Shown here one piece after another: positions 1-64,000 of a stretch of 64,000 bases of DNA. Positions within the stretch are counted from its first letter, which is position 1, and each line of letters begins with the position of its first letter. The notes below the pieces were generated by a model. It had not been told where the DNA came from and did no database searches. It saw only the letters and a program-made list of their open reading frames with translations. The position numbers and the translations under genes were made by a program. Source of the DNA: Terriglobia bacterium (GTDB taxonomy: Bacteria; Acidobacteriota; Terriglobia; JAIQFV01); contig JAIQFY010000002.1 of the NCBI GenBank assembly GCA_020072965.1, positions 62,001 to 126,000 on the forward strand. Reading direction: 5' to 3'.

Positions 1-69
1 GCCTATTTCCGCCAGGCACAGAATGGATTGTTCGTGCGAATGGCCCTGCTGTCGATGGTGCTGGGTTAG
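1..69 (+). CDS. C-terminal end of an unidentified protein (partial)
   Basis: Frame 1 is open from the window edge to a TAG stop at 67-69 and encodes 22 residues ending in a hydrophobic stretch (MALLSMVLG). A membrane-protein tail, for instance a permease upstream of the purine genes, would fit, but 22 residues are too few to identify anything and an open frame of this length can occur by chance. Confidence 0.25.
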   Translation, partial: AYFRQAQNGLFVRMALLSMVLG

Positions 70-104
70 CATCCGGCAGGATCGTAGCGCATTGGGACGC
101 CCAA

Positions 105-181
105 GACTTCTGTTCTCGAAGTCAGAAGTCGGAGGTCAGGATCCCGAAGCCAGAGGCCGGAAACCAGATCTCAGCGTCAGA
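105..181. repeat. Hairpin followed by stutter repeat upstream of ygfK-like gene
   Basis: A perfect 8-bp inverted repeat (GACTTCTG at 105-112, CAGAAGTC at 123-130) runs into a series of short degenerate copies of GAAGTCAGA / GGAGGTCAGG / GAAGCCAGAGG up to about position 181. It lies between the end of the upstream frame and the GTG of the next gene. It resembles one arm of the larger stutter-repeat elements at 34.6 kb and 36.4 kb. No T-run follows, so it is not an obvious terminator. Confidence 0.45.
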
Positions 182-200
182 ATGGCTTTCATTACCGACC

Positions 201-2405
201 GTGGCTGAACTCTATCCAGCTCCCTTTGCGAATCTTCTCAAGCGCATGTTCGTCGAGTACGAACGCGAAGGGAAGATCTTTGACCTGCCCAAACGAAAAT
301 TCTACAAGGCGGATCCGTCGCTGGACACGTCGGTCCGAATGCACGGACATCCGGCCTCGTCCCCGCTGGGTCCCGCTGCAGGACCCCAGGACCAGATGGC
401 CCAGAACATCGTGCTCGCCTGGCTCGCAGGGTCGCGCATTCTGGAATTGAAGACCGTTCAAATCAACGACGAACTTAAGATCCCCCGACCCTGCATCGAC
501 GCCCATAACATTGGTTATAACATCGAGTGGTCGCAGGAGCTGAAACTGGAGCAGTCGCTTCGCGAGTATGTCGCCGGATCGATGCTCATCGACATTTTGA
601 AATCGTCCGGGATGACCGATTTAGAGGGATCCCCCGAAAAGACGCAAACAATTTTTGACATGTCCGTCGGTTACGATCTCGCCGGCATTTCCACGCCCCG
701 CGTGCGTACCTGGATGGAATCGATGAAGGATGCGTCGGCTCTTGTGGAAGAGTTGCGGCAGCAAATCCCTGCGGACTTCAAGGACCTGCGGCATCTCAAC
801 TTTAATACCCGCCTCAGCGATACCCTGACCCTGTCCACCTTCCATGGCTGCCCCGCTCATGAGATCGAAAGCATTGTCGATTTTCTGCTCCGCGAGATGG
901 GGCTGCACGTCATCATCAAGTTGAACCCGACGCTGCTGGGTAAACCGGCTGTTGACCATTTCCTTCATGACGTCATGGGTTACCATGAAATTCAAACGGA
1001 GCAGGAGTTTTTCGACAAAGACCTGCAGTTCGATCAGGCCATTGAGATCTGCTCGCGGCTCGACAAGACCGCCCGGTCCCTCGGCTGTAAACTGGGAGTC
1101 AAGTTTTCCAACACGCTGGTGGTGTTGAACAACAACAAGTTCTTTCCCACAACCGAAAGGGTGATGTATCTCTCGGGCCAGCCGCTGCACGTCATCACCT
1201 TGAATCTGGTCAGGAAATGGCGCCAGGCGGTTGGAGGCACTTACCCGGTCTCGTTTTCTGCAGGGGTGGACGCACAAAACTTCTGCAATGCCGTGGCCAT
1301 GAATTTCACTCCTGTCACAACCTGCACGGATCTGCTCCGTCCCGGTGGCTATGGGCGGTTGCCGAACTACATGCACAAACTCGAAACCAAAATGAAAGAA
1401 ATGGGCGCCGGCAATCTGGGGGAATTCATCCTGTCCTATGAAGACCGTGCCGTGCAGGCTCTCGATCGGGTGGCCGATCGGGACGAATGGAAGGCTCGAG
1501 AGTCCGCCGGCACAAGGAGGCCGTTGCTTCGCGACGTAGTTCCTTTATTTGTATCCAAATTCCGGAACACCCTGGAGCGACACGGCGGAACCAGGAACCT
1601 GATTCCAGAGTATGTGGAATTCTGGAAACCGCAATTTGATCCCGCCCGGGTGAAGGAAGAGCTGACCCGGTTTTACGCCGAAACCATCGCGGAGGCAGGT
1701 CTCCTGAATACGGAGGTTGTCGTGGAGCGCACGACGCGGGACGAGCGCTACCACGCAAAGAACAATCGTTCAACCCCGCGCAAGATCGGCTCCCATCTTT
1801 ACCTTTTTGACTGCATCAACTGTGACAAGTGCGTTCCCGTCTGCCCGAACGATGCAAATTTTGTCTACGACACGGAGCCCTGCTCCATCGATTACGTCAA
1901 TTATCGGGTGACGCCCGGCGAGTTGCGGGTCGAACCGGGCGGGCATTTCGAGGTCCAGGAAGCGCATCAACTCGCCACCTTTCAGGATTTCTGCAACGAG
2001 TGCGGCAATTGCGATGTCTTCTGCCCAGAGGACGGAGGCCCCTACGTCGAAAAACCACGGCTGTTTGGTTCATCTGCGGCGTTTGAAAAATGGGCGTCCC
2101 ATGATGGATTTCTGGTTGAGGTGGGTCAGCACGTCGAGCGGATGCGGGCGCGCCTTCATGGGGAGGAGTTTTCCCTCGAGGTCGATCCGCTCGGCAACCG
2201 GGCAACATTTCGCACGGAATATGCCGAGGTCGAATTCGAATATTCCACGCGCCGACCTCTGGCACATCGACTCTTTGAAGGGGCCGACGAGGCGCGGATC
2301 GACGTGCGGAATTTCCTGACGATGAATTCTGTGCTTCACGGGGTGCTGAATCCGAAGTATGTGAATTACTTAAATGTGCCCTCAATTACGAGTTCAAACC
2401 GGTGA
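201..2405 (+). CDS. ygfK: YgfK-like Fe-S oxidoreductase (putative selenate reductase subunit), short form
   Basis: The 734-residue protein matches both ends of E. coli YgfK as I know that family. The N-terminal dihydroorotate-dehydrogenase-like part carries GPAAGPQDQMAQNIV, LELKTVQIND, FHGCPAHEIE and IIKLNPTLLGKP. The C-terminal ferredoxin part carries CINCDKCVPVC and CNECGNCDVFC. YgfK is normally about 1030 residues, with a glutamate-synthase-like FAD/NAD(P) Rossmann domain between these parts. Here that domain is absent, and a roughly 100-residue linker (residues 430-540) joins the barrel to the 4Fe-4S motifs. The GTG start lies just after the repeat region, and no ATG start gives a full N-terminus. 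It is convergent with the xanthine-dehydrogenase-type operon. YgfK genes are typically neighbours of such enzymes and of SsnA/amidohydrolases, so a role in electron transfer for purine oxidation is inferred. The substrate is unknown, and the name selenate reductase is historical. Confidence 0.8.
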   Translation: MAELYPAPFANLLKRMFVEYEREGKIFDLPKRKFYKADPSLDTSVRMHGHPASSPLGPAAGPQDQMAQNIVLAWLAGSRILELKTVQINDELKIPRPCIDAHNIGYNIEWSQELKLEQSLREYVAGSMLIDILKSSGMTDLEGSPEKTQTIFDMSVGYDLAGISTPRVRTWMESMKDASALVEELRQQIPADFKDLRHLNFNTRLSDTLTLSTFHGCPAHEIESIVDFLLREMGLHVIIKLNPTLLGKPAVDHFLHDVMGYHEIQTEQEFFDKDLQFDQAIEICSRLDKTARSLGCKLGVKFSNTLVVLNNNKFFPTTERVMYLSGQPLHVITLNLVRKWRQAVGGTYPVSFSAGVDAQNFCNAVAMNFTPVTTCTDLLRPGGYGRLPNYMHKLETKMKEMGAGNLGEFILSYEDRAVQALDRVADRDEWKARESAGTRRPLLRDVVPLFVSKFRNTLERHGGTRNLIPEYVEFWKPQFDPARVKEELTRFYAETIAEAGLLNTEVVVERTTRDERYHAKNNRSTPRKIGSHLYLFDCINCDKCVPVCPNDANFVYDTEPCSIDYVNYRVTPGELRVEPGGHFEVQEAHQLATFQDFCNECGNCDVFCPEDGGPYVEKPRLFGSSAAFEKWASHDGFLVEVGQHVERMRARLHGEEFSLEVDPLGNRATFRTEYAEVEFEYSTRRPLAHRLFEGADEARIDVRNFLTMNSVLHGVLNPKYVNYLNVPSITSSNR

Positions 2406-2537
2406 TCTCGAATACTTTGGAAGCCAGCCCAAGTCGTGGAGAGCAGCGAATTCTAACCCCGGAGTCAATGGGAACCGGTAGGCGGCAATATTCCTTGTTT
2501 TGGGCGGACTTTTTATTTGAAGATCGGGAGAATCGGC

Positions 2538-5183
2538 CTAAACTTGAGCTGCGCTCGATTGAGATAGCTGCAAGGATTTCAGGCCATTCAGCACCTTCTC
2601 CGGAGTAATCGGGAGATCGCGAATCCGGACGCCAACGGCGTTATAGACCGCGTTGGCGATGGCGGGAGCCACCCCGTTAATTGGAATCTCGGCGATCGCC
2701 TTCGCCCCATAGGGCCCTGTGGGTTCGTAGGTCTCCACCAGGAATGACTTGAGTTCGGGCATATCCACGGCCGTATAAATATTATAGTCCTTGAAGCTGA
2801 GGTTCAGCGGCCTCCCTTTTTCATCAAATACCATTTGCTCCGTTAAGGCGTATCCGAGGGCCTGAGCCACCGCGCCTTCGATCTGTCCTTCTGCCATTTT
2901 CGGATTGATGGCCACCCCACAATCCACCGCGGTGATCAATCGAAGCACCCTCACGATCCCCGTCTCCGCATCCACCTCTACCTCCGCGAACTGGGCACAG
3001 AAGGGGGGCGGAGAGTCATAGGACATGTGGGAAGCATGCCCCTGGATCTGAAATTGATGCTCCTGGTAAAGGGAACGTAAACAGACTTGATCAAAGGTCA
3101 CAAAACGTCCGTCCGGAGCACACACCTTGCCATTGTGCACAACCAGGTCTTTCGTGTCCGGACGGGTGATGGTGCTCGACTCCTTGCCGGCCGGATGGGC
3201 GGCTGTTCCTTTTATTGGATCCAGCATCTCCTCCGCGACTTCGAGGATCTGCTCTCGCGCCTGCTCGCAGGCCTTTTTAACAGCGTTCCCGGAAATGTAA
3301 GTGGTCGAAGAGGCGTACGCTCCGGGATCGAACGGAGTCATATCGGTGTCCGAAGAGTAGACGATGATCTTGTCAGGTGAAGTGCCGAGGGTTTCCGCCG
3401 CGACCTGGGCGAACATGGTGTCCGCCCCGGTCCCAATATCGGTCGCGCCGACCTTCAAGTTGAATGAGCCATCCTCGTTCATCTTGATCCATGCGGCGCC
3501 CATGTCGACGCCGGGAATTCCGGATGCCTGCATGGTACACGACATCCCGACTCCCCGGCAGAGTCGTCGCGAAACCCCGAATTTCAGATCTGAGATTTCA
3601 GATTTCAGAGTTGACGGTTTCGATCTTGCATCCGAATCCTTATCTGTGATTTCAGACCTCAGATTTGTCGGTTTCAATTTCGCATCCGAATCCTTATCTG
3701 AGATTTCAGATTTCAGATTCGTCTGCTTCGAATTTGAATCCCGGTCCTTTTCTGAAATCTCAGATTTCAAATCTGAGATCCCAGCGTTGGACGAATCGGA
3801 AACCCTGGGTCCAAGGATCCATGCCCGGGGATCCGGATTTCGATGCGTCTTCCACCCTATCTCCTTCGCTCCGCGCTCAATGCATTCATCCAGGCCACAG
3901 CTCTGGATCACTTGTTTATACCCCTCACGCCCTTCTCCCAGCACCTCCGCAATGGGCGTCGGTTCTCCCTCGCGCACATGGTTCCTTCTCCTGAATTCCA
4001 GGGGATCGAGCCCCAGCTTTTCGGCCAACTCATCCATGTGCGAGTCCAGCGCAAAAAAACCCTGTGGGCTTCCATATCCCCGAAACGCCCCCGCCACCGG
4101 GAGATTGGTGTAGACCGCGTTGGCCTCAAAGTGGATATTCGGAAATCGGTAGAGCGACAAAGCCCGGCTTCCACTGACGCACTGCACGGTGAGCGCGTGG
4201 GTTCCATAGGCGCCGGTGTTCTCCAGGATGTCCATCGAGATGGCTGTCAGGGTGCCATCCTTCCTGACGCCGGTTTTCATTCGAACAATCTGTGGATGGC
4301 GCGTGCGGGCGGCGTGGAGTTCCTCTGCCCTCGTGTACTCAAGCCGGCAGGGCCGTCCGGTCCGCACCGTCACCATCGCGCACAAATCTTCAATCAGAAT
4401 TTCCTGCTTACCGCCAAATCCTCCGCCAATCCGGGGCTTGATGACGCGGATCTTCTGAACGGGCAGCCCGATCAAGGGCGCAATGATGCGGCGGACATGA
4501 AAGGGCACCTGCGTGGAAGTCCGCACCATCAGTCTTCCATCCTCGTCCATCCAGGTGATAGTGATGTGCGGCTCGATCGATGCTTGCTGCACATAATGGA
4601 CCGTGTATTCTCCCTCATGGACCAGTTCGGCTTCCGCAAATCCTCTTTCAGCGTCGCCCACATCAGCCAGGACATGGGCGGCAATGTTTCGCTGGGGAGA
4701 GTGAATCCCCCGCTTATCGGGCTCCAAATGAAGACGAGGGATTCCGGAGTCAGACGCCTTACGCGGATCAAAGTTGGCCGGCAAAATCTCGTAATCGACC
4801 CCGATCAGATCCAGCGCCCGCTCGGCAATCTCCTCAGAATCCGCGGCCACACAGGCCACCCGGTCACCCACAAAGCGAACCACCGAATCAAACATCACGG
4901 TGTCGTAGGGAGACGGCTCCGGCCAACCCTGCCCGGCCGTGGTATAAGGAACCCGGGGAATATTCAGATACGTGAGGACGCAGCGAACCCCGCGAAGCCG
5001 TTCTGCCTCTTGTACATCGATCCTTTTGATCCGGGCATGCGCATGGGGGGAATGCAGGATCTTCGCATGAATCAACCCATCCATCTTGATGTCGTCAACA
5101 AATGTTCCCTTGCCGGAGGCCAGCTTGACGCTGTCTACACGGCGGGTGTTTTGATGGACACTTTTGAATTCGCGTGTGGGCAT
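2538..5183 (-). CDS. xdhD: Xanthine dehydrogenase-type molybdopterin-binding subunit
   Basis: This 881-residue protein is the large Mo-pterin subunit of the xanthine oxidase family (Ald_Xan_dh_C domains). Visible signatures are the N-terminal GKGTFVDDIKMDGLIHAKI, the pterin-loop regions RIGGGFGGKQE and AFRGYGSPQGFFALDSHMD, and near residue 832 the active-site Glu in GAKAIAEIPINGV, equivalent to the catalytic Glu of bovine XDH. It belongs with the downstream-numbered FeS and FAD subunit genes on the same strand, the three-subunit split form of E. coli XdhD/XdhABC. The probable substrate is a purine, given the neighbouring 8-oxoguanine-deaminase-like gene. Residues about 465-531 are a lysine/serine/aspartate-rich tandem repeat (units of 18 residues such as LKSEISDKDSDAKLKPTN) not expected in the family. 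It is encoded by a palindromic DNA repeat (separate entry), and the reading frame is intact through it. Confidence 0.88.
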   Translation of the reverse strand: MPTREFKSVHQNTRRVDSVKLASGKGTFVDDIKMDGLIHAKILHSPHAHARIKRIDVQEAERLRGVRCVLTYLNIPRVPYTTAGQGWPEPSPYDTVMFDSVVRFVGDRVACVAADSEEIAERALDLIGVDYEILPANFDPRKASDSGIPRLHLEPDKRGIHSPQRNIAAHVLADVGDAERGFAEAELVHEGEYTVHYVQQASIEPHITITWMDEDGRLMVRTSTQVPFHVRRIIAPLIGLPVQKIRVIKPRIGGGFGGKQEILIEDLCAMVTVRTGRPCRLEYTRAEELHAARTRHPQIVRMKTGVRKDGTLTAISMDILENTGAYGTHALTVQCVSGSRALSLYRFPNIHFEANAVYTNLPVAGAFRGYGSPQGFFALDSHMDELAEKLGLDPLEFRRRNHVREGEPTPIAEVLGEGREGYKQVIQSCGLDECIERGAKEIGWKTHRNPDPRAWILGPRVSDSSNAGISDLKSEISEKDRDSNSKQTNLKSEISDKDSDAKLKPTNLRSEITDKDSDARSKPSTLKSEISDLKFGVSRRLCRGVGMSCTMQASGIPGVDMGAAWIKMNEDGSFNLKVGATDIGTGADTMFAQVAAETLGTSPDKIIVYSSDTDMTPFDPGAYASSTTYISGNAVKKACEQAREQILEVAEEMLDPIKGTAAHPAGKESSTITRPDTKDLVVHNGKVCAPDGRFVTFDQVCLRSLYQEHQFQIQGHASHMSYDSPPPFCAQFAEVEVDAETGIVRVLRLITAVDCGVAINPKMAEGQIEGAVAQALGYALTEQMVFDEKGRPLNLSFKDYNIYTAVDMPELKSFLVETYEPTGPYGAKAIAEIPINGVAPAIANAVYNAVGVRIRDLPITPEKVLNGLKSLQLSQSSAAQV
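3585..3790. repeat. In-frame 54-bp tandem repeat / inverted-arm element within the Mo subunit gene
   Basis: About 200 bp made of ATCTGAGATTTCAGATTT-like units. The left end (3590-3612) and right end (3751-3781) are mutually inverted (TCTGAGATTTCAGATT versus its complement AATCTGAAATCTCAGA). Between them, three copies of a 54-bp unit encode the 18-residue protein repeat. Because 54 is a multiple of three, the host frame is preserved. The same AATTTCAGAT/CTGAGAT vocabulary is unlike the surrounding codon use. Confidence 0.8.
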
Positions 5184-5252
5184 AGGTTCGGAATGACCTC
5201 AACAGACCCCGCGACCATTAATTTCAAGCAGGGATGGGGCGGCGGTGATTAA

Positions 5253-5957
5253 TTACCCCTCTGAAACCAACTCCTCGGCAGCGCGGAGGACCGCCTCGAC
5301 CGGTTTCAAATAGCCCGTGCACCGGCACAGATTCCCAGCCAGGGCCTCCCGGACTTCCTGTTCACTCGGAGGCAGCTTCTTGATCCCGGGCTTTCTCCTC
5401 ACGGGCGTGACCCTTGTTTTCCGTTTGATAGACGGAAGTTCGATCAACCCCTTCTCAGCGAACAAGGCCAGGCTCGACAAGATCATGCCGGGCGTGCAGT
5501 ATCCGCATTGAATGGCGTGGGCGTCGACAAAGGCTTGCTGAAGGGGATGCAGCAGTTCATACGTCGATGGATGCTCTTCCCGGGAAAAGGCCTCCGGATT
5601 TTGAAATGAAGATTTCGAAGCGGCGTTGGAATCAGATGAATTGTGCCCGGCTCCCCCCTCGACATCACTGGCCTCAGGCAGCTCATTGTGCTGGGCTGCA
5701 CCGCTCATGCTTGCCATCACCCAGGGGATGCCTTCAACGGTGATGACCTCCCGTTCGTCCACCTGGGCTGCCAAGAGGATGCAGGCATTTACGATTCTTC
5801 CATCAACGATCACAGCACAGGCGCCGCAGTCCCCCGTCTCGCATCCGTGTTTCACGCTGAAACAACCGGCCTCTTCCCTTAACAACGACAAGAGGGTGGT
5901 GTTTGCTGGAACGTCAAATTCCCTTTGCTCCGCATTTAAAGCAACCGAGAGTTTCAT
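5253..5957 (-). CDS. 2Fe-2S subunit of xanthine dehydrogenase-type enzyme
   Basis: The 234 residues contain both [2Fe-2S] domains of the family: a plant-type ferredoxin motif (CETGDCGACAV, with a further Cys in NACILL) and the helical domain with CGYCTPGM and CRCTGY. It passes electrons from the Mo centre to the FAD subunit. Family members are usually about 150-175 residues. This one is longer because of two insertions: a polar Ser/Asn/Gly-rich linker at about residues 90-135 between the domains, and a basic segment (PSIKRKTRVTPVRRKP) before NLCRC. The gene starts 7 bp after the FAD subunit stop and is followed after 69 bp by the Mo subunit, a clear operon. All eight expected cysteines appear present. 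Confidence 0.88.
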   Translation of the reverse strand: MKLSVALNAEQREFDVPANTTLLSLLREEAGCFSVKHGCETGDCGACAVIVDGRIVNACILLAAQVDEREVITVEGIPWVMASMSGAAQHNELPEASDVEGGAGHNSSDSNAASKSSFQNPEAFSREEHPSTYELLHPLQQAFVDAHAIQCGYCTPGMILSSLALFAEKGLIELPSIKRKTRVTPVRRKPGIKKLPPSEQEVREALAGNLCRCTGYLKPVEAVLRAAEELVSEG

Positions 5958-5964
5958 ACAGTGG

Positions 5965-6840
5965 TTATGCCTCCTTCGAACAGCGGCGGAGTAGCCGTCG
6001 GATCAGCACTGGAGCTATCGCTTGTCGATAACTTCCCGAAGCTTGCGCGTCGGTCAAGGGTCGAATTTCATCCCAACCGGTTGAACCGGCGGACTCGATC
6101 ACTTCCGGCGTCAGCACCTTTCCCTGTAAATACGATTCAAGCTGGGGAAGCCGGCAAGGCATGTCGGCAAACGAACCTAATGCCACACGCGCTTCGGTAC
6201 ACTGACGATTCCCGTCAAATGCCAGGACCGCCGCCGCAGAAACAAGGCTGGGTTGTGATTCAATCTGCTCGATGTGCTCGAAGGCGGCGCAAGAAGAAGT
6301 GGGCGCGGACACCACGATTTCCAGGAGCAATCCCGGAGGTACCTGGCCGGAGCCTTTTCTCCCGTTCCGAAACGCCGGCATTGACCAGAAATCTGAAATC
6401 GACATCTCCTTCTCCTCCAGCGACAGGGTCATGAGCTTGACGCGGGCGCTGAGGGCCAGCAATACGGCGGCCAGATCGCTGCGCTTCCAGTTCGCGCAAA
6501 TCTCTCCTCCCACGGTCCTCTGATTGCGGACCATTCGGGACACCGAGTTCCGGCGGCACGCCCCCACGAGGATTCCACCGGCAAATTTTACCAGTCTCGG
6601 GTTTTCAAGGATGGATTGAAGGGTCGTCGTCGCGCCAATGTGGACCGCCCCATTCTCCCGCTTCAACATTTTCAGCTTTAAAGAAGAGATATCGACGACC
6701 TCCTCGACATCCCGGCGGGAAGATGCAAGCAGATGGGTCCCGCCGGCCAAGACGACACACCGCTCCGGATTTGCGCTGAGAAGGCGAACAGCAGCTTCGA
6801 TGGACCGCGGACGATAATACTTTCTTAGATTAAGCAGCAT
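5965..6840 (-). CDS. ygfM: FAD-binding subunit of xanthine dehydrogenase-type enzyme (YgfM/CoxM-like)
   Basis: This is a 291-residue CoxM/YgfM-type flavoprotein subunit. The N-terminal FAD-binding motif reads VVLAGGTHLLASSRRDVEEVVDIS, and the second half has NSVSRMVRNQRTVGGEICANW, where family members bind the FAD pyrophosphate, followed by a CO-dehydrogenase flavoprotein C-terminal domain (ARVALGSFADMPCRLP). It accepts electrons from the 2Fe-2S subunit and passes them to NAD or another carrier. It sits between the amidohydrolase gene (77 bp upstream) and the 2Fe-2S gene (7 bp downstream) in one transcriptional direction. The length is normal for the family. Confidence 0.87.
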   Translation of the reverse strand: MLLNLRKYYRPRSIEAAVRLLSANPERCVVLAGGTHLLASSRRDVEEVVDISSLKLKMLKRENGAVHIGATTTLQSILENPRLVKFAGGILVGACRRNSVSRMVRNQRTVGGEICANWKRSDLAAVLLALSARVKLMTLSLEEKEMSISDFWSMPAFRNGRKGSGQVPPGLLLEIVVSAPTSSCAAFEHIEQIESQPSLVSAAAVLAFDGNRQCTEARVALGSFADMPCRLPQLESYLQGKVLTPEVIESAGSTGWDEIRPLTDAQASGSYRQAIAPVLIRRLLRRCSKEA

Positions 6841-6917
6841 GAATTCAATAGCAGCGGCTCAGCTAAATCGTTCTCTGTTCATGATCTCCCAAAGCCGTGC
6901 TGAGGCCTGCGGCTGCC

Positions 6918-8354
6918 TTACCTCGCGGATTCCGGGCTTTTCTTCCGCGATCGACTTAGCATCTCTGCCGAGAGCCGGTTTTGAGATTGGACCAGCGCAT
7001 TCAGGTCTTGATTTAGAATTTTGCCGGCCTCGACAACGATTTTACCATTGACCATCGTGGTGTGCACGGCATTGGATGATTGCGAGAACACCACGGCCGC
7101 CAGGGGGTCGCTCATGGCCCCCGCAAAGCTGAGCTGGTTCATATCGATTAGAACCAGATCAGCCGCCTTCCCTTCTTCGATTGAACCGATCTCATCCGCA
7201 CAACCCAGGACCCGGGCGCCCCCGCGCGTTGCCATCCACAAGACATCCTCCGCAGACATCCATGGGATCGAAGCGACGGGTTCATTTCCCAGGACGCCGC
7301 CTCTCCCTTTCCGGGCCTCGGGCAAACGGTGAAGCAACAACGCCTGGCGGATCTCCGCCAGGAAATTTGACGTGTCGTTGGAGGCGGAGCCATCAACCGC
7401 CAAGCCTACGGGGGCTCCCCCGCCCACCAATTCCGGAATCGGTGCGATGCCGCTCCCCAGCCGCATGTTCGACGTGGGACAGTGCGCGACACCCGTGCCC
7501 GTCCGCGCGAAAAGGTCCACCTCGGCATGGTTCAAGTGAACACAGTGAGCAAACCAGACATCAGGCCCGAGCCACCCCAGGCTCTGCATCAACTCGACCG
7601 GGCGGCACGAGTAGGTCTTCTGACAATATCCCTCCTCATCGCTGGTTTCGGCTAGGTGCGTGTGCACGCGCAGCCCATGCTGGCGGGCAAATTGAATCGT
7701 ACTCTTCATAAGTTCAATCGTGACGGAGAACGGAGAACAGGGAGCAAGGGCGATCCGGCACATGGAAAACTTCGCGGCATCATGATATCGACTTACGACC
7801 CGCTCGCAATCCCGCATCACCTCAACCTCACCCTGAACAACATCATCCGGCGGCAGGCCGCCCTGGGATCGGCCCCGCGACATCGAACCGCGGGTGGGTT
7901 GGAACCGGATTCCCATTTCCCTCGCCGCTCGAATTTCTTCATCATGAATCGCTTCGACCCCTCGAGGGACCAGGTAGAGATGATCTGAGGTCGTGGTACA
8001 CCCTGAAAGCAAGAGCTCTGCCAATCCGACCTTGGTGCTCGTGTAGACCCCTTCGAGGGTCAATTCACGCCACACCTCATAGAGCCTGACCAACCAATCA
8101 AACAGTGACACGTCCTGGACTTCCGGGAGATTTCTTGTCAGAGTCTGGTACAAATGATGGTGGCAATTCACAAAGCCCGGGAGCAGGATTTTTCCAGCGG
8201 CTTCGATCACCCGATCGGCTTGCCCCTCAAAATTGCCCGAGCCGATCTTCTCAATGACATTTTCCCGAACCAGCACGAACCCATCAGGGATCTTTTCACG
8301 GCGGTCGTTCATCGTGGCAATCCGCAGGGCGTGCTGAAACAAGACTGTTCCCAA
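6918..8354 (-). CDS. 8-oxoguanine deaminase-like amidohydrolase (SsnA/AtzB family)
   Basis: An amidohydrolase-superfamily (COG0402) deaminase of about 478 residues. Metal-site motifs are NCHHHLYQTL (HxH), VHTHLAETSDEE, FAHCVHL and the Asp in AVDGSASND. The segment RFQPTRGSMSRGRSQGG followed by LPPDDVV is the signature I associate with bacterial 8-oxoguanine deaminases and hydroxydechloroatrazine ethylaminohydrolases rather than with true SsnA. Next to purine-oxidising genes, 8-oxoguanine to urate deamination is the more likely reaction. No ATG suits the start. A TTG at 8354 is preceded by GGGGGAAG at 7 bp spacing, and another TTG at 8375 would add seven residues. It is the first gene of the operon with the FAD, 2Fe-2S and Mo subunits. 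SsnA-type function cannot be excluded. Confidence 0.82.
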   Translation of the reverse strand: MGTVLFQHALRIATMNDRREKIPDGFVLVRENVIEKIGSGNFEGQADRVIEAAGKILLPGFVNCHHHLYQTLTRNLPEVQDVSLFDWLVRLYEVWRELTLEGVYTSTKVGLAELLLSGCTTTSDHLYLVPRGVEAIHDEEIRAAREMGIRFQPTRGSMSRGRSQGGLPPDDVVQGEVEVMRDCERVVSRYHDAAKFSMCRIALAPCSPFSVTIELMKSTIQFARQHGLRVHTHLAETSDEEGYCQKTYSCRPVELMQSLGWLGPDVWFAHCVHLNHAEVDLFARTGTGVAHCPTSNMRLGSGIAPIPELVGGGAPVGLAVDGSASNDTSNFLAEIRQALLLHRLPEARKGRGGVLGNEPVASIPWMSAEDVLWMATRGGARVLGCADEIGSIEEGKAADLVLIDMNQLSFAGAMSDPLAAVVFSQSSNAVHTTMVNGKIVVEAGKILNQDLNALVQSQNRLSAEMLSRSRKKSPESAR

Positions 8355-8829
8355 GGTAGTCTTCCCCCAAACCAATTCTCGAGATGCTCGTCACGCTCAA
8401 AGGCAACGATACTATAGCGCAACTGTCAAATAATGCATCCTCACCGGGACCGGTGTGCCTCCAGCCATCTCAAACAATTCTGGATTCAGTCAGCGCTATG
8501 CCTTGGCTGAATTCCGGGTGGCTTGCCAAATTCCCTCATGGGTCAATTGACGGCCTTTAATCCGAGAACGATCATCTGGCGGGATCGAGGGTCGTCCGAT
8601 AGAATGGGACGGCGCGCTCTTCTCCCCGAGCCCCTTGTGGGGCAAGAAGAAGGCCTAATCCCTTCATCAACGGGTGTCGATAAGAACCTATGAGGATTCA
8701 GATCTCCAGGGACGGTACGGAGGTTTAAGGCATTAGTGTATAGATTCATTTGAAGAGATCCTTGATACGATCGAGGATAAACTAAGCTTACATTCGGATG
8801 CCTATTTCAATGGATGGTCGGAGGCAGGC
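8355..8829. other. Intergenic region between divergent genes
   Basis: The region separates the purine operon (leftward) from the sensor kinase gene (rightward), so it should hold promoters for both. I see no convincing gene, RNA or repeat. Short frames here lack ribosome binding sites. No consensus sigma-70 promoter with proper spacing was found by eye. Confidence 0.5.
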
Positions 8830-11800
8830 ATGAAGAAGAAATCGGGGGGCGTGAAAAGTGCAAGATCCACAAGGAAAGCCCCTGCGGACCCGCCTGCTTC
8901 TCTCGGGGTTGGGCGTTCGGTGCTTCCGATCCTGAATGATCATATTCTTGTCATTGATGCGCAAGGGAAGATTCTTGATGTCAGTTCGACAAATCCTGCC
9001 CTACCTAACCCCGGTGCTGAAAAAATCATCGGCACTGCAATCCAGGAGATTTTTGCTCCGGCCCAGGCTGAACTCTTCCTCCGCCGTATCCGAGAGGTCT
9101 TGAAGGAACATAAGACGATCCAGGCCGAGTTTTCCCTCCTCGTGGGCGGCGAGGAGGCATGGTTTTCCGCCACGGTTTCACCGAGGTCGAAGCAATCTGT
9201 GCTTTGTGCGGCTCATGACATCACGGAACACAAGCGAGCGGAAAGGGCCCTGCGCGAAAGCGAGGACCGCTACCGGGACCTTGTGGAACACAGTCATGAT
9301 TTGATCTGTACGCACGACCTCGAAGGCAGGATTCTTTCCGCCAACAAGGCGGCCACTGATGTGCTCGGTTACAGCCAAACCGAAGTCGTCGGCAAAAACA
9401 TCCGCGATTTCCTGCCCCCTGAGTTTCAACAGGAATTTGACAAGTTTTTGGTTGCCATAAGGAGCCGCGGTGTCGTCCACGGTTACATGCAAGCGCAGAC
9501 GCACAGCGGTGAGAGACGCATCTGGGAATACCACAGCACGATCCGCACCGAGGGGGTTGAGACGCCGGTCGTCCGCGGAATGGCCCACGACATCACCGAG
9601 CGGAAGCGGAGTGAGTGGAGACTGCGGAAGATCAACGAATGTCTATTGAAGTTTGGAGCCGACCCCCGCGAAAACATCAATCGCCTCACGGCCGTGTGCG
9701 GTGAATTGATGGGCGCCACATCCGCCCTGTACAATCGTCTTCATCACGGGATGCTGTGTTCCTGGGGGCAGTGGAGTGTTCCACCAAATCTCAAGCTGGA
9801 AGACAATCCCGAGGGCCACATCTGTTTCGATGTGATCAGGCAGGGTCACGAAGGTGTCAAAGTGGTCCGTCACCTGGATAAGACCACTTATGCGGAGACC
9901 GACCCGAATGTTAAGGCCTTCAACCTGAAGACTTATGTCGGCCGACCCGTTGTAATGGCGGGCAAGACGGTGGGATCGCTGTGTGTGGTCTACCAAAGAG
10001 ATCATGTTCCCAGCGAGGATGACAAGAGGATGATCAGCGTGATTGCTTCCGCCATTGGTGTGGAGGAGATGAGGAGCCAGTCGCGGCAGGAGCTGCACGA
10101 GACGAATGAGACGCTCCGGGCCCTTGTTCAGGGCTCTCCTTTGGCCATCAACAGTTTGAATCGACACGGGGAGGTCCTACTTTGGAACCCGGCCGCCGAG
10201 AAACTTTTTGGTTGGACGGAGCCCGAGGTCCTTGGCAAATTGAACCCCTGCATCCCCCCGGGAGGGGAAACAGAATTTCATCTAATGCTGAAGAAAGTGA
10301 TCGGGGGGCACAGCTTTACGGGGATGGAGGTTCAACGGCTGAATAAAGATGGATCCCTCGTCGATGTCAGTGTTTCCGCCGCCCCCCTGCGCGATGCTGT
10401 CGGCGTTGTCCGGGCGGCCCTGGGGATCTTTGCCGACAACACCGAGCGCAAGCGCGCAGAACGGGAGCGGCAGGTCATTTTTCAGATCATCGCGGGGGTT
10501 AACCAGACCGACAATCTGGAAGAACTGCTCCGCTTGATTCATCAATCCCTGAGCCGCATTGTCCAGGCGGAAAATTGCTTTATTGCGTTGTACTCAAAAG
10601 AGGAGGACGTCCTGGAGTTCCCCTTCTTCATTGATCAGTACGATCCCCCTCCCGGTCCGATGAAGGCCGGAAAAACGGCGACCGCCTATGTTTTGCGCAC
10701 CGGCAAACCCCTGCTCCTCACGGACGAAAATTTCCACCAGTTGGAGGAACAAGGCGTAGTGGATCGATTCGGAACCCCCTCTCCTGCCTGGTTGGGCGTT
10801 CCTTTGAACACTCCAACCGGAACTCTGGGGGTGCTCGTGGTTCAGCACTACCAGGATCCCCAGGCCTATAACCAGAGAGACCTTGAATTCCTTGCCTCCG
10901 TGGGCAATCAGATCGCGGTCGCGATAGAACGCAGACGGACCGAGGAAGCACTTCGACAAAGCGAAGAACGCTACCGTGTTTTTGTGCGGCAGAGCTCTGA
11001 GGGCATCTGGCGATTTGAGGCACAATCTCCCATCCCTCTCCATCTCTCCGTCGATGAACAGATCGAGCTCTTCTTTAGAAATGGCTATCTGGCTGAGTGT
11101 AATGATGTCATGGCACAATTGTACGGCTTCTCCACCGCACAGGAAATGATTGGCACCCGACTCAGTGTCTTGCTCCCGAGATCCGATGCGCGGAATGTTA
11201 GAACCCTGCGAGAATTCATCCGCTCCGGCTACCGCTTGAGTGAGGCGGAGACCTTGGAGCTCGCCAAGGACGGGAAGCCTCGGATTTTCATCAACAATTT
11301 TGTGGGAATCATCGAACAGGGATCGCTGGTGCGCGTCTGGGGAACCCAGCGCGATATTACCGCCCAAAAACAGGCGGAGGAAGCCCTGCGGGAAAGCGAA
11401 GAACGGTACCGGCGGTTAGTCGAGCTTTCCCCTGAGGCCATTGTGGTTCATTGCGAAAATCGGTTCGTCTTTCTTAACTCCGCGGCCATGCGGCTCTTCG
11501 GAGCCGCCCGACCGGAGGATCTCATTGGCATGCCGATCCTCGACCGGGTCCATCCGGAGCATCGAGACGTCGTCGCGGCAAGAATTGAAAGCTTGCTGGA
11601 ATCAAAGGAGCCTGTTCCGCTGATCGAAGAGAAGTTTCTCAGGCTCGATGGATCCATCATCGATGTTGAGGTCGCCGCCATCCCATTCGTCTACCGGAAC
11701 AAACCTGCCGCGCAGGTTGCCATCCGGGATATCACAGCACGGAAACGCGCTGAGGAATCGGAACGAAGACTGCTGCGGGCCGTTGAACAGACCGATGAGG

Positions 11801-13290
11801 TGATTTTCATGACCGGGCTTGACGGCACGATCACCTATGTGAACCCCGCCTTTGAGAAGATTTATGGGTTTACCTCGGCGGAAGCCATTGGCAAAACCCC
11901 CCGCATCATCAAGAGTGGATTCCTGAGTCAGCAATACTACGAGCAATTCTGGAAGACCCTTCTCTCGGGCAAGAGCGTTCGAGGAGAAGTAACCAACCGA
12001 AACAAGGACGGCGGCCTGGTGACGGTGGAGACCTCGGTCAACCCGGTGGTCAATCCCGAAGGAACGATGATCGGCTTTATCTCGGTCCAGGAAGATGTGA
12101 CCGAGCGGAAGCAGCTGGAGAACCAGCTCCGGCAGGCACAGAAGATGGAAGCCGTGGGAAGGCTGGCGGGTGGGGTGGCGCACGATTTCAATAACCTGCT
12201 AACGGCCATCGCCGGATATTCCGACCTGATGCTCATGCGCCTTCCCCTGGGCGATTCTCTCCGCCGCAACGCCGAGGAGATCAAGAAGGCCTCCGACCGG
12301 GCCGCGTCGCTGACGCAACAACTCCTGGCTTTCAGCCGCAAACAGGTGTTACAGCCCAAGCTGCTGGATTTGAATACGGTCGTCTCCGACATGGATAAGA
12401 TGCTCCGCCGGCTGATCGGAGAAGACATCGAACTGGTGACCCGGCGCTCTCACGACCTGGGAAAAACCAAGGCGGATCCGGGGCAGGTGGCACAGGTGCT
12501 CATGAATCTGGCGGTCAATGCCCGTGACGCTATGCCGAAGGGCGGGAAACTTATCATCGAGACGGCGAATGCCGACATCGATGAGGCTTACGCCAGCCGG
12601 AATCCGGGAATGCATGCGGGATCCTACGTCATGTTAGGCGTCAGTGATACCGGCAGCGGCATGGATAGTGAAACCCAGAAACATCTGTTTGAACCCTTCT
12701 TTACGACAAAAGAGTTGGGCAAAGGAACCGGGCTCGGATTGTCGACCGTCTACGGAATCGTCAAACAGAGTGGCGGCTATATCTGGGTCCACAGTGGAGT
12801 GGACAAAGGGAGCGCATTCAAGGTCTATCTGCCGCGGCAAGAAGAAGGGGGAAAGGCGTCGCAGATGAAAGCGGAGCAAGCGACCCTGCTCCAGGGAACG
12901 GAGACCATCCTGCTGGTCGAAGACGAAGACGGGGTTCGGGACCTCGTTCGAGACATCCTCCAGATGAACGGCTACACCGTTTTGGAAGCCCCGGCGGGAG
13001 AAGAAGCCCTCGCGCACTGCAAGCAATACACGGGGGTCATCCACCTGGTGCTGACGGATGTCGTGATGCCGCTGATGAGCGGGCGCGAGCTGGTCGAGCA
13101 AGTGGTGCCCCTCAAGCCGGGGATCAAGATCCTTTACATGTCCGGTTATACCGATGACACCATCCTGCATCATGGCGCCCTGGGAGCGGACATGGCGTTC
13201 CTCCAAAAGCCCTTTACCCCGGAAACCCTGGCGCGCAAGGTCCGCGAGGTGCTGGACGGTGGCACTCAAGGCCCGAAACGCAAGGCTTAG
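8830..13290 (+). CDS. Hybrid sensor histidine kinase with multiple PAS/GAF domains and C-terminal receiver
   Basis: A 1486-residue predicted cytoplasmic hybrid kinase with no membrane segment. Approximate order: PAS (30-135), PAS (147-255), GAF (260-415), PAS (425-545), GAF (550-705), PAS (720-865), PAS (870-985), PAS (990-1110), HisKA, HATPase_c, receiver. Most PAS units end in a PAC-type DITERKRAE linker. The H-box GGVAHDFNNLLT places the phospho-accepting His at residue 1118. The N, G and F boxes follow (NLAVNARDAMPKGG, SDTGSGMD, FEPFFTTKELGKGTGLGLS). The receiver has the acidic pair in LLVEDEDG, the phospho-acceptor Asp1410 in LTDVVMP and a Lys in LQKPFTPE. GGAGG lies 5 bp before the ATG. 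No transcription factor is adjacent, so the partner is unknown. The GAF and PAS cargo suggests integration of redox or small-ligand signals. Confidence 0.93.
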   Translation: MKKKSGGVKSARSTRKAPADPPASLGVGRSVLPILNDHILVIDAQGKILDVSSTNPALPNPGAEKIIGTAIQEIFAPAQAELFLRRIREVLKEHKTIQAEFSLLVGGEEAWFSATVSPRSKQSVLCAAHDITEHKRAERALRESEDRYRDLVEHSHDLICTHDLEGRILSANKAATDVLGYSQTEVVGKNIRDFLPPEFQQEFDKFLVAIRSRGVVHGYMQAQTHSGERRIWEYHSTIRTEGVETPVVRGMAHDITERKRSEWRLRKINECLLKFGADPRENINRLTAVCGELMGATSALYNRLHHGMLCSWGQWSVPPNLKLEDNPEGHICFDVIRQGHEGVKVVRHLDKTTYAETDPNVKAFNLKTYVGRPVVMAGKTVGSLCVVYQRDHVPSEDDKRMISVIASAIGVEEMRSQSRQELHETNETLRALVQGSPLAINSLNRHGEVLLWNPAAEKLFGWTEPEVLGKLNPCIPPGGETEFHLMLKKVIGGHSFTGMEVQRLNKDGSLVDVSVSAAPLRDAVGVVRAALGIFADNTERKRAERERQVIFQIIAGVNQTDNLEELLRLIHQSLSRIVQAENCFIALYSKEEDVLEFPFFIDQYDPPPGPMKAGKTATAYVLRTGKPLLLTDENFHQLEEQGVVDRFGTPSPAWLGVPLNTPTGTLGVLVVQHYQDPQAYNQRDLEFLASVGNQIAVAIERRRTEEALRQSEERYRVFVRQSSEGIWRFEAQSPIPLHLSVDEQIELFFRNGYLAECNDVMAQLYGFSTAQEMIGTRLSVLLPRSDARNVRTLREFIRSGYRLSEAETLELAKDGKPRIFINNFVGIIEQGSLVRVWGTQRDITAQKQAEEALRESEERYRRLVELSPEAIVVHCENRFVFLNSAAMRLFGAARPEDLIGMPILDRVHPEHRDVVAARIESLLESKEPVPLIEEKFLRLDGSIIDVEVAAIPFVYRNKPAAQVAIRDITARKRAEESERRLLRAVEQTDEVIFMTGLDGTITYVNPAFEKIYGFTSAEAIGKTPRIIKSGFLSQQYYEQFWKTLLSGKSVRGEVTNRNKDGGLVTVETSVNPVVNPEGTMIGFISVQEDVTERKQLENQLRQAQKMEAVGRLAGGVAHDFNNLLTAIAGYSDLMLMRLPLGDSLRRNAEEIKKASDRAASLTQQLLAFSRKQVLQPKLLDLNTVVSDMDKMLRRLIGEDIELVTRRSHDLGKTKADPGQVAQVLMNLAVNARDAMPKGGKLIIETANADIDEAYASRNPGMHAGSYVMLGVSDTGSGMDSETQKHLFEPFFTTKELGKGTGLGLSTVYGIVKQSGGYIWVHSGVDKGSAFKVYLPRQEEGGKASQMKAEQATLLQGTETILLVEDEDGVRDLVRDILQMNGYTVLEAPAGEEALAHCKQYTGVIHLVLTDVVMPLMSGRELVEQVVPLKPGIKILYMSGYTDDTILHHGALGADMAFLQKPFTPETLARKVREVLDGGTQGPKRKA

Positions 13291-13400
13291 ACCCTGGCAG
13301 CGATCCCCCGTAGAAATTTCATTCTATGGATGAAGGGGCAGGCTGCGAGATTCGATTCGGCCGCAACACCTTCAGGGTTCAACCTGTCTAAAAATAAATC

Positions 13401-13433
13401 GCCCCTTGTCGTTTTCTGCTTTGAACAAGGGGC
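13401..13433. other. Stem-loop between sensor kinase and secreted-protein genes
   Basis: Perfect 9-bp stem (GCCCCTTGT / ACAAGGGGC) with a 15-nt loop, about 110 bp after the kinase stop. No T-run follows on either side, so it may be a weak terminator or a leader structure of the next gene. Only the stem itself is certain. Confidence 0.4.
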
Positions 13434-13519
13434 CGAGGACGTCGCGACCTCCATGAACCACACGATACGTCATCATGTTGCTATCCACAGTTCGTAAAAC
13501 GGTTAATGGAGAGAAAGCC

Positions 13520-14131
13520 ATGAAATTGCACAAGCAAATCATTGCCCTTGCGTTGTCGAGCTTACTCCTTGCTTCTCTGGGACCAGCAGGTCTTTTAGCA
13601 AAGTCGAAGGCACAGCACACCTGTGGTGACAAGTGTGGCTCCTATCGTTGGCCTGTCAAGACACTGACTGATTTGGACAAGGACAATGTTGACTTTTCTC
13701 CGCAGGCCATGTCAGTCAGTGAACTGGCAGACGCTCCGAGGCCCAAGAGCAAACCGAAGGATAGTCGTGTTTCGGCTCTGGAGTTGAGGGTCGTCAAAGT
13801 GGATGCCCAAATAATAGCATTCTTCAGAGAAGGCGACCGGGACGTACACATTATTTTGGCAGATCCAAATGACACCACGAAACAGATCGTCGCGGAGATC
13901 CCCAATGTGCAATGCGCGGGCGCCTGCTTCTCAAAACACAGGTCAGATTTCAAGTCAGCCCGTGAAAAGTTTGTTGAAAGACTGGGTGAACCGGGGACCA
14001 GCAGAAAGAACATCTCCAATCCGGTCCTCGTACACATTGTTGGAATTCCTTTTTTTGATAAGAAGCATAAGCAAAAGGGGGGTGCGCCAAACGCGATTGA
14101 ATTGCATCCTGTGCTGGATATTTCCTTTTAA
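13520..14131 (+). CDS. Conserved secreted protein of unknown function
   Basis: The ATG at 13520 has GGAGAG upstream and starts a clear Sec signal peptide (MKLHKQ, then a hydrophobic run ending near GLLAKSKA), giving 203 residues. The mature part has an N-terminal CGDKC pair followed by YRWPVKTLTD. It also has DRDVHIILADPND, a Cys pair in VQCAGACF, and the C-terminal motif VGIPFFDKKHKQK ending in APNAIELHPVLDI. I have seen this last motif in many secreted hypothetical proteins of soil bacteria, but I know no function. Four cysteines suggest disulfides in the periplasm. An upstream ATG at 13475 would extend it without a ribosome binding site. Confidence 0.8.
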   Translation: MKLHKQIIALALSSLLLASLGPAGLLAKSKAQHTCGDKCGSYRWPVKTLTDLDKDNVDFSPQAMSVSELADAPRPKSKPKDSRVSALELRVVKVDAQIIAFFREGDRDVHIILADPNDTTKQIVAEIPNVQCAGACFSKHRSDFKSAREKFVERLGEPGTSRKNISNPVLVHIVGIPFFDKKHKQKGGAPNAIELHPVLDISF

Positions 14132-14188
14132 GATTTTGAGGGTTAGATCTCGGCACGCTGTTGCCAAAATCAGAGAGCGCCCGGTGAG

Positions 14189-14263
14189 GCCCCGATGACT
14201 CATCGGGGGCGCCTACAACTTAGCTACATGATTCTGCGTTGTAGACCGTCCGCCTGGGCGGAC
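14189..14263. repeat. Two palindromic hairpins downstream of the secreted-protein gene
   Basis: First hairpin GCCCCGATG-ACT-CATCGGGG(G)C at 14189-14210, about 60 bp after the stop. Second hairpin GTCCGCC-TG-GGCGGAC at 14248-14263. The second belongs to the GCCCGCC/GGCGGGC palindrome type found several times at 23.4-24.2 kb. Neither is followed by a T-run. The first could terminate transcription of either convergent gene. Confidence 0.5.
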
Positions 14264-14346
14264 TGACCCGGCGATTTGATTTGAGCAACTGCTCGAAATA
14301 GGATCTGACCCCAGACATTTCTGCCCGCAAGAGCCTCGAGGCTCCA

Positions 14347-16110
14347 TTATTTATTGGAAGGGTTCACAGCACTTCCTTTGAAGGCGGGGTCGACCGTCCG
14401 AACCAGGGTTGATTCAAGTTCCTGTATCCGCCGTGACATTCTGCGCATAATCTTGATGGCAAACAGGGGATCTTCGCGAATGTGGGTCAGGAACGTGCGT
14501 TTCTCAATACTCAAAACGCACACGTCCCCGATAGCGCGTGCTGTCATAGTGCGCACATGCTCACGGTCGAGCAGGCCGGCTTCGCCCCAGAAATCGCCGG
14601 CCTTGAGTATGCCGAGGCAGAACTCCTTGTCGCTCTCACGACGGGTGACTTCGACCTCGCCTTCCTGAATCACGTACATACATTCGCCCAGCTCACCCTG
14701 GCGGCAGATTACTTCGCCGTCGTGATACACGCCTCCCAGCGAAGACGACTTCATGACATCCTCTCTTTTCTTCTGCAACCATACGTGATGAACCGGGAAG
14801 AGCATTTCCCGGGCGAACCGGCCGAGGAATGCCGGATGGAACGTCCGCAGAAGCACACTACCATACGGCGCGCTCCCTGTAAAAGTATCCCATAGAACCG
14901 TGCTCATTCGTGTCGGGCCCAAGGCTCGCCCCTGTTCTTTGCAAACCATTCGCCACAGACCGCGGCGTGCAAACCGATGCCTCTGGATCTGGCGCGTCAC
15001 CGCGAATAACGTCTTACCGAGAACGTTGTCGTTGCGAATCTTCTGGCAGATGGGCCAGTAATGCTGCTGGAAAGCCTCCGTCGTGAAGCCGTGGAACACC
15101 ACGGTGCCTGCGGCCGCCTTGGCCGTGCGGTATGCGGCGCCGATTCCATCTTTGTACAGCCGCGTCGTGCCGCAGTCGCCCACGAACACGATCCGGTTTG
15201 AAAATGGCCGAATCGCGCTGGACAGGCTGATCTTCGGAGAGCAGAAGCAAAAATCGTCCGGCGGCTGCCAGTCCGGAGGCAGGACCTCCCGCACCTCGCG
15301 CCTGTCGATGAAGGCTCGTACCAGTTCCCGGTCAATATCCGCCCCGAGCATGCACAACGTAACGTAATCGCCTTTGGGAATTAACGCCGCGAACTCCAGC
15401 CGCGGAATGTTCAGCAGGAACACGTGCACGGAGTTCCCCAGGTTGCGGCGGATCAGGTCGCGGCTAAAACAGAACTCGCAAAGGCAGGTCTTCGTCGTGC
15501 GGGGGCCACGGTACGGGATCCCCGCGCTCTCGAACAGCTTCAGCGTAGGTGCGTTCACTCCAACCGCAACCACGACCAGGTCATATGTGCTTTGTTGGTC
15601 AGACTGTGTTCGGAGGTGTGGCCTGCCGTCATCCCAGTCAAATTTGTCCACGCGTGCGCGTATCCAGTGGGCACCCTGCTGAATCGCTCTTTGCAGCAAG
15701 TAACCGTCCAGCCCCCCTCGGATATTCGCTTTGATCCCACGAGGACCGCCCCCACGGTGCACGGTGGCGAGGCGCTTCTCCTGCAGCGGCGTTGCGATCT
15801 GCACTCGACATCCGTCCATGTGCAGGAAATACGAATCAATGCTGCGCTGGATTACATCCGGCCCGAGGTGAATACCTTCGCCCTCCAGGGATTGGACCAG
15901 CGATTCGGAAACGACACCTCCGCACATGTTACAGCCACGCGGACCCGGTTCGGAAAAGTCGCGGGGCTCGTAGAGATCGAGGTGGACGCGCAAGCCCACC
16001 GCTTGAACCATTTCGAGCAGAAAGTAACTGAAGAACGCGCCGGCAGGCCCGCCCCCGATAACGCCGATCCGCGAGTCATCATGCAGTTTCAAGCTGGCGT
16101 CAGAGGCCAT
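14347..16110 (-). CDS. FAD-dependent oxidoreductase (geranylgeranyl-reductase-like) fused to a cyclic-nucleotide-binding domain
   Basis: The first ~410 residues form an FAD-binding fold: IGVIGGGPAGAFFSYFLLE (GxGxxG), the GCNMCGGVVSESLVQ region typical of geranylgeranyl reductase-like flavoproteins, and NRIVFVGDCGTTRLYKDGIG (second FAD motif GD). Residues about 455-575 form a cNMP-binding (CRP-like) domain: VYHDGEVICRQGELGECMYV, then IQEGEVEVTRRE, DFWGEAGLL and RTMTARAIGDVCVLS. The phosphate-binding-cassette Arg may be the R in REHVRTMTAR. The fusion suggests a redox enzyme controlled by a cyclic nucleotide. The ATG at 16110 is preferred; a GTG lies two codons earlier. It is a single-gene unit facing the secreted-protein gene. 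The substrate, possibly an isoprenoid, quinone or carotenoid, cannot be deduced. Confidence 0.85.
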   Translation of the reverse strand: MASDASLKLHDDSRIGVIGGGPAGAFFSYFLLEMVQAVGLRVHLDLYEPRDFSEPGPRGCNMCGGVVSESLVQSLEGEGIHLGPDVIQRSIDSYFLHMDGCRVQIATPLQEKRLATVHRGGGPRGIKANIRGGLDGYLLQRAIQQGAHWIRARVDKFDWDDGRPHLRTQSDQQSTYDLVVVAVGVNAPTLKLFESAGIPYRGPRTTKTCLCEFCFSRDLIRRNLGNSVHVFLLNIPRLEFAALIPKGDYVTLCMLGADIDRELVRAFIDRREVREVLPPDWQPPDDFCFCSPKISLSSAIRPFSNRIVFVGDCGTTRLYKDGIGAAYRTAKAAAGTVVFHGFTTEAFQQHYWPICQKIRNDNVLGKTLFAVTRQIQRHRFARRGLWRMVCKEQGRALGPTRMSTVLWDTFTGSAPYGSVLLRTFHPAFLGRFAREMLFPVHHVWLQKKREDVMKSSSLGGVYHDGEVICRQGELGECMYVIQEGEVEVTRRESDKEFCLGILKAGDFWGEAGLLDREHVRTMTARAIGDVCVLSIEKRTFLTHIREDPLFAIKIMRRMSRRIQELESTLVRTVDPAFKGSAVNPSNK

Positions 16111-16412
16111 AGGCACATGTCACCCATGGGGCAAGAGTTTCTGATCGTAGGGGCTATCTTGAACAGAGAGAGCCTCCGTACCCAAACCACTCATCGTTCT
16201 TCAGTGCTGGCGTCACCGGGTACTGTAGGGCTCGTATTGGTAGCCAGAACTACCTAACGTGTCTACGCCTTTACTCACACTCGGTGGTGACGAAGTAGCG
16301 GCGGTGCCATCCTATCTCATTTTGAGCATTTTGAGGATCACATCTCCACAATCTGCACTTCATCCCTTGAACCATCCCCCAGCAACAATTCCAGAATTTT
16401 GGGCTCAGGCTA

Positions 16413-16565
16413 TCACAATTCCACAGTTAGGAAAACAACGAAGGGGTCGCATCTCCAATTTTGATTCCGCACCTTGAACTCGCGACTGAACACCCTGGCT
16501 TTCTTCCGCTGGGACATGCATTCTCTCCTTTGAGAATTGTCCCCATTATATCTGTCTCATTTTGG
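16413..16565 (-). mobile_element. Probable remnant of an insertion sequence (5' end of an IS3-type orfA)
   Basis: On the minus strand, AAAGGAGAG precedes an ATG at 16517. It opens with MSQRKKARVFSREFKV, the start typical of IS3-family OrfA transposase subunits. After 16-17 residues similarity stops, and the frame ends at 16413 with unrelated residues. Upstream of the ATG, the stretch up to about 16565 (complement TGAGACAGATATAATGGGG) has the look of an IS terminal region. The rest of the element is missing. The flanking 16117-16412 and 16566-16791 hold no gene I can support, although a motif TCTCATTTTG recurs at about 16315 and 16553, perhaps the two ends of the lost element. Confidence 0.45.
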
Positions 16566-16791
16566 AGGTGCACTCCACCATCTCTCTTAGTCTTGGGGCA
16601 CATTCCATCCGGCGGGGACAAGTGTTAGCCGCGAGGAAGGATGGAGGCCGGAAACAAACCCGACAACTCGGCAAAATGACAAAACCGAGCCCCCATGTCG
16701 CCCCAAAAGAGGCCACGGTGATTTGAGCTTGATTCGGCAGGGCGGTCGGCCTAAGATCCTGAGAGAAAAAAGGCTGAAATCGGATACCTCG

Positions 16792-19700
16792 ATGGATGTT
16801 CCTCCTATAGTGCCATCGCCCGCCGAGGCCGGCAGCCGCGCCGCCGGCCCTGTGACATTCTCCCCCAACGAACTGGTTGCCGACCGCTACAGGATCGTGC
16901 GCTTCATCGGGCAGGGAGGCATGGGGGAGGTTTACGAAGCTGATGACCTGGAACTGCGGCAACGTCTGGCGCTCAAGACTGTCCGCCCCGAGATCGCACT
17001 GGATCAGCAGGCGATCGAGCGCTTCAAGCGAGAGATCCGAATCGCCCGAAAGGTGACGCATCCCAATGTCTGCCGAATCTTCGACCTCGGCCATCACCGC
17101 AGGGCGCCCTCCGGGCACGAGATTACCTTCCTGACTATGGAACTTCTTCCTGGCGAAACCCTTGCCGAGCGGCTTCGGCGGACAGGGCCGATGAGCACTG
17201 CCGAAGCCCTCCCGCTCGCCAAACAAATCACGGCAGGGCTCGCGGCGGCCCACGCGGCAGGGATTGTTCACCGTGATCTGAAGGCCGACAACATCATTTT
17301 GGTTCTTTCCCAGGACGGCCAGCAAACCACACGCGCCGTGGTCACCGATTTCGGGCTAGCCCGTGTCGGCGCTGCCGCCGACCGCCTGACAGAGCTGTCA
17401 ACTGCAATAGAAAGCATCGCGGGGACTCCCGCCTACATGGCTCCCGAGCAGGTCGAGGGTGGGAAGGTCACCGCGGCATCGGATATCTACTCGCTGGGTA
17501 TCGTGCTCTATGAGATCGTGACGGGCGCTCTGCCCTTCATGGGTGATTCACCCCTCTCCACCGCCGTTAAGCGCTTGAAGGAAGTGCCCCCTTCGCCCCG
17601 GTCCCTTGTACCGGGCCTTGATTCCAGATGGGACACTGCCATCCTGCGCTGCCTGGAGCGCGACCCGGCCGACCGCTTTGCGAGCGCCGGGGATGTGGTA
17701 AGGGCTCTAGGGGGCGAGGCTGTGACACTGAGAAGGCGGCCACAGCGACTTCGACTCGCCATCACCGGCGCCTTACTGGTTGTCGTCTTCACTGCGGCGG
17801 CGATCTACTGCCTGCGTGTTATGCGAAAAGTTCAGGAAGGCGCGCCACCCATCGCAGCCGGTCTTCCTGCCGCGCCTGTCAAGGCCCGCCGCTCCGTGGC
17901 TGTGCTGGGTTTCAAGAACCTTTCAGGGCGCGCGGACGCATCCTGGCTGTCCACGGCGCTCTCCGAGATGCTGACCACTGAACTCGCGGCTGGGGGGAAG
18001 GTTCGAACCATCCCCGGTGAGAACATCGCCCAGATGAAGATCAATTTCTCGCTCGCCGATGCGGACAGCTACTCGAAAGAAACGCTCGCCCGGATACGGA
18101 CGAACCTGGGGGCAGATCTGGTGGTTCTCGGCTCCTACACCGTCCTGGGAAAAGAAACCAGCGGGCAGATTCGCCTCGACCTGCGACTTCAGGATGCGGA
18201 GGCCGGAGAGACCATCGCTTCGGCGGCGGAAACGGGCACAGAGACCAAACTCTTCGAGCTGGTTTCGCTGGCTGGAGCGCACCTGCGCGAGAAGCTGGGC
18301 CTGGGAGGAGTTTCAGCGGCGGAGGCGAATATGGTGAAAGCTGAGCTGCCTTCCAACCCTGAGGCCGCGCGCCTCTATGCTGAGGGGCTGGCGAAACTGC
18401 GGCGGTTTGACGCGCTGGCGGCGCGCGAGTTGCTGGCGAAGGCTACGGCAACCGACCCGCAGCATGCCTTGGCGCACTCGGCTCTGGCGGCTGCCTGGTC
18501 GGCGCTGGGCTACGACGCCAAGGCCCAGGAGGAGGCGAAAAGAGCTTTTGAGATTGGGGCGGATCTCTCTCGTGAGGACCGCCTCTCGATCGAGGGGCCC
18601 TACCGGGAAACAACGCATGCGTGGGAAAAGGCCATCGAAATCTACCGGACGCTCTTCAACTTTTTCCCCGACAACCTCGACTATGGCCTTCGGCTGGCTT
18701 CGGCCCAGACGTCGGCAGGAAAGGGGAAAGATGCTCTAATCACGATTGAGGCGCTGCGCAAGCTGCCCACCCCTGCTCGCGACGATCCCCGGCTGGACTT
18801 GACCGAAGCCAGAGCTGCTGAAGCGCTCGGAGACTTTACGCGCCAAGAGTCTGCAGCCGCGACCGCTGCAGCGAAAGCGGCCGCACAGGGGGCACGGCTC
18901 TTCGTGGCTCGAGCGAGACGATCTCAGGGAGTGGCGCTTTATGGCCTCGGGGATTATACGAAGGCCAATGCTCTTTACGAGGAGGCGAAACGGATTTTTG
19001 CCGAAGCGGGGGACCGGGCCGGTGTGGCTTGGACGCTGAACGACACCGCGAACATAAGCTCTGACCGAGGGGATCTCACTGGGGGGAAGAAGATTTACGA
19101 GCAAGCCCTTACGATCTTCTCCGAGACCGGTGACAAGCGGGGCATGGCAGCGGCACAAAACAATATCGCCAGCGTGCTCGTGCTGGAGGGGAATTTGCTG
19201 GCCGCGAAAACGATGTTCGAAAAAGTATTGGCCGTCTCTCGCGAGGTTGGAAACAAGAGTGGCGTAGGGATCGCGCTGAACAATATCGCGGAGGTGCTCT
19301 CGTACCAAGGAGACCTCCCCCATGCGAAAGGGAGATTTAAGGAGGCTCTCGACGTTTATCGCGAGATCGGCGACAAGAATGGCGTCGGGTCTGCGCTGAA
19401 CAATATCGCGGCGGTGCTTTTGCAGCAGGGAGATCTCGCCGGTGCAAAGAAAACGTACGAGGAGGCCTTGCTGATCTGTCGCGAGATCGGAAACAAGAGC
19501 TACTCGGCGAACTGCCTTAATGGGTTAGGGGAAGTCCTCTCGGCACAGGGAGACCTCATCGGGGCGCGAAAGCAGCACGAGGAGGCTCTGGAGATCGAGA
19601 ATCAACTGGGCGAGAAAGGAACGTCCGCCGAAATTCGCCTCGCGCTTGCCATGCTTTCGATCGAAGGGGGGCGTCCAACAGAGGCTGAGGCCCTTGCTTC

Positions 19701-20142
19701 CCAGGCTGCCGAGGAGTTTCGGGCGGAGCATATGGCTGACAGTGAGGCTTCTGCCCGCGCCGTCCTTGCCCGGGCTTTGCTTGCACAAGGAAAGCTCCTG
19801 GAGGCTCAGAAGGCGATCGACAACGGGCTGACTTTATTGAAGAGTAGCGAGCGTCGCGGGGTTCGGCTCTCCGTCGCCATTACCGCCGCACGTGTTCAGG
19901 CGGCCTTGGGCAGGCCCGCGGAAGCCATGAAGAGCCTCGCGAACGTTCTTGCTGAAGCGATGAAGCACGGTTTCGTTGGCCTTCAGTTCGAGGCACGCCT
20001 GGCGCTGGGCGAAATTGAAATGAAACGCGGTGAGATCGCCGCCGGGCGAGCCCACCTTGAGCAGCTCCAGAAAGAGGCCACGGCGAAAGGGTTCACCCTC
20101 GTCGCCCGCAAGGCAGTCATACCAGCAAGCAGAACGCCTTAA
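16792..20142 (+). CDS. Serine/threonine protein kinase with TolB/FlgO-like domain and C-terminal TPR array
   Basis: A eukaryotic-like (PknB/Hanks) kinase of about 1116 residues. The kinase domain has GQGGMGEVYEADD, ALKTVRPE (VAIK Lys), IVHRDLKADNII (HRD), DFGLARVG (DFG) and AYMAPEQVEGG (APE). A transmembrane segment follows near residues 320-346 (ITGALLVVVFTAAAIYCL). Outside it lies a domain starting SVAVLGFKNLSGRADASW, resembling the adenylate-cyclase/FlgO-type TolB-N fold often paired with TPRs. The C-terminal ~600 residues are TPRs, including at least five near-identical ~40-residue units (GDLAGAKKTYEEALLICREIG), probably for protein interaction. The ATG at 16792 is chosen. A TTG at 16723, with AGAGG upstream, would add 23 residues. 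It is a lone gene followed by a tRNA. Confidence 0.92.
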   Translation: MDVPPIVPSPAEAGSRAAGPVTFSPNELVADRYRIVRFIGQGGMGEVYEADDLELRQRLALKTVRPEIALDQQAIERFKREIRIARKVTHPNVCRIFDLGHHRRAPSGHEITFLTMELLPGETLAERLRRTGPMSTAEALPLAKQITAGLAAAHAAGIVHRDLKADNIILVLSQDGQQTTRAVVTDFGLARVGAAADRLTELSTAIESIAGTPAYMAPEQVEGGKVTAASDIYSLGIVLYEIVTGALPFMGDSPLSTAVKRLKEVPPSPRSLVPGLDSRWDTAILRCLERDPADRFASAGDVVRALGGEAVTLRRRPQRLRLAITGALLVVVFTAAAIYCLRVMRKVQEGAPPIAAGLPAAPVKARRSVAVLGFKNLSGRADASWLSTALSEMLTTELAAGGKVRTIPGENIAQMKINFSLADADSYSKETLARIRTNLGADLVVLGSYTVLGKETSGQIRLDLRLQDAEAGETIASAAETGTETKLFELVSLAGAHLREKLGLGGVSAAEANMVKAELPSNPEAARLYAEGLAKLRRFDALAARELLAKATATDPQHALAHSALAAAWSALGYDAKAQEEAKRAFEIGADLSREDRLSIEGPYRETTHAWEKAIEIYRTLFNFFPDNLDYGLRLASAQTSAGKGKDALITIEALRKLPTPARDDPRLDLTEARAAEALGDFTRQESAAATAAAKAAAQGARLFVARARRSQGVALYGLGDYTKANALYEEAKRIFAEAGDRAGVAWTLNDTANISSDRGDLTGGKKIYEQALTIFSETGDKRGMAAAQNNIASVLVLEGNLLAAKTMFEKVLAVSREVGNKSGVGIALNNIAEVLSYQGDLPHAKGRFKEALDVYREIGDKNGVGSALNNIAAVLLQQGDLAGAKKTYEEALLICREIGNKSYSANCLNGLGEVLSAQGDLIGARKQHEEALEIENQLGEKGTSAEIRLALAMLSIEGGRPTEAEALASQAAEEFRAEHMADSEASARAVLARALLAQGKLLEAQKAIDNGLTLLKSSERRGVRLSVAITAARVQAALGRPAEAMKSLANVLAEAMKHGFVGLQFEARLALGEIEMKRGEIAAGRAHLEQLQKEATAKGFTLVARKAVIPASRTP

Positions 20143-20252
20143 GCTCGAAACATAATGCCTAGGCCTCTGCCGCGACCCCCACAGCGGAAAATTCGTGGTA
20201 CACTGAGTAGATTGGTTGATCAACGGCTTTTTGCCGCAAGTCTGAATCCTGC

Positions 20253-20326
20253 GGGCCCATAGCTCAGTTGGTCAGAGCGGCGGACTCATAATCCGTTGGT
20301 CGTAGGTTCAAGTCCTACTGGGCCCA
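20253..20326 (+). tRNA. tRNA with CAU anticodon, probably tRNA-Ile2 (lysidine-modified)
   Basis: A full cloverleaf can be drawn: acceptor GGGCCCA / TGGGCCC, D-arm AGCTCAGTTGGTCAGAGC, anticodon stem CGGAC/..CCG with loop containing CAT, T-arm GTAGGTTCAAGTCCTAC, discriminator A. CCA is not encoded (CTA follows). The CTCATAAT anticodon loop with the GGTCG variable region and GTAGG T-stem resembles bacterial tRNA-Ile2(CAU), which reads AUA after TilS modification. Elongator tRNA-Met has the same anticodon and cannot be fully excluded. Confidence 0.9.
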
Positions 20327-20431
20327 CTATCCCTTGGATCCTGACAGGAATCCCCTCTCACGCCTTCAGGCAATGGAAACCCCCATCCAACTTCAGTCGG
20401 TGATTTTCTTTGAAGCCCCCCGGAGTGAGGA

Positions 20432-21589
20432 TTATGGCGCGCGCTTGATGACAATGTTCCCGTTGATCGTGGTGATCTTGATGCGGTGCTTCCCGCCCTG
20501 GTAACTTCCGGTCCCGTAAATGTATTTTCTGGGCGTGCCCTCGGATTGACTCCATTCGTCGGTGGCCCGGATCTGCACGGGAAAATCGCTCTTGATCTGG
20601 TAATTTTGCCGGCTGTTCTTCGTATAGGCCAGCGAGATATCAAATTCCATGGACAGGTTGGCGGGCACGTAAAGGGTGATTTCACCCGAATTGGATGAAA
20701 TCACGACATCCCGCTTCACCTCATCTCCACTCCCCACGACGTGGACCTCCACATTTCCACTCATCGTGACCGCGTTGACCCATCCGTCGACCGCCTTGAT
20801 GGTAATATCTCCGCCCATCGTTTTTGCCTTGGCATAGTGACGAGCACTCTGAATGTCGATATTCCCCCCCATGGTCGACACATTGGCCCCCTCGGGCGCT
20901 TCCTCCACCCGAATATCCCCACCCATGGTGCTGATGTGAACTTCTTCTCCAACGGAGCGGGCCTTGTCGAGGGTTTGGCCGGAGTCGGATTTCTTCATTA
21001 CGCGGACATTCCTGTAAACGACATTACCGCCCATGGAAGAGCCATTGATGTCGCCTGTCACATCTTGAAACAGGACCTTCCCGCCCATCGTATGCAAGTG
21101 TCCATCCACTTCAGATTGGGTTAGCGAGATGTTCCCGCCCATGGTTTTCAGTTCCACCACACCCTTGAGGCCCTGGAGAGTGAGATCACCCCCCATTGTT
21201 TTTCCTGTGATTCGGCCCTCGAGGTCCGAGATGGAGACGCCTCCCCCCATGGTGTCTATATCAACATCAAATTTCCGGGGGACCTTCAGGTGCAGTTGGA
21301 GATTAGAGCTTTGGCTGCGTGACATGCCGGTGTACCTGGAGTTGACTTCGACACCGCGGGAGGTCTGCTGAAGATCCACCTGGACGTCTTTCGCGTCTTT
21401 TCCACTGATTTCATAATCGATGGAGACCGAAGGTTGATCCCATCCGACGATGTGGATCGAGCCGCCCGTCTTGAGGTCGAACATCACTTTTTGTCCGGGC
21501 GACACGTTGAAGGACTTCTGACCCGTGCTTGCGGTGAGGATTAGCGTGCCGAGAATTAGGGCCAAAGCTGGCAAAATGATTCTTCGCAT
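20432..21589 (-). CDS. Secreted DUF4097-type beta-solenoid protein with TMGG repeats
   Basis: The ATG at 21589, preceded by GAAAGGAC, opens a signal peptide (MRRIILPALALILGTLILTA) and a protein of about 385 residues. After a beta-rich N-terminal part, nine repeats of ~20 residues carry a TMGG or similar turn (DTMGGGVSI, KTMGGDLTL, KTMGGNISL, HTMGGKVLF, SSMGGNVVY, STMGGDIRV, STMGGNIDI, KTMGGDITI, VTMSGNVEV). This is the pattern of DUF4097 (adhesin-like) right-handed beta-solenoids. It is the third gene of an operon with an ECF sigma factor and its anti-sigma factor, a common arrangement for this domain, which suggests an envelope-stress or cell-surface role. Function is otherwise unknown. Confidence 0.85.
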   Translation of the reverse strand: MRRIILPALALILGTLILTASTGQKSFNVSPGQKVMFDLKTGGSIHIVGWDQPSVSIDYEISGKDAKDVQVDLQQTSRGVEVNSRYTGMSRSQSSNLQLHLKVPRKFDVDIDTMGGGVSISDLEGRITGKTMGGDLTLQGLKGVVELKTMGGNISLTQSEVDGHLHTMGGKVLFQDVTGDINGSSMGGNVVYRNVRVMKKSDSGQTLDKARSVGEEVHISTMGGDIRVEEAPEGANVSTMGGNIDIQSARHYAKAKTMGGDITIKAVDGWVNAVTMSGNVEVHVVGSGDEVKRDVVISSNSGEITLYVPANLSMEFDISLAYTKNSRQNYQIKSDFPVQIRATDEWSQSEGTPRKYIYGTGSYQGGKHRIKITTINGNIVIKRAP

Positions 21590-21658
21590 GGTGTGTCCTT
21601 TCACTGGGTCGAAAATTCATGAAATGAACCGATAACCTCCGGTCAGGGTTGAATCCCG

Positions 21659-22591
21659 TCAATGAAGATACGCAACCGCCTTGCGCAGGACCGCCGTCTC
21701 ACCCTGGGATCTGAGATCCCGCACGACTGCCCGAAGGGTTTCCTGGCTGACGTTATTGCCCACCAGATAATCGAGTGCCACCAGACGCAACTGGACGGAT
21801 TCTTCCTTTCGGAGCACTTGCAGAAAGGCGGCCTGGACTTCGCTGTCGTTCTTGTAATTTAGGAGATTGGATTCCGTCTTCAGGCGAACAGCAACACTAG
21901 GATCGTTGAGCATGGAGAGGATCAACGCCCGTTTGACCTCAGGGTCCCTGTTGGTTTCCGCAAAGGAGATGGCTTTCAGTCTGGCCCCGAGGGGAGAGGG
22001 ATTGAGAAGCGCTTGAATCAAGAGATCCCGCACTAGCGGATCCTCCGGGCCGGCTGTGAGGTCCACATGACGGGCGACATCAAAACTGAGGGACAACTTC
22101 TGGTCGTCGACCCTGCTGAAAGACACATTCGAATACATAAGCGGGGAGTTCTCGACCTCGCGGAGGCTCTTCTCTTTCCGGGCATCATTGTAAACTTGCC
22201 GAATCAGCGCACTACCCGGGTCTCCATGGCTCGTGCTCCAGAAATTCCCGAGAAAGAAGCCACCGACGAACACGGCTGCAGCGAGCCCTGCTGCCCAGAT
22301 CAACCTCGCCAGCCCCACACGGGTCCGGCCCGCCCTCCCTGTAGAGATTGTGGAGGGGAGAGAGCGGAGGTGAATGGAGCGAAGAACCGCATAACGGACC
22401 CCTTGTAGATCTTCTGAGGGCAACTCCGTCTCCATTTGTCCGGCCGCGCTTAAATCTTCCTGGAGCTTCAGAAGGCTCCCGCAGTGATCGCACTTTCGAG
22501 CGTGATCCCGCAGTTGCTCAGTCTCGGCCGGCGCAATCTCGTCGGCCATCATCTTTTCCAGTAAATGCTCAAATTCACTGCAAATACTCAT
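21659..22591 (-). CDS. Anti-sigma factor: zinc-finger, one membrane span, HEAT-like C-terminal domain
   Basis: A 310-residue protein. The N-terminal zf-HC2 domain has the His-x3-Cys-x2-Cys motif in DHARKCDHCGSLLK. A transmembrane helix follows at about residues 110-132 (LIWAAGLAAAVFVGGFFLGNF). The C-terminal ~120 residues are HEAT-like helices (RALILSMLNDPSVAVRLK, VQLRLVALDYLVGNN). The ATG overlaps the sigma-factor stop as ATGA (22588-22591), so the two are translationally coupled, the classic sigma/anti-sigma arrangement. The HEAT-like region should lie outside the membrane and may be the stress sensor (inference). A longer frame starting at 22678 inside the sigma gene is rejected. Confidence 0.87.
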   Translation of the reverse strand: MSICSEFEHLLEKMMADEIAPAETEQLRDHARKCDHCGSLLKLQEDLSAAGQMETELPSEDLQGVRYAVLRSIHLRSLPSTISTGRAGRTRVGLARLIWAAGLAAAVFVGGFFLGNFWSTSHGDPGSALIRQVYNDARKEKSLREVENSPLMYSNVSFSRVDDQKLSLSFDVARHVDLTAGPEDPLVRDLLIQALLNPSPLGARLKAISFAETNRDPEVKRALILSMLNDPSVAVRLKTESNLLNYKNDSEVQAAFLQVLRKEESVQLRLVALDYLVGNNVSQETLRAVVRDLRSQGETAVLRKAVAYLH

Positions 22592-23145
22592 TGGAACACC
22601 CTGCCTGTCTGGACCAATCTTTGTCTCAACTTCTCGAGGCTTCTGTATAGAATATTTTTGACCATCATCTCGCTGCACTCCAACACGCCGCTGATTTCAC
22701 GGATCGACATCCCTTCATAGTATTTGAGGGTAACCGCCAGCCGGTGTTTGGGATTCAAACAGGACAGGCTTCGAGTGAGGCATTCGGCTTTTTCCTGCCA
22801 CAGCAAGACCTCTTCCTGAGTGTGAGTTCGGCCCAGCAGCGGAGCATTCTCATCGACCGGCTCATGGTCCTGATGTCGGCGCTGTTTCCTCAACCAGTTG
22901 ATGCTCTCATGGTAGGTAATCCGAAGAAGCCAGGGCTTAAAGCTGGCATCGGCACGCAGAGAGTCCAGCTTCTCGTACACGCTGAGGAACACGTTCTGGG
23001 TAATATCGAGTGCGTGCTCCCGCCTCCCTCCATAGCTCAGGGCCACTTTATAGACCAACCCCTGGTAGCGCTCCATGAGGTCGTCAAAGGCGCCCATCGA
23101 GCCGGAAAGAGATTCCTGAATCAGGATGTTGTCAGTTCTGTCCAA
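22588..23145 (-). CDS. ECF RNA polymerase sigma factor
   Basis: A 185-residue sigma-70 family ECF factor. Region 2 includes DLMERYQGLVYKVALSYGG and the DITQNVFLSVYEKL core-binding/-10 segment. Region 4 includes LKYYEGMSIREISGVLECSE, with the recognition helix at MVKNILYRSLEKLR. It is the first gene of the sigma / anti-sigma / DUF4097 operon. Its stop overlaps the anti-sigma start. Such operons are normally autoregulated, but I cannot point to a specific -35/-10 pair upstream. Confidence 0.93.
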   Translation of the reverse strand: MDRTDNILIQESLSGSMGAFDDLMERYQGLVYKVALSYGGRREHALDITQNVFLSVYEKLDSLRADASFKPWLLRITYHESINWLRKQRRHQDHEPVDENAPLLGRTHTQEEVLLWQEKAECLTRSLSCLNPKHRLAVTLKYYEGMSIREISGVLECSEMMVKNILYRSLEKLRQRLVQTGRVFQ

Positions 23146-23497
23146 TAACAGTCTCTCCGTTTACTAAAGACACGTCTGCGGTCAGGAAGTTAGCATGAGA
23201 TCTACAAATTATTGCGGTGGTACCGTGGCGCACCAAAATGGGTGGGTGAATCAGAGCGGGGGGGGGTGGCGGAACTTTGTCCTAATGGGCAAGATTCATT
23301 TCAGGAAGTTAACCATGGCTAAGGACTCTGGTTAATTCATTCGCCAACGGATTTCGCGGCTCTTTTGGAGTGCGGCCCGCCGCGGCGGGCCGCTTTCCCA
23401 GGACGAAACTCGCGTCACACCCATTCCCTCGACTCAGCAAGCTGCCCCAAACCAAAGCGCAAGCACGCTTGCGCGCTCCAAAAGATGAGCCTTCCGA
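23146..23497. repeat. Intergenic region with a perfect 22-bp GC palindrome
   Basis: No gene is supported here. At 23372-23393 a perfect self-complementary palindrome (GCGGCCCGCC then GCGGCGGGCCGC) precedes TTTCCC. A second small stem (CGCAAG / CTTGCG) sits at about 23459-23476. The palindrome is the longest member of the GCCCGCC/GGCGGGC family in this part of the window. Confidence 0.6.
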
Positions 23498-23842
23498 TCA
23501 CTTGGACTCTCCAATGACATCGAACTCAGTTTCCTTGCCTTCGTCGCGGGAGAGGAACATGTGGCCTAAGACACCATGTTTTCCATTCGCGCTCTTTATC
23601 CGAAAGTGAACTCCCTCCCCCACCTCCATCTTCACGCGGCCCTTGTCGTTGCGGGGGGTGATTTTATATGTCACCGTCTCACCTTGAACGTAGTAAACGA
23701 CACGATTGCGGGTCACATGGTCATTCTGAGAATAGGTCTCAGTTTCCCACTTGAGGATTTTTCCGGTCTGAATAGATTCAGCAGCCAAAAAAGGAGATCC
23801 GAGAATCAAGATTGCAAAAACGGTTATTAGAATCTTCTTCAT
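23498..23842 (-). CDS. Small secreted protein of unknown function
   Basis: AAGGGAAC lies 7-8 bp before the ATG. The product is 114 residues with a good signal peptide (MKKILITVFAILILGSPFLAAES, cleavage after the Ala-Ala). The mature part, about 92 residues, is a predicted beta-rich small domain: GKILKWETETYSQNDH, VVYYVQGETVTYKITPR, VGEGVHFRIKSANGKHGVL. No cysteine. I do not recognise the family beyond its likeness to small secreted proteins in acidobacteria. It lies alone between two repeat-rich intergenic stretches. Confidence 0.75.
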   Translation of the reverse strand: MKKILITVFAILILGSPFLAAESIQTGKILKWETETYSQNDHVTRNRVVYYVQGETVTYKITPRNDKGRVKMEVGEGVHFRIKSANGKHGVLGHMFLSRDEGKETEFDVIGESK

Positions 23843-24376
23843 AGAAGTTCCCTTCTTGTGTCCCGCCCTCGGCGGGTCGAGTTCATGAGCATGAGACGGT
23901 CATTATTCTGGATTCCGAATTTGCTGACCACCTCTTTATTCTCTTCGCTCGCATGGAGAGCAGTTGAAACGAATCTGGCCGCGCAATTAGAGATCTATGC
24001 CGCCCGCCAAGGCGGGCTGCCGGGGTGAAACCGTTCCTGGGGCTCACGCCCCAGGCTACTCCATTTCGCCGCCTTGCGGCTTAAAAAAATCACCTTTAGA
24101 ACTCGATATTATAGCGCAGGCGTCTCTCCCCATTCTTTCCAACGATTGACGATGATCGAATATTATGACCCCAGTCGTCCCATTAATTTCGAGTGGCGCA
24201 GGCCCGCCGAGGCGGAGATCACGGGCTTTGGCGACCGGCAGGGAAAAACCCGCGATCCCAAAAAACGGGATCACGGCTACCAGAGCTTGCCTTTTCGTGA
24301 GATGCTGTCATCCTTCACTATTTCTTATCATACTCAGTAGGCCCGCTGGATCCGCACAAGGGAAAGTAGAAAGGGA
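23843..24376. repeat. Intergenic cluster of palindromic repeats
   Basis: Four hairpins occur in 360 bp: CCCGCC-CTC-GGCGGG (23862-23876), GCCCGCC-AA-GGCGGGC (24002-24017), CCTGGGGC-TCAC-GCCCCAGG (24036-24055, perfect 8-bp stem) and a degenerate GCCCGCC-GA-GGCGGAG (24202-24217). A further stem, GATCCC/GGGATC around an A-rich loop, lies at about 24254-24272. The short frames in both directions merely read through these elements. This resembles a REP/palindrome cluster of the kind that accumulates between genes. Confidence 0.65.
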
Positions 24377-25513
24377 TCACGCCCTGGCGCCACACTCATC
24401 CAAGGCCGCGCCCAGCCGTTCGAGGCCCGCTGCCAGAGTGTCGGTATCTCCTCCGATCCCCAGACGAAAGTGATCGGGCATCTCGAAAAAACGTCCCGGC
24501 ACAACGGTCGTTTCGTATCGATCCTGCAGCGTGGTGCAGAGATTGTCCGAGGTGCCCTGCTTGAGTCGTGGAAAAATGACCGTCCCATGCGGCGGTCGAA
24601 TCACCTCGAGATCACTCCGCTTATCAAGAAACCGGAAGAGCAGGGTGCGATTGGTTTCCAGAAGCACACGAGCGCGCTCCGCAATCTTCTCCAAACGCTC
24701 AAGGGCAACGACACTCAACCGCTCGGCCGAATGCGTCGGGATGTTATGGAAGAGGTCGGTGAGCCGCCATACCCGTCTTGCCAGCTCAGGCTCGGCAAGG
24801 ATCCAGCCGCACCGAAGCCCACTCAGTCCATAGACCTTGGTCAAGCTGCTGGTCACGATAAATTCGTTTCCGAGGTGAAATGCGTTGCGTGGTGTGGTCC
24901 TTGAGCCAGAATCTCCGCCTTGCCGCAGCGATTTCTCTGGAAAGATCGCTTCGAGGTAGACCTCATCTACAAGGACATGGGCCCCAACACGCCGCGCGAT
25001 CTCGCCTAACTGCCTGAGCGAGGTCTCTTCGATCAACACACTGCTTGGATTGTGAAGGTTCGTGACGACGATCAGACGGGTACGCGGGGTCACCTGTCGC
25101 CGCACTTCTTCACTGTCAATCCCGAATCCGTCTTCAAAACGTCGCCTGAAGCGCTTAATTTCCGCTCCCAGATACCGGGCGAGGGCAAGAATCGGTTCAT
25201 AGGCCGGGTGCTCAATGAGGACTTCGTCGCCTGGCTCAACAACCGCCGCCATGGCGAGGTGATTGGCCAGCGAGGTGCCGACTGACGCAACCACACACTC
25301 CGGAGAAACATTGCATTTCGCTGCCAGGGCTTGCTGCAGGGGTTCGTATCCGTACCCGCTCGGCCCGCTCAACTCGATGTCCTCAAGGTTCACCCCGAGG
25401 TCACGGATCGGAAAGTGCCTCACCCCGCTCGTGGCCAGGTTATATCGTGACTGGGAGCGCGTTTTCGCCCATACCATGTATTCCGATGTGGATTGATTCC
25501 TGAAAGTACTCAT
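24377..25513 (-). CDS. Class I/II pyridoxal-phosphate aminotransferase
   Basis: 378 residues with fold-type I features: VASVGTSLANHLAMAAVVE (cofactor loop), VVTNLHNPSSVLI (NxHNPSS), HVLVDEVYLEAIF (the PLP-N1-binding Asp and following Tyr), SSLTKVYGLSGLRCGW (Lys Schiff base and the downstream Arg) and FRLGIGGDTDTLAAGLERL (C-terminal Arg for substrate carboxylate). Substrate is not assignable; the sequence is of the MalY/PatB or valine-pyruvate-like group. It is the last gene of a minus-strand run, 42 bp after an amino-acid permease, consistent with uptake followed by transamination of an amino acid. Confidence 0.87.
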   Translation of the reverse strand: MSTFRNQSTSEYMVWAKTRSQSRYNLATSGVRHFPIRDLGVNLEDIELSGPSGYGYEPLQQALAAKCNVSPECVVASVGTSLANHLAMAAVVEPGDEVLIEHPAYEPILALARYLGAEIKRFRRRFEDGFGIDSEEVRRQVTPRTRLIVVTNLHNPSSVLIEETSLRQLGEIARRVGAHVLVDEVYLEAIFPEKSLRQGGDSGSRTTPRNAFHLGNEFIVTSSLTKVYGLSGLRCGWILAEPELARRVWRLTDLFHNIPTHSAERLSVVALERLEKIAERARVLLETNRTLLFRFLDKRSDLEVIRPPHGTVIFPRLKQGTSDNLCTTLQDRYETTVVPGRFFEMPDHFRLGIGGDTDTLAAGLERLGAALDECGARA

Positions 25514-25555
25514 TCCGTTGCTCTCTATCTCGCAGAGACGTCCTCACCTCCATCG

Positions 25556-26941
25556 TCATTGTTGGCTCGTTTGTCTCCGCGTTCTCCATCTCCAAAAGAA
25601 ATAGACCGGGAGACCGGCCATCATGATGCCCAGCGCGATGACACTGTTCCCCGGATACTTGTAGACCGTGTTGATGACAATGAATAAGCAAGTCGCGACA
25701 AACAAGGCGGTGGTGAACGGATGCCCGGGAATGTTGTATTCCGAGAGGCGGGAAAACTGGGTCTCTCCATCCCGTCGCCGCAGCACAAAAACACAACTGG
25801 CCGACAAACCGAAAAACACCCAGTCGGCCGAAACAACATAGTTCAGAATTTGCTCGTAGCGTCCGGACAGGGCGATGACGATCGCACACACGCCCTGCAA
25901 GGCGATCGCAACGACGGGAACGCGGGTCCGAGGTTGCAGCCAAGCCACGCTTTTGAAAAATAACCCGTCTTCCGCCATGGCGTAATAGACGCGGGGAGCA
26001 GTGAGTATCCCCTGACTTAAGAACCCGAGGGTCGAGATCGCAATCCCAGCGGCAATGAGACGTCCTCCCAGATCGCCCAGGACCATTTTCATCACGGCAC
26101 TGGCCGGCGCGCTGGTCGCCGCAAGGCCGGAGGGTCCCAGAACGCGAAGGCAAACGAAATTCACCGCGAGATAAAGCACAATGACGCCCAATACCCCAAT
26201 GAACAAACCGCGGGGCAAGGTCTTGCGGGGCTCGCGTACTTCAGCGGCGATGAAGCAGGCGGTCTGCCAGCCGCCGTAAGCGAACAAAACCGGGACCATC
26301 GCGGCTCCAACAGCAGTTAAAAGATCCATGGAAACGGGCCGATCGAGCAAAGGAGCCGCATAGCCCGGGGACGCACCCGAATAAGGGTTTTTGGCCCAAA
26401 AGAGGCCACATGCTACAAGCGCCGCAATCGCACCAATCTTCAGGATCATGAGAACATTTTGCGCAGTGCTGCCGGCTTTGACCCCGAGACAGTTGATCAC
26501 CGTCAATCCCGCGAGCGCCAGTGTCGCGATGACCCAGTCGGCAACTGAAACACGCGTCAGTTCCGCGAAATATCGTGCGAATGTGACTGCCACCGCGGCC
26601 ATACCACCCGTCTGCGTGACCAGCAGCAATCCCCACCCGTAAATGAACGCCACCATGGGATGGTACGCCTCACGGATGTAGGCATACTGTCCACCCACCT
26701 TCGGTCGTCGTGCCGCCAACTCGGCATAGACGAAGGCTCCGAGGAGGGCAATTAATCCCCCCATCACCCAGACCGCCAAAATCATGAAGGGGGTGTGCAC
26801 CTGCCGCGCCACGACGTACGGGTTCATGAAAATGCCGGAGCCGACAATACCGCCCATCACAATCATCGTGGCATCGAACAGACCCAATCGTCGCGCCAGG
26901 CCGGCGGCCGATTCCTCATGAGGTGCAACGCGCCCTGTCAT
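25556..26941 (-). CDS. Amino acid permease (APC superfamily)
   Basis: A 461-residue integral membrane protein with about 12 hydrophobic segments. It starts with the APC signature LGLFDATMIVMGGIVGSGIFMNPY (the unwound TM1 GSGIF motif) and contains KVGGQYAYIREAY, typical of the LAT/AdiC-like branch. The ATG at 26941 is chosen because the alternative at 27037 would overlap the mannosidase gene by 53 bp. AGGAG lies about 14 bp upstream, rather far. It is probably an amino-acid transporter of the inner membrane. Placement directly before an aminotransferase gene suggests functional pairing. Confidence 0.87.
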   Translation of the reverse strand: MTGRVAPHEESAAGLARRLGLFDATMIVMGGIVGSGIFMNPYVVARQVHTPFMILAVWVMGGLIALLGAFVYAELAARRPKVGGQYAYIREAYHPMVAFIYGWGLLLVTQTGGMAAVAVTFARYFAELTRVSVADWVIATLALAGLTVINCLGVKAGSTAQNVLMILKIGAIAALVACGLFWAKNPYSGASPGYAAPLLDRPVSMDLLTAVGAAMVPVLFAYGGWQTACFIAAEVREPRKTLPRGLFIGVLGVIVLYLAVNFVCLRVLGPSGLAATSAPASAVMKMVLGDLGGRLIAAGIAISTLGFLSQGILTAPRVYYAMAEDGLFFKSVAWLQPRTRVPVVAIALQGVCAIVIALSGRYEQILNYVVSADWVFFGLSASCVFVLRRRDGETQFSRLSEYNIPGHPFTTALFVATCLFIVINTVYKYPGNSVIALGIMMAGLPVYFFWRWRTRRQTSQQ

Positions 26942-26984
26942 GTTTGGATTCAGGACTCCTTCTTCCGGATGGTGCCCCACTAAT

Positions 26985-28364
26985 CTACCTGGACTTACGC
27001 ACCGGATGTGCTTCGGTATTGAAAATGACCTGGTCAAAGTTCAACGTGCCGGGGGGAGAAAAAAGAAGGTAGAAGTACTTGAATGTTTCCGCAAAAAGAA
27101 AACTTTCCATGCGGTCAGTTTTCTCTTTCTTGACAACGTCGCGCAGGGCCGCATAGGCGACCGGTGTTCGGCAGTATTTCACCAAGCTTTCGAAGAACTC
27201 CTGTCCCATTCGAAGATACTTCGGGTCTGAAGTATAGTGGTACAGGTAGTAGGTGGATTCAATAATCTCAGGTCGCAGGGGATATCCGGGGTCTTCCACC
27301 CGCTGGGTGTGATAGTTGAACACCTCGGGTTCGATTCCGAATTTCATCCACATCCGGAATGAAGAAATCTGCAATCGTTGGGCCCGCTCGAGATCTCCGG
27401 AGAGGGCCAACACCGCAGGGAAAAAGGCATCCAAGGCGCCGAACGTCGTCGCTGTCCGCTTCCCGCTCAACATTTCAGCATGACCGTACCATAAACCCTG
27501 ATCAGATTCCTCCGCCAGGTACTGGTTGATGGCATGAATGCTCTCAAACCACATCTGTTTGAAGTCCGGATCATCAAATAATAGCCAGCTCTTCAAGAGA
27601 TATTCATAGTACGAATCAATCTCAGCACTGATATGGCTGTCCTTGAGGGTCCATTCGCCGGTATCCACATTGATTCGCTGCCCGACGAGCCCTATGGGAG
27701 AGCGGCGACGATAAATCTCAACCGCCGCGCGTTTCGCTTTTTGGTAAAAAACAGTTTTATTGGTGAGCCGGCTGAGCGTTCCAAACTCGATCAGTAGGGT
27801 GCCAGCCTCCGCCGGGTTAGTTTCAGAACCCCGGACCTTGCCGGTTTTCAGATTGACGAACTGGTAAGGAATGCCGGTTGGGGATTCGAAAACCGGTAGA
27901 AGTCGTGTTCCTAGATCCTCCGCAAGGGCCAGGAGACGTTGATCACCGGTCAGCTGGTAGCTTGAGAGGAGTCCGCCCAAAAGGCGGATCGTGACTTCGA
28001 AGTTCTTAACGTAGATGTCTTTGTTGAAGGAAAGATTCTTGACAATCAATTCCCTCGTCTTTTCCGCTTCCTCTTTCAATCCCATCAAGATCAAGGTGTC
28101 GAGGGCATCCACTGGAGTCATATAAAGTGATTGTTGATACCAGTCATGGGGAGTTTTGGATAGAGGTTGCAGCTCATCATGCCCCCAGGCATCCCGTTCA
28201 TACCCGTGCCAGGCATGTAGGAACTCCGCTCGGACGCGCTGGGCCATCTGTTCCGTGTCGATAGGCGTTTGAAAGGATCGGGGGGAGTGACCTGCTGCGA
28301 CCGCAGTTGCAGTGAAGAGCCAAGGAAAGAGGAGGATTTGCAGGAGAGATGCGATTGAGGTCAT
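26985..28364 (-). CDS. Glycoside hydrolase family 47 (class I alpha-mannosidase-like), secreted
   Basis: 459 residues with an N-terminal signal peptide (LLQILLFPWLFTATAVAAGHS). The GH47 alpha/alpha-barrel hallmarks are present in order: FLHAWHGYERDAWGHDELQP, DALDTLILMGLKEEA, YVKNFEVTIRLLGGLLSSYQ, HISAEIDSYYEYLLKS, RPEIIESTYYLY, ESFLFAETFKYFYLLF and the C-terminal FNTEAHP with the calcium-binding Thr. GH47 enzymes are inverting alpha-1,2-mannosidases best known from eukaryotic N-glycan processing, and bacterial members are uncommon (one from Caulobacter has been characterised). The start overlaps the pirin stop as ATGA at 28361-28364. Acidic residues in the motifs are intact, so activity is plausible. 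The natural substrate here is unknown. Confidence 0.88.
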   Translation of the reverse strand: MTSIASLLQILLFPWLFTATAVAAGHSPRSFQTPIDTEQMAQRVRAEFLHAWHGYERDAWGHDELQPLSKTPHDWYQQSLYMTPVDALDTLILMGLKEEAEKTRELIVKNLSFNKDIYVKNFEVTIRLLGGLLSSYQLTGDQRLLALAEDLGTRLLPVFESPTGIPYQFVNLKTGKVRGSETNPAEAGTLLIEFGTLSRLTNKTVFYQKAKRAAVEIYRRRSPIGLVGQRINVDTGEWTLKDSHISAEIDSYYEYLLKSWLLFDDPDFKQMWFESIHAINQYLAEESDQGLWYGHAEMLSGKRTATTFGALDAFFPAVLALSGDLERAQRLQISSFRMWMKFGIEPEVFNYHTQRVEDPGYPLRPEIIESTYYLYHYTSDPKYLRMGQEFFESLVKYCRTPVAYAALRDVVKKEKTDRMESFLFAETFKYFYLLFSPPGTLNFDQVIFNTEAHPVRKSR

Positions 28365-29275
28365 GCTGTCTTGTGTTTGATGAATGTACCGCTGTTAAAT
28401 TCCTCAAAGGCGATCTCCAATTCCTCATGAGAATTCATGACAATGGGGCCGTACCATGCGACCGGTTCACCAATCGGTTTTCCAGAAACCAGGAGGAAAC
28501 GAAGCGGCTCCTCTTCGGTGGAAACAGCGATTTGTTCCCCCTTATCGAACAGCACGAGGCTACCGTTCGTTACATCAGGACTCCTTTGGAGGTCGAAGTA
28601 GTTCTCTCCTTCGACCTCATAGGAGAACGGATTCTTCTGCCGGCAGAAACAGCCTTTACCCTCGATCACATAGGCAAACACCGTGTGGCCGGATTTAGTC
28701 GGGTGAATGAATTCCGAGTGAGAAGGAACAGCGACGTCGAGGTATTCCGGATCAGTAACAAGGTCCTGGACGGGCCCATGCGTCCCCTTGACTTCGCCAC
28801 AGATGATCTTGATCTTTACTCCCTTGCCCGTGGAGATTTCTGGAATCTGACTGCTTTGGACGTCGCGATAACGGGGGTTCATCATCTTTTGAGCGGCGGG
28901 AAGGTTGGCCCAGAGCTGGAAGCCCCCCATGCGGCCCGATTCATCCCCTTTGGGCATTTCCTGGTGGATGATCCCGCTGCCTGCGGTCATCCACTGCACG
29001 TCCCCGGAGCGGATCACCCCTTTGTTCCCCATGCTGTCCACGTGCTCGACGTCTCCCCGCAGGACATATGTGATCGTCTCGATTCCGCGGTGCGGGTGCC
29101 ATGGAAAACCCTTCAGGTAATACTTTGGATCGTTGGAACGAAAATCGTCGAAAAGCAGGAAAGGGTCAAACGCCGGCACCTCGCCAAATCCAAACGCCCG
29201 TTTCAGATGGACCCCGGCCCCCTCGATGGTGGGCTTGCTGTGAATAACCTTGCGGATCTTTCGTTCCTTCTCCAT
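28361..29275 (-). CDS. Pirin family protein (bicupin)
   Basis: About 304 residues. The N-terminal pirin cupin has FLLFDDFRSNDPKY, GFPWHPHRGIETITYVLRG and GSGIIHQEMP, including the metal-binding His-x-His and Glu residues. The C-terminal pirin domain has LRFLLVSGKPIGEPVAWYGP. Some bacterial pirins are quercetin dioxygenases, others bind regulators of central metabolism; the function here is undetermined. The ATG at 29275 is selected because AGGAGG lies 6 bp before it. The ATG two codons earlier directly abuts that site. Its stop overlaps the mannosidase start, so they form an operon with the permease and aminotransferase. Confidence 0.92.
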   Translation of the reverse strand: MEKERKIRKVIHSKPTIEGAGVHLKRAFGFGEVPAFDPFLLFDDFRSNDPKYYLKGFPWHPHRGIETITYVLRGDVEHVDSMGNKGVIRSGDVQWMTAGSGIIHQEMPKGDESGRMGGFQLWANLPAAQKMMNPRYRDVQSSQIPEISTGKGVKIKIICGEVKGTHGPVQDLVTDPEYLDVAVPSHSEFIHPTKSGHTVFAYVIEGKGCFCRQKNPFSYEVEGENYFDLQRSPDVTNGSLVLFDKGEQIAVSTEEEPLRFLLVSGKPIGEPVAWYGPIVMNSHEELEIAFEEFNSGTFIKHKTA

Positions 29276-29357
29276 TTCCATCCTCCTGCTCCTGAAACAA
29301 CCCTGCCCTCCCTCCACATCGGGGGAAGCACCAGGCCTTTCCCTAAGGGCTCACAAA

Positions 29358-29389
29358 AGCCCCCGGCGAGAAAAACGCTCACCGGGGCT
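29358..29389 (-). terminator. Hairpin between DinB-like and pirin genes, possible weak terminator
   Basis: On the minus strand the stem AGCCCCGGTGAG / CTCGCCGGGGGCT (one bulge/mismatch, 7-nt loop) is followed by TTTG. This sits 43 bp after the stop of the DinB-like gene and 83 bp before the pirin start, so it would separate the two transcription units. The short T-run makes it weak, and it may equally be an AGCCCCGG-type intergenic palindrome. Confidence 0.45.
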
Positions 29390-29431
29390 ACCAAGGCAAA
29401 TCTCTAGCCACGCATCGGCAACATGGAGGTT

Positions 29432-29941
29432 TTATGCGCCTTGCTCTTTGGTCGCCGGCTTCCAGGATTCTTCGTAGGCGCTTCCCTTCCTGAGCTTCGT
29501 GATATAGGCGATCTGCCCTGCGTGCAACTCAAGGTGAGTCATGGTTTGATAGATGGCGCTCAACACGGATTCATCAAAACCCTGGATTCTTCTCCTCTTC
29601 AAAAGTTGCAGAGGATCCAACCGGGAATAGGTTGTGTTAACCTGATCCAGGATGTTGTTGAACTGCTTCTGGAGAACGGACCCGGGCGTCTTCTCCTCGA
29701 CGCGAAATTCCCGGGGACGATCCCGGAGGTCCGGCTCGCCACCCACCCCGGAGAGGATCCATTGGCGCAGGTTGCCCATCAAGTGCTGGAGGATTACACC
29801 AATGCTATTGGATCCCGCTTCCGGGGTCCACCAGAGGTCATCATTTTCCAACTGTCCAAGACAATGGTCAATCCGCTCGCGGGCCTTGATGACGCGATTC
29901 CTGGATTCCTCAAGAAATGCCTCTCCGATTTCAGAATTCAT
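29432..29941 (-). CDS. DinB/YfiT-like putative metalloenzyme (DUF1572)
   Basis: AAGGGGATAGAA precedes the ATG at 29941, giving 169 residues. It is a four-helix-bundle DinB-superfamily protein. Helix motifs are AFLEESRNRVIKARERIDHC, DLWWTPEAGSNSIGVILQHL and MTHLELHAGQIAYITKLR, where the spaced His residues would bind a divalent metal. DUF1572 members are widespread in Bacteroidetes and acidobacteria and related to bacillithiol/mycothiol-dependent transferases, but no reaction is established. It stands alone upstream of the pirin operon, separated by a hairpin. Confidence 0.85.
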   Translation of the reverse strand: MNSEIGEAFLEESRNRVIKARERIDHCLGQLENDDLWWTPEAGSNSIGVILQHLMGNLRQWILSGVGGEPDLRDRPREFRVEEKTPGSVLQKQFNNILDQVNTTYSRLDPLQLLKRRRIQGFDESVLSAIYQTMTHLELHAGQIAYITKLRKGSAYEESWKPATKEQGA

Positions 29942-30234
29942 TTCTATCCCCTTTCGTTGACATGGATCCACCTTAGTTTGCACATGTGACCATGTAGCTG
30001 CAACTGGTTTCTTGGCATAAAGTCACTGAGCACAGTCCCCTGGAGCGAAGTTTCCGGGTTCGCAGTTTGAAGCCGAACCGGTACAGATGAATCCATTATC
30101 CTCACTACCGTTAGATGGGAGCCATGAATTTCCAAGTACAAGGTGACATTTTTGAAAAGATTTTGCCTCAAGATGGCTGTGACGAACAAGAGGTGTTGCT
30201 CTACCCTCGTTCGAAACGCTCACTGGGGTGATTG

Positions 30235-30927
30235 ATGATAACCAAGAGAAAGTTATTGGTGGTGGATGAGGAGATTGAGAGCGGTCGGTTGCTTTCCGAG
30301 GCGCTTCCCTCACAATATGAAATCCTGACGGCACAGACCGGGGAGGAAGCGGTCAGGAAGGCTGTCCTCGACCGACCCAATTGCATCCTGTTGGAGATGC
30401 TGATGCCCCAGATGGGTGGCTTCATGTTGTGCGAGGTTTTGAAGTCACTCAAGCAGACCAAGGCGACTCCGATCATTCTGATGAGCGCCAAACCCCGCGA
30501 GGCCTTGTGGCCCACGGTACAAAAGATTGGTTTCTCTGAATATATCGAAAAGCCGTTTAGAACTGGGCAGATCACCGAATCGCTGCGTCACGCCCTGGAA
30601 GGAGCTCCCGGTGAGCGGCGCCGGGCACCCCGTCTCCCATTGCGAATCCCCCTGATGGTGCGCGGCACAGATGGGTTCGGGAATAGATTTGAAATTTGCA
30701 CTGAAACCGAAAATGTCAGCCGGTTCGGTGCACTCATCCAAATTCCTGTCCGGGTTCCCGTGAGTGAATATGTCGAGATTCACCGATCGTCTATGCCCGC
30801 TGCTAACGGTTTTGCAATCCTTGTCCAGGCCCGCGTTGCCCGGAATGAAGAGGTCATGAGTGATGGTCCCTATTGGCATGGACTCGAATTCTCCAATCCG
30901 TCCTCAGAATGGGTTGTCATGCAGTAA
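30235..30927 (+). CDS. Response regulator receiver-PilZ protein with Glu at the phospho-acceptor position
   Basis: 231-residue frame, 230 with the ATG at 30235 (GGGGTG upstream; a TTG lies one codon before). Residues 4-120 form a receiver: LLVVDEEIESG, MLMPQMGGF, LMSAKPRE, EYIEKPF. The position that should be the phosphorylated Asp is Glu54 in CILLEMLMPQMGG; its paralogue at 60.9 kb has Asp there. The acidic pair is Asp11-Glu12 and the conserved Lys is retained. Residues ~125-228 form a PilZ domain with the RxxxR-type motif (ERRRAPRLP) and NVSRFGA (D/NxSxxG), which bind c-di-GMP in the family. Glu mimics phospho-Asp in some receivers, so constitutive signalling is possible (inference). Confidence 0.88.
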   Translation: MITKRKLLVVDEEIESGRLLSEALPSQYEILTAQTGEEAVRKAVLDRPNCILLEMLMPQMGGFMLCEVLKSLKQTKATPIILMSAKPREALWPTVQKIGFSEYIEKPFRTGQITESLRHALEGAPGERRRAPRLPLRIPLMVRGTDGFGNRFEICTETENVSRFGALIQIPVRVPVSEYVEIHRSSMPAANGFAILVQARVARNEEVMSDGPYWHGLEFSNPSSEWVVMQ

Positions 30928-31289
30928 GCTTTTCTTCGAATCGTCGATTGACAAACTTCGCCGCACAATCCACGTTTGTTCGTGCAGGTTATCCAAGAGT
31001 GTGATCTCGTTAACCTCTCTCTGCTATCATTTCCATAATTCCCAGATCGGTCTTGGGGGTAAGGAACCGTCTGGGCTCGCATATCAGCGAAACCCGTGGA
31101 TCCCCTTGGTCCGGCGGTGACATCGTTGAATCGACAACCGTACGGGGAGCGAGGAAGGTGAATCGACAAGTTGGAATCCTTGAAAGAACCGAACCAAATG
31201 AATTAGAATGTCGCTAGTCACAGACTCTTGTTGATATCAAGAAAGAGAATCGGGTTGCAATTGATATACGTTGCCTGTTAGATACTCTT
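30928..31289. other. Intergenic region without recognisable feature
   Basis: Between two same-direction genes. No ribosome-binding-site-supported frame, tRNA or strong hairpin was seen. A promoter for the RsbW-like gene is expected but none could be assigned. Confidence 0.45.
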
Positions 31290-31736
31290 ATGCCCTTCCA
31301 ACCCATGCCCCGCTGTGAATTCGAGGCCTGCAACCTGATCATGCGGCTGGAGACGGTCATCCCCGCCGAGATCGACGAGGTTTCACCTGTTGTGGATCGG
31401 GTGATGGATCTCGCGCGACAAATGAAATGCGCCACAGGGAAGGAAATGGAAGTCGAAACTGCGTTGCGCGAAGCCCTGGCAAATGCCATCGTTCACGGGT
31501 GTAAGAATGATCCCAACAAGAAAGTTCAATTTTGTGTCGCCTGCGATGAATCTCGCGGGATGCTCATCATTGTGCGCAGTCCCGGGGAGGGATTCGATCC
31601 CGCTTCGATTCCCAATCCGACCATCGGCCAGAACGTATATTCCACACACGGGCGCGGGATCTTCCTGATCAATCAGCTGATGGATGAGGTCAAATTCAAG
31701 GACGGTGGAACTGAGATTTTCATGCGAAAGAAATAG
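31290..31736 (+). CDS. Anti-sigma regulatory factor / serine kinase (RsbW-like, HATPase_c_2)
   Basis: 148 residues forming a stand-alone GHKL ATPase. The N-box is ETALREALANAIVHGCKND, followed by the G1-type segment SPGEGFDPASIP and the G2 box THGRGIFLINQLMDEV. These are typical of RsbW/SpoIIAB-like proteins that phosphorylate an anti-sigma-factor antagonist (STAS) or bind a sigma factor. No STAS or PP2C partner gene is adjacent. The neighbour upstream is a REC-PilZ protein in the same direction 360 bp away, so a shared pathway is only a suggestion. The ATG at 31290 has no strong ribosome binding site. Confidence 0.88.
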   Translation: MPFQPMPRCEFEACNLIMRLETVIPAEIDEVSPVVDRVMDLARQMKCATGKEMEVETALREALANAIVHGCKNDPNKKVQFCVACDESRGMLIIVRSPGEGFDPASIPNPTIGQNVYSTHGRGIFLINQLMDEVKFKDGGTEIFMRKK

Positions 31737-32147
31737 GCGCCCCCCTCCTCCAAACCCCTCCTCCTCGCTTCTGGAACCCCGCGTTGATCCACTCAGAACC
31801 TTGTACCTGATCAAAAGAACTTGTGCCAACTACGGGGGAACAGAAATCGATAATTAGGAAGCCAAGAACACAGGAGATAAAAATCCCTCACTTGAAAATG
31901 TGATTGTTCCACCGCAGCTGAAATCGCATCCGTCGTCAATCCCCGGGTTTCCCGGGTTCCGAATGACATCCGGTTCTGACGCACCCAAATTAAACTCAAT
32001 TGGAGATTAGTCCCGTCTGAGGGGAGGTTGACGGTTTGTAAGGGGTCCGCCAGTCGGATGTGGGGAGGGGGGTAAAAGGTGGCGTGTCCGGCCCATTCGA
32101 TCAGAGATGTAAGTGCCGGGGTAGACCACGCCTGCACCTCATCTCAC
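31737..32147. other. Intergenic region, convergent genes
   Basis: Lies between the RsbW-like gene and the convergent egtD. A 108-codon minus-strand frame at 31811-32137 has no ribosome binding site and no recognisable domain. Its low-complexity ends (CT-rich 31741-31770) look non-coding. No T-rich terminator was found. Confidence 0.45.
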
Positions 32148-33116
32148 TTACCGGGCGACAAACAGGCTCTCCGCAAAGGGCCATTCAGTATCCACCCACT
32201 GGCCTTCGCACTCAAACCCGCATCGCCCTGCCATGGAAAGCACATCGTCGGTTGTGTATTTATGGCAACTCTCCGTCCAGATGGTTTCGTCGGCCTCAAA
32301 TCTCACTTCAAAATTCGCACGTGGAATGGCGACTGTTTGCGGCACCCGCGATCGAAGATGCATTTCGATGCGCTGATGAGCGGCGAGGTACCGGGCTTCA
32401 TGTTGAAACTGGGCCAGGATGAAATTCGCATCCAGCTCCCGATTGATGCGAGCGAGCAGATTCAGGTTGAAGGCTGCCGTGACTCCCAAAGGGTCGTCAT
32501 AGGCCAGAATCAACTGAGGGCTCGGTTTCTCCAGATCCGTTCCCAGTAAAAGCCCGTCGCCCGGCGTCAGAATTCCCCGGATCTGTTTGAGAAATTGCAG
32601 CCCGGGCTCGCGGTCGAAGTTCCCGATGGTGCTCCCCAGGAAGAGCACCAGGAGGTGTTCCGCGGGCCCACGGCGTGCGGCGACCTCAAGCAGGCCATCG
32701 AGATAGGGCCGTTCGACCCCCACAATGCTGACGGCGTTGATCTGGCTCAACTCCTGCCGGCATCGCGCCAGCGCCGACGGCGAGATCTCGATCGGGTAGT
32801 AGGCCGTCGCCTGCCGCCGGGAGAGCGCCTCCAGGATCCAGCGGGTCTTCTTGCCGCTGCCGCTCCCGAGCTCGGTGACCAGGGCGGGCAAAGACAGCCG
32901 GTTCACCATGGCATCGGCATGCCGCCGCAACAGCCGTTCGTCGGCCCGGGTCAGGCCGTACTCCGGCAGCGCAGAGATGACTTCAAAGAGCGCCGACCCG
33001 ACTTCATCGTACAAATACTTTGAGGGGAGTTCCTTCTGTCCCGGCTTGCTCAAACCGACACGAACATCCGCCGCAAAATCAGTTTGTGAATCCGCAGGAA
33101 TTGTCTGAGTGTACAT
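32148..33116 (-). CDS. egtD: L-histidine N-alpha-methyltransferase (ergothioneine biosynthesis)
   Basis: 322 residues from the ATG at 33116, which has a G-rich ribosome binding site. EgtD transfers three methyl groups from SAM to histidine to make hercynine. Family marks: SKYLYDEVGSALFEVISALPEYG at the N-terminus, the SAM-binding LVTELGSGSGKKTRWILEA, LVLFLGSTIGNFDREPG, LLLGTDLEKP and the C-terminal YTTDDVLSMAGRCGFECEG. The N-terminal YDEVGSALFE is characteristic. It follows egtB with a 20-bp gap and is certainly co-transcribed. Upstream frame beyond 33116 has no support. Confidence 0.93.
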   Translation of the reverse strand: MYTQTIPADSQTDFAADVRVGLSKPGQKELPSKYLYDEVGSALFEVISALPEYGLTRADERLLRRHADAMVNRLSLPALVTELGSGSGKKTRWILEALSRRQATAYYPIEISPSALARCRQELSQINAVSIVGVERPYLDGLLEVAARRGPAEHLLVLFLGSTIGNFDREPGLQFLKQIRGILTPGDGLLLGTDLEKPSPQLILAYDDPLGVTAAFNLNLLARINRELDANFILAQFQHEARYLAAHQRIEMHLRSRVPQTVAIPRANFEVRFEADETIWTESCHKYTTDDVLSMAGRCGFECEGQWVDTEWPFAESLFVAR

Positions 33117-33136
33117 TCGCCCACCCCCGGAGAAAA

Positions 33137-34468
33137 TCAATTCTCGACGCACCGGAAACTTGCATAGGCGTATGGGTACTGCGGCTGAAACCAGTTGCGA
33201 AATGAACGCCGCAACATGCACATTGCCGTGCGCGGTGATGCCCCCTTCAGAACAAAATGCTTCCCATCGAAGAAGTCCGCGGAATAGCCCGGATAGAACG
33301 AGAACCGCTCAAACCCCGGCAGGGGCTCAAATAGAGTGCGGGTCCATTCCCAACCGTTCCCCATAAGATCTGCCACTCCAAAGGCACTGTTGCCTCCAGG
33401 AGATGTTCCCACGGGTGCAGGATCCCAGCTCTGGAAATTGAAATTCCCATGCTGCGGCGCGGGAAGATCATTTCCCCAAGGATAGGATCGCTCAACACCC
33501 TCAGGTGTTCCAACGGCAGCGCGGTGCCACTGTGCCTCCGTGGGCAGCGACTTCCCTTTCCAGCGCGCATAGGCGGAGGCCTCGGCATGACTCACATACG
33601 CCGGCCATTGCAGCGGAAGGGGGACCTCAGCAAAGATCGTCCGAAAAATCCAGCCATCGGCGGTTTTGTTCCAGAAGAGAGGGTGGTGGATCTCCGCCGA
33701 GGCTTTCCATTCCCAGTCCGCCGAGGCCCAAAATGAGCAATCTTCGTAAGCCCCACATCGAATGAACTCCAGGAATTCGCCGTTTGTCACGTTGTAAACA
33801 TCGATCCGGAACGGCGGAACCCGGACCGCAAGCCGCTGAAACTCATTGTCGCATCCGAAAGGATGCCCCCTGCCCCGGTGCATCCCCAGGGTCGCCATGC
33901 CCCCGGGAATTTCAACCATTCCGGGCCGGACAGCCGAGGCCGAGACAGTTTTTTTCGCGGGTGGAATCCGCTTTTGATGAAAGGGCAACCGTTGCAACAT
34001 ATAGGTCAATGTCTCGGCGTGCATGAGCCGGTGCTCGATGGCCACATGGAGGAGGTATCCGTCCAAAAGTAATGGAAATTCGGAATCCGCAAATGAGGCC
34101 TTCTGGAGGGCTGCATCGACTTGCCGCCGGGCACACTGGCTGTATCTTCGAACCTCTTCTTCCGAGGGCCAGTCGGTGGGCTGGTCCGAAGGTAATGTTC
34201 CATTGACCGGATCGATTCCAAATGCAAAAAGTCGATCCAAGCTTTTGTCCGCCTGACCCAACCCCAGGGCATGCTGCCCAATCAGGTTCCAGTCAAAGGT
34301 TTCCAGGTGACCAATGTAAAAAACGATTCGATGCCGTTCCGGAATCGGTCGCTCATAAAGGGCCGCGGGATGCACCAATCGAAAAAGTTCATCGGTGCTC
34401 GCCCGGGCTTCCGCCAAACGCGTTAATATTTTCGGGCGAACATCTAAAGTGGGTGCGGCTGCGCTCAT
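33137..34468 (-). CDS. egtB: EgtB-like iron-dependent sulfoxide synthase (ergothioneine biosynthesis)
   Basis: 443 residues, standard EgtB architecture. The N-terminal DinB-like domain carries iron ligands, with a first His in YIGHLETFDWN and the H-x3-H-x-E motif in IEHRLMHAETLTYML. The C-terminal formylglycine-generating-enzyme-like (SUMF1) domain contains WASADWEWKASAEIHHPLFW, YVSHAEASAYARWKGKSLPT and NSAFGVADLMGNGWEWTRTLF. EgtB joins hercynine to a thiol donor (gamma-glutamylcysteine or cysteine) in the presence of O2. EgtC, EgtA and EgtE genes are not in this window, so the Cys-dependent variant or distant genes must be considered. It is upstream of egtD, which it overlaps in transcription. 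Confidence 0.92.
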   Translation of the reverse strand: MSAAAPTLDVRPKILTRLAEARASTDELFRLVHPAALYERPIPERHRIVFYIGHLETFDWNLIGQHALGLGQADKSLDRLFAFGIDPVNGTLPSDQPTDWPSEEEVRRYSQCARRQVDAALQKASFADSEFPLLLDGYLLHVAIEHRLMHAETLTYMLQRLPFHQKRIPPAKKTVSASAVRPGMVEIPGGMATLGMHRGRGHPFGCDNEFQRLAVRVPPFRIDVYNVTNGEFLEFIRCGAYEDCSFWASADWEWKASAEIHHPLFWNKTADGWIFRTIFAEVPLPLQWPAYVSHAEASAYARWKGKSLPTEAQWHRAAVGTPEGVERSYPWGNDLPAPQHGNFNFQSWDPAPVGTSPGGNSAFGVADLMGNGWEWTRTLFEPLPGFERFSFYPGYSADFFDGKHFVLKGASPRTAMCMLRRSFRNWFQPQYPYAYASFRCVEN

Positions 34469-34565
34469 GGGATTGTCCAGCTCTGCAAATTAAAAATTCC
34501 CTGTTTCTTGTTAGTCCTCATCTTGCCGAGACGTGAGCGCGAAAGCAAGTAGAAAATCAGTTGGG

Positions 34566-34797
34566 AGAAGCAGTGATCAGTGGCCAGTGACCAGTGGCCA
34601 GTAGCCAGTGGTCAGTGCTCAGTGAATAACGAAGTCAAAGAGGTAAGCAATCCGCGAGTGGTTGAGATTATTTGGCAGGAAGGATGCTTGAATACAAAAA
34701 CTGGAAAGCAAACTTACGACGCCTAACCAAAAGCTGACGCCTGACTACCTCGAGCTGACCGGGGCTCACTGGCCACTGGCCACTGACCACTGCTTCT
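34566..34797. repeat. Stutter-repeat inverted element between egtB and the transporter gene
   Basis: The left arm (34566-34625) is built of AGTGGCCAGTGACC-like units, and the right arm (34766-34797) of TCACTGGCCACTGG-type units. Left 34566-34591 and right 34772-34797 are complementary with about two mismatches in 26. They enclose ~140 bp of unrelated AT-richer DNA. The right arm abuts the stop codon of the transporter gene. The element has no gene. It resembles the pair at 36352-36453 and the DNA inside the Mo-subunit gene in design, though with different repeat vocabulary. It could be a MITE-like or bidirectional terminator structure. Confidence 0.7.
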
Positions 34798-36339
34798 TCA
34801 TTTTCCTTCCAGAAACTCATTCACCACCTGTTTCACGTCTCGATGTTCGCTGTCCACCTGGTAGTTGAGACGGCGCATCTCATGATCGGAGACCGTACCG
34901 CCCAGCGAGTTCAAGGCCCCCGCGACTTGAGGATACCTTTCCACGATTCCCTTCCGAACGACGGGAGCCGCCTGGTAGGGAGGGAAATATTGCCGATCAT
35001 CCTGGAGCGCCACCAGACCCAACAGCTCGATCGCCCCATCCGTCGAATTGCCCGCGATGACATCCACCTGGCCGTTTGCGAGCGCCCGGTAGGTGAGTGA
35101 AAGATCCATCTCGCGGGGCGGCTCCACGAATTTCAAATCATAGGTTCGGGAGAAACCCGGATACCCATCCGGCCTCGACATGAAGTCCTGCCCAAACCCG
35201 GCTCGCCAGCGGGGCGCGTAGCGCGAGATGTCGGATATTTTTCGAAGGCTCAGGCGTTGAGCTTCGTCCCCCCGCACCAGGATCGCGAAAGTGTTATTGA
35301 ATCCCAGTGGCGCCAGCCACACCAGGCCGAACCTTTCCAAATATTCCCGCTTGACCTGAACATATACGGCACCCGGATCAGCTATGGGCTGATGCTTGAG
35401 GATGGCCGCGAAAGCCGTGCCCGTGTACTCGACATAAATGTCAATCTCCCCGGCCAGCAGGGCGCGATGGCAGAGATCTCCTCCCAGTTCAAACCTTCGT
35501 TCCACGTCGAGGCCTGTCCGCCGTTCAATCTGCCGGGCGATTAATTCACCCAGAATCACCTGCTCTGTAAAATCCTTCGACCCGACGACGATGCGATGAA
35601 TGGGCGGTATTCGGGTGACACGGCTCAAAGTCAAGAATCCGATCAGGATGATTCCTACCATCACCAGGGCCGGCACCCATTTCCGCGAAGGATTTTTGCC
35701 CGAACTTCGGTGGAACTTCAATATGCTTTCCAACCGGCCGAGCATGAAATCAGCCGCCAGCGCCATAAGGGCTGCAGGGAGCGCCCCGGCCAGAATCAGC
35801 TGATTGTCATTCATGCGCAGCCCCCGGAAGATGTATGTTCCCAGTCCTCCAGCTCCAATCGCGGCCGCGATCGTGGCAGTCCCCACCGAAATCACCGTTG
35901 CGACACGTACTCCCGCGAGAATCACGCTGAGCGAAAGTGGCAGTTCCACTTGCACCAGGATTTGCCAGTCAGTCATTCCCATGCCGAGCGCCGCTTCCCG
36001 GACCGCGGGTTCGACCCCCCGAATGCCTGTAAAGGTGTTTTGGATAATGGGAAGTAATGAGTAAATGAACAATGCGATGACGGCGGGGACTTGGCCGATC
36101 CCGTGAGTGCCAAGCAGCGGGATAAGAAAACCAAACAGCGCCAAGCTGGGAATGGTTTGCAGGACATTCGCCATGCCCAGGACGAGCTTGCTTAAACCCG
36201 GCTTCCTCGTCAGAAAAATCCCAATAGGTATGCCGATGCAAATGCCCGCCCCCGTCCCCGACGCCACCAGGAACAAATGCTGAAGGACGAGGGCGAGAGC
36301 TTCGGCACGGTTACGGATGAGAAAATCAATCAGGCCCAT
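34798..36339 (-). CDS. Fused permease / substrate-binding protein of OpuC/EgtU type
   Basis: About 513 residues from the ATG at 36339 (GGGACATCCT upstream). Residues 1-215 are a BPD-type ABC permease with six predicted spans, including VLQTIPSLALFGFLIPLLG and the EAA-type loop VEPAVREAALGMGMTDWQI. After a membrane anchor (VPALVMVGIILIGFLTLS), residues ~240-513 are an OpuC-type binding domain: VVGSKDFTEQVILGELIARQ, IDIYVEYTGTAFAAI, NGQVDVIAGNSTDGAI. Permease and receptor fusions of this type import glycine betaine or other quaternary amines. The EgtU members of the family bind ergothioneine. Beside egtB and egtD, and with its ATPase next, ergothioneine or hercynine transport is a reasonable hypothesis. 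Betaine or choline uptake is the alternative. Confidence 0.88.
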   Translation of the reverse strand: MGLIDFLIRNRAEALALVLQHLFLVASGTGAGICIGIPIGIFLTRKPGLSKLVLGMANVLQTIPSLALFGFLIPLLGTHGIGQVPAVIALFIYSLLPIIQNTFTGIRGVEPAVREAALGMGMTDWQILVQVELPLSLSVILAGVRVATVISVGTATIAAAIGAGGLGTYIFRGLRMNDNQLILAGALPAALMALAADFMLGRLESILKFHRSSGKNPSRKWVPALVMVGIILIGFLTLSRVTRIPPIHRIVVGSKDFTEQVILGELIARQIERRTGLDVERRFELGGDLCHRALLAGEIDIYVEYTGTAFAAILKHQPIADPGAVYVQVKREYLERFGLVWLAPLGFNNTFAILVRGDEAQRLSLRKISDISRYAPRWRAGFGQDFMSRPDGYPGFSRTYDLKFVEPPREMDLSLTYRALANGQVDVIAGNSTDGAIELLGLVALQDDRQYFPPYQAAPVVRKGIVERYPQVAGALNSLGGTVSDHEMRRLNYQVDSEHRDVKQVVNEFLEGK

Positions 36340-36351
36340 AGGATGTCCCAT

Positions 36352-36453
36352 TGTGAATTGCGGAATGCGGATTTCGGATGGCGGAGTGCGGAATTCAACC
36401 TCCACCTCCTCAAATCTGCAATCTCAATTCAATTCGCAATCCGAAATTCCATC
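36352..36453. repeat. Stutter-repeat element between permease and ATPase genes
   Basis: Left arm 36352-36395 (units such as GAATTGCGGAATGCGGATTTCGGAT) and right arm 36411-36453 (AATCTGCAATCTCAATTCAA, CGCAATCCGAAATTCC) are imperfect inverted copies. TTTCGGAT(T/G)GCG is the best-matching core. The element fills the gap between the two transporter genes, so the arms may fold into an intercistronic hairpin in the mRNA. Confidence 0.6.
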
Positions 36454-36455
36454 TC

Positions 36456-37232
36456 TTACAACCGCCCCATCGAATCGATGAAGGCCTTTGCCTCGGGGAC
36501 CTGGGAATGGGCAAACTCGTCCGGGGTTTGCATTTCGATGAGGTGCCCGTCTTTAAACAGCCCGATCCTTGAACCCAGCAGTAGGGCCTCACGGACGTCA
36601 TGGGTGACAAACACAATGGTCTTGTGGAGCCCCGCCGCCAGCCGGGCAAACTCCCGCTGCAATTCGCTGCGCGTGATGGGATCGAGGGCACCAAATGGTT
36701 CATCCATCAGGAGAATGGGCGGATCGGCCGCAAGAGCCCGAGCCACGCCCACGCGCTGACGTTGTCCACCCGAAAGTTCGTGAGGAAGACGCGGCGCAAA
36801 TTGCTCGGGAGGCAGTCCGACCAATTCCAGCAGCTCCCGCACACGCGCCCGAATTCGCTCCTCAGGCCAATGTTCCAACTGGGGGACCAATCCGATGTTT
36901 CGCTGGACGGTGAAATGGGGAAAAAGTCCAATTTCCTGGATGACATAGCCGATCGAGCGGCGGAGGCGAATCGCGTCCCAGTGGGTGGTAGGGATATCGC
37001 CCACCAAGACCTCTCCGTCCGTGGGCGCCAACAGACGGTTGATCAGTTTCAGGGTGGTCGTCTTCCCTGATCCGCTCCGACCCAGCAGGACGAGCGTCTC
37101 GCCACGTCGTACCTCAAAGTTCAGGCCCTCCACAAGCGCCTTGCCGCTCAGGGTGCATAACGTTACCGCTGCAAACTGGACATCGATCTCGGTTGATGAA
37201 TGGGTCATTTCTCGATTCAAGGATTCAGCCAT
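36456..37232 (-). CDS. ABC transporter ATPase, OpuCA/ProV type (partner of the fused permease)
   Basis: 258 residues with Walker A LLGRSGSGKTTTLK, Q-loop YVIQEIGLFPHFTVQ, signature HELSGGQRQRVGVARAL, Walker B ILLMDEPFGALDP and H-loop IVFVTHDVREALL. The R-E-A-L after HDV and the FPHFTV region are typical of the quaternary-amine (OpuCA/ProV) subfamily. There is no C-terminal CBS pair, so osmotic gating of the ProV type is unlikely. It precedes the permease gene on the same strand with 116 bp between them, occupied by a repeat element. The start is uncertain: an ATG eight codons downstream is an alternative. Confidence 0.9.
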   Translation of the reverse strand: MAESLNREMTHSSTEIDVQFAAVTLCTLSGKALVEGLNFEVRRGETLVLLGRSGSGKTTTLKLINRLLAPTDGEVLVGDIPTTHWDAIRLRRSIGYVIQEIGLFPHFTVQRNIGLVPQLEHWPEERIRARVRELLELVGLPPEQFAPRLPHELSGGQRQRVGVARALAADPPILLMDEPFGALDPITRSELQREFARLAAGLHKTIVFVTHDVREALLLGSRIGLFKDGHLIEMQTPDEFAHSQVPEAKAFIDSMGRL

Positions 37233-37684
37233 GCGTCACTCAGCAATGTCCCCGTACTCACCAGGCAACGTCGCGATCCTTTCTTAACATGTCGAAAGCC
37301 AGGTCGACATCTCCGAGATGCAACTCTGTGAAATGGTGAATGGTCGCGCTTTGACGGCCGCAGTTTATCAGCATCGACCCGGCTGGGCAATTGGAGCCTT
37401 CGGAGGTATCATTCACGATTCCAAGCCAGCCGACTTCACCGTTGGCTGCGCGCAGATGTGATGTGTGATCCCGGTCTGTTGCGGCCGGGATTCGTCGCCG
37501 GGACCTTGTGGGGAAGGGACCAAGAAACTGAGGAACAAAAGGACCCCTGGCGGCGTCCAATTCGTAAGCCCCCCCGGGGATTCTCCTGGGGCGGGCTGGG
37601 AGACAACCCCATCGGGAGTTCCTCCATCAATGAGATTAAGGACTCTCAGACCGGGCCCAAAATCTACTTGCTGGAGATAAGGAC
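37233..37684. other. Intergenic region between divergent genes
   Basis: Separates the leftward transporter operon from the rightward secreted-protein gene, so promoters for both lie here. A GC-rich stretch with CCCCCCGGGG and CCTGGGG runs (37570-37600) could fold. No gene or known RNA is recognised. Confidence 0.4.
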
Positions 37685-39487
37685 ATGCCACTCCGTCGAA
37701 CCCTCATTTTTGCCTCGCTTCTAATGTCCGCTTTCAGTTGCACAATGTCCCAAACGCCGCCGCCTCAGGGGAGTGCTGGTTCCGAAAGAGCGGACGCCAG
37801 CCAACGAGAGCTTCAGAAGAAGGCGCGCGGGTTATTGAACGAGGTGGCAGTGGAAGCGCGTCAGCTTCGGGCTCCTGAGAATCGAATCCGCATACAGGCC
37901 GCGGTGGCTGATCTGATGTGGGAGCTGGATCCTGCCGGATCCCGGATGCTGTTCGCCCAGGTCCGGGATGATTTGATTAATCTGATTGGTGGTCTCAACC
38001 GCGATGATCCTCAATACGATAGCTTCTACTATCGGTATCTGCAAATGCGACGGGAAGTTCTGTCCCGAATCTCCGCCCACGATGCTGACCTGGCACTCGA
38101 TTTTTTGCGGTCGACCCGGCAGGCCCCCTTCGATTCGCGGCACTTCTTCAGTTCGCACATGGACAATGAACTGGAACTGGAGGGCACCCTGGCCAGTCAG
38201 ATTGCCCAGCGAAATCCGCGGCGGGCGCTGGAGATTGCCGAGGCCGGCCTGGCCAAGGGCTACTCGTTTCCGGCCGTCAATTTACTGTGGCAGTTGAGGG
38301 AAAAAGACCCCGATGCGGCGGCAACACTGACTGACGATATTATCAAGAAAATACGATCTGACAACCCGCCGGCGGATCAGATGGCTTTAAACGTCGCCTT
38401 CGGCCTCCTACAAATGGATCTTCAGCGTCGAAAAAACACAACTTCAGGTCCCGGGCAGTCCAAACCCCCGGCTCCCGTTCTCGATGATGGAACTCTCCAG
38501 TGGTTAGTGGAATGGATGGGGAATGCATTGACCGGCTTTAATAACACTTCAGATCAAGCAGCCCATTCAATGCGTCAGAATATGCTGGGCTCCTACCAGA
38601 ACCTTCTGCCGGATTTGGAGAAATTTGTTCCTCCGGCAGCCAGCATCATACGGACCCACCTCGCTCAGGCGGACTTCTCCCCGGACGAACAAACCAAACG
38701 TTGGCAGGAATTCAATTCCCTCGTCGCCAAGGGAAGCGTCGGGGAGGTCCTGCAGGCCGCCGCCAAGGCCCCTCCAGAAATGCAATACAATTATTACCAG
38801 CAGGCCTCGTGGAAAGCTCTGTCCGAGGACGACTACGCGCAGGCCCGGCAGATTATCCGGGATCACATATCCGATCCTTCACAGAGGGCCACGATGCTCT
38901 CCAGTCTGGAGAGTCAAATCGTCGGCCGCATGATGAGCGCTGGTAAACTGGAGCAGGCGCGGCAGGAAATTTACGGCATTCGGTCCGAAACCGAACGGGC
39001 CAAGGCCCTCGCCCAGTTGGCGGTGATCGCCGCAGCGCAACCGAATGTCAAACTGGCCTCGCAGCTGGCGGGGGAGGCCCGGGGGCTGCTGAAGGGCCGG
39101 ATAGAGAATCAAACGCAGATGAACACGCACCTTGATATCGCGCGTTCCCTCGCGAACCTCATGGCGAATCAAGCGGCTGAAGTGTTGGATCCCCTGCCGG
39201 AACGCATCAACACCCTCATGACGGCCGCCGCCGAACTCGATCCGTTTGAACGCGAACAGAATCCAAGCTTTCAAAACGGGGAACTGATCATGCAGGGGGG
39301 AGATTTCCTGATGGGTATCGTTCAGAATTTCTCGAGCATTCTGGGCTCCCTGGCGCAAACCGATTTCGACCGCGCCAAATCCATCGCAGACCAGTTACAA
39401 CACCTCGAAGCGCGAATCGAGGCGCACGTGGAAATCCTCCGGGACGTCCTGCAGCCGTCCGGGAGCAGTGACCGTGCGGGCGATTAA
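37685..39487 (+). CDS. Helical-repeat exported protein of unknown function
   Basis: 600 residues, with the ATG preceded by GGAGATAAGGAC. The N-terminal export signal (RRTLIFASLLMSAFSCTMS) has a Cys that could be a weak lipobox. The rest is almost entirely alpha-helical and Ala/Leu/Gln-rich, in TPR-like pairs: ENRIRIQAAVADLMWELDPA, RALEIAEAGLAKGYSFPAVN, YAQARQIIRDHISDPSQ, RAKALAQLAVIAAAQPNVKL. I associate this composition with a recurring acidobacterial exported family but know no function. No catalytic motif. It is convergent with an S9-type hydrolase gene. Confidence 0.75.
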   Translation: MPLRRTLIFASLLMSAFSCTMSQTPPPQGSAGSERADASQRELQKKARGLLNEVAVEARQLRAPENRIRIQAAVADLMWELDPAGSRMLFAQVRDDLINLIGGLNRDDPQYDSFYYRYLQMRREVLSRISAHDADLALDFLRSTRQAPFDSRHFFSSHMDNELELEGTLASQIAQRNPRRALEIAEAGLAKGYSFPAVNLLWQLREKDPDAAATLTDDIIKKIRSDNPPADQMALNVAFGLLQMDLQRRKNTTSGPGQSKPPAPVLDDGTLQWLVEWMGNALTGFNNTSDQAAHSMRQNMLGSYQNLLPDLEKFVPPAASIIRTHLAQADFSPDEQTKRWQEFNSLVAKGSVGEVLQAAAKAPPEMQYNYYQQASWKALSEDDYAQARQIIRDHISDPSQRATMLSSLESQIVGRMMSAGKLEQARQEIYGIRSETERAKALAQLAVIAAAQPNVKLASQLAGEARGLLKGRIENQTQMNTHLDIARSLANLMANQAAEVLDPLPERINTLMTAAAELDPFEREQNPSFQNGELIMQGGDFLMGIVQNFSSILGSLAQTDFDRAKSIADQLQHLEARIEAHVEILRDVLQPSGSSDRAGD

Positions 39488-39595
39488 TCGAAAAGCCCGC
39501 CCTGCATTTCTCTTCATACTGCCTTCCGGCTCTGCGGCTCTTTCCCCACCGCAGGATGACCGACTTTCGGAATTGAGCGGTTCTTCCTCATCCCT

Positions 39596-40663
39596 TCATT
39601 TCACCGGACTGGGAGGATTCAAATACCGGGCCAGGAATCGGTACACCTCTGCACGCGAATCCTTGGCCAGCCGAGTGTCGATGCGGTTGAAAAAGTGGCC
39701 TCCAGGAGCATTCTCATAGATCTTGTATTCAAATTTCTTGTTGGCGGCTTTCAAAGCCTGGATAAGATGCTCCACCTCGAGCACATTTACGTCCTCATCG
39801 TTGGTATTGGTGTGGATAAGTAAGGGAGTTTGCAATTTCTCAGCATTCCAGGCCGGTGAGCGGCGGCGGTACTCGTTGACATTCTCTTCGGCGGTCTTCC
39901 CCAGATGGTAGGGCGCGGAATACTGATCCCGGTAACCCTGGCCCTTGTAACCCATGCGGGCCACCAGATCACTCACCGGGACCCCGGCGTAAGCGACCCG
40001 GTAATCCTGGGGATGATCGAAGATGTTCATCAGCGTTATCATACCGCCATGACTCCAGCCCAGGATCCCCACCCGCTGCGGATCGATATTGGTGTAGTTC
40101 TCCAGCATCCACTGCTTTCCCGCGAAGACGTCCTCGTTTTCCAGTCCGCCGTAGTCGATCAGCCTCCAGAACTCACGGCCGTATCCCGTACTGCCCCGAT
40201 AATCGGGCGCAATGACGGCATAGCCTTGCTGCACCAGCTCGCGAACAATGTGCGCCACCCCGGAACCGAAATCAGCATGCACTCCTCCATGAACAAGGAC
40301 GAGCAATGGGAGCTTTTCGGTGGAAGCATATTCTTTCGGAATGAATGTGTACGCGGTGATCACCACCGGGTTGCCGGCCCCCTGTGCGGTGGGATTGGAA
40401 ATTACACGGGGGGGAGGCCCGGTATACCGGACAAGGTCGACCTCGGCAATATCCTCCAGCCGGTGAAACCACATGAGATTGTCAATCTGCTTGGCCAGGG
40501 ATTGCCCCAGAAAATCAAGCGTTTCCTCGACGGAACGGGCGCGCTGCTGAGCCGGGTCCGGGGGCGGAGGGGGGGTGCGGTCCTGGGAATAGCTCGCCAG
40601 GCTGAGTCCCACAAATGCAATCGCCGACATTGCAAGGCACTTCATGAAGATCCGGAATCTCAT
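39596..40663 (-). CDS. Secreted alpha/beta hydrolase, prolyl oligopeptidase (S9) type
   Basis: 355 residues with a signal peptide (MKCLAMSAIAFVGLSLASYS). The hydrolase domain shows LLVLVHGGVHADFGS (oxyanion region), VIAPDYRGSTGYGREFW, the nucleophile elbow GILGWSHGGMI (Ser), the acid loop HTNTNDEDVNVLEV (Asp) and NAPGGHFFNRID (His). This is the S9 peptidase C-terminal catalytic domain without a beta-propeller, so a short esterase or peptidase acting outside the cytoplasm is likely. GAGGG lies 4 bp before the ATG at 40663. It is a single-gene unit. Confidence 0.88.
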   Translation of the reverse strand: MRFRIFMKCLAMSAIAFVGLSLASYSQDRTPPPPPDPAQQRARSVEETLDFLGQSLAKQIDNLMWFHRLEDIAEVDLVRYTGPPPRVISNPTAQGAGNPVVITAYTFIPKEYASTEKLPLLVLVHGGVHADFGSGVAHIVRELVQQGYAVIAPDYRGSTGYGREFWRLIDYGGLENEDVFAGKQWMLENYTNIDPQRVGILGWSHGGMITLMNIFDHPQDYRVAYAGVPVSDLVARMGYKGQGYRDQYSAPYHLGKTAEENVNEYRRRSPAWNAEKLQTPLLIHTNTNDEDVNVLEVEHLIQALKAANKKFEYKIYENAPGGHFFNRIDTRLAKDSRAEVYRFLARYLNPPSPVK

Positions 40664-40769
40664 AAAACCCTCTTTGAAGATTGTTGGACCACCAGGGAAG
40701 CGAATTTATACCTGTTGCAAAAGTTCAAACGAAGCGACAACACTGTGACGCTCATGGATCAATGTCGGA

Positions 40770-40830
40770 GTAACGACTTCAGTCGTTACTGCGAATTTGG
40801 ACCTTTGGGTGCGAAACGACTGAAGTCGTT
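40770..40830. repeat. Pair of GTAACGACT palindromes in a 490-bp gene-free region
   Basis: GTAACGACT-TC-AGTCGTTAC (perfect 9-bp arms, 40770-40789) and the related AACGACT-GA-AGTCGTT (40815-40830, same core in the inverse orientation) are 25 bp apart. The gene-free stretch 40664-41156 holds nothing else I recognise. The palindromes are not followed by T-runs. Such AACGACT(N)AGTCGTT hairpins are the kind of dispersed repeats common in acidobacterial genomes (recollection, unverified). Confidence 0.6.
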
Positions 40831-41156
40831 ACTACGAGTTCGACCATTGACCGGCCGTTGGAATGCAATCCACACTCGATTTCTTACAGGTCCCGTTCCC
40901 GCGGCCGTTTCACGCGGGGGTTTGGACAGATGTTAAGCCGTCGCAATAATACACGCTTTCCACGTTATGCCTCAACCCCGGCGGCAACGATGACCGGTAG
41001 AATCGACGCAATCCCAATATGGATTACTGCAGCAGCGTTTCGTCTTAAAAATTGTCCAATCGAAAGGGGCGTTTCAGCCCGGGTTTTCTTAACTGAACGG
41101 CATGGGGGCAATAGGGATCTTACCTTGATGACCACCGGTGTGATCGCGAGATGATT

Positions 41157-41966
41157 TCACTCTGTGGAGGGGCTCAGCTCCTGACGGCGGAAAACCACCC
41201 ATGCCAGGAGCACCATGATGGCACAGTAGTCGATCAAACTGAGAAAAGCCCATTGGACCGGAGCGGGATTGAGGCGCGCCTTGAGCAGAGATTCAAAAAG
41301 GACATCCAGGCTGTTAGTGGATGGAAACAGGAAGAGTACTGTCCCTTTGACCCAATCGGGAAGCTCGACATGGACCAGTCTCAGAAGGGGAGGGAAAATA
41401 TTGTAAAGGGAATCCGCGTTGTAGACTACCACAGAAAGAACCACGGCAATCCAGGCATTGAATCGCAGCGCCAGGAAAAAGGCAACACTCATCATCAATA
41501 CTGAATACACCCATCGTGCGAGCAGGATCAGGCCCAGCAGCTTTCCCATAGGCTGTCTTGTAAGATAGACGAGTCCCAGGTAGAGCAGACCAAAGATGAT
41601 CCAAACGAAGGACAGGTAGACCAGGCTCCCGATATAACTTCCCAACAAGTACTCCGCGCGGGTTAATGGCTTTGATAGCACACTGAAAATGGTTCCTTCA
41701 CGGATTTCCCGGCGAATAACTGTCACGCCGTTGGCCAGGCCCACCAGACAGGCGAAGAAGCCCATCAAGGCAAGCGCTGACAAAATCACGTTGGCTGACA
41801 ATTGGTTGGCGACCTCCGTATCCCCGGCGCTCCTTGCGTTCCGTAGCATCAGCAACGAGCTGCTCAACAAGGCAAAGATAAGGATGGCGATGACCAGGGT
41901 GATCCCCAGCAATTTGCTTCGCAATAGCCGCCGCAAGACAATGCCCGCGATCAACCAGACCATCAT
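41157..41966 (-). CDS. ABC-2 type transporter permease
   Basis: 269-residue membrane protein with about six hydrophobic segments (LLGITLVIAILIFALL, LSALALMGFFACLVGLANGV, AIMVLLAWVVFRR). The cytoplasmic EIREGTIFSVLSKPLTRAEYLLG after the second span is the coupling segment of ABC-2 (NodJ/YhhJ-like) exporters. Its start overlaps the ATPase stop by 4 bp (ATGA, 41963-41966), so they are co-translated. With the upstream TlpA-like gene it forms a three-gene operon. The substrate is unknown. Confidence 0.88.
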   Translation of the reverse strand: MMVWLIAGIVLRRLLRSKLLGITLVIAILIFALLSSSLLMLRNARSAGDTEVANQLSANVILSALALMGFFACLVGLANGVTVIRREIREGTIFSVLSKPLTRAEYLLGSYIGSLVYLSFVWIIFGLLYLGLVYLTRQPMGKLLGLILLARWVYSVLMMSVAFFLALRFNAWIAVVLSVVVYNADSLYNIFPPLLRLVHVELPDWVKGTVLFLFPSTNSLDVLFESLLKARLNPAPVQWAFLSLIDYCAIMVLLAWVVFRRQELSPSTE

Positions 41967-42934
41967 TGTTCTTCCCTCCCTGCCGTGTTTGAGACGCGGG
42001 CCCGTTCTTGGTCACCCACCAGGTCGATGAATACTTCCTCCAGGGTCCGTGCCACAGGGAGGTAGGCGCGTAACGTCCCCCCTCCCAGCCGAATCGCATC
42101 AACGACGTGTTGGCCCAGGGCCTCATCCCCGGCGAAGGTCATGAACTGCTCAGAAACCGCTGAGATTTTCAGGTTCAATTCCTGCAATTGGGACCGGACA
42201 GAACCGCCGGGATCCGTGAAGGTAATCTCGATCCCCTCATGGGAGCCAATGACCTCCTTCAAACTGCCCTGTCGCACCATCTTTCCACGATTTACGATGG
42301 CGACACGGTCGCAGATGGCCTCCACCTCGGAGAGGATGTGTGAGGACAGAAAAATGCTTGACCCGCGCTGCTTCAATTGCAGGAGGAGTTGGCGAACCAT
42401 TCGTCTTCCCAACGGGTCAAACCCGGAAGTCGGCTCATCGAGAATCAGTAATTCGGGTTCGTTTAGAAGTGCCTGGGCAATTCCCAGCCGCTGGCGCATG
42501 CCGCGGGAATATTTCCCAATTCTCAGGTTGCGGGCCTCCCACAGATCGAGCTGTCCCAGCAACTGCTCGATGCGGGAGCGCCTGAGGCGGTCGGGAATGC
42601 GAAAAAGCCGACCAAAAAAATCCAACAGCTGAGGGCCATTTAGAAACGAATAAAATGCATAGTTCTCAGGCAAGAATCCGGTTCTGGAACGCACGTGACG
42701 CGCCTCCGGAGGCGAACTGAAAAGCTTGATGCTTCCCCGGGTCGGTCTCAGAAAACCCATCAACAGGTTGATGGTGGTCGTCTTCCCTGCTCCATTCGGT
42801 CCCAGGAAAGCAAAGATTTCCCCCCGGGCCACGGCAAGATCCAAATCGCCCACCGCTTCAACCCGCTTTTTCCTTCCCCAACCCGTCGCGAAAATCTTTG
42901 TGAGTTCGCGTACTTCGATGACGTTTTCGCTCAA
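41963..42934 (-). CDS. ABC transporter ATP-binding protein (ABC-2 exporter)
   Basis: 323 residues: Walker A FLGPNGAGKTTTINLL, Q-loop region TGFLPENYAFY, signature YSRGMRQRLGIAQALL, Walker B LLILDEPTSGFDPLG and H-loop IFLSSHILSEVEAICD. The C-terminal ~90 residues are the DUF4162-type extension common in this ATPase class. The start overlaps the TlpA stop as ATGA (42931-42934) and its stop overlaps the permease start. The signature YSRGM and FLPEN suggest an ABC-2 exporter of the NatA/CcmA-like group. Confidence 0.92.
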   Translation of the reverse strand: MSENVIEVRELTKIFATGWGRKKRVEAVGDLDLAVARGEIFAFLGPNGAGKTTTINLLMGFLRPTRGSIKLFSSPPEARHVRSRTGFLPENYAFYSFLNGPQLLDFFGRLFRIPDRLRRSRIEQLLGQLDLWEARNLRIGKYSRGMRQRLGIAQALLNEPELLILDEPTSGFDPLGRRMVRQLLLQLKQRGSSIFLSSHILSEVEAICDRVAIVNRGKMVRQGSLKEVIGSHEGIEITFTDPGGSVRSQLQELNLKISAVSEQFMTFAGDEALGQHVVDAIRLGGGTLRAYLPVARTLEEVFIDLVGDQERARVSNTAGREEQ

Positions 42935-43521
42935 GTGGGCTTCTCCTTCTTGATCCGGGTAATGAATCCGTCCAAAACATATTTGATGCCGGGGGAATAG
43001 CCCTCCTGAAAATGTCTTACCTGGCCGCTCGAATCAATCACAAACAAACTTGGAATAGCTTCCACCCTGTATTGCTTTGCCACCGCTCCTCCATGATCCA
43101 ACAGGACGATGAAAGGAAGTTTATTCTTCTGAACGAATACTGCGACGGTCTCCGGCTCTTCGTCCAGGTCAACGGCGATCAACTCCAGATCGCTCAACCC
43201 TCCTTGAGTTTTCTTGTCCTGGGCCCACGTTTTTAGCTCATTAAATTCAGAACGACAGGGCCCGCACCAGGTCGCCCAAAAGCTGAGGATGACCACCTTG
43301 CCCCGAAAGCCCTCAAGCGAAACCGTCTTCCCGGCCAAATCCTGTAAATAAAAGTCCGGCGCTTTGGACATATTTTCGAGTCCGGACTCGCGGAGGCGTG
43401 CTGATTGGGGAAAGCGGATCTTGTATTGAAGTCCAATTGAAAGACCCAGAAAAAGAACCAGCAGCGCAATAGAAAGATATCGCTTCGCCTTGGCGCTGTT
43501 TTCGCCAGAGACTGGGCTCAT
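42931..43521 (-). CDS. TlpA-like membrane-anchored thioredoxin
   Basis: 196 residues. A signal anchor (YLSIALLVLFLGLSIGLQY) is followed by a TlpA/ResA-type domain: DLAGKTVSLEGFRGKVVILS, active site FWATWCGPCRSEF (CxxC), VEAIPSLFVIDSSGQV (cis-Pro). It should act in the periplasm, reducing disulfides or apocytochrome c. It is the first gene of an operon with an ABC-2 exporter, each joint being a 4-bp overlap. A thioredoxin fused operonically to an exporter suggests a redox partner of an exported or membrane substrate; the true partner is unknown. Confidence 0.9.
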   Translation of the reverse strand: MSPVSGENSAKAKRYLSIALLVLFLGLSIGLQYKIRFPQSARLRESGLENMSKAPDFYLQDLAGKTVSLEGFRGKVVILSFWATWCGPCRSEFNELKTWAQDKKTQGGLSDLELIAVDLDEEPETVAVFVQKNKLPFIVLLDHGGAVAKQYRVEAIPSLFVIDSSGQVRHFQEGYSPGIKYVLDGFITRIKKEKPT

Positions 43522-43872
43522 GGGATTTGTCTCCTCAAAAAGCCAAGAGGTGGGGGCCTACACTCCATTAAACTAGCACATTGTTTCACAAACTCAAGGA
43601 AATTAATTCGAGCCTCTTCCTCGCGAACCTTGGCGTCGGCTGAGGGGCATCAATTATCCCGGGATGGGCAGGTCCTGAGCCTGGTCCCGGCGCGGGAAAG
43701 ATATTGCATTTTGGATTCGACAAGTCGGTTAACAAGCGCCTGATGGAGCGGGACACCCTTCCGCTCATCTTGAAACTGCTTCAAGAATTCCGGTGGTCTG
43801 ATGGACAGCCTGCTTCCCTTCCATTGACGCCCAGGTTGACCGTCACGTATAAAAGGGATGATGGAGGAATGT
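43522..43872. other. Intergenic region between divergent genes
   Basis: Contains the promoters for the TlpA operon and the SGNH hydrolase gene. No gene, hairpin of note or repeat was seen. The GGAGG at the end is the ribosome binding site of the next gene. Confidence 0.4.
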
Positions 43873-44640
43873 ATGCGATCCATTTCCAGGATTTCCACGC
43901 TCATCGTTTTCGGAATGACCATTCTTAATTGCAGAATGTCGGGGCAACTGCTCCAGGAATTCCACCCCCGCAAGACCCAGTGCTGTTCCGCCGTTTACGC
44001 TCAGCGCCTGGCGGATGACTTGCAGGACTGGGCGATGCTGGGACGATACTTTGAAGACAACCAGCGTCTCGCAGCGATCCCCCGCCAGCCCGGACGCGTG
44101 GTTTTTCTGGGCGATTCCATCACCGATTTCTGGGACCTGGTGAAATCCTTCCCCGAAAAACCCTACATCAACCGCGGGATCAGCGGGCAAACCACAGCTC
44201 AAATACTGGTGCGGATGTATCCGGACGTGATCAAGCTCCAGCCCGACGTCGTGATCATCCTCGCGGGCACCAATGATATTGCCGGAAATACCGGGTCCGT
44301 GACGTTAGCCATGATTCAAGATAATTTTCGAGCCATCACCGAATTGGCGGAGAAGCACGGAATCAAGGTGGTCCTGTGTACGCTGACCCCGGTAAGTGAT
44401 TACACGGCCAACCCTCAGACTGTCCGCCACCCAGCCGACGACATCCGCAAATTGAATGAATGGATCCGACGTTATGCCAGGCAAGAGGGCGCCGGGCTGG
44501 CCGACTTTTATTCGGCAGTCGTGGATGAGCAGGGATTCCTGCGGAAAGGCCTTTCCAATGACGGTCTTCATCCGAACGAGAGCGGCTATGCGCTACTTGT
44601 CCCCGTTGCTGCGGGAGCGATTGAAAAGGCAATAAGGTAG
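43873..44640 (+). CDS. SGNH/GDSL hydrolase, exported
   Basis: GGAGGAATGT precedes the ATG at 43873, giving 255 residues. It has an N-terminal export signal (ISTLIVFGMTILNC), with a possible lipid-attached Cys. The four SGNH blocks are visible: VVFLGDSITDFWD (Ser), YINRGISGQTTAQI (Gly), ILAGTNDIAG (Asn) and SNDGLHPNESGYALL (Asp and His of the triad). The architecture and length match bacterial acyl-CoA thioesterase I/PAF-acetylhydrolase-like enzymes. The substrate, an ester or acetyl group, is not predictable. It is a single-gene unit. Confidence 0.9.
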   Translation: MRSISRISTLIVFGMTILNCRMSGQLLQEFHPRKTQCCSAVYAQRLADDLQDWAMLGRYFEDNQRLAAIPRQPGRVVFLGDSITDFWDLVKSFPEKPYINRGISGQTTAQILVRMYPDVIKLQPDVVIILAGTNDIAGNTGSVTLAMIQDNFRAITELAEKHGIKVVLCTLTPVSDYTANPQTVRHPADDIRKLNEWIRRYARQEGAGLADFYSAVVDEQGFLRKGLSNDGLHPNESGYALLVPVAAGAIEKAIR

Positions 44641-44730
44641 GGACGCTCGCAGGGGAAGCCCTGGACAAAGAAAGTGGCTCCGTCCGCCCCTCATCCCGCT
44701 CTCTCTGCAGTCTACGTGGGTTGCCTGTCC

Positions 44731-47700
44731 TTACGCAAAAGCCTCTGCAACGATTTTCTGTTGCTCCATCTGATGAACTGTGTGCGACCCCGTGGCGGTA
44801 CTGGCGCCGGCCGCACGTCCGACATACCGCAAACTTTGTTCCGATCTGAGCAGGATCCGCAGGTAATTCTCCACAAAACCCCAGCCCCCCATGTTTTGAG
44901 GTTCTTCTTGCACCCAGCGAATCTCAGAAGCGCGGGGATAGGCTCCCAGATAGGCTGCCATGAGAGCCCGGGGGAACGGATAAAATTGTTCGAGGCGGAG
45001 GATTGCCGTCTTCTGATTCCCGAGTCTGCCGCGCTCGGCATGCAGTTCGAAGTAGACCTTTCCACTGCAAATCATTACCCTTTCGACATCAGGCTGTGGA
45101 GCACCCGATCCCTCCTTGAGGATCGGTTGAAAACCGTCATGGGTGAATTCTTCTATAGGGGAGGAGGCCTCGGGAAATCGCAGCAGGCTCTTCGGCGTAA
45201 AGACGATGAGCGGTTTGCTCAATTTCTGCCGTGCCTGCCGTCGCAGGAGGTGAAAGTATTGAGCCGCCGTGGTGCAACAGACAACTTGCAGGTTTCCCTG
45301 AGCACAAAGCTGGAGAAACCGCTCGATGCGGGCGCTCGAATGCTCGGGGCCCTGGCCTTCATAGCCATGCGGAAGGAGCATCACGACGCGACTGGTTTGA
45401 TTCCACTTGTCTTCGCCGGCGGCAACAAACTGGTCGACTATCACCTGAGCAGCATTTACGAAATCCCCGAATTGAGCTTCCCACAGAACCAGGGTCTGCG
45501 GGGCAGCGACGCTGTAACCATATTCAAAGCCGAGTGCGCTGGCCTCGGAAAGCGGGCTGTCAAACACACGGAAACGAGCAGGCTCCTTGGATGCCCCTTC
45601 CAGCGGGGTCCATGGAGCGCCGGTTTGCGTGTCGTAGAGGGTGGCGTGGCGCTGGCTGAAGGTCCCTCGCACCGTGTCCTGTCCGGCCATCCGGACGGCG
45701 GTTCCCTCGAGGAGGAGGGAACCAAAGGCCAGGGTTTCGGCCATTCCCCAATCGACGGCGCGTTCTCCTTCGACCATCTTGGCACGTCGTGCCAGCAGTC
45801 CGACAATCTTCGGATTGACAATAAAGCCAGCGGGCACGGTCGTCGCGACCCTCGCAATTTCGCGAAGCGTTGCCTGGTCCACCCCGGTCGCGGGTGCCGC
45901 CTCCGGCTCGGTTGTCTCCCCGCCCTCCCTTAATTGAGGCGAGCCGAGGTGTCGAGCCACAATTTCTTTCGCACCGAGCAGGGCATTCTCATACCGCAGC
46001 ATGCGTTCTTCAATCAGGCTAGCGACCTTCGCTTCGTCATAAATCCCCTCCCCGATCAATTTGTCGGCATAGAGTTGTCGCACCCCGGGATGGGTGCGGA
46101 TCAACCGGTACATAACGGGCTGTGTATAGGTTGGTTCATCGCCTTCGTTATGACCTTCCCGGCGGAACCCCACCACATCGATCACCACATCTTTGTGGAA
46201 CTCCTGCCGGTACTCCAATGCGATTTGGAGAACATGGCAGGCGGCTTCCGGATCGTCCCCGTTGACATGAAAAATGGGCGCCTGCACCATCCTTGCCACA
46301 TCCGAACTATAAGTTGACGACCGGCCCTCCTCGGGGGGCGTGGTGAAACCAAGCTGGTTGTTAACGATGAAATGGATCGTCCCTTGGGTGCTGTAGCCGG
46401 GCAGCTGTGAGAGGTTCAATGTTTCGGCCACAATTCCCTCCCCCACGAAGGCGGCATCTCCGTGAACCAGCACTGCCAGGACTTGATCCCGCGCCGGATC
46501 ATGCGATCCCATTGAGTCAGGCGCTGAACCTATCTTTAAGTCCTGCTTGGCCCGAACAATCCCTTCCACCACCGGATCAACGAATTCGAGGTGACTTGGA
46601 TTGGGTAGAACCGTCAGGGACACTGGATGGCCGCAGACGGTTTCCCGCACTCCGCTGGCACCCCGATGGTATTTCACATCATGTTGATCGTGCGGGAACC
46701 GGGGGTGAACAGAGCCCTCGAAATCAGTAAAGATTCGCTCACAGAACCGTCCAATGACGTTCGCTATCACATTGAGTCGGCCGCGGTGCGACATTCCAAT
46801 TGTCAGATCCTGGATATGAAACCGGGCGGCGCTCTCAATCAACTGATCCAGCAAGGCGACGATGACTTCGGCCCCCTGAATCGAGTACCTCTTCTGACCG
46901 GGATATTTTGTGGCCAGGAACCTTTCGAACTGCTCCGCCGAAATCAGCTTCCAGAGAATCTGCTGTTTCACCTCTGTGGGAATCGGCGGCGGATCATTTT
47001 CGACGCGGGCACGAATCCATTCCTTTTCTTCGGGACTCTGAATGTGGCGGTACTCGATCCCTACTTTCCCACCATAGAACCGGCGCAACCGAGTCACGAC
47101 TTCCCGCAGAGGAGCTGTCTCGGTCCCCCCCAGACCGGTGGTAATAAACTGCCGGTCCAGGTCCCAAATGGTCAGTCCGTAGGTTTCAATATCCAGCTCC
47201 GGGTGGTACCGCATCTCCCTCCAACCCAGGGGGTCGATGTCGGCGATGAGGTGGCCTCGCACGCGATAGGCGTTGATGAGTTCCAGAACCCGCGCCTGCT
47301 TCTTGACTTCATCGCGATGGCGCTGCTCCCCGAGGATCGCCGGATTTAGGTCCACCGCCCAGTGATAAGGCCGGTAGGGGATGCGCAGTTCGGAAAAAAT
47401 TTCATCATAGAAACTGTGCTGACCCCGAAGCAGTTCATCTACAAACGCCAGAAACGCCCCGGATTCCGCCCCCTGGATGATGCGGTGATCGTACGTGCTG
47501 GTGAGCGTGATCACCTTGCTGATGCCCAGCCATGAAATCGCATCGGGCGTCATCGCAAGATACTCCGGCGGGAATTCGATGGCCCCCGTCGCCACAATGA
47601 GCCCCTGGCCGGCCATCAGCCGCGGGTTCGACACGGTCGTGCCGAGAGTCCCGGGATTTGTCAGGGAGACCGTGGTGCCCTGAAAATCTGCGACCTCCAG

Positions 47701-48459
47701 CTTCCCTTCCCGAGCACGCTTGATGATGTCGTCGTAAGTCCGGATCAATTCTGGAAAGGAGAGTCTTTGAGCGGACTTCATGTTCGGAACAACGAGCGTG
47801 TGGGTGCCATCCCTGCGCATTACATCCACCGCAATTCCGAGGTGGAGGTCCGGATGCTGAACGCGATAGGAGACACCATCGATCTCCTCATGAGAATCGT
47901 TGAGCTGGGGAAAGTGTTTCAGCGCCTTTAACAAGGCGCGGATGATCAGGTGGGTGTAAGAAACCTTTCCGCCCGTCGTCTCCAGATACTGATTGATCAG
48001 GCGGCGATTTTCATCAAGGAGCTTGATCGGAATCTGCCGTTGGGAGGTGGCCGTCGGAACGCCAAGGCTGGCTTCCATATTTTCAACAATACGCAAAGCT
48101 GCTCCCCGCAACGCCGTCCGCCCGGGGATGGCCGTGGCAGGACCATTGTCCATCCCCCTGGAGAGAACCGTTGCCGGCAAAGGGGGCTCCGATTTAATAG
48201 GGGGGGAGGTCCCGTTCATCCCCGGGCCAAGAGATGCTCCTCCCGCCGTATCGATTTTGACAATCTCCCCTCGGGCAAGAGCAGCAACCTCCTCCCGCCT
48301 GAGAAGCCCGGCAAAAAAGGTCTGCCAGTCTTCGTCAACTGAGAACGGATCGTGCTGAAACCTTTGAAAGAGATCCCCGACATACCTGGCGTTTACACCA
48401 AATTCCTCAAAGAGAACTTCGTCAATCCCAAGGGCAGTCACAGAATCATGGGGGTCCAT
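44731..48459 (-). CDS. kgd: Multifunctional 2-oxoglutarate dehydrogenase (KGD type; E2 catalytic plus E1 domains)
   Basis: 1242 residues from the ATG at 48459, which has GGAAGGAAGG 5 bp upstream. Order: N-terminal E1 helical segment (LFEEFGVNARYVGDLFQRFQ), a linker, an E2o-type acyltransferase domain (IRALLKALKHFPQLN; catalytic His in STYDHRIIQGAESG), then the thiamine-diphosphate E1 domain (SHRGRLNVIANV, VLVHGDAAFVGEG, REGHNEGDEP and the C-terminal RFLQLCAQGNLQVVC). This is the architecture of mycobacterial KGD, normally about 1230 residues. It lacks a lipoyl domain, so a separate lipoylated E2 and E3 are needed. It oxidises 2-oxoglutarate in the TCA cycle. No sucB, lpd or FHA regulator is adjacent. 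Confidence 0.94.
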   Translation of the reverse strand: MDPHDSVTALGIDEVLFEEFGVNARYVGDLFQRFQHDPFSVDEDWQTFFAGLLRREEVAALARGEIVKIDTAGGASLGPGMNGTSPPIKSEPPLPATVLSRGMDNGPATAIPGRTALRGAALRIVENMEASLGVPTATSQRQIPIKLLDENRRLINQYLETTGGKVSYTHLIIRALLKALKHFPQLNDSHEEIDGVSYRVQHPDLHLGIAVDVMRRDGTHTLVVPNMKSAQRLSFPELIRTYDDIIKRAREGKLEVADFQGTTVSLTNPGTLGTTVSNPRLMAGQGLIVATGAIEFPPEYLAMTPDAISWLGISKVITLTSTYDHRIIQGAESGAFLAFVDELLRGQHSFYDEIFSELRIPYRPYHWAVDLNPAILGEQRHRDEVKKQARVLELINAYRVRGHLIADIDPLGWREMRYHPELDIETYGLTIWDLDRQFITTGLGGTETAPLREVVTRLRRFYGGKVGIEYRHIQSPEEKEWIRARVENDPPPIPTEVKQQILWKLISAEQFERFLATKYPGQKRYSIQGAEVIVALLDQLIESAARFHIQDLTIGMSHRGRLNVIANVIGRFCERIFTDFEGSVHPRFPHDQHDVKYHRGASGVRETVCGHPVSLTVLPNPSHLEFVDPVVEGIVRAKQDLKIGSAPDSMGSHDPARDQVLAVLVHGDAAFVGEGIVAETLNLSQLPGYSTQGTIHFIVNNQLGFTTPPEEGRSSTYSSDVARMVQAPIFHVNGDDPEAACHVLQIALEYRQEFHKDVVIDVVGFRREGHNEGDEPTYTQPVMYRLIRTHPGVRQLYADKLIGEGIYDEAKVASLIEERMLRYENALLGAKEIVARHLGSPQLREGGETTEPEAAPATGVDQATLREIARVATTVPAGFIVNPKIVGLLARRAKMVEGERAVDWGMAETLAFGSLLLEGTAVRMAGQDTVRGTFSQRHATLYDTQTGAPWTPLEGASKEPARFRVFDSPLSEASALGFEYGYSVAAPQTLVLWEAQFGDFVNAAQVIVDQFVAAGEDKWNQTSRVVMLLPHGYEGQGPEHSSARIERFLQLCAQGNLQVVCCTTAAQYFHLLRRQARQKLSKPLIVFTPKSLLRFPEASSPIEEFTHDGFQPILKEGSGAPQPDVERVMICSGKVYFELHAERGRLGNQKTAILRLEQFYPFPRALMAAYLGAYPRASEIRWVQEEPQNMGGWGFVENYLRILLRSEQSLRYVGRAAGASTATGSHTVHQMEQQKIVAEAFA

Positions 48460-48784
48460 AAGAGCCTTCCTTCCGACAAGCGGAAGCCTGTCTCCAATCG
48501 GGATCAGGACAACAGCCCCTCCCACTGATGAGATTTTTGCAGGCGATCGTCCAGTGGCAATCCGGGGCCAGAGATTGTCCAGTTCACGAACTCGTCGTCG
48601 TTCGATGTAAGACAGAATTATATCTCAGGAAAGTGGTCTGACCGAAGCGTGAAAGTCGAGCTCCAACAGGATTAATTCCGGCAGTTGCAGACGCGATCTG
48701 AACCCGGTCTATGAATCAGGAGGTGAAATCCGTCCATGACTCCTCGGTGGCGTTGCTCCGAGGGGATTGGAAGGACTATCTCCC
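48460..48784. other. Intergenic region upstream of kgd
   Basis: Leader of the kgd gene and tail of the small membrane protein gene, both on the minus strand. No gene is supported; the early frame start at 48525 is not backed by a ribosome binding site. No clear terminator. Confidence 0.4.
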
Positions 48785-49252
48785 TCATTGGGGGGGAGCC
48801 GGTGTGACGCCCCCCGACCGCACTTCCGAGTGTCGAATTTGACCTCCTAAGTTAGCTGTCCAAGCCATCATCCCCGTGGCAACAATGGAAAGGGCCAGCA
48901 AAAGTGTCGCAAACCATCGCGGGGCGGGTCTCGATTTCCACGTGAGGATGAGCCCAGCGAGAGATACCACGCCTAAGATCGAGAGCGCGATGAGTGACGC
49001 CCCCGCCGCATCATCGTGGGCATCGATGGTTGACTTCGAAACACCGGGAAGATTCTTCACAATATCTTCGGCAGGGTCGCCCGTCAAATACACTGGGATG
49101 GCCAGCAGGGTAACTACAACAAAAGTCCCCAGGCTTACCTTCCTGAGCTCCTCACTCTTTCTCAGAACTGCAACGATTAACAATATCAATCCAAAAACCG
49201 TCCCGAGCACAGGGATGTGATTAAGTAAGAGATGAACATGCGCAAGATTCAT
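48785..49252 (-). CDS. Four-helix integral membrane protein (DUF2231-like), unknown function
   Basis: 155 residues with four hydrophobic helices: VLGTVFGLILLIVAVL, VSLGTFVVVTLLAIPVYL, LIALSILGVVSLAGLIL and FATLLLALSIVATGMMAW. A conserved-looking histidine sits in HVHLLLNHIPVLG at the N-terminus, and NLGGQIRHSE near the C-terminus. These motifs resemble those of small acidobacterial/proteobacterial membrane proteins that occur near cytochrome or electron-transfer genes. A haem-binding role is possible from the paired His, but nothing is proven. Confidence 0.8.
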   Translation of the reverse strand: MNLAHVHLLLNHIPVLGTVFGLILLIVAVLRKSEELRKVSLGTFVVVTLLAIPVYLTGDPAEDIVKNLPGVSKSTIDAHDDAAGASLIALSILGVVSLAGLILTWKSRPAPRWFATLLLALSIVATGMMAWTANLGGQIRHSEVRSGGVTPAPPQ

Positions 49253-49635
49253 CTAATTAACCTCTTTTCTGTCGTTTTGCCCGCCCGATCATTCCAAACC
49301 ATTATACAAAAGGAGCCCTGCCCTCGAACGGTAAATCTGGAACACGTCCTGGGGCCGCCGGCGTACCACATTATTCCCCTCTCTCCCTTTGACAGACCCC
49401 CAACACCAATCCTAAATATGTTTGCCTCCCTTGTGATTTTTTCGTAAATCTTGTCTGCGAGTATATGCCTGAAACAATGAGGTGGTCGGATCTTCGGAAC
49501 GATTGCCACGCAAGGCCGGAGGAAAGCAATAGAGATCGGAGCTATAGTGATAGAAGGAAGGATGTTATTCGTCAACAGACTCTCAATTATCGCTCGTGAC
49601 GGAACTACGACTGAGGGTGGGTTAAGGAGGACATT
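49253..49635. other. Intergenic region, divergent genes
   Basis: Spans the promoter of the four-helix protein and the leader of the small membrane protein. A relatively AT-rich interval. No gene with a ribosome binding site and no strong structure seen. Confidence 0.4.
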
Positions 49636-49821
49636 ATGGAAGCAGAGATCGGAATCATTCCAGTAATAGTCATATGGATTATGCTAGCTTCGTACATTGG
49701 AGCTTTTGCTTACAAGAGAGGCGTCAATTTCTGGCTGGGTTTTGCAGTCTCTTTCCTGTTCACTCCGATCATCGGGGCCATTGCGGTTGTTGCCAATATG
49801 CCAAAGGGCCGAACGCGTTAA
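49636..49821 (+). CDS. Small two-helix membrane protein
   Basis: A 61-residue protein with a perfect ribosome binding site, AAGGAGG 5 bp before the ATG. It has two hydrophobic segments (IIPVIVIWIMLASYIGAFAY and WLGFAVSFLFTPIIGAIAVV) joined by the positively charged KRGVNF turn, ending with KGRTR. I know no family name, but short proteins of this two-helix GxxFTPIIGAI layout are common in bacteria. The function is unknown and it appears monocistronic. Confidence 0.75.
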   Translation: MEAEIGIIPVIVIWIMLASYIGAFAYKRGVNFWLGFAVSFLFTPIIGAIAVVANMPKGRTR

Positions 49822-50494
49822 CAAACCGCAGTGAGATCCAGCCTGTAAGGGGAAAGGAATTCTGGAGGAGGGTCCCGACTTATCGGGACCACACATGAAT
49901 CAGGCTCAAGCTTAGCCGTCGTGACCATGCCCTCCCAGGGGCGAATCCATGCATTCCAGTTTCGCCGTGCAGGGAGGTACCAAAAGGTTTCTTTTCCTGG
50001 CCCTCCTCCCACGATTTCCACTGTTTAGTCTCACCAAATCCTTGACCCATTCCCTACTTTACGCAAATCAATCTCTAGCCGCGAATCCCAGGCGACGTTC
50101 GAAACCGGATTAGCCTTGCGGCGACAAGCCAAACCGGGCAAAAGGGCTGACTGCTGGAGCTCAGCGGAGTTGGCCGGTGAGGGATGAGTAAAACATGGCA
50201 TTTTGCGCCAGTGTCTCATGCACCCCAAGAGAAGAGGCGACCGGTGTGTCGTTAATCCAAATAGCCCTTGCGTCCAGACATGCGAGGGTCTAGCATTATT
50301 AAAGAAAAAACTCTCGTGCCTGAAAAAGATGCTTCAAGCAGCCATCACATTCAAATTTTTGATTTTTAGAGAGAACAGACCTTTCCTCGATCGGACCGCT
50401 CGTAGATTGGGTCCGCCACTGATCATCCTGGAGTGCCGGGAAGTGAGGATGAATTAGGAGACCAACCCGTAAGAGTAAAGAAGGAGATGAGGAA
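49822..50494. other. Gene-free region with one hairpin
   Basis: The only structure found is a perfect 8-bp hairpin GGTCCCGA-CTTA-TCGGGACC at 49871-49890, 50 bp after the previous gene. It is a candidate terminator without T-run, or a palindromic repeat. Several short frames (e.g. 50203-50457) lack ribosome binding sites and domain likeness. A small RNA is possible but no evidence supports one. Confidence 0.4.
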
Positions 50495-50683
50495 ATGATT
50501 CACATATCCCTGACTGATGAGGAAAAAGAGGTACTGATTCAAATTCTGGAAGAGTATGTGTCGGACTTGCGAATTGAAATCTCGCATACGGATGATACTA
50601 GCTTCAGGACGCCCTTGAAAAGCAGGAAGGAAGCTATAGGAAGAATCTTAGACGCGCTACAGATCTCGAGCAAGGCGGCTTAA
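50495..50683 (+). CDS. Small conserved hypothetical protein
   Basis: 62 residues, with GAAGGAGATGAGGAA ribosome binding site 1-10 bp before the ATG. The sequence (SLTDEEKEVLIQILEEYVSD, LRIEISHTDDTSFR, KEAIGRILDAL) has the pattern of a family of small charged bacterial proteins I have seen in many phyla, predicted to be two helices with an acidic turn. No function is known to me. It could be translated with the following HEAT-repeat gene 147 bp downstream, but they are probably separate. Confidence 0.75.
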   Translation: MIHISLTDEEKEVLIQILEEYVSDLRIEISHTDDTSFRTPLKSRKEAIGRILDALQISSKAA

Positions 50684-50830
50684 GGGCAAGAGCGCTCTAC
50701 TTTTTTTCGCTCTCAGAGACTAATCCCCGTTGTAGGCTGAAGCAGGTGTCCATGCTTGAGGACCGAGCGGAGCCGGATGCCACACCTCGATGCGCGTGGC
50801 CACCCGATTTGTTCATATGGCAGAGCAACA

Positions 50831-51427
50831 ATGAAGACTCTTCTCTCCGACAAAGAACTCCCCAAGCCGACACTCTGGATGAAGGTGAAGCTGTGGCAAA
50901 CCCTGCGGCATTTGAAGTCGGAATATCCGGAACAGAGAATTCGTGCCGTCACCGAACTTGGGGTTCTGAGGGGTCCCGTGGCTCTGACTCCACTTATGGG
51001 GGCGCTTTTGGATCCAGATGTTTCGGTCCGGGAGGCCGCGGGGGAGGTGTTGAGTGAAATCGACCCTCATTGGGCTGAACTCGAGATCACCAGGAGCGCC
51101 ATCCCCAAACTCCTTACGGCACTCAAGGACGACCATTGGGAAGTTCGACAGGCAGCTGCACAGACGCTTGGCAAGATTCGAGATGAGCGCGCTGTGAAAC
51201 CCCTGGTTCTGGCAACGCTCCGCGTAGACAACTGGATGGTGCGATCAGCCGCCGCGGAAGCCCTCGCAAAAATTGGTGATTCCGGGGCCAACCGGGCCCT
51301 GACAGCGGCTCTTAAGCACCAAAACGCGGCAGTACGCAAGAGAGCCGCAGAAGCATTGAAGAAAATTGATCCGACCTGGGAGGCTTCAGAGACCGCCGAC
51401 AAACCCTCGCAGGAAGGTGCGGGATAG
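50831..51427 (+). CDS. HEAT-repeat protein
   Basis: About 198 residues from the ATG at 50831 (earlier starts at 50756 or 50777 have no better support). It contains four to five PBS-lyase-type HEAT repeats: QRIRAVTELGVLRGPVALTP, DVSVREAAGEVLSEIDP, WEVRQAAAQTLGKIRDERA, WMVRSAAAEALAKIGDSGA, AAVRKRAAEALKKIDPTWE. HEAT arrays of this type bind proteins or tetrapyrrole-containing partners. No catalytic domain is attached. Function unknown. It faces the phosphoketolase remnant convergently. Confidence 0.82.
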   Translation: MKTLLSDKELPKPTLWMKVKLWQTLRHLKSEYPEQRIRAVTELGVLRGPVALTPLMGALLDPDVSVREAAGEVLSEIDPHWAELEITRSAIPKLLTALKDDHWEVRQAAAQTLGKIRDERAVKPLVLATLRVDNWMVRSAAAEALAKIGDSGANRALTAALKHQNAAVRKRAAEALKKIDPTWEASETADKPSQEGAG

Positions 51428-51511
51428 CGGACGATGACTTTCAGGGGAGTTGAACGGCGCTTATGAAATCTAAAAAGGCCGTCCCGGATTTGCTTCACCC
51501 GTTCAGTCTCC

Positions 51512-51757
51512 TCAACTACTTCCCCACTCCCAGTTTGTGATTTCAGCAGGATCGATCCCCTTTTTCCGGATATATGCGCGGTGCTCCCCGAGTCTGCTTT
51601 CGTACGCGCGGATCAAATCTTCAGAGCGGGCGGCCACGGCCGGGTTGCGCGCGGCCATTTTTGGCGTCGCTTGAATGACCAGGTGATAGCGGATGGTACG
51701 GTTGCACACCTGCATGTCGATCGGCCTAATGGTGGCCCCTTCTTCGTGCTTCTCAGC
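51512..51757 (-). pseudogene. 3' remnant of a phosphoketolase gene
   Basis: Read on the minus strand, the frame ending at 51512 encodes the last ~80 residues of an XFP phosphoketolase. Recognisable stretches are HEEGATIRPIDMQVCNRT, RYHLVIQATPKMAARNPAV and GEHRAYIRKKGIDPAEITNW, matching the family's C-terminal EEGTTTTPFDM and EHRxYIREHGxDxPEIRDW pattern. Immediately upstream an in-frame stop (51773-51775) and unrelated sequence follow, so the catalytic domains of this normally ~800-residue enzyme are gone. The remnant lies in the same direction as glgX, 99 bp beyond its stop, suggesting a former glgX-xfp arrangement lost by deletion. Confidence 0.7.
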
Positions 51758-51855
51758 TGCCCGGGGCCTGTCTCAAGAACAACTCCTCGGGGACGGAGTT
51801 TCATGGTCAGACCGGCTTACGCGCGTTGTTCCCCACACCGCTTCGCCGAGCCCCA

Positions 51856-53919
51856 TCATCCCCTCTTCCTGATCAGGACCACGACCGACCGTGCTCCAAC
51901 AAGATAAGTCGCGGATTGAAGTGGAACTTCCTGGCCGGGTTCGCAAAAGTCTCCCGGGCTGTCCAATCCCGTGTCAATCACCCGTCTCCAATCCCCGGAA
52001 CGGCCTTCCTGGAGGGTGAAAGGGAGATCCTCCCCATAAGCATTGATCATGACATAGAGATCGTCGTCCTGCTGAGACGCGCCATGGAGGCAGAATGCCA
52101 AGCTGTGGGAGTCGTAGGACATGTCTACGGTTGGGCCCACCCCGTACCATTGGATGTCATCTCGCCAGAACCGGCTCCGACACAGCGAGGGATGGGCTTT
52201 GCGGAACGCGATCATGCGCTTAAAGAAACGAAAGATGTCCTGGTTCGATTGAAATCGATCCCAGTCCAGCCAGGTTGACGCATTATCCTGGTTGTAAGGA
52301 TTGTTATTGCCGCTCTGGGTTCGCAGGAACTCATCTCCCATCCGGAACATCGGCGTTCCATTTGAGAGAAAGAGTATGCAACTGAAGTTTTTTACCTGGC
52401 GCTTGCGCAGATTCACGACCTCAGGGGGGACTCCTTCATCCCCTTCCCAGCCGCAATTCCAACTGTAGTTGTCATTCGTCCCGTCGGTATTATTCTGTCC
52501 ATTCGCCCAGTTTCGCTTCTGGCTGTAAGAAACCAGGTCATAAAGCGTGAACCCATCATGGGAGGCGATGTAATTGACGCTCTGGTAGGCATGGTAGGCA
52601 TCCATCCGGTCATCCGGGAAGAGGTCGTCGCTGCCATACAGACGCTGCATTAGTGCAGTAACAGTTCCACCCTCCCCTTTCACGAATCGGCGCATGTCGT
52701 CGCGGAACCGACCGTTCCACTGAGACCATCTCACCGCAGGGAAGGAGCGGCCCAGTTGGTACGCCCCCGCCGCATCCCAGGGTTCGGCGATAAGCCGGGC
52801 TGCCGCCAGGGTGGGATCCGTAACGATCTCCCCGTAGATGGCTGGGTCATCGATGTTGATTGACCCGTCGTCGTTCCGGGAGAAAACTGAAGCCAGGTCG
52901 AACCGAAATCCATCGACGTGCATGTCCCTTGCCCAGTGTCGAAGGCTGTCGACGATCATTCTGCGTACATGCCGGTTGGCACAATGCAGGGAGTTTCCTG
53001 TGCCGGAGAAGTTGGCGTAAGGATCCGAAGGGGGGTTGGAGATGAAGTAGTAGGTGCTGTTATCGATTCCTTTGTAGCTGTAAACGGGGCCGTTCTGGTT
53101 GCCTTCGCCGGTGTGATTGTACACCACATCCATGAGGACCTCGATGCCCGCCTCATGCAGAGCCTGAACCATGGCACAAAATTCCTTGTTCGCATCACCA
53201 GGCTTTTTCGAACTGGCGTATTCATGGTGAGGGGCAAAGAAACCCAGGGGCATATAACCCCAGTACTCTGCGGCCTGGGGATCGTACTGGGAAATAGGCA
53301 TGAGCTCCAACACCGTGATTCCGAGATCTTTCAGATAAGGGATCTTTTCAATGATTCCGGCGAAAGTCCCCTGTTTGTCAGGCGCAACGCCGGAATTGGG
53401 ATTTTTCGTAAATCCCCTGACGTGAATTTCGTAGATGATGGCATCCGCTTCATGGCGGATGGGACGCCGGTCACGCCCCGCAAAGGGATCGACCCACTTT
53501 TCAATCACCCCCAAGGGCGCCTTGCCGTCATTGGGTCCGGAGTGAATAGCAGCTTGCTGATCAAAGGCGGGAGGAAAGAAGATCGATTTGGCGAATGGGT
53601 CCAGCAAGATCTTTTGCGGGTTGAAAGCATGCCATTCAAAACGGCCGTTTGGCGGCGGTCCTGCGATCCGGTATCCATAGTAGCGGGCACCCCGCATGGA
53701 CAGCTCGGGAATGCGACAGTGCCAGTTTCGCCAGGATTTGTTCTTCAGAAAATCCATGGGATAGGTGGCAACGGGGTTGATGAGATCCTCTTCTTTGTAC
53801 AACAGCAGTGTGACGCTCTCGGCGTATTTCGAATACAGCGAAAAGTTGTAGGCTTGCTCTTCGACGATCCAAGAGACGCCCTGAGGGAAAGGGGAACCCT
53901 CGATGGTTGCCCAAGTCAT
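51856..53919 (-). CDS. glgX: Glycogen debranching enzyme / isoamylase (GlgX/TreX type)
   Basis: 687 residues from the ATG at 53919, which has GAGGAAAATCAT upstream. An N-terminal CBM48 domain (GVSWIVEEQAYNFSLYSKYA) precedes a GH13 (subfamily 11) barrel: VLMDVVYNHTGEGN (region I), DGFRFDLASVF (nucleophile Asp, region II), LIAEPWDAAGAYQ (acid/base Glu, region III) and NYIASHDGFTLYDLV (region IV). It hydrolyses alpha-1,6 branches of glycogen. The HDGFTLxDLVSY motif with NDNYSWNCGWEG is characteristic of GlgX/TreX. No glg genes neighbour it apart from the phosphoketolase remnant. Confidence 0.94.
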   Translation of the reverse strand: MTWATIEGSPFPQGVSWIVEEQAYNFSLYSKYAESVTLLLYKEEDLINPVATYPMDFLKNKSWRNWHCRIPELSMRGARYYGYRIAGPPPNGRFEWHAFNPQKILLDPFAKSIFFPPAFDQQAAIHSGPNDGKAPLGVIEKWVDPFAGRDRRPIRHEADAIIYEIHVRGFTKNPNSGVAPDKQGTFAGIIEKIPYLKDLGITVLELMPISQYDPQAAEYWGYMPLGFFAPHHEYASSKKPGDANKEFCAMVQALHEAGIEVLMDVVYNHTGEGNQNGPVYSYKGIDNSTYYFISNPPSDPYANFSGTGNSLHCANRHVRRMIVDSLRHWARDMHVDGFRFDLASVFSRNDDGSINIDDPAIYGEIVTDPTLAAARLIAEPWDAAGAYQLGRSFPAVRWSQWNGRFRDDMRRFVKGEGGTVTALMQRLYGSDDLFPDDRMDAYHAYQSVNYIASHDGFTLYDLVSYSQKRNWANGQNNTDGTNDNYSWNCGWEGDEGVPPEVVNLRKRQVKNFSCILFLSNGTPMFRMGDEFLRTQSGNNNPYNQDNASTWLDWDRFQSNQDIFRFFKRMIAFRKAHPSLCRSRFWRDDIQWYGVGPTVDMSYDSHSLAFCLHGASQQDDDLYVMINAYGEDLPFTLQEGRSGDWRRVIDTGLDSPGDFCEPGQEVPLQSATYLVGARSVVVLIRKRG

Positions 53920-54168
53920 ATGATTTTCCTCGCGACAGAGGGGGATATTATGCACCGACTCGGGTTCAAAATAGAAGTGGAGAGAAGAACGGACGTCCTC
54001 CGATGTGAGGATCGAGTGAAATTACTTGTTCCGGGAACTGGATCCATTGACCTGCTGAATTCCGCTCCCCTCCCGGGAATTGCCGCGGCGTCCTGCCGTG
54101 GCATTGGGCAAACGGCATACGCCGGTTGAAGGCCGGGCCTCAACCCTGCCCTCTGATGGGTTGTAGTC

Positions 54169-55299
54169 CTATTCGAGGGTCTTGTGGAATCTTTTCGAAG
54201 CCAGCCATAGCGTGCACACCCCCATCACCCCCAGGGCCAGCATTTGAGTCCACAGGACACTTGTTCCGACCCCCTTGAGGAAGAGCCCCCGGACAATCAC
54301 CAGGATGTATCGCATGGGATTGAGGAAGGTGAGCCACTGGACGACTCTCGGCATGTTGGCGATCGGGAAAATAAATCCGGAAAGGAGCACGGCAGGCTGG
54401 AAAAACAGGAATGCGCTGAGCATGGCCTGTTGTTGGGTCTGACTAATGGTCGAGATCAACAGGCCGATTCCCAGGCACGGCATGAGGTACAGGGCTGTCG
54501 AGAAGAAGAGCAATCCCAGGCTCCCCCGAATTGGGACATCAAACCAAAAAACGCCCACCGCGGTGATCACCACCACATCAAAGAACGCAATTAAGGCAAA
54601 AGGGACGGTCTTGCCCAGAATGAACTCCGCGGGCCGGATAGGAGTGACCATGACCTGCTCCATGGTTCCAATCTCCTTCTCCCGGACGACAGCCATGCTG
54701 GTGAGCAGCAGCGTAATCAACATCACCATCAGGGAGATAACACCGGGGACATAAAAATTGCGGCTTTCAAGGTTTTCATTAAACCACGCGCGGGTGCTCA
54801 ACTCTACTGTGGAAGGAAAGGGTGCGGCGCCCCGGAGTCTTTTGAATTGCTCCCTCAGGGCGTTCTGGGAGAACTCACCGGCGATCCGGGCGCAGTAGTT
54901 GAGCACGATTCCGGCCGAGTTGGAATCACTTCCATCAAGAAGGACCTGAACCGCCGCCGATCGCCCTGCCCGCAGATCCTCCTCGAACCCTTTGTTCATG
55001 CGGATAACAGCGAGGACCTTCCCGCGGTCGATCAATTCGCTCGCGCGGGTATCACTATTCACATACTCGACGATGTCGAAGTATTGGGAATTCTCAAACC
55101 GCGCCACTAGCTCCCGGGAAGAGACCGTGTTGTCGAGATCATAGACTGCGGTGGCCACGTGATTGACGTTGGTCGTCACCGCATAGCCAAAGACCAGGAT
55201 CTGAATGACGGGGACAATAAAAATGATACGCTTCATCTTCGGGTCCCGGAAGACCTGGATGAATTCCTTGATGAGCATCTGTCGAATGCGCTCGAACAT
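54169..55299 (-). CDS. ABC-2 permease of the YbhR/YhhJ type (second permease)
   Basis: 376 residues from the ATG at 55299. It has one N-terminal membrane span (IIFIVPVIQILVFGYAVTTN), a ~150-residue periplasmic domain (VNHVATAVYDLDNTVSSREL, LLDGSDSNSAGIVL) and a five-helix ABC-2 core containing VREKEIGTMEQVMVTPIRPAEFILGK-like motif residues. This matches YbhR/YhhJ proteins, inner-membrane halves of tripartite MDR-like exporters. The start follows the paired permease gene by 2 bp. It is the last gene of the tetR operon. The longer frame starting at 55470 is rejected because it lies within the upstream permease gene. Confidence 0.9.
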   Translation of the reverse strand: MFERIRQMLIKEFIQVFRDPKMKRIIFIVPVIQILVFGYAVTTNVNHVATAVYDLDNTVSSRELVARFENSQYFDIVEYVNSDTRASELIDRGKVLAVIRMNKGFEEDLRAGRSAAVQVLLDGSDSNSAGIVLNYCARIAGEFSQNALREQFKRLRGAAPFPSTVELSTRAWFNENLESRNFYVPGVISLMVMLITLLLTSMAVVREKEIGTMEQVMVTPIRPAEFILGKTVPFALIAFFDVVVITAVGVFWFDVPIRGSLGLLFFSTALYLMPCLGIGLLISTISQTQQQAMLSAFLFFQPAVLLSGFIFPIANMPRVVQWLTFLNPMRYILVIVRGLFLKGVGTSVLWTQMLALGVMGVCTLWLASKRFHKTLE

Positions 55300-55301
55300 G
55301 A

Positions 55302-56435
55302 CTATTCCAGTTTCTTCCTGAATTTCAAATTCGCAATGGCCACCATCACGACCCCAAACAGGGTCAGCAGGGCTGCTTCCAGCGCCAACACCCTGAGGCC
55401 AATTCCTTTGAGGAAGATTCCCTTGAGCATCGTGATGAAATATCTTGCCGGAATCAGATAAGAAATCCATTGAAGCGGCCTGGGCATGTTGGAGATGGCG
55501 AACGCAAAACCGGACAACAAAAACGCCGGCAGAAAAGTGAGCACCATCGCCATCTGGCTGGCGACCAGCTGGCTTTTGGTGGTGATGCTCATCAGCATGC
55601 CCATCGACAGCGCGCCCGCCAGGAATATCGCTGCCATGATGAACAGCAGGGTCACACTGCCGCGCAGGGGCACCTTAAACACAAACCTCCCCATGAGGAC
55701 GGCCAGAAGCACATCGAACATGCCAATCGCGAAATAAGGCAGCAGCTTGCCCAGGATCAATTCCTGGCTCTTGACCGGGGTAGAGATGAGTTGTTCCATG
55801 GTTCCGCGTTCCCACTCGCGCGCCACCGTCAGCGAGGTCAGCATGGCGGCGATGATCATCATGATGACGGCGATGAGCCCCGGAATAATGTAGTTGCGCG
55901 ATTCCAAGTCGGCATTGAACCAGACACGCGGCTGCACTTCGAGGGGATTGCGGAGGGGGGCAATCCCGGCACGCCGGACTTTCTGGAGCGCCACTTCCTG
56001 CGAGAATGCCTGGGTGACACCCTCGGCGTACCCAATCGCCAGGGTGGCTGTGTTCGAGTCGCTCCCATCAACGATCAATTGAGCCGTGGCGGCCCGTCCC
56101 GATTCCACCCGTCCGGCGAAATCCGTGGGGATCACCAGTGCGGCCATCGCCCGGCGGGTATCGATGGCGCGTTCCAGCTCCGGGTAATCTCCCGCATAGC
56201 CGCGAAGCGAAAAATAGCGGGAGCCGCTGAATCGGCTGACAAATTCCCGGCTGACCTGGGATTGGCTTTGATCCCACACGACCAGCGGGACGTTGTCCAC
56301 ATCCAATGACAGGGCGTACCCGAAGAGGAACAACATCACCATCGGAAGCGCGATTGAAATCGCCAGGCTGCGTGCATCCCGGACGACATGAATAAACTCC
56401 TTCCGCGCTACCGCCCAAAGACGTCGGAAATTCAT
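55302..56435 (-). CDS. ABC-2 permease of the YbhS type (first permease)
   Basis: 377 residues from the ATG at 56435 (AAAGAGG 5 bp upstream). Paralogous to the following gene in layout: N-terminal span (SLAISIALPMVMLFLFGYAL), periplasmic domain (VPLVVWDQSQSQVSREFVS, IVDGSDSNTATLAIGYAE), and C-terminal core with REWERGTMEQLISTPVKSQE and a final helical pair. Together with the second permease it should form a heterodimer energised by the two ATPase gene products. YbhS/YbhR systems export Na+/Li+ or drugs in E. coli; substrate here is open. Confidence 0.9.
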   Translation of the reverse strand: MNFRRLWAVARKEFIHVVRDARSLAISIALPMVMLFLFGYALSLDVDNVPLVVWDQSQSQVSREFVSRFSGSRYFSLRGYAGDYPELERAIDTRRAMAALVIPTDFAGRVESGRAATAQLIVDGSDSNTATLAIGYAEGVTQAFSQEVALQKVRRAGIAPLRNPLEVQPRVWFNADLESRNYIIPGLIAVIMMIIAAMLTSLTVAREWERGTMEQLISTPVKSQELILGKLLPYFAIGMFDVLLAVLMGRFVFKVPLRGSVTLLFIMAAIFLAGALSMGMLMSITTKSQLVASQMAMVLTFLPAFLLSGFAFAISNMPRPLQWISYLIPARYFITMLKGIFLKGIGLRVLALEAALLTLFGVVMVAIANLKFRKKLE

Positions 56436-56585
56436 TGCTGCCTCTTTAGAATCCGGTATCTCAAGTCTCCGCGGCGTATCGCCACCCCGGGAGGGGAGGC
56501 TTCCAGGCAATGCGCCGTCTCATTTCCTTCCGCGTCTCACGCCCCGTCAACCGCGCGCGTCGATCATCAAGGGTCCATTCCCGGG

Positions 56586-57566
56586 TTACTTTCCCACGTC
56601 CTCAACCGGTTGTTCGGCGCGATCGCGCGATTCAATCAGCGACACAAACACATCCTCCAGCGATGGCGCCACCTTCCCGATCACTGCGGGTCCATAGCCT
56701 CGTTCCTCCAGCAATCGGCGCACCGAGGCCGCCGCCGCGTTTCCCTCCCTGGCCACGACGTGAAGCCCTTTGCCAAACAAGGCCGCCTCTTTGACTTCCT
56801 TCAGTTGCTCAATCTCCCTCATGGCGTCCTGGGGACGATCACATTGAACCTCCAGAACATCCTCTTGCATGTACCGGGTCTTGAGGATTGCGGGTGTTCC
56901 TATGGCGATCAATTCGCCACGATAAATCAAAGCCAGACGGTCACAGTATTCGGCCTCATCCATGTAATGCGTCGTCACGAAGACGGTGACATTCTGGCCG
57001 GCCAGATCATAAATCAGGTCCCAGAACAGGCGCCGGCTGATGGGATCCACACCCGAGGTGGGCTCATCCAAAAAAAGGATGGGGGGCTCATGAAGTATGG
57101 CGCATCCCAGGGCCAAGCGCTGTTTCCAACCACCTGAGAGGATGGAGGTGCGAGAATGGCGGTGCTCCTTGAGACCCGACATCTCAATCACCCATTCCTT
57201 CCGCTCCTTCTTCTTCCCCGCTGGAATCTGGTAGATTCCACTATAAAAATCAATGTTCTCTTCGACCGTTAGATCCTCGTAGAGGGAAAACCTCTGACTC
57301 ATGTAACCGATGTGATTTTTGATCTTTTCGGCCTCGGTCCGAACATCAAAACCCGCCACCGTGCCTTTGCCATCGGTCGGAGCCAGGATGCCGCAGAGCA
57401 TGCGGATGGTCGTGGACTTTCCAGCTCCGTTGGGACCAAGAAAACCGAAGATCTCGCCCCGGTTCACTTCAAAACTGATCCCGTGGACGGCATAGAAGCT
57501 GCCGAACCGCTTGACCAGTTTCTCCACAAGGACGGCCTTGTTGCTCCCGCTATTCTCGTCTTGCAT
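56586..57566 (-). CDS. ABC exporter ATPase (second, YbhF-like)
   Basis: About 326 residues from the ATG at 57566 (a GTG four codons earlier is possible). Walker A FLGPNGAGKSTTIRML, Q-loop YMSQRFSLYEDLTVEEN, signature ILSGGWKQRLALGCAIL (SGGWKQR rather than SGGQ), Walker B LFLDEPTSGVDPISRR, H-loop FVTTHYMDEAEYCDR. In E. coli YbhF two ATPase domains are fused in one chain; here they are two separate genes. The C-terminal extension resembles that of CcmA/NatA-type ATPases. It lies between the first ATPase and the permease genes in one operon. Confidence 0.92.
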   Translation of the reverse strand: MQDENSGSNKAVLVEKLVKRFGSFYAVHGISFEVNRGEIFGFLGPNGAGKSTTIRMLCGILAPTDGKGTVAGFDVRTEAEKIKNHIGYMSQRFSLYEDLTVEENIDFYSGIYQIPAGKKKERKEWVIEMSGLKEHRHSRTSILSGGWKQRLALGCAILHEPPILFLDEPTSGVDPISRRLFWDLIYDLAGQNVTVFVTTHYMDEAEYCDRLALIYRGELIAIGTPAILKTRYMQEDVLEVQCDRPQDAMREIEQLKEVKEAALFGKGLHVVAREGNAAAASVRRLLEERGYGPAVIGKVAPSLEDVFVSLIESRDRAEQPVEDVGK

Positions 57567-57724
57567 GGTCTTCGTCACGCCGGGTCGCCGAGCCCAATCG
57601 GCCTCTCTTTCGACTTATCGGTCTGGAGGTCACCTGTGAATCGTCCAAACTGTGGACCACGCCTGTTCTCGGCTCTTCCCTTCCTGTGTTTTTCATGCCT
57701 CTTCGTAGTTGAGAGAGTGAACGG

Positions 57725-58693
57725 TCATATACCCTGTTCCCCGAGCAGAGAAACAAATACATCCTCCAACGCCGGCTCAATGATACGCATTTCCTCCAGG
57801 GCGAGCCCAGCCGTCGCGAGAGATTCTTCCACCCGCTGCATCTCGCGCTCCGGATCAACGGCCACGAGATGAATGCGATCTCCAAAGAGTCCGACAGCCC
57901 CGGACGGCATCTGCTGGCGCAACAAGGCGGTCGCCTTGCGCGGCTCTGAAGTCCGGATCTCAAGGATGGATCCGCGGGCCAACTTCTTGATCTCCCCCGG
58001 GTTGCCGACGGCGAAAAGCTTCCCCTGGTGGATCAGTCCCACGCGATTGCAGCGCTCCGCTTCATCCAGGTATGCAGTCGATAAAAAGATGGTCACCCCC
58101 TCCCGAAGAAGCTGGTAAAGGATGCGCCAGAAGTCGCGACGCGAAACCGGATCCACCCCATTAGTTGGTTCGTCAAGAAAAAGAACCCGGGGGGTATGGA
58201 TTAGGGCGCAAGCCAGACCGAGCTTTTGTTTCATTCCTCCCGATAAATTGACGGCGAGCCGTTTCTTAAAAGGGAGAAGATGGCTGAAGGCGAGCAGCCG
58301 GTCCACCTTTTCCCCCCGCCCCTTCAATGGGACGCCATAGATATCTGCATAAAAGGCAATGTTTTCAGCAACGCTGAGGTCGGGATAGAGACCAAATCGC
58401 TGGGACATATATCCGATCTCTTCTTTGATCAATTCGGACTCTTCCACGACGTGGTGTCCCGCGACCCATGCCTCGCCGGAGGTCGGCTCCATGATCGCCG
58501 TGAGCAGCCGCATGGTGGTCGTCTTGCCCGCTCCATCCGGCCCGACCAAGCCAAATATCTCCCCTTCTGAGACAGACAGTGTGAGCCCGCTGAGAGCTTT
58601 CACGCTCCCAAACGACTTCGTCAGGGCCTCGGTCCTAATAGCTTCCACAAAAGCGTCTCCTGGAGATGCTGCATTCCTGGTCACGATGGGCAT
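57725..58693 (-). CDS. ABC exporter ATPase (first, YbhF-like)
   Basis: About 322 residues from the ATG at 58693 (GGGGAAA upstream). Walker A LVGPDGAGKTTTMRLL (with Asp in place of the usual Asn, as in YbhF's N-terminal half), Q-loop YMSQRFGLYPDLSVAEN, signature NLSGGMKQKLGLACALI, Walker B LFLDEPTNGVDPVSRR, H-loop FLSTAYLDEAERCN, where the switch His is replaced by Ala-Tyr as in related ATPases. The missing H-loop His suggests this is the degenerate, non-hydrolysing half and the next gene the active one (inference). It belongs to the same operon. Confidence 0.92.
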   Translation of the reverse strand: MPIVTRNAASPGDAFVEAIRTEALTKSFGSVKALSGLTLSVSEGEIFGLVGPDGAGKTTTMRLLTAIMEPTSGEAWVAGHHVVEESELIKEEIGYMSQRFGLYPDLSVAENIAFYADIYGVPLKGRGEKVDRLLAFSHLLPFKKRLAVNLSGGMKQKLGLACALIHTPRVLFLDEPTNGVDPVSRRDFWRILYQLLREGVTIFLSTAYLDEAERCNRVGLIHQGKLFAVGNPGEIKKLARGSILEIRTSEPRKATALLRQQMPSGAVGLFGDRIHLVAVDPEREMQRVEESLATAGLALEEMRIIEPALEDVFVSLLGEQGI

Positions 58694-58814
58694 TTTCCCC
58701 GACAACAAGTCGGCGAATGCTGGCAACTGACCCCGCCCCGCTCGGGTGGACGCCGGAGCCACCAAAGCTTGAAGGCGTACCACTCCCTTTCCAAAAGATC
58801 AATTCCTCTGCTTG

Positions 58815-59993
58815 TCATCGCGAGGGGTTGGACTCCCCACCTGGATTTTCCAAAAGAATGGCGGCATCGGCCGGCATGCCCGGCTTCAGTTCCATTCGGG
58901 GGTTCAATATGTCGACCTTGATGCGATAAACCAGCTTGACCCGCTCTTTTTCAGTTTGCACGTTCTTGGGAGTGAATTCGGCTTTGGACGCAATGAATGA
59001 GACATGTCCTGTGTACTGCTTGCCGGGATAGGTGTCGGTCGTCACCGTGGCCCGCTGCCCCACCTTGACGCGGCCGAGATCCGTTTCATTGATGTATGCC
59101 CGCACCCAAACCTTTTCGAGATCACCAATGGTGATGACCGGGGTCCCGGGTGCAACCATCTCTCCGGGTTCGACATTTTTTGAGAGAACGACCCCCGGCA
59201 GGGGTGCTGTCAGCAAGGCATATCCGAACTGGGTTTCAGCCATGGCGAGCGCTTCTCTGGCCTGCTCCAGACGGGCGCGGGCCTGATCGATCTCTTCCTG
59301 GCGCGGACCTTTTCGGACGAGGGCATATTTTTCTTTTGCCTGAACCAGGGCCTCACGGGCTTGCTCGATCTGTTCTTTGCGGGGGCCCTCCACCACCAGT
59401 TTCATTTGCTCTTCCGCCTCGTGTTGCCTTGCTTGCGCCATTTCAAGACCGGCTTTCGCGGCATCATACTGCTGGGCCGACACATTCACCTTTTCGAAGA
59501 GACGTGCATAGCGTTCATAATCCAGTCTGGCCCGCTCGGCGTCCGCCCGGGTGCGGGTCACGGCTGCCTGCGCTGCAGCAATCTCCTGGCTTCTTGAACC
59601 ATGGAGCAGTTCATCCAGGCGCGCCTGACTCTGTCGCATCATGGCCTCGGCCTGGACAATTTCTTCCGGCCTGGAGCCGGTCACCAGTTGATTAAGAAAT
59701 GCCTCTGCGGCCCGGGCCTCGGCCTTCCGCATGGCAACTTGCTCCGCCAGGTCGCGACTTTCCAGCCGGGCCACGATCGCCCCGGCTGCGACCATGTCCC
59801 CCTCATCCACGAGTCGCTCCTGCACCCGGCCCGGGATTTTGAAGCTAACCTCTACATCGGTCACTTCAATATTCCCGGAAACCTGAAGAGGCGGCGCCAG
59901 CCGGCTGGAATGAAAAACGAAATAGAGGATCGTTGCAACCGCCAGCAGCACCACCGCTCCGAGGGGGATGACCACTCTTCTTATATCCTTCAT
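58815..59993 (-). CDS. HlyD-family membrane fusion protein (YbhG-like)
   Basis: 392 residues: N-terminal signal anchor (VVIPLGAVVLLAVATILYFV), barrel/lipoyl half (VSGNIEVTDVEVSFKIPGRV, EGDMVAAGAIVARLES), a long alpha-helical coiled-coil hairpin from residue ~90 to ~270 rich in Gln/Glu/Ala/Lys, then the second lipoyl part (ALLTAPLPGVVLSKNVEPGE) and beta-barrel (VWVRAYINETDLGRVKVGQR). It links the inner-membrane ABC pair to an outer-membrane protein. Neither a TolC homologue nor a second periplasmic component is present here. Its start lies 9 bp after the tetR stop, next to a predicted operator. Confidence 0.93.
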   Translation of the reverse strand: MKDIRRVVIPLGAVVLLAVATILYFVFHSSRLAPPLQVSGNIEVTDVEVSFKIPGRVQERLVDEGDMVAAGAIVARLESRDLAEQVAMRKAEARAAEAFLNQLVTGSRPEEIVQAEAMMRQSQARLDELLHGSRSQEIAAAQAAVTRTRADAERARLDYERYARLFEKVNVSAQQYDAAKAGLEMAQARQHEAEEQMKLVVEGPRKEQIEQAREALVQAKEKYALVRKGPRQEEIDQARARLEQAREALAMAETQFGYALLTAPLPGVVLSKNVEPGEMVAPGTPVITIGDLEKVWVRAYINETDLGRVKVGQRATVTTDTYPGKQYTGHVSFIASKAEFTPKNVQTEKERVKLVYRIKVDILNPRMELKPGMPADAAILLENPGGESNPSR

Positions 59994-60002
59994 GGCGAAA
60001 CC

Positions 60003-60641
60003 TCAATGTGAATATCTATTCACTTTCCAGGGACTGGACGATGCTTCCACAGACCTTTTGAAAATCCGCCAAGCCTTTTCCGCATACCTGGTTACATCGA
60101 ACTCTCCGTCGCTCAAGAACCAGAAAATTCCCGAGGACTGAAAAATGGCCAGAAAGACCCTCGCGGCACTTGTGGGTTCGATGCCCGCATGAATTTCCCC
60201 GCGCTTCTTTCCTTCGAGAATCATATCACTCAATTTCTCGATGAAACTTTCCAGTATTTTATACACCTGGAAACGTTTCTGGGGATTCCGCCCGTAGAGA
60301 TTGTCGGAAAAGACGATTCGGGGCATGGCTACGACCTGATTCTCCCGGATCATTCGGACTTGCCGCACCAGGAGCCGGTGGAGGCGTTCAAGGCAGTGAG
60401 GCGATTCTCCTTCGACCTCCTCGAGGTGAGTGAGGACCTGCGCTTGAAAGAGATCGATGGCCGCATTCAGCATCTGATCTTTGTTCTCAAAATGCCGGTA
60501 GAGTGCGGAAGGGGCCAGCCCTACCCGGCGTGCGACCGCGGCCACGCTCAAGCCCTTTGCCCCCCGCGTGGCGATCAATCCGAGGACGGCCTGAGCAATT
60601 TGCTCCTGCCTGACCCCGGTGCTCAATTTCTCGACGGCCAT
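60003..60641 (-). CDS. TetR-family transcriptional regulator (CecR/YbiH-like)
   Basis: 212 residues from the ATG at 60641, which has GGAG at suitable spacing (an ATG at 60653 lies inside the operator and has no ribosome binding site). The N-terminal helix-turn-helix has QIAQAVLGLIATRGAKGLSV, AAVARRVGLAPSALYRHFEN and DQMLNAAIDLFQ. The ligand-binding C-terminal half is divergent as usual. Gene order regulator, HlyD, ATPases, permeases matches E. coli cecR-ybhGFSR, in which CecR controls the efflux operon. Two palindromes with a GTGAATA half-site flank the gene (see operators), so autorepression and repression of the exporter are likely. Confidence 0.9.
   Translation of the reverse strand: MAVEKLSTGVRQEQIAQAVLGLIATRGAKGLSVAAVARRVGLAPSALYRHFENKDQMLNAAIDLFQAQVLTHLEEVEGESPHCLERLHRLLVRQVRMIRENQVVAMPRIVFSDNLYGRNPQKRFQVYKILESFIEKLSDMILEGKKRGEIHAGIEPTSAARVFLAIFQSSGIFWFLSDGEFDVTRYAEKAWRIFKRSVEASSSPWKVNRYSH
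60008..60023. promoter_or_regulatory. Predicted TetR operator in front of the HlyD gene
   Basis: GTGAATA-TC-TATTCAC, a perfect 7-bp inverted repeat, 15-30 bp before the hlyD start and overlapping the tetR 3' end. It shares the GTGAATA/TATTCAC half-site with the palindrome in front of tetR. Binding would block an internal promoter of the exporter genes. Confidence 0.6.
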
Positions 60642-60650
60642 CGGGCACTC

Positions 60651-60674
60651 CATTGTGAATATTTGTTCACAATG
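60651..60674. promoter_or_regulatory. Predicted TetR operator in front of the tetR gene
   Basis: CATTGTGAA-TATTTG-TTCACAATG: perfect 9-bp arms with a 6-bp spacer. The core lies just upstream of the tetR start at 60641. The length and A/T-rich symmetric core are typical of TetR-family operators. Together with 60008-60023 the consensus half-site is (T)GTGAA(T/C)A. Confidence 0.7.
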
Positions 60675-60896
60675 TATTCATAAACCCTGCTTCTGTCAAG
60701 GGGGGAGATTCGGTGGGATTCCTGGCCGGCAAGCATCGGTCTGAGCGATAGAAAAGCTGAATCTTTTCGGAATCTTTACGAACAATCTTTGCCATAGAGC
60801 GAGAAATTCCCGAAACAATTTTGATTCAGGATGGCGACGTGGAAGGGCACAATGAGCACAGCTATTATCACCCCAATGCCACCGGAGAGATTAAGC

Positions 60897-61586
60897 ATGG
60901 ACAAGAGAAAGTTGCTTGTGGTCGACGATGAACCGCAGGTCCGGAGACTGGTTTCTGAAGCCTTTGCCGCTCAATACGAAGTGCTCACGGCAGGGACGGG
61001 AGAGGAAGCCATCCGCCGGGCCGTCTTGGACCGTCCGAATTGTATATTGATGGACGTCATGATGCCGCAAATGGGTGGTTTCATATTGTGCGAGATTTTC
61101 AAATCCATGAGACAGACCAAATTGATTCCCATCATCCTCATGAGCGGGAAACCGCGACAAATGGTCTGGCCGATGGCCCAGGAGATGGGTATCCTTGACT
61201 ACATCGAAAAACCCTTTTCCATCGAGGGAATGTCGAATTTGCTGAAGCGCGCCCTCCAAAAATCCCCTGTGGAACGGCGCAGGGCTCCCCGTGTCACGAT
61301 GAAAATCCCTATCATCGTCAGGGGAACGGATGAATCCGGAAGCGCCTTCGAGGTCTGCGGGGAAACTGGAGATGTCAGCCGCTTGGGGGCATTGGTCCGG
61401 TTGCCCGTTCGTGTTCCGGTCGGGGGATTAATTGAGATCCGACAAGCAGGAATTCCTTCCTCCGACAGACCCACCCTCCTGACCGAAGCGCAGGTCGCTT
61501 GGAATGACCCGATAACCCCCAGCGGTCCTTTCTTGCATGGATGCGAGTTTTCTCCCGCTTCATCAGAGTGGATCATTATCCAGTAG
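60897..61586 (+). CDS. Response regulator receiver-PilZ protein (canonical phospho-acceptor)
   Basis: 229 residues from the ATG at 60897, which has GGAGAG upstream. It is a close paralogue of the protein at 30.2 kb. The receiver has VVDDEPQVRR (acidic pair), CILMDVMMPQMGG with phospho-acceptor Asp53, LMSGKPRQ and YIEKPFSIEG (Lys). The C-terminal PilZ domain has RRRAPRVTMKIPIIVRG, DVSRLGALVRLPV and the end HGCEFSPASSEW. It is followed by an HD-GYP response regulator in the same direction about 340 bp downstream, suggesting a c-di-GMP circuit in which phosphorylation and nucleotide binding meet in one small protein. The output partner is unknown. Confidence 0.9.
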   Translation: MDKRKLLVVDDEPQVRRLVSEAFAAQYEVLTAGTGEEAIRRAVLDRPNCILMDVMMPQMGGFILCEIFKSMRQTKLIPIILMSGKPRQMVWPMAQEMGILDYIEKPFSIEGMSNLLKRALQKSPVERRRAPRVTMKIPIIVRGTDESGSAFEVCGETGDVSRLGALVRLPVRVPVGGLIEIRQAGIPSSDRPTLLTEAQVAWNDPITPSGPFLHGCEFSPASSEWIIIQ

Positions 61587-61926
61587 CCGCACTCCTGGAC
61601 CTGTAAGAAACCTTTCATCGACACTCTGCGCCCCCCTGCCGTTCCCCGACTGGAGCGGGAGCATCAAGCTTGTTTCCCTGGAAGCCCAAAATCATTCCTG
61701 ACAAGAGGGCCGTCTCAACACAACGGCGAGGCCGAAAGTGAGATGCACCGCTTGGTCTCGTTCCCACGAAAAACGGAGCGGCCCTCCCTCAGAACAAAAA
61801 AAACCTATGGTTTGACTGAGGGTCTGCCGATATATCTACTGGCTACCGAGCCCGGTGTCATCAAACCACGCCCCGGAGCGAGTGCGGTTGCTTGATAATG
61901 TCCAGCCTTCGAGATCGGGGTCAATC
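61587..61926. other. Intergenic region without recognisable feature
   Basis: Lies between two same-direction signalling genes. GC-balanced, with an A-rich patch at 61797-61803 (AAAAAAA). No ribosome binding site-supported frame and no strong inverted repeat found. Confidence 0.4.
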
Positions 61927-63063
61927 ATGCCACCCCAGTGGGCTCTAAATCTCGAGGAGACGAAGACACCCTCCATGAGCGAAGTAACAAGAGAAGCCAT
62001 TCTGATTGTCGATGATGAAGAGCCCATCCGCCAACTCCTCGACCAGTGTCTAAGGGTAGAGGGGTACCATACGAAGGCGGTCGGCAACGCGGACGAAGCG
62101 CTCATGGCGTTATCGGCAGACCATTTCGATCTAGTTCTTTCCGATGTGCGGATGCCCGGCATGAGCGGTCTCGAATTGCTTGCAGCCATTAGCAGCCGGC
62201 ATGGTGAAGTCGGGGTTCTCATGTTGACCGCCTGCGACGATGTGTTCATGGCTGTGCAGGCCATGAAATTGGGTGCCCTCGATTATGTGTTGAAACCCTT
62301 CCGGATCGACGAAATCAGCGTCACGGTCCGGAAAGCGCTCCGTTTACACCAGTTGGAGATCGGGAAGAAGCGGTATGTGCTGCAACTTGAGGAGGTCGTC
62401 AGGAATCAGACATTCGAGCTCCGAAAGACCTTTGAGCATTTCCAGAACGCCTCAGAGACGACGCTGGAAGCACTGGTCGCGGCGCTGGATGCGCGCGAAC
62501 GAGAGACCCAAGCCCATTCCCGGCGCGTCAGCGAATATACGCTGCATCTGGCACAAGTCATGGGGGTGGATGCGGCGTTGCTGGCTGATTTTGGTCGAGG
62601 TGCAATGCTTCATGACATTGGCAAGATTGGAGTCTCCGACAACATCCTGCTCAAGCCCGGCAAATTGACTGAAGAGGAGTGGGTAGAAATGAGGAAACAT
62701 CCTCAGATTGGTTATTGGATTCTCGATGGCATCCTTGGTCTTGACGCCGCGTCGGAGATTGTCCTGGCACATCAAGAAAAATTTGATGGGACCGGATACC
62801 CTCGCCAACTGAAGGGGGAGGACATCCCTCTGGGCGCCCGGATCTTCGCGGTCATCGATTGTTTTGACGCCATTACCTCAGACCGGCCCTATCGGAAGGC
62901 CTCCCCCTTCGAAACGGCCCGGGCGGAAATCGAACGCTGCTCGGGAACTCAGTTCGATCCGCTGATCGCACGATACTTTCTCAAAGTCCCGCCGGAAAAA
63001 TGGGCGGAGATCCTCGGCCAACTCCATGACGAGATTGAACAAGCGGCTCGCGCCCCGCTTTAA
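61927..63063 (+). CDS. HD-GYP domain response regulator (putative c-di-GMP phosphodiesterase, RpfG-like)
   Basis: 378 residues from the ATG at 61927 (GGGG upstream); the ATG at 61975 is a reasonable alternative. Receiver: ILIVDDEEPIRQ, LVLSDVRMPGMSG (phospho-acceptor Asp), VLMLTACDD, DYVLKPFRIDE. A coiled-coil linker (KRYVLQLEEVVRNQTFELRK) joins it to the HD-GYP domain: MLHDIGKIGVSDNILLKPG (HD and the following Lys), HPQIGYWILDG, VLAHQEKFDGTGYPRQLKGE (GYP), FAVIDCFDAITSDRPYR. All metal-binding HD-GYP residues are visible, so hydrolysis of c-di-GMP is likely. It is next to a PilZ receiver protein. Confidence 0.92.
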   Translation: MPPQWALNLEETKTPSMSEVTREAILIVDDEEPIRQLLDQCLRVEGYHTKAVGNADEALMALSADHFDLVLSDVRMPGMSGLELLAAISSRHGEVGVLMLTACDDVFMAVQAMKLGALDYVLKPFRIDEISVTVRKALRLHQLEIGKKRYVLQLEEVVRNQTFELRKTFEHFQNASETTLEALVAALDARERETQAHSRRVSEYTLHLAQVMGVDAALLADFGRGAMLHDIGKIGVSDNILLKPGKLTEEEWVEMRKHPQIGYWILDGILGLDAASEIVLAHQEKFDGTGYPRQLKGEDIPLGARIFAVIDCFDAITSDRPYRKASPFETARAEIERCSGTQFDPLIARYFLKVPPEKWAEILGQLHDEIEQAARAPL

Positions 63064-63474
63064 ACGCGTATTCCCTCTTCCAACCCCATTCATCCCCGAG
63101 CCGGGTTAAGGCAGGTGATATTTGTCGCTTCATTCAACGGCCTAGAGGGGGCCTGGGTGTCTCGCTCACGCGCCGATTTCGAGCGACCCGTCTGGCCCCG
63201 CATGGTTCCGTGTCTCAATAGCCTGTTTCCTCCTGAAGAAATCGCCGGCATCGAATCGCAGTCCGGGCATCGGGTTTCTGCTCTTGAGTCTCTCGTGTTC
63301 TGTCGGGTTTATTAAAAAGAAGTGGGAAGGCTGGTTGGGTTGCGACACCAGCCATCCCGGATTTGTCCTCAGTTGGAGGTAAGGACAAGTTACATGTAAA
63401 GACGCCCGATTTTCTGAAAAGGTTTCCTGTTTTACAAGATTTTACAAAGGGGACAGCCGGGGAGGCGCCCTGAC
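63064..63474. other. Intergenic region, convergent genes
   Basis: Between the HD-GYP gene and the leftward cupin-like gene. Frames on both strands here have no ribosome binding site and no domain. No convincing terminator hairpin with T-run was found. Confidence 0.4.
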
Positions 63475-63933
63475 TCAAATCTCCAGGAGCGGTTCAAAGG
63501 CGTCGTAAGAAACCCCGTCTCTAAGAAATCGGGGATACTTTTTCTCAAGCTCAAGGAAGATGGTTGTTACCACCGTCCGGACATAAGCAGCATCGGCGCT
63601 TACCCGATGAACCCGACTCCGATTAAACACGATGACATCCCCGGATTCAACGATCACCCGGTCGTTCTCAACAAAAAACCCGTTCCCGAGGTGAACCCAG
63701 ATCATATTGATTCCCGGAACACCATCCTCATGGGGCCCCTTGACGCGATGCGATGAAAGATGAGCAGTCCGGATGCGCAAGTCCGGGCAAAGCCTGGAAA
63801 CTGCCCTGACCCCTTGAGGCCAGTTCGGGTCGAGCGCATTCCGATCTCCCCTCCACACCCACTGAATCGTTTGATGACTCGCAGGAATACTCTTGAGAGG
63901 GATATTGCCGACGCGTTGGTAAAGCCGTTGCAT
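63475..63933 (-). CDS. Cupin-like (2-oxoglutarate oxygenase-like fold) protein, unidentified
   Basis: The minus-strand frame is open from about 63475 to the window edge; the first ATG with a plausible upstream G-rich sequence is at 63933, giving 152 residues, but the true start may lie outside the window. The segment HLSSHRVKGPHEDGVPGINM, then ENDRVIVESGDVIVFNRSRVHRV, has the spacing of a cupin jelly roll: H-x-n-E/D pair and the second motif GDVIVFNRSRVH, with His ligands. C-terminal YDAFEPLLEI is acidic. I do not recognise a family; a small-molecule dioxygenase or sugar-binding cupin are options. Confidence 0.6.
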   Translation of the reverse strand: MQRLYQRVGNIPLKSIPASHQTIQWVWRGDRNALDPNWPQGVRAVSRLCPDLRIRTAHLSSHRVKGPHEDGVPGINMIWVHLGNGFFVENDRVIVESGDVIVFNRSRVHRVSADAAYVRTVVTTIFLELEKKYPRFLRDGVSYDAFEPLLEI

Positions 63934-64000
63934 GGTCAAATCCCGGTGGTTGGGGAATGGAATAGAAGGCAAGAGGGACGGCTCGGAAACAGAAGCAAAA

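Follow-up and report, generated by a model that had tools for sequence, protein, structure and literature searches.

How a tandem palindromic repeat can come to lie in frame inside the gene of a conserved enzyme is the question raised by positions 3564-3782 (minus strand) of the DNA analysed here, a window of 64,000 nucleotides from contig JAIQFY010000002.1 of a Terriglobia bacterium. The host gene (2538-5183, minus strand) encodes an 881-residue molybdopterin-binding (Mo) subunit of the xanthine dehydrogenase (XDH) family and adjoins the genes for the FAD and 2Fe-2S subunits. Its Pfam domains are Ald_Xan_dh_C (residues 23-134), MoCoBD_1 (165-401) and MoCoBD_2 (527-809), and the best match in the PDB is the alpha subunit of 4-hydroxybenzoyl-CoA reductase (1rm6). 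The neighbouring 2Fe-2S subunit (window 5253-5957) has apparent extra low-complexity segments near EASDVEGGAGHNSSDSNAASKSS, which are not heptamer-like. The lineage-specific insert, delimited by comparison with orthologues, comprises residues 468-540 of the Mo subunit.

The basic unit of the insert is a degenerate 7-nt heptamer, ATYTSAR, repeated at exact 7-nt spacing. In coding orientation, a tract of four heptamers, 33 nt, a tract of three, 33 nt, a second tract of three, 33 nt and a tract of about four follow one another. The first of these, tract A (3752-3779, minus strand; ATCTCAG ATTTGAA ATCTGAG ATTTCAG), was defined by reading the sequence, and the terminal tract D (3583-3610, minus strand), its inverted partner, by repeat search and reading. 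Three heptamers (21 nt) plus a 33-nt spacer form a 54-bp unit (54 = 3 x 7 + 33), and Tandem Repeats Finder, repeat search and reading place unit 1 at 3719-3772, unit 2 at 3665-3718 and unit 3, in which two heptamers are degenerate, at 3611-3664, all on the minus strand. A previous sequence-only reading had claimed three tandem 54-bp copies between inverted arms with the frame kept, and each part holds. Tandem Repeats Finder reports 3588-3769 with period 54, 3.4 copies, 82% matches and a score of 225, and the repeat search finds three copies at 54 spacing that are 100, 85 and 76% identical. The arms, 3581-3609 and 3751-3779 (29 nt, 83% complementary), correspond to tracts A and D, and the 881-residue frame runs across the insert without a stop. 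The "inverted arms" arise because both orientations of a quasi-palindromic heptamer are mixed. Since the 54-bp copies differ from one another, the insert is not an assembly duplication. Chance is also excluded: when up to two mismatches are allowed, ATTTCAGATTTCAGA occurs 9 times in the window, against an expectation of 0.20, and 8 of these occurrences fall inside the insert stretch. The RNA hairpin potential of the insert is strong (z -5.7), which alone implies no function. The native linker was considered as the source of the 33-nt spacer, but this origin is not claimed, the similarity being weak and equalled by 9 of 500 shuffles.

Because the lowest common multiple of 3 and 7 is 21 nt, a heptamer array is read as a seven-codon heptad in all three frames. 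A pure (ATCTGAA)n array has a TGA stop in each of the three (I*NLKSE), and its reverse strand is open (ISDFRFQ). Within the tracts of the insert, the heptamer whose T-S-A falls in frame always carries C, giving LKSEISD, a heptad that owes its freedom from stops to the strand-flipping of one heptamer in every three. The same stop-codon logic has been described for TAACTGA repeats, whose forward arrays have stops in all frames and whose insertion between protein modules was proposed as tolerable (PMC4679880). A general rule follows from this arrangement: any heptanucleotide array in coding DNA is translated into a repeating heptad, and whether that peptide repeat is open depends on mixed orientation.

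The AlphaFold model of the Mo subunit (pTM 0.82) has a good fold outside residues 460-538, a segment that has a pLDDT of ~30 and no stable helix. The low-complexity charged loop anticipated from sequence thus agrees with the model, in which the insert region is probably a disordered inter-domain linker. In nicotinate dehydrogenase (3hrd), chain A aligns to residues 5-415 of the Mo subunit and chain B to residues 545-870; the linker is therefore a natural break point, since the two halves of that enzyme are separate chains. The dN/dS ratio is 0.083 in the gene and 0.38 in the insert, the latter over 37 codons only. The host gene is thus functional and under strong constraint, and the insert is under looser constraint.

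Orthologue comparison limits the heptamer insert to one genus. A congener (G001, 90% identical) carries one 54-bp unit and two tracts, and the insert of the present genome is exactly 36 residues (2 x 54 bp) longer. A member of the same family (G002, record JAQUPQ010000057, a Terriglobia metagenome-assembled genome, or MAG, as are many of the genomes compared) has a short linker with no heptamers, and in most other orthologues the linker is ~10-20 residues long and without an insert. The alignment thus bears out the suspected lineage restriction, and no distant orthologue carries the same repeat. In a distant relative of another family (G049), the Mo-subunit linker contains an unrelated 100-nt palindrome (L034, G049:C265:20322-20426) that is in frame, is translated as AGSAGETACPTTASTGLPEVAQAVSP and has 73 matches on both strands of its own genome. 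Two dispersed palindromes have therefore entered one linker independently. Related genomes with zero, one and three units, together with the unrelated palindrome that occupies this site in another family, make this a clean comparative case, in which selfish-looking repeat DNA lengthens a protein at a permissive hinge.

The sequence-only reading had further suggested that the intergenic stutter-repeat family of this genome is able to colonise coding DNA. The unit with its spacer has no other copy in this genome; only heptamer cores and tracts recur. In pattern searches, on which all genome-wide counts rest, three tandem ATYTSAR heptamers have 34+34 matches in this genome, 16+16 in the congener and 0 in G002, and the reversed pattern used as a control has 0 in all 61 genomes. 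Across the class, 39 of 250 genomes match, the control pattern occurring in two genomes, once each. The vocabulary is present at more than 20 loci of this genome, often with an identical 21-mer, and the tracts sampled are nearly all intergenic. Only two coding loci were found among them, the Mo-subunit insert and, on contig C9, two PF05635 genes in tandem. The claim of colonisation stands insofar as S23-like genes, too, contain in-frame heptamer tracts, and falls insofar as the insert is not a transposed copy of fixed sequence. The dispersed copies and the insert have in common only a heptamer core of 20-35 nt. One dispersed intergenic family of this genome, with a hairpin CCGATC..GATCGG, the palindromic core ATCTGAAATTTCAAATTTGAGAT and flanks ~70-88% alike over 150-500 bp (L091, L095-L100, L102, L106, L107, L126 and L127; no Rfam family), was considered as a possible parent but rejected, since the insert has none of these flanks.

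ATYTSAR is one vocabulary among several: intergenic stutters with a period of 7 are also built of CAGTGRC, GGAAGTC, CAGTTNT and others. When one threshold is applied to all lags, 4 segments are obtained at lag 7 in the window and 17 in a further 133 kb of this genome, from loci partly chosen for ATYTSAR; lags 4-6 and 8-12 yield none in either. Many stutter tracts form complementary inverted pairs with short loops. An Rfam search of 20 tract loci (118 kb) found no family covering the stutter elements. A Moco riboswitch (RF01055) lies at L099:3905-4040, ~0.9 kb from a heptamer tract.

The contig C9 genes encode 23S_rRNA_IVP (S23) four-helix-bundle proteins, a family that resembles the retroelement accessory protein Avd (PMC10053308). 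Their in-frame tract lies at DLKSEISDLKS, the identical place being used in S23 relatives from other families, and in one genome (G052) the only exact tracts flank its S23 gene. A stretch used as a control also contains two inverted heptamer arms, 436 nt apart, that bracket a PF05635 gene (9.7e-31) between ftsW and murG. Among related genomes, the ftsW-murG gap is empty or short in L254, L258 and L259, and is occupied by gene-less inverted heptamer pairs with different vocabularies in L256 (AAAAGTC) and L255 (AGACGCA). Within one genus (L253, L255, L256 and L257) the gap thus contains the S23 element, two different gene-less pairs, or a remnant, and from these sequences it appears to be a turnover hotspot. 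No clean target-site duplication was seen there or at the Mo-subunit linker.

The association was assessed by a flank test, which scored upstream and downstream flanks against mismatched pairs with gene starts approximate and runs of N masked. The 70 PF05635 loci were drawn from the hits, mostly the top-ranked ones, of an HMM search across 17 genomes, and the 171 control genes from a simple ORF caller run on contigs of the same genomes. Fifty-five of the former and 3 of the latter exceeded the 95% point; at the 99% point the numbers were 27 and 0. The autocorrelation of the arms is 0.587 at lag 7, 0.583 at lag 14 and 0.23-0.28 at other lags, and the letters of the arms are specific to each locus while the period is constant. 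Among plasmid S23 genes, 7 of 12 (cyanobacteria, Gemmatirosa, Azospirillum) exceeded the 95% point; the Gemmatirosa plasmid gene L316 has inverted arms with a period of apparently ~8 rather than 7. In the present genome (G000), the S23 genes sampled have arms of vocabularies other than ATYTSAR. Statistically, then, inverted stutter arms of period 7 enclose S23 genes in several phyla. Tracts also co-occur with the S23 subfamily that has LKSEISDLKS (15 of 22 genomes with it, 24 of 228 without it), but this comparison was set aside in favour of the flank test as partly circular, the gene itself carrying a tract. The open literature searched contained no paper linking PF05635 genes to heptamer arms, and the main text of the two heptanucleotide-repeat papers on Beggiatoaceae (PMC4679880) and Geobacter (PMC2700814) does not mention S23 genes. 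These results suggest an overlooked class of mobile elements. The bracketing would connect heptamer repeats with S23 proteins, both of them long unexplained, and would open both to testing.

The STRRs of cyanobacteria are heptanucleotide repeats. Other bacterial examples are TAACTGA in Beggiatoaceae (PMC4679880), GGACCGG and MTYCTGA in Geobacter metallireducens (PMC2700814), and GGGNATC in Xanthomonas and Nostoc (PMC4692102). Like these, the repeats described here have a 7-nt unit and few copies per tract, are mostly intergenic with some in genes, and, as for most of those in Geobacter, are often paired. The insert also has the tandem 7-nt units at several genomic loci that define STRR/LSSR repeats and, at the level of congeners, their variation in copy number (one and three 54-bp units). 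In contrast to the known repeats, its heptamers are degenerate and of mixed orientation, which opens the frame, and its tract lies mid-protein between domains of a conserved enzyme, in 54-bp units of higher order. The 23S rRNA intervening sequences carry an S23/IVP (PF05635) gene within a terminal inverted-repeat stem loop of ~430-550 nt; in Coxiella the S23 element measures 428 nt and has, besides its inverted-repeat stem, strain-variable tandem heptamers (GACAGAT) before the ORF (PMC4990558). The S23 elements found here likewise enclose the gene within inverted-repeat arms, but they are intergenic (for example between ftsW and murG), occur many times per genome and have heptamer-stutter arms. 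Unlike the Coxiella element, the insert in the Mo subunit lacks a separate ORF: it has the inverted period-7 arms of the S23/IVP class, but Pfam search and reading find only spacers, and no PF05635 gene, between them. It is thus at most a gene-less derivative of such an element.

PARCELs are tandem coding repeats with DNA dyad symmetry and an amphipathic pattern; their motif has 25 residues, and the ORFs that carry it have no assigned function (PMC2996958). The insert is a tandem coding repeat with dyad symmetry and an amphipathic pattern as well, but its unit, by the length comparison made here, has 18 residues, lies in a known enzyme and forms no domain family. Rickettsia palindromic elements, to which the insert had been likened, were reportedly described by Ogata et al. 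in 2000. They comprise families of 100-150 bp with recognisable sequence, which lie in ORFs without breaking the frame and also in non-coding DNA (PMC3767692). The likeness extends to an in-frame palindrome in a pre-existing ORF with a dispersed core; it ends at the unit, which is private to one gene, built of 7-nt units and without conserved flanks. Systems in which dispersed palindromes accompany a gene are also known. REP/BIME sequences are dispersed inverted palindromes that flank a gene for a tyrosine transposase, RAYT. Dispersed inverted palindromes and the S23 genes that they flank are arranged similarly, except that these genes encode a four-helix bundle (PF05635) and the arms have their period, not their sequence, in common.

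We propose that a short gene-less palindromic element, in which a 33-nt spacer separates two ATYTSAR tracts, inserted into the linker or originated there in the ancestor of the genus, as its absence from G002, the single unit in the congener and the three units here would indicate. It would have survived because the linker tolerates in-frame filler and strand-flipped heptamers remove TGA; tolerance is suggested by the predicted disorder, by the chain break of nicotinate dehydrogenase and by the other palindrome in another family. Slippage, or unequal recombination between tracts, would then have added two further 54-bp units here or removed them in the congener, and steps of 54 bp keep the frame. 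The insert presumably has no role in catalysis, and would be a gene-less, coding-trapped member of the S23-linked period-7 class. Having no S23 gene, and none of the conserved flanks that the flank comparison found for the dispersed ATYTSAR palindromes of this genome, it is tied to that class only by vocabulary, period and inverted layout. Taken as a whole, from entry or origin through tolerance and 54-bp changes to membership in the class, we regard this account as somewhat more likely than not. A period that stays constant while the letters change suggests that a 7-nt unit is copied reiteratively or slips. On a broader view, bacterial heptanucleotide stutters, known from many phyla as isolated oddities, would be the arms of one class of mobile element encoding S23/IVP, with gene-less derivatives that are intergenic and occasionally trapped in frame in proteins, as in the Mo subunit, and with the period of 7 set by the machinery, since the letters vary by locus. 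We advance this generalisation tentatively, at somewhat less than an even chance.

The same constancy of period over several vocabularies could instead reflect a 7-nt slippage bias common to the linker and the intergenic stutters, the insert then being a heptanucleotide microsatellite that grew in situ, without any mobile element, in a fast-evolving linker. In many genomes no long simple repeats are more abundant than heptanucleotides, for which slippage by 7 nt has been proposed (PMC4679880); the differing number of 54-bp copies in congeners fits as well. The degenerate tracts, many of which are complementary inverted pairs, are not what slippage alone makes, and recurrence of the vocabulary at more than 20 loci, often with the same 21-mer, also stands against growth in place, so that we think this origin unlikely, though a serious contender. 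A family of transposed copies with a fixed sequence, invading the genes of this lineage in the manner of the Rickettsia elements, would explain an insert that is in frame, palindromic and lineage-restricted, with a dispersed core motif. Against it are the privacy of the 54-bp unit to the Mo-subunit gene, the 20-35-nt core as the sole likeness between insert and dispersed copies, and the restriction of coding tracts to two sampled loci, and such a family appears improbable.

Retention of the repeat by selection, as an mRNA hairpin controlling expression, a functional linker or a coiled-coil heptad, could draw on the z of -5.7, on the translated LKSEISD heptad and on an insert dN/dS of 0.38, which is below 1. 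That ratio rests on few informative sites (37 codons), the copy number varies between congeners, model confidence is ~30 with no stable helix, and other orthologues do without the insert; we accordingly hold a selected function to be very improbable. The preferred reading remains that of a palindromic element that entered or arose in a tolerant linker.

Elsewhere in the window, stutter and pair searches identified a gene-less inverted CAGTGRC heptamer-stutter pair, with its left arm at 34566-34633 (plus strand) and its right arm, ~124 nt further on, at 34757-34802 (minus strand). The pair sits between a gene ending near 34468, EgtB-like from its sequence, and an ABC-transporter gene (34798-36405). 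A 120-bp tandem repeat of 2.2 copies occupies 19239-19498. At 36349-36396, a GCGGAAT-type period-7 stutter reads as the N-terminus (EFRTPPSEIRIPQF) of the ORF at 34798-36405, whose true start is probably an inner ATG (MGHPMG).

Follow-up and report, generated by a model that had tools for sequence, protein, structure and literature searches.

Cyanobacterial STRR are, like the element described here, short tandem heptamers, and they are defined by fixed words. The closest known system, as far as the available parts of the sources go, is that of the inverted GGGAATC heptamer pairs of Xanthomonas. According to the available excerpts of Rehm et al. 2015 (PMC4692102), GGGAATC and GGGGA(C/T)T heptamers form tandem, intergenic repeats in Xanthomonas and Nostoc, and 70 and 75 convergent inverted pairs are present in two Xanthomonas genomes. 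The GGGAATC repeats are located on the coding strand near stop codons and on the non-coding strand near start codons, are under-represented between divergent genes and keep their position between species; the excerpts leave their function open. The TAACTGA direct repeats of Beggiatoaceae, Cyanobacteria, and Bacteroidetes are also intergenic heptamers and, in the available part of MacGregor 2015 (PMC4679880), they are mostly found just before start codons; of 170 sets, one contains an inverted case. As presented in the accessible portions of PMC8604942 and PMC8794818, template switching that takes place between inverted repeats homogenizes the arms and inverts the spacers. The likeness to the present case lies in these two effects, but the process is described there in yeast and in RNA genes, not in heptad arrays. 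Among open-access titles and the beginnings of abstracts, no account of arm homogenization or spacer inversion in heptad arrays was found.

The element studied here is situated in a window (the whole stretch of DNA analysed) of 64,000 nucleotides, between two genes of the minus strand. The genome that carries it, in contig 15 of which the window lies, is referred to as G000, that of a sister species of the same genus as G001, and that of a member of the same family as G002. An Acido-Lenti-1 RNA in the window indicates that G000 probably belongs to Acidobacteriota. The features of the locus are the following:

34798 to 36405, minus strand: gene coding for a fusion of a BPD_transp_1 permease and an OpuAC binding domain (535 aa), whose stop codon (34798-34800) touches the right arm.
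34767 to 34797, minus strand: outer right arm of the 31-bp stem, which ends against the stop codon.
34767 to 34792, minus strand: right heptad array, CAGTGGY as read on the minus strand.
34733 to 34759, minus strand: degenerate inner words of a second family (GTCAGC type), present in one arm only and recognized in the sequence.
34625 to 34766, no strand: single-copy spacer, whose alignment to the G001 spacer is not above shuffled controls.
34571 to 34624, plus strand: left heptad array, CAGTGAT CAGTGGC CAGTGAC CAGTGGC CAGTAGC CAGTGGT CAGTGCT CAGTG.
34566 to 34596, plus strand: outer left arm of the 31-bp stem, beginning AGAAGCAGTG, with 2 mismatches, defined by pairing and fold.
34469 to 34565, minus strand: leader, from the element to the next gene, with 86% identity to G001 over 87 aligned bases.
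33137 to 34468, minus strand: EgtB/OvoA/SenA-like gene, downstream of the element, scoring below NCBIfam cut-offs.

The outer arms constitute an inverted repeat (34566-34596 and 34767-34797) with a 31-nt stem that is 94% complementary, has 2 mismatches and leaves 170 nt between the arms; an alternative pairing covers 38 nt at 79% and leaves 139 nt between them. The inverted arms that the earlier note had described, complementary over 26 bp with two mismatches, are thus real, their extent having been understated. That note had also placed the right arm against the stop codon of the transporter gene, and position 34797 is indeed contiguous to the minus-strand TGA at 34798-34800. Its "shuffled 7-8-bp words" were right in substance. 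The arms are built of degenerate 7-nt words (CAGTGRY), 7.7 units in the left array and 3.7 in the right one, and the period is exactly 7 in both while the word varies. With regard to the RNA fold of the element, z is -6.35 on the plus strand and -7.08 on the minus strand, and it is better than chance because 0/200 dinucleotide shuffles equal it on either strand. The sequence CAGTGRYCAGTGRYCAGTG occurs five times in the 5.9-Mb draft genome, four of them inside the focal element, and never when read backwards. The spacer is single-copy in the genome; only the arms recur.

Like the GGGAATC repeats, as far as they are described in the available text of PMC4692102, the element is composed of 7-nt tandem intergenic units in convergent inverted pairs, with a polarity that is fixed here (46/46). 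Unlike in those repeats, the words are G-poor and vary both within and between loci, and the arms match by family and order. Since the CAGTGRY words hold no GGG, the element is not filed in the GGGAATC family; the focal words being devoid of a GGG run, it is the layout and not the G-runs that both cases have in common. The joint change of words in both arms and the inversion of the spacer, both found here, do not appear in the portion available of PMC4692102. The TAACTGA repeat, read as CTGATAA, fits the right-arm form CYGAYNN and shares the pre-start position of the right arms, whereas it is one fixed word and mostly unpaired in the available part of PMC4679880.

Arrays of this kind (threshold, 16/21 matches at the lag) were surveyed in stretches of two draft assemblies, 830,952 b of G000 and 700,000 b of G001. 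The former contained 124 period-7 arrays, a density that is not an unbiased estimate because the G000 contigs were chosen for containing hits to the focal element, and the latter contained 62, of which 36 lie in the 600 kb of contig C1, picked for synteny. The other periods from 5 to 13 gave at most 9 arrays in G000 and 12 in G001; a period of 14 is a multiple of 7. Nearly all arrays are intergenic, since the midpoints of only 5/124 and 2/62, respectively, fall inside genes called with a simple codon model (no gene was called in 40 kb of G053, which was omitted, likewise the G009 stretches).

The words vary by locus and include CAGCNRT, CAGTTGY, CAGTGRY, GAAGTCAG, CAGGTGT, CCAAAGT, GATAGGT, GCGGAAT, and others, with RAGTGAC-type words in G002 and 9-nt words at one G001 site. 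At this site (G001 C1:38635-39061) long inverted arms are made of words of the GGTCTGTTC type, while the syntenic G000 C15:37220-37299 has 7-nt CAGC words, so unit length can differ between sister species at one site. Inverted repeats of the ATCTGCGTTC type, with a unit of about 10-11 nt, are also found directly after the stop codon at L258 (G003 C59), 3' of a transporter homologue. Within the phylum the pattern is present in 95 of 297 genomes and its distribution is patchy; it is frequent in Acidobacteria bacterium AB60, a cultured relative. NNRTCRG was rejected as a universal word, because in certain genomes of the phylum the reversed pattern equals or outnumbers it (forward versus reversed, 10 versus 678 in G118 and 34 versus 244 in G168); with such genomes favoring the reversed form, NNRTCRG amounts to a frequent dialect and not a law. 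The loss of SbcCD was also discarded as the permissive factor for arrays: SbcD scored above the cut-off in 35/297 genomes, the array-rich G224, G293, and G305 among them, and it is also missing from array-free genomes.

The arrays are arranged in pairs. Two or more are present in 55 of the 112 gaps that contain any, and the inverted resemblance between the first and the last array beats the direct one in 47 of these 55. Inverted similarity of the arms is 0.596, against 0.492 ± 0.012 after random redistribution of the arms over the gaps (5000 deals, maximum 0.536). Word order across arms exceeds the permuted order at 36/46 loci (Wilcoxon 1.5e-6), only 7/46 reaching p ≤ 0.05 singly; at the focal element it is no better than permuted (p 0.72). 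Several word families share one layout, while the bacterial heptamer repeats described from the cyanobacterial studies onwards mostly show one word per lineage and their mechanism is not agreed.

The order of the arms has a fixed direction. Runs of three RTCRGNN units, one mismatch being tolerated, were sought in 1027 gaps; the consensus was taken from the same genomes, but the order within each gap was left free. This gave 155 hits versus 9 for the pattern read backwards, and in the gaps with both orientations the RTCRG-type plus-strand arm came first in 46/46. Scored by distance alone, arm order was 22 to 0 in each of the two genomes, G000 and G001. One multi-genome scan yielded 118 CAGTGRY stretches among the matches listed, with 97 clusters having room on both sides. 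Among the matches listed, an inverted partner was downstream only in 42 of these clusters, upstream only in 4, on both sides in 1 and absent in 50, and shuffled sequence gave 0/97. Counted by locus across phyla, the inward order is favored by 37 versus 4 among the matches listed, and by 27 versus 2 when any RTCRG words are considered in the same 118 stretches, again among the matches listed. The taxa of 21 of the 37 loci, among the matches listed, include Acidobacteria, Chloroflexi, Planctomycetes, Verrucomicrobia (with Kiritimatiellae), Bacteroidetes, Bacillota, Actinobacteria, Burkholderiales, and Deltaproteobacteria, labels that may partly be wrong because many of them belong to metagenome bins.

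The position of the arrays bears on a possible role in the transcript. With a looser threshold, 55 co-directional gaps contain a pair. Their stop-side arms are a median of 5 nt away from the stop codon, 40/55 being within 20 nt of it (random placement gives 26, with a maximum of 35 in 2000 trials), and their start-side arms are a median of 35 nt away from the start. Among gaps of 200-500 nt, arrays are present in 53/225 co-directional, 12/48 convergent, and only 4/73 divergent ones (Fisher p 2e-4). In the minus-strand (sense) fold of the focal element, the stem begins right behind UGA, and the two mismatched positions of the 31-bp stem turn into G-U pairs. These data would be in agreement with a selected RNA structure at transcript 3' ends, in which a stem after the stop shields the mRNA, is cut by RNase III, or separates the genes of an operon. 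However, 40 co-directional loci show no strand asymmetry (71 G-U mispairs in the sense strand versus 75 in the antisense strand), so that the focal wobble was dismissed as a sign of RNA selection and the fact that both focal mismatches are G-U is regarded as a coincidence. Moreover, words and spacer vary freely between the sister species, and no intrinsic terminator (short G+C-rich stem, loop of 3-8, U run) was found at the focal element, which bears out the earlier opinion that this is not an ordinary terminator. Rfam models gave no match at the focal element; their matches in the window, one tRNA and Acido-Lenti-1, are elsewhere. The idea that the stop-side arm is the primary one was also rejected, as single arms in co-directional gaps are 15 sense and 16 antisense. 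A 3'-end structure would fit the location immediately behind stop codons, but the mispair test gives no sign of strand selection. The other proposal of the earlier note, a structure that stabilizes operon ends, may still apply. A selected RNA structure is considered unlikely, and the elements near stop codons are probably tolerated passengers with, at most, a secondary structural role at the 3' end.

Comparison with the sister species shows the history of the site. G001 has an element between the same genes, with arms CAGTTGT and ACAACTG, a flank that is 86% identical and a CAGC-type inner array after the stop-side arm, matching the place of the focal GTCAGC-type words. The two spacers can be aligned in neither orientation above shuffled controls; by global alignment, an uninformative measure in this case, identity is 71%, below the shuffled mean of 76%. 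In G002 the same gene pair is about 158 nt apart, without an array and too diverged to place the element ends; because this junction is array-free, the element either originated within the G000/G001 line or disappeared outside it. The 213 syntenic gaps comprise 41 in which both species have arrays, 9 with arrays in G000 only, 6 with arrays in G001 only, and 157 with arrays in neither, the 41 shared ones indicating that array sites are mostly inherited. The situation that the earlier note had named as contrary to its proposal, an element unique in the genome and absent from all relatives, is not the one found. The element is not unique, and its class is tied to gene 3' ends. Words have changed jointly in both arms at three loci, namely the focal site (CAGTGRY versus CAGTTGT since the split), C52:72715, and C92:20450. 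At C92:9431 there is no joint change, the right arm having been kept and the left one replaced.

The earlier note had also proposed a non-autonomous mobile element. Foldback or MITE-like elements whose ends are transposase-binding heptad arrays would be consistent with the fixed inward polarity, as in transposon ends (46/46, and 37 versus 4 across phyla among the matches listed), with the array-free junction in G002 and with the patchy presence in 95/297 genomes of the phylum. In the usual sense of the term, however, this proposal did not hold, and it is quite unlikely. The focal spacer has no other copy in the genome, while copies of MITE or foldback elements share internal sequence; the sites are largely common to the sister species (41/56 array-bearing syntenic gaps), and inspection of the focal site by eye revealed no target-site duplication. 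There is no association between RAYT genes and the arrays, since these genes are present in 200/297 genomes, array-free ones included, and the surroundings of six RAYT loci of G000 bear their own palindromes and no array excess. An origin from RAYT/REP was rejected for these reasons, and palindromes of 20-40 nt flanking or associated with a RAYT gene, as in REP/BIME, are not what the element consists of. G000 contains at least 12 RAYT-type transposase matches, and those read are flanked by palindromes of their own that form a second, separate repeat system. The RAYT loci examined in G000 are:

L293-L298: C67:29421, C10:23269, C36:37177 and 39846, C84:9774, C43:154774, and C100:164920.

Inversion of the spacer is a prediction of template switching, and spacer orientation was examined in those gaps that had arrays in both species and were short enough, 39 out of 41. 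Thirteen had no clear arm pair or no long enough spacer in one or both species; the spacers of 10, the focal one included, aligned in neither orientation, those of 13 aligned directly and those of 3 inverted. At C15:53112 the inverted score is 77.5 versus 12.5 for the direct one (best of 100 shuffles, 11) over about 97 bases, and at C19:77782 it is 46 versus 9 (best shuffle, 13) over the full 68-nt spacer. The third case, C96:25019, is a marginal 16-nt match and was left out of the count, so clear inversions amount to 2 of the 15 spacers alignable in one orientation. Among 134 array-free syntenic gaps, there was no case in which an inverted match was significant and also scored above the direct match (Fisher 0.01 for 2/15 versus 0/129). 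Because spacers are inverted at C15:53112 and C19:77782, although not at the focal site, the arms exchange at the DNA level, which makes their origin testable; since both genomes are draft assemblies, errors of assembly could in principle account for both inversions.

The best explanation, to which we assign a probability of about 0.5, is that the focal element is an in-place, DNA-level hairpin at the 3' end of a gene, belonging to a class spread over the genome, grown by slippage and with arms homogenized by mutual exchange. Each arm would grow and shrink in 7-nt steps by slippage, and the arms would be kept alike because one is copied onto the other or both are exchanged, either by template switching during replication or by recombination between inverted repeats. 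Such exchange would sometimes flip the spacer and, since the arms would be copied as a pair, a word could change in both together, as in CAGTGRY versus CAGTTGT. The elements would be inherited in place rather than hopping, and would be retained chiefly in the position immediately downstream of stop codons, seldom in divergent gaps. Against arm exchange count the focal spacer, where no inversion is seen, the word order (focal p 0.72; few loci significant singly), the one-sided replacement at C92:9431, and the draft state of the assemblies. In addition, symmetric copying of the arms leaves both the fixed inward polarity (46/46) and the choice of 7 nt unaccounted for.

Pure heptamer slippage in unconstrained DNA, without interaction between arms, could draw on the proposal that a 7-nt step favors polymerase slippage (Mrazek 2007, as cited in the available parts of PMC4692102 and PMC4679880), but it cannot yield inverted arms of the same family, matched word order, fixed polarity, or spacer inversions, and is very unlikely. 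Least probable is a binding array for a DNA- or RNA-binding protein, against which counts the variation of the words from locus to locus and, at one site, from one sister species to the other, or a quadruplex former, as proposed by Rehm for GGGAATC in the available text of PMC4692102, which is not expected at the focal element because its words hold no GGG run.

The arm exchange favored here might be one instance of something wider, which can be put forward only tentatively and is on balance improbable: a bacteria-wide foldback class with lineage-specific 7-nt words and one polarity rule (5' arm RTCRG-like, 3' arm CYGAY-like), made and maintained by an activity that acts on DNA directionally and has no name yet (a hairpin-reading polymerase, nuclease or transposase); it would copy arm onto arm and flip the spacer. 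If such an activity existed, gene 3' ends would be rapidly rewritten, invertible DNA. The polarity rule, if widely valid, points to an unaccounted directional process acting on hairpins, and in many environmental genomes the intergenic sequence that follows stop codons may undergo rewriting in place.

With respect to the neighboring genes (32148-37232, minus strand), the permease/OpuAC fusion and an ABC ATPase are located directly upstream of the EgtB-like and EgtD-like genes. The EgtD-like gene, which follows the EgtB/OvoA-like one, scores 288.1 bits, just below the EgtD cut-off of 290.9. Judging from sequence, this set looks like ergothioneine-type uptake beside synthesis, and the fusion and the ATPase may be linked to EgtUV. 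Elsewhere in the window, another period-7 array (AGATTTC words, 3581-3769) is nested in a 54-nt tandem repeat of 3.4 copies, and the Acido-Lenti-1 RNA lies at 24036-24081 (50.5 bits). A period-7 TGCGGAA array is present near the start of the transporter gene (36359-36394), and related arrays occur at the same junction in G001.
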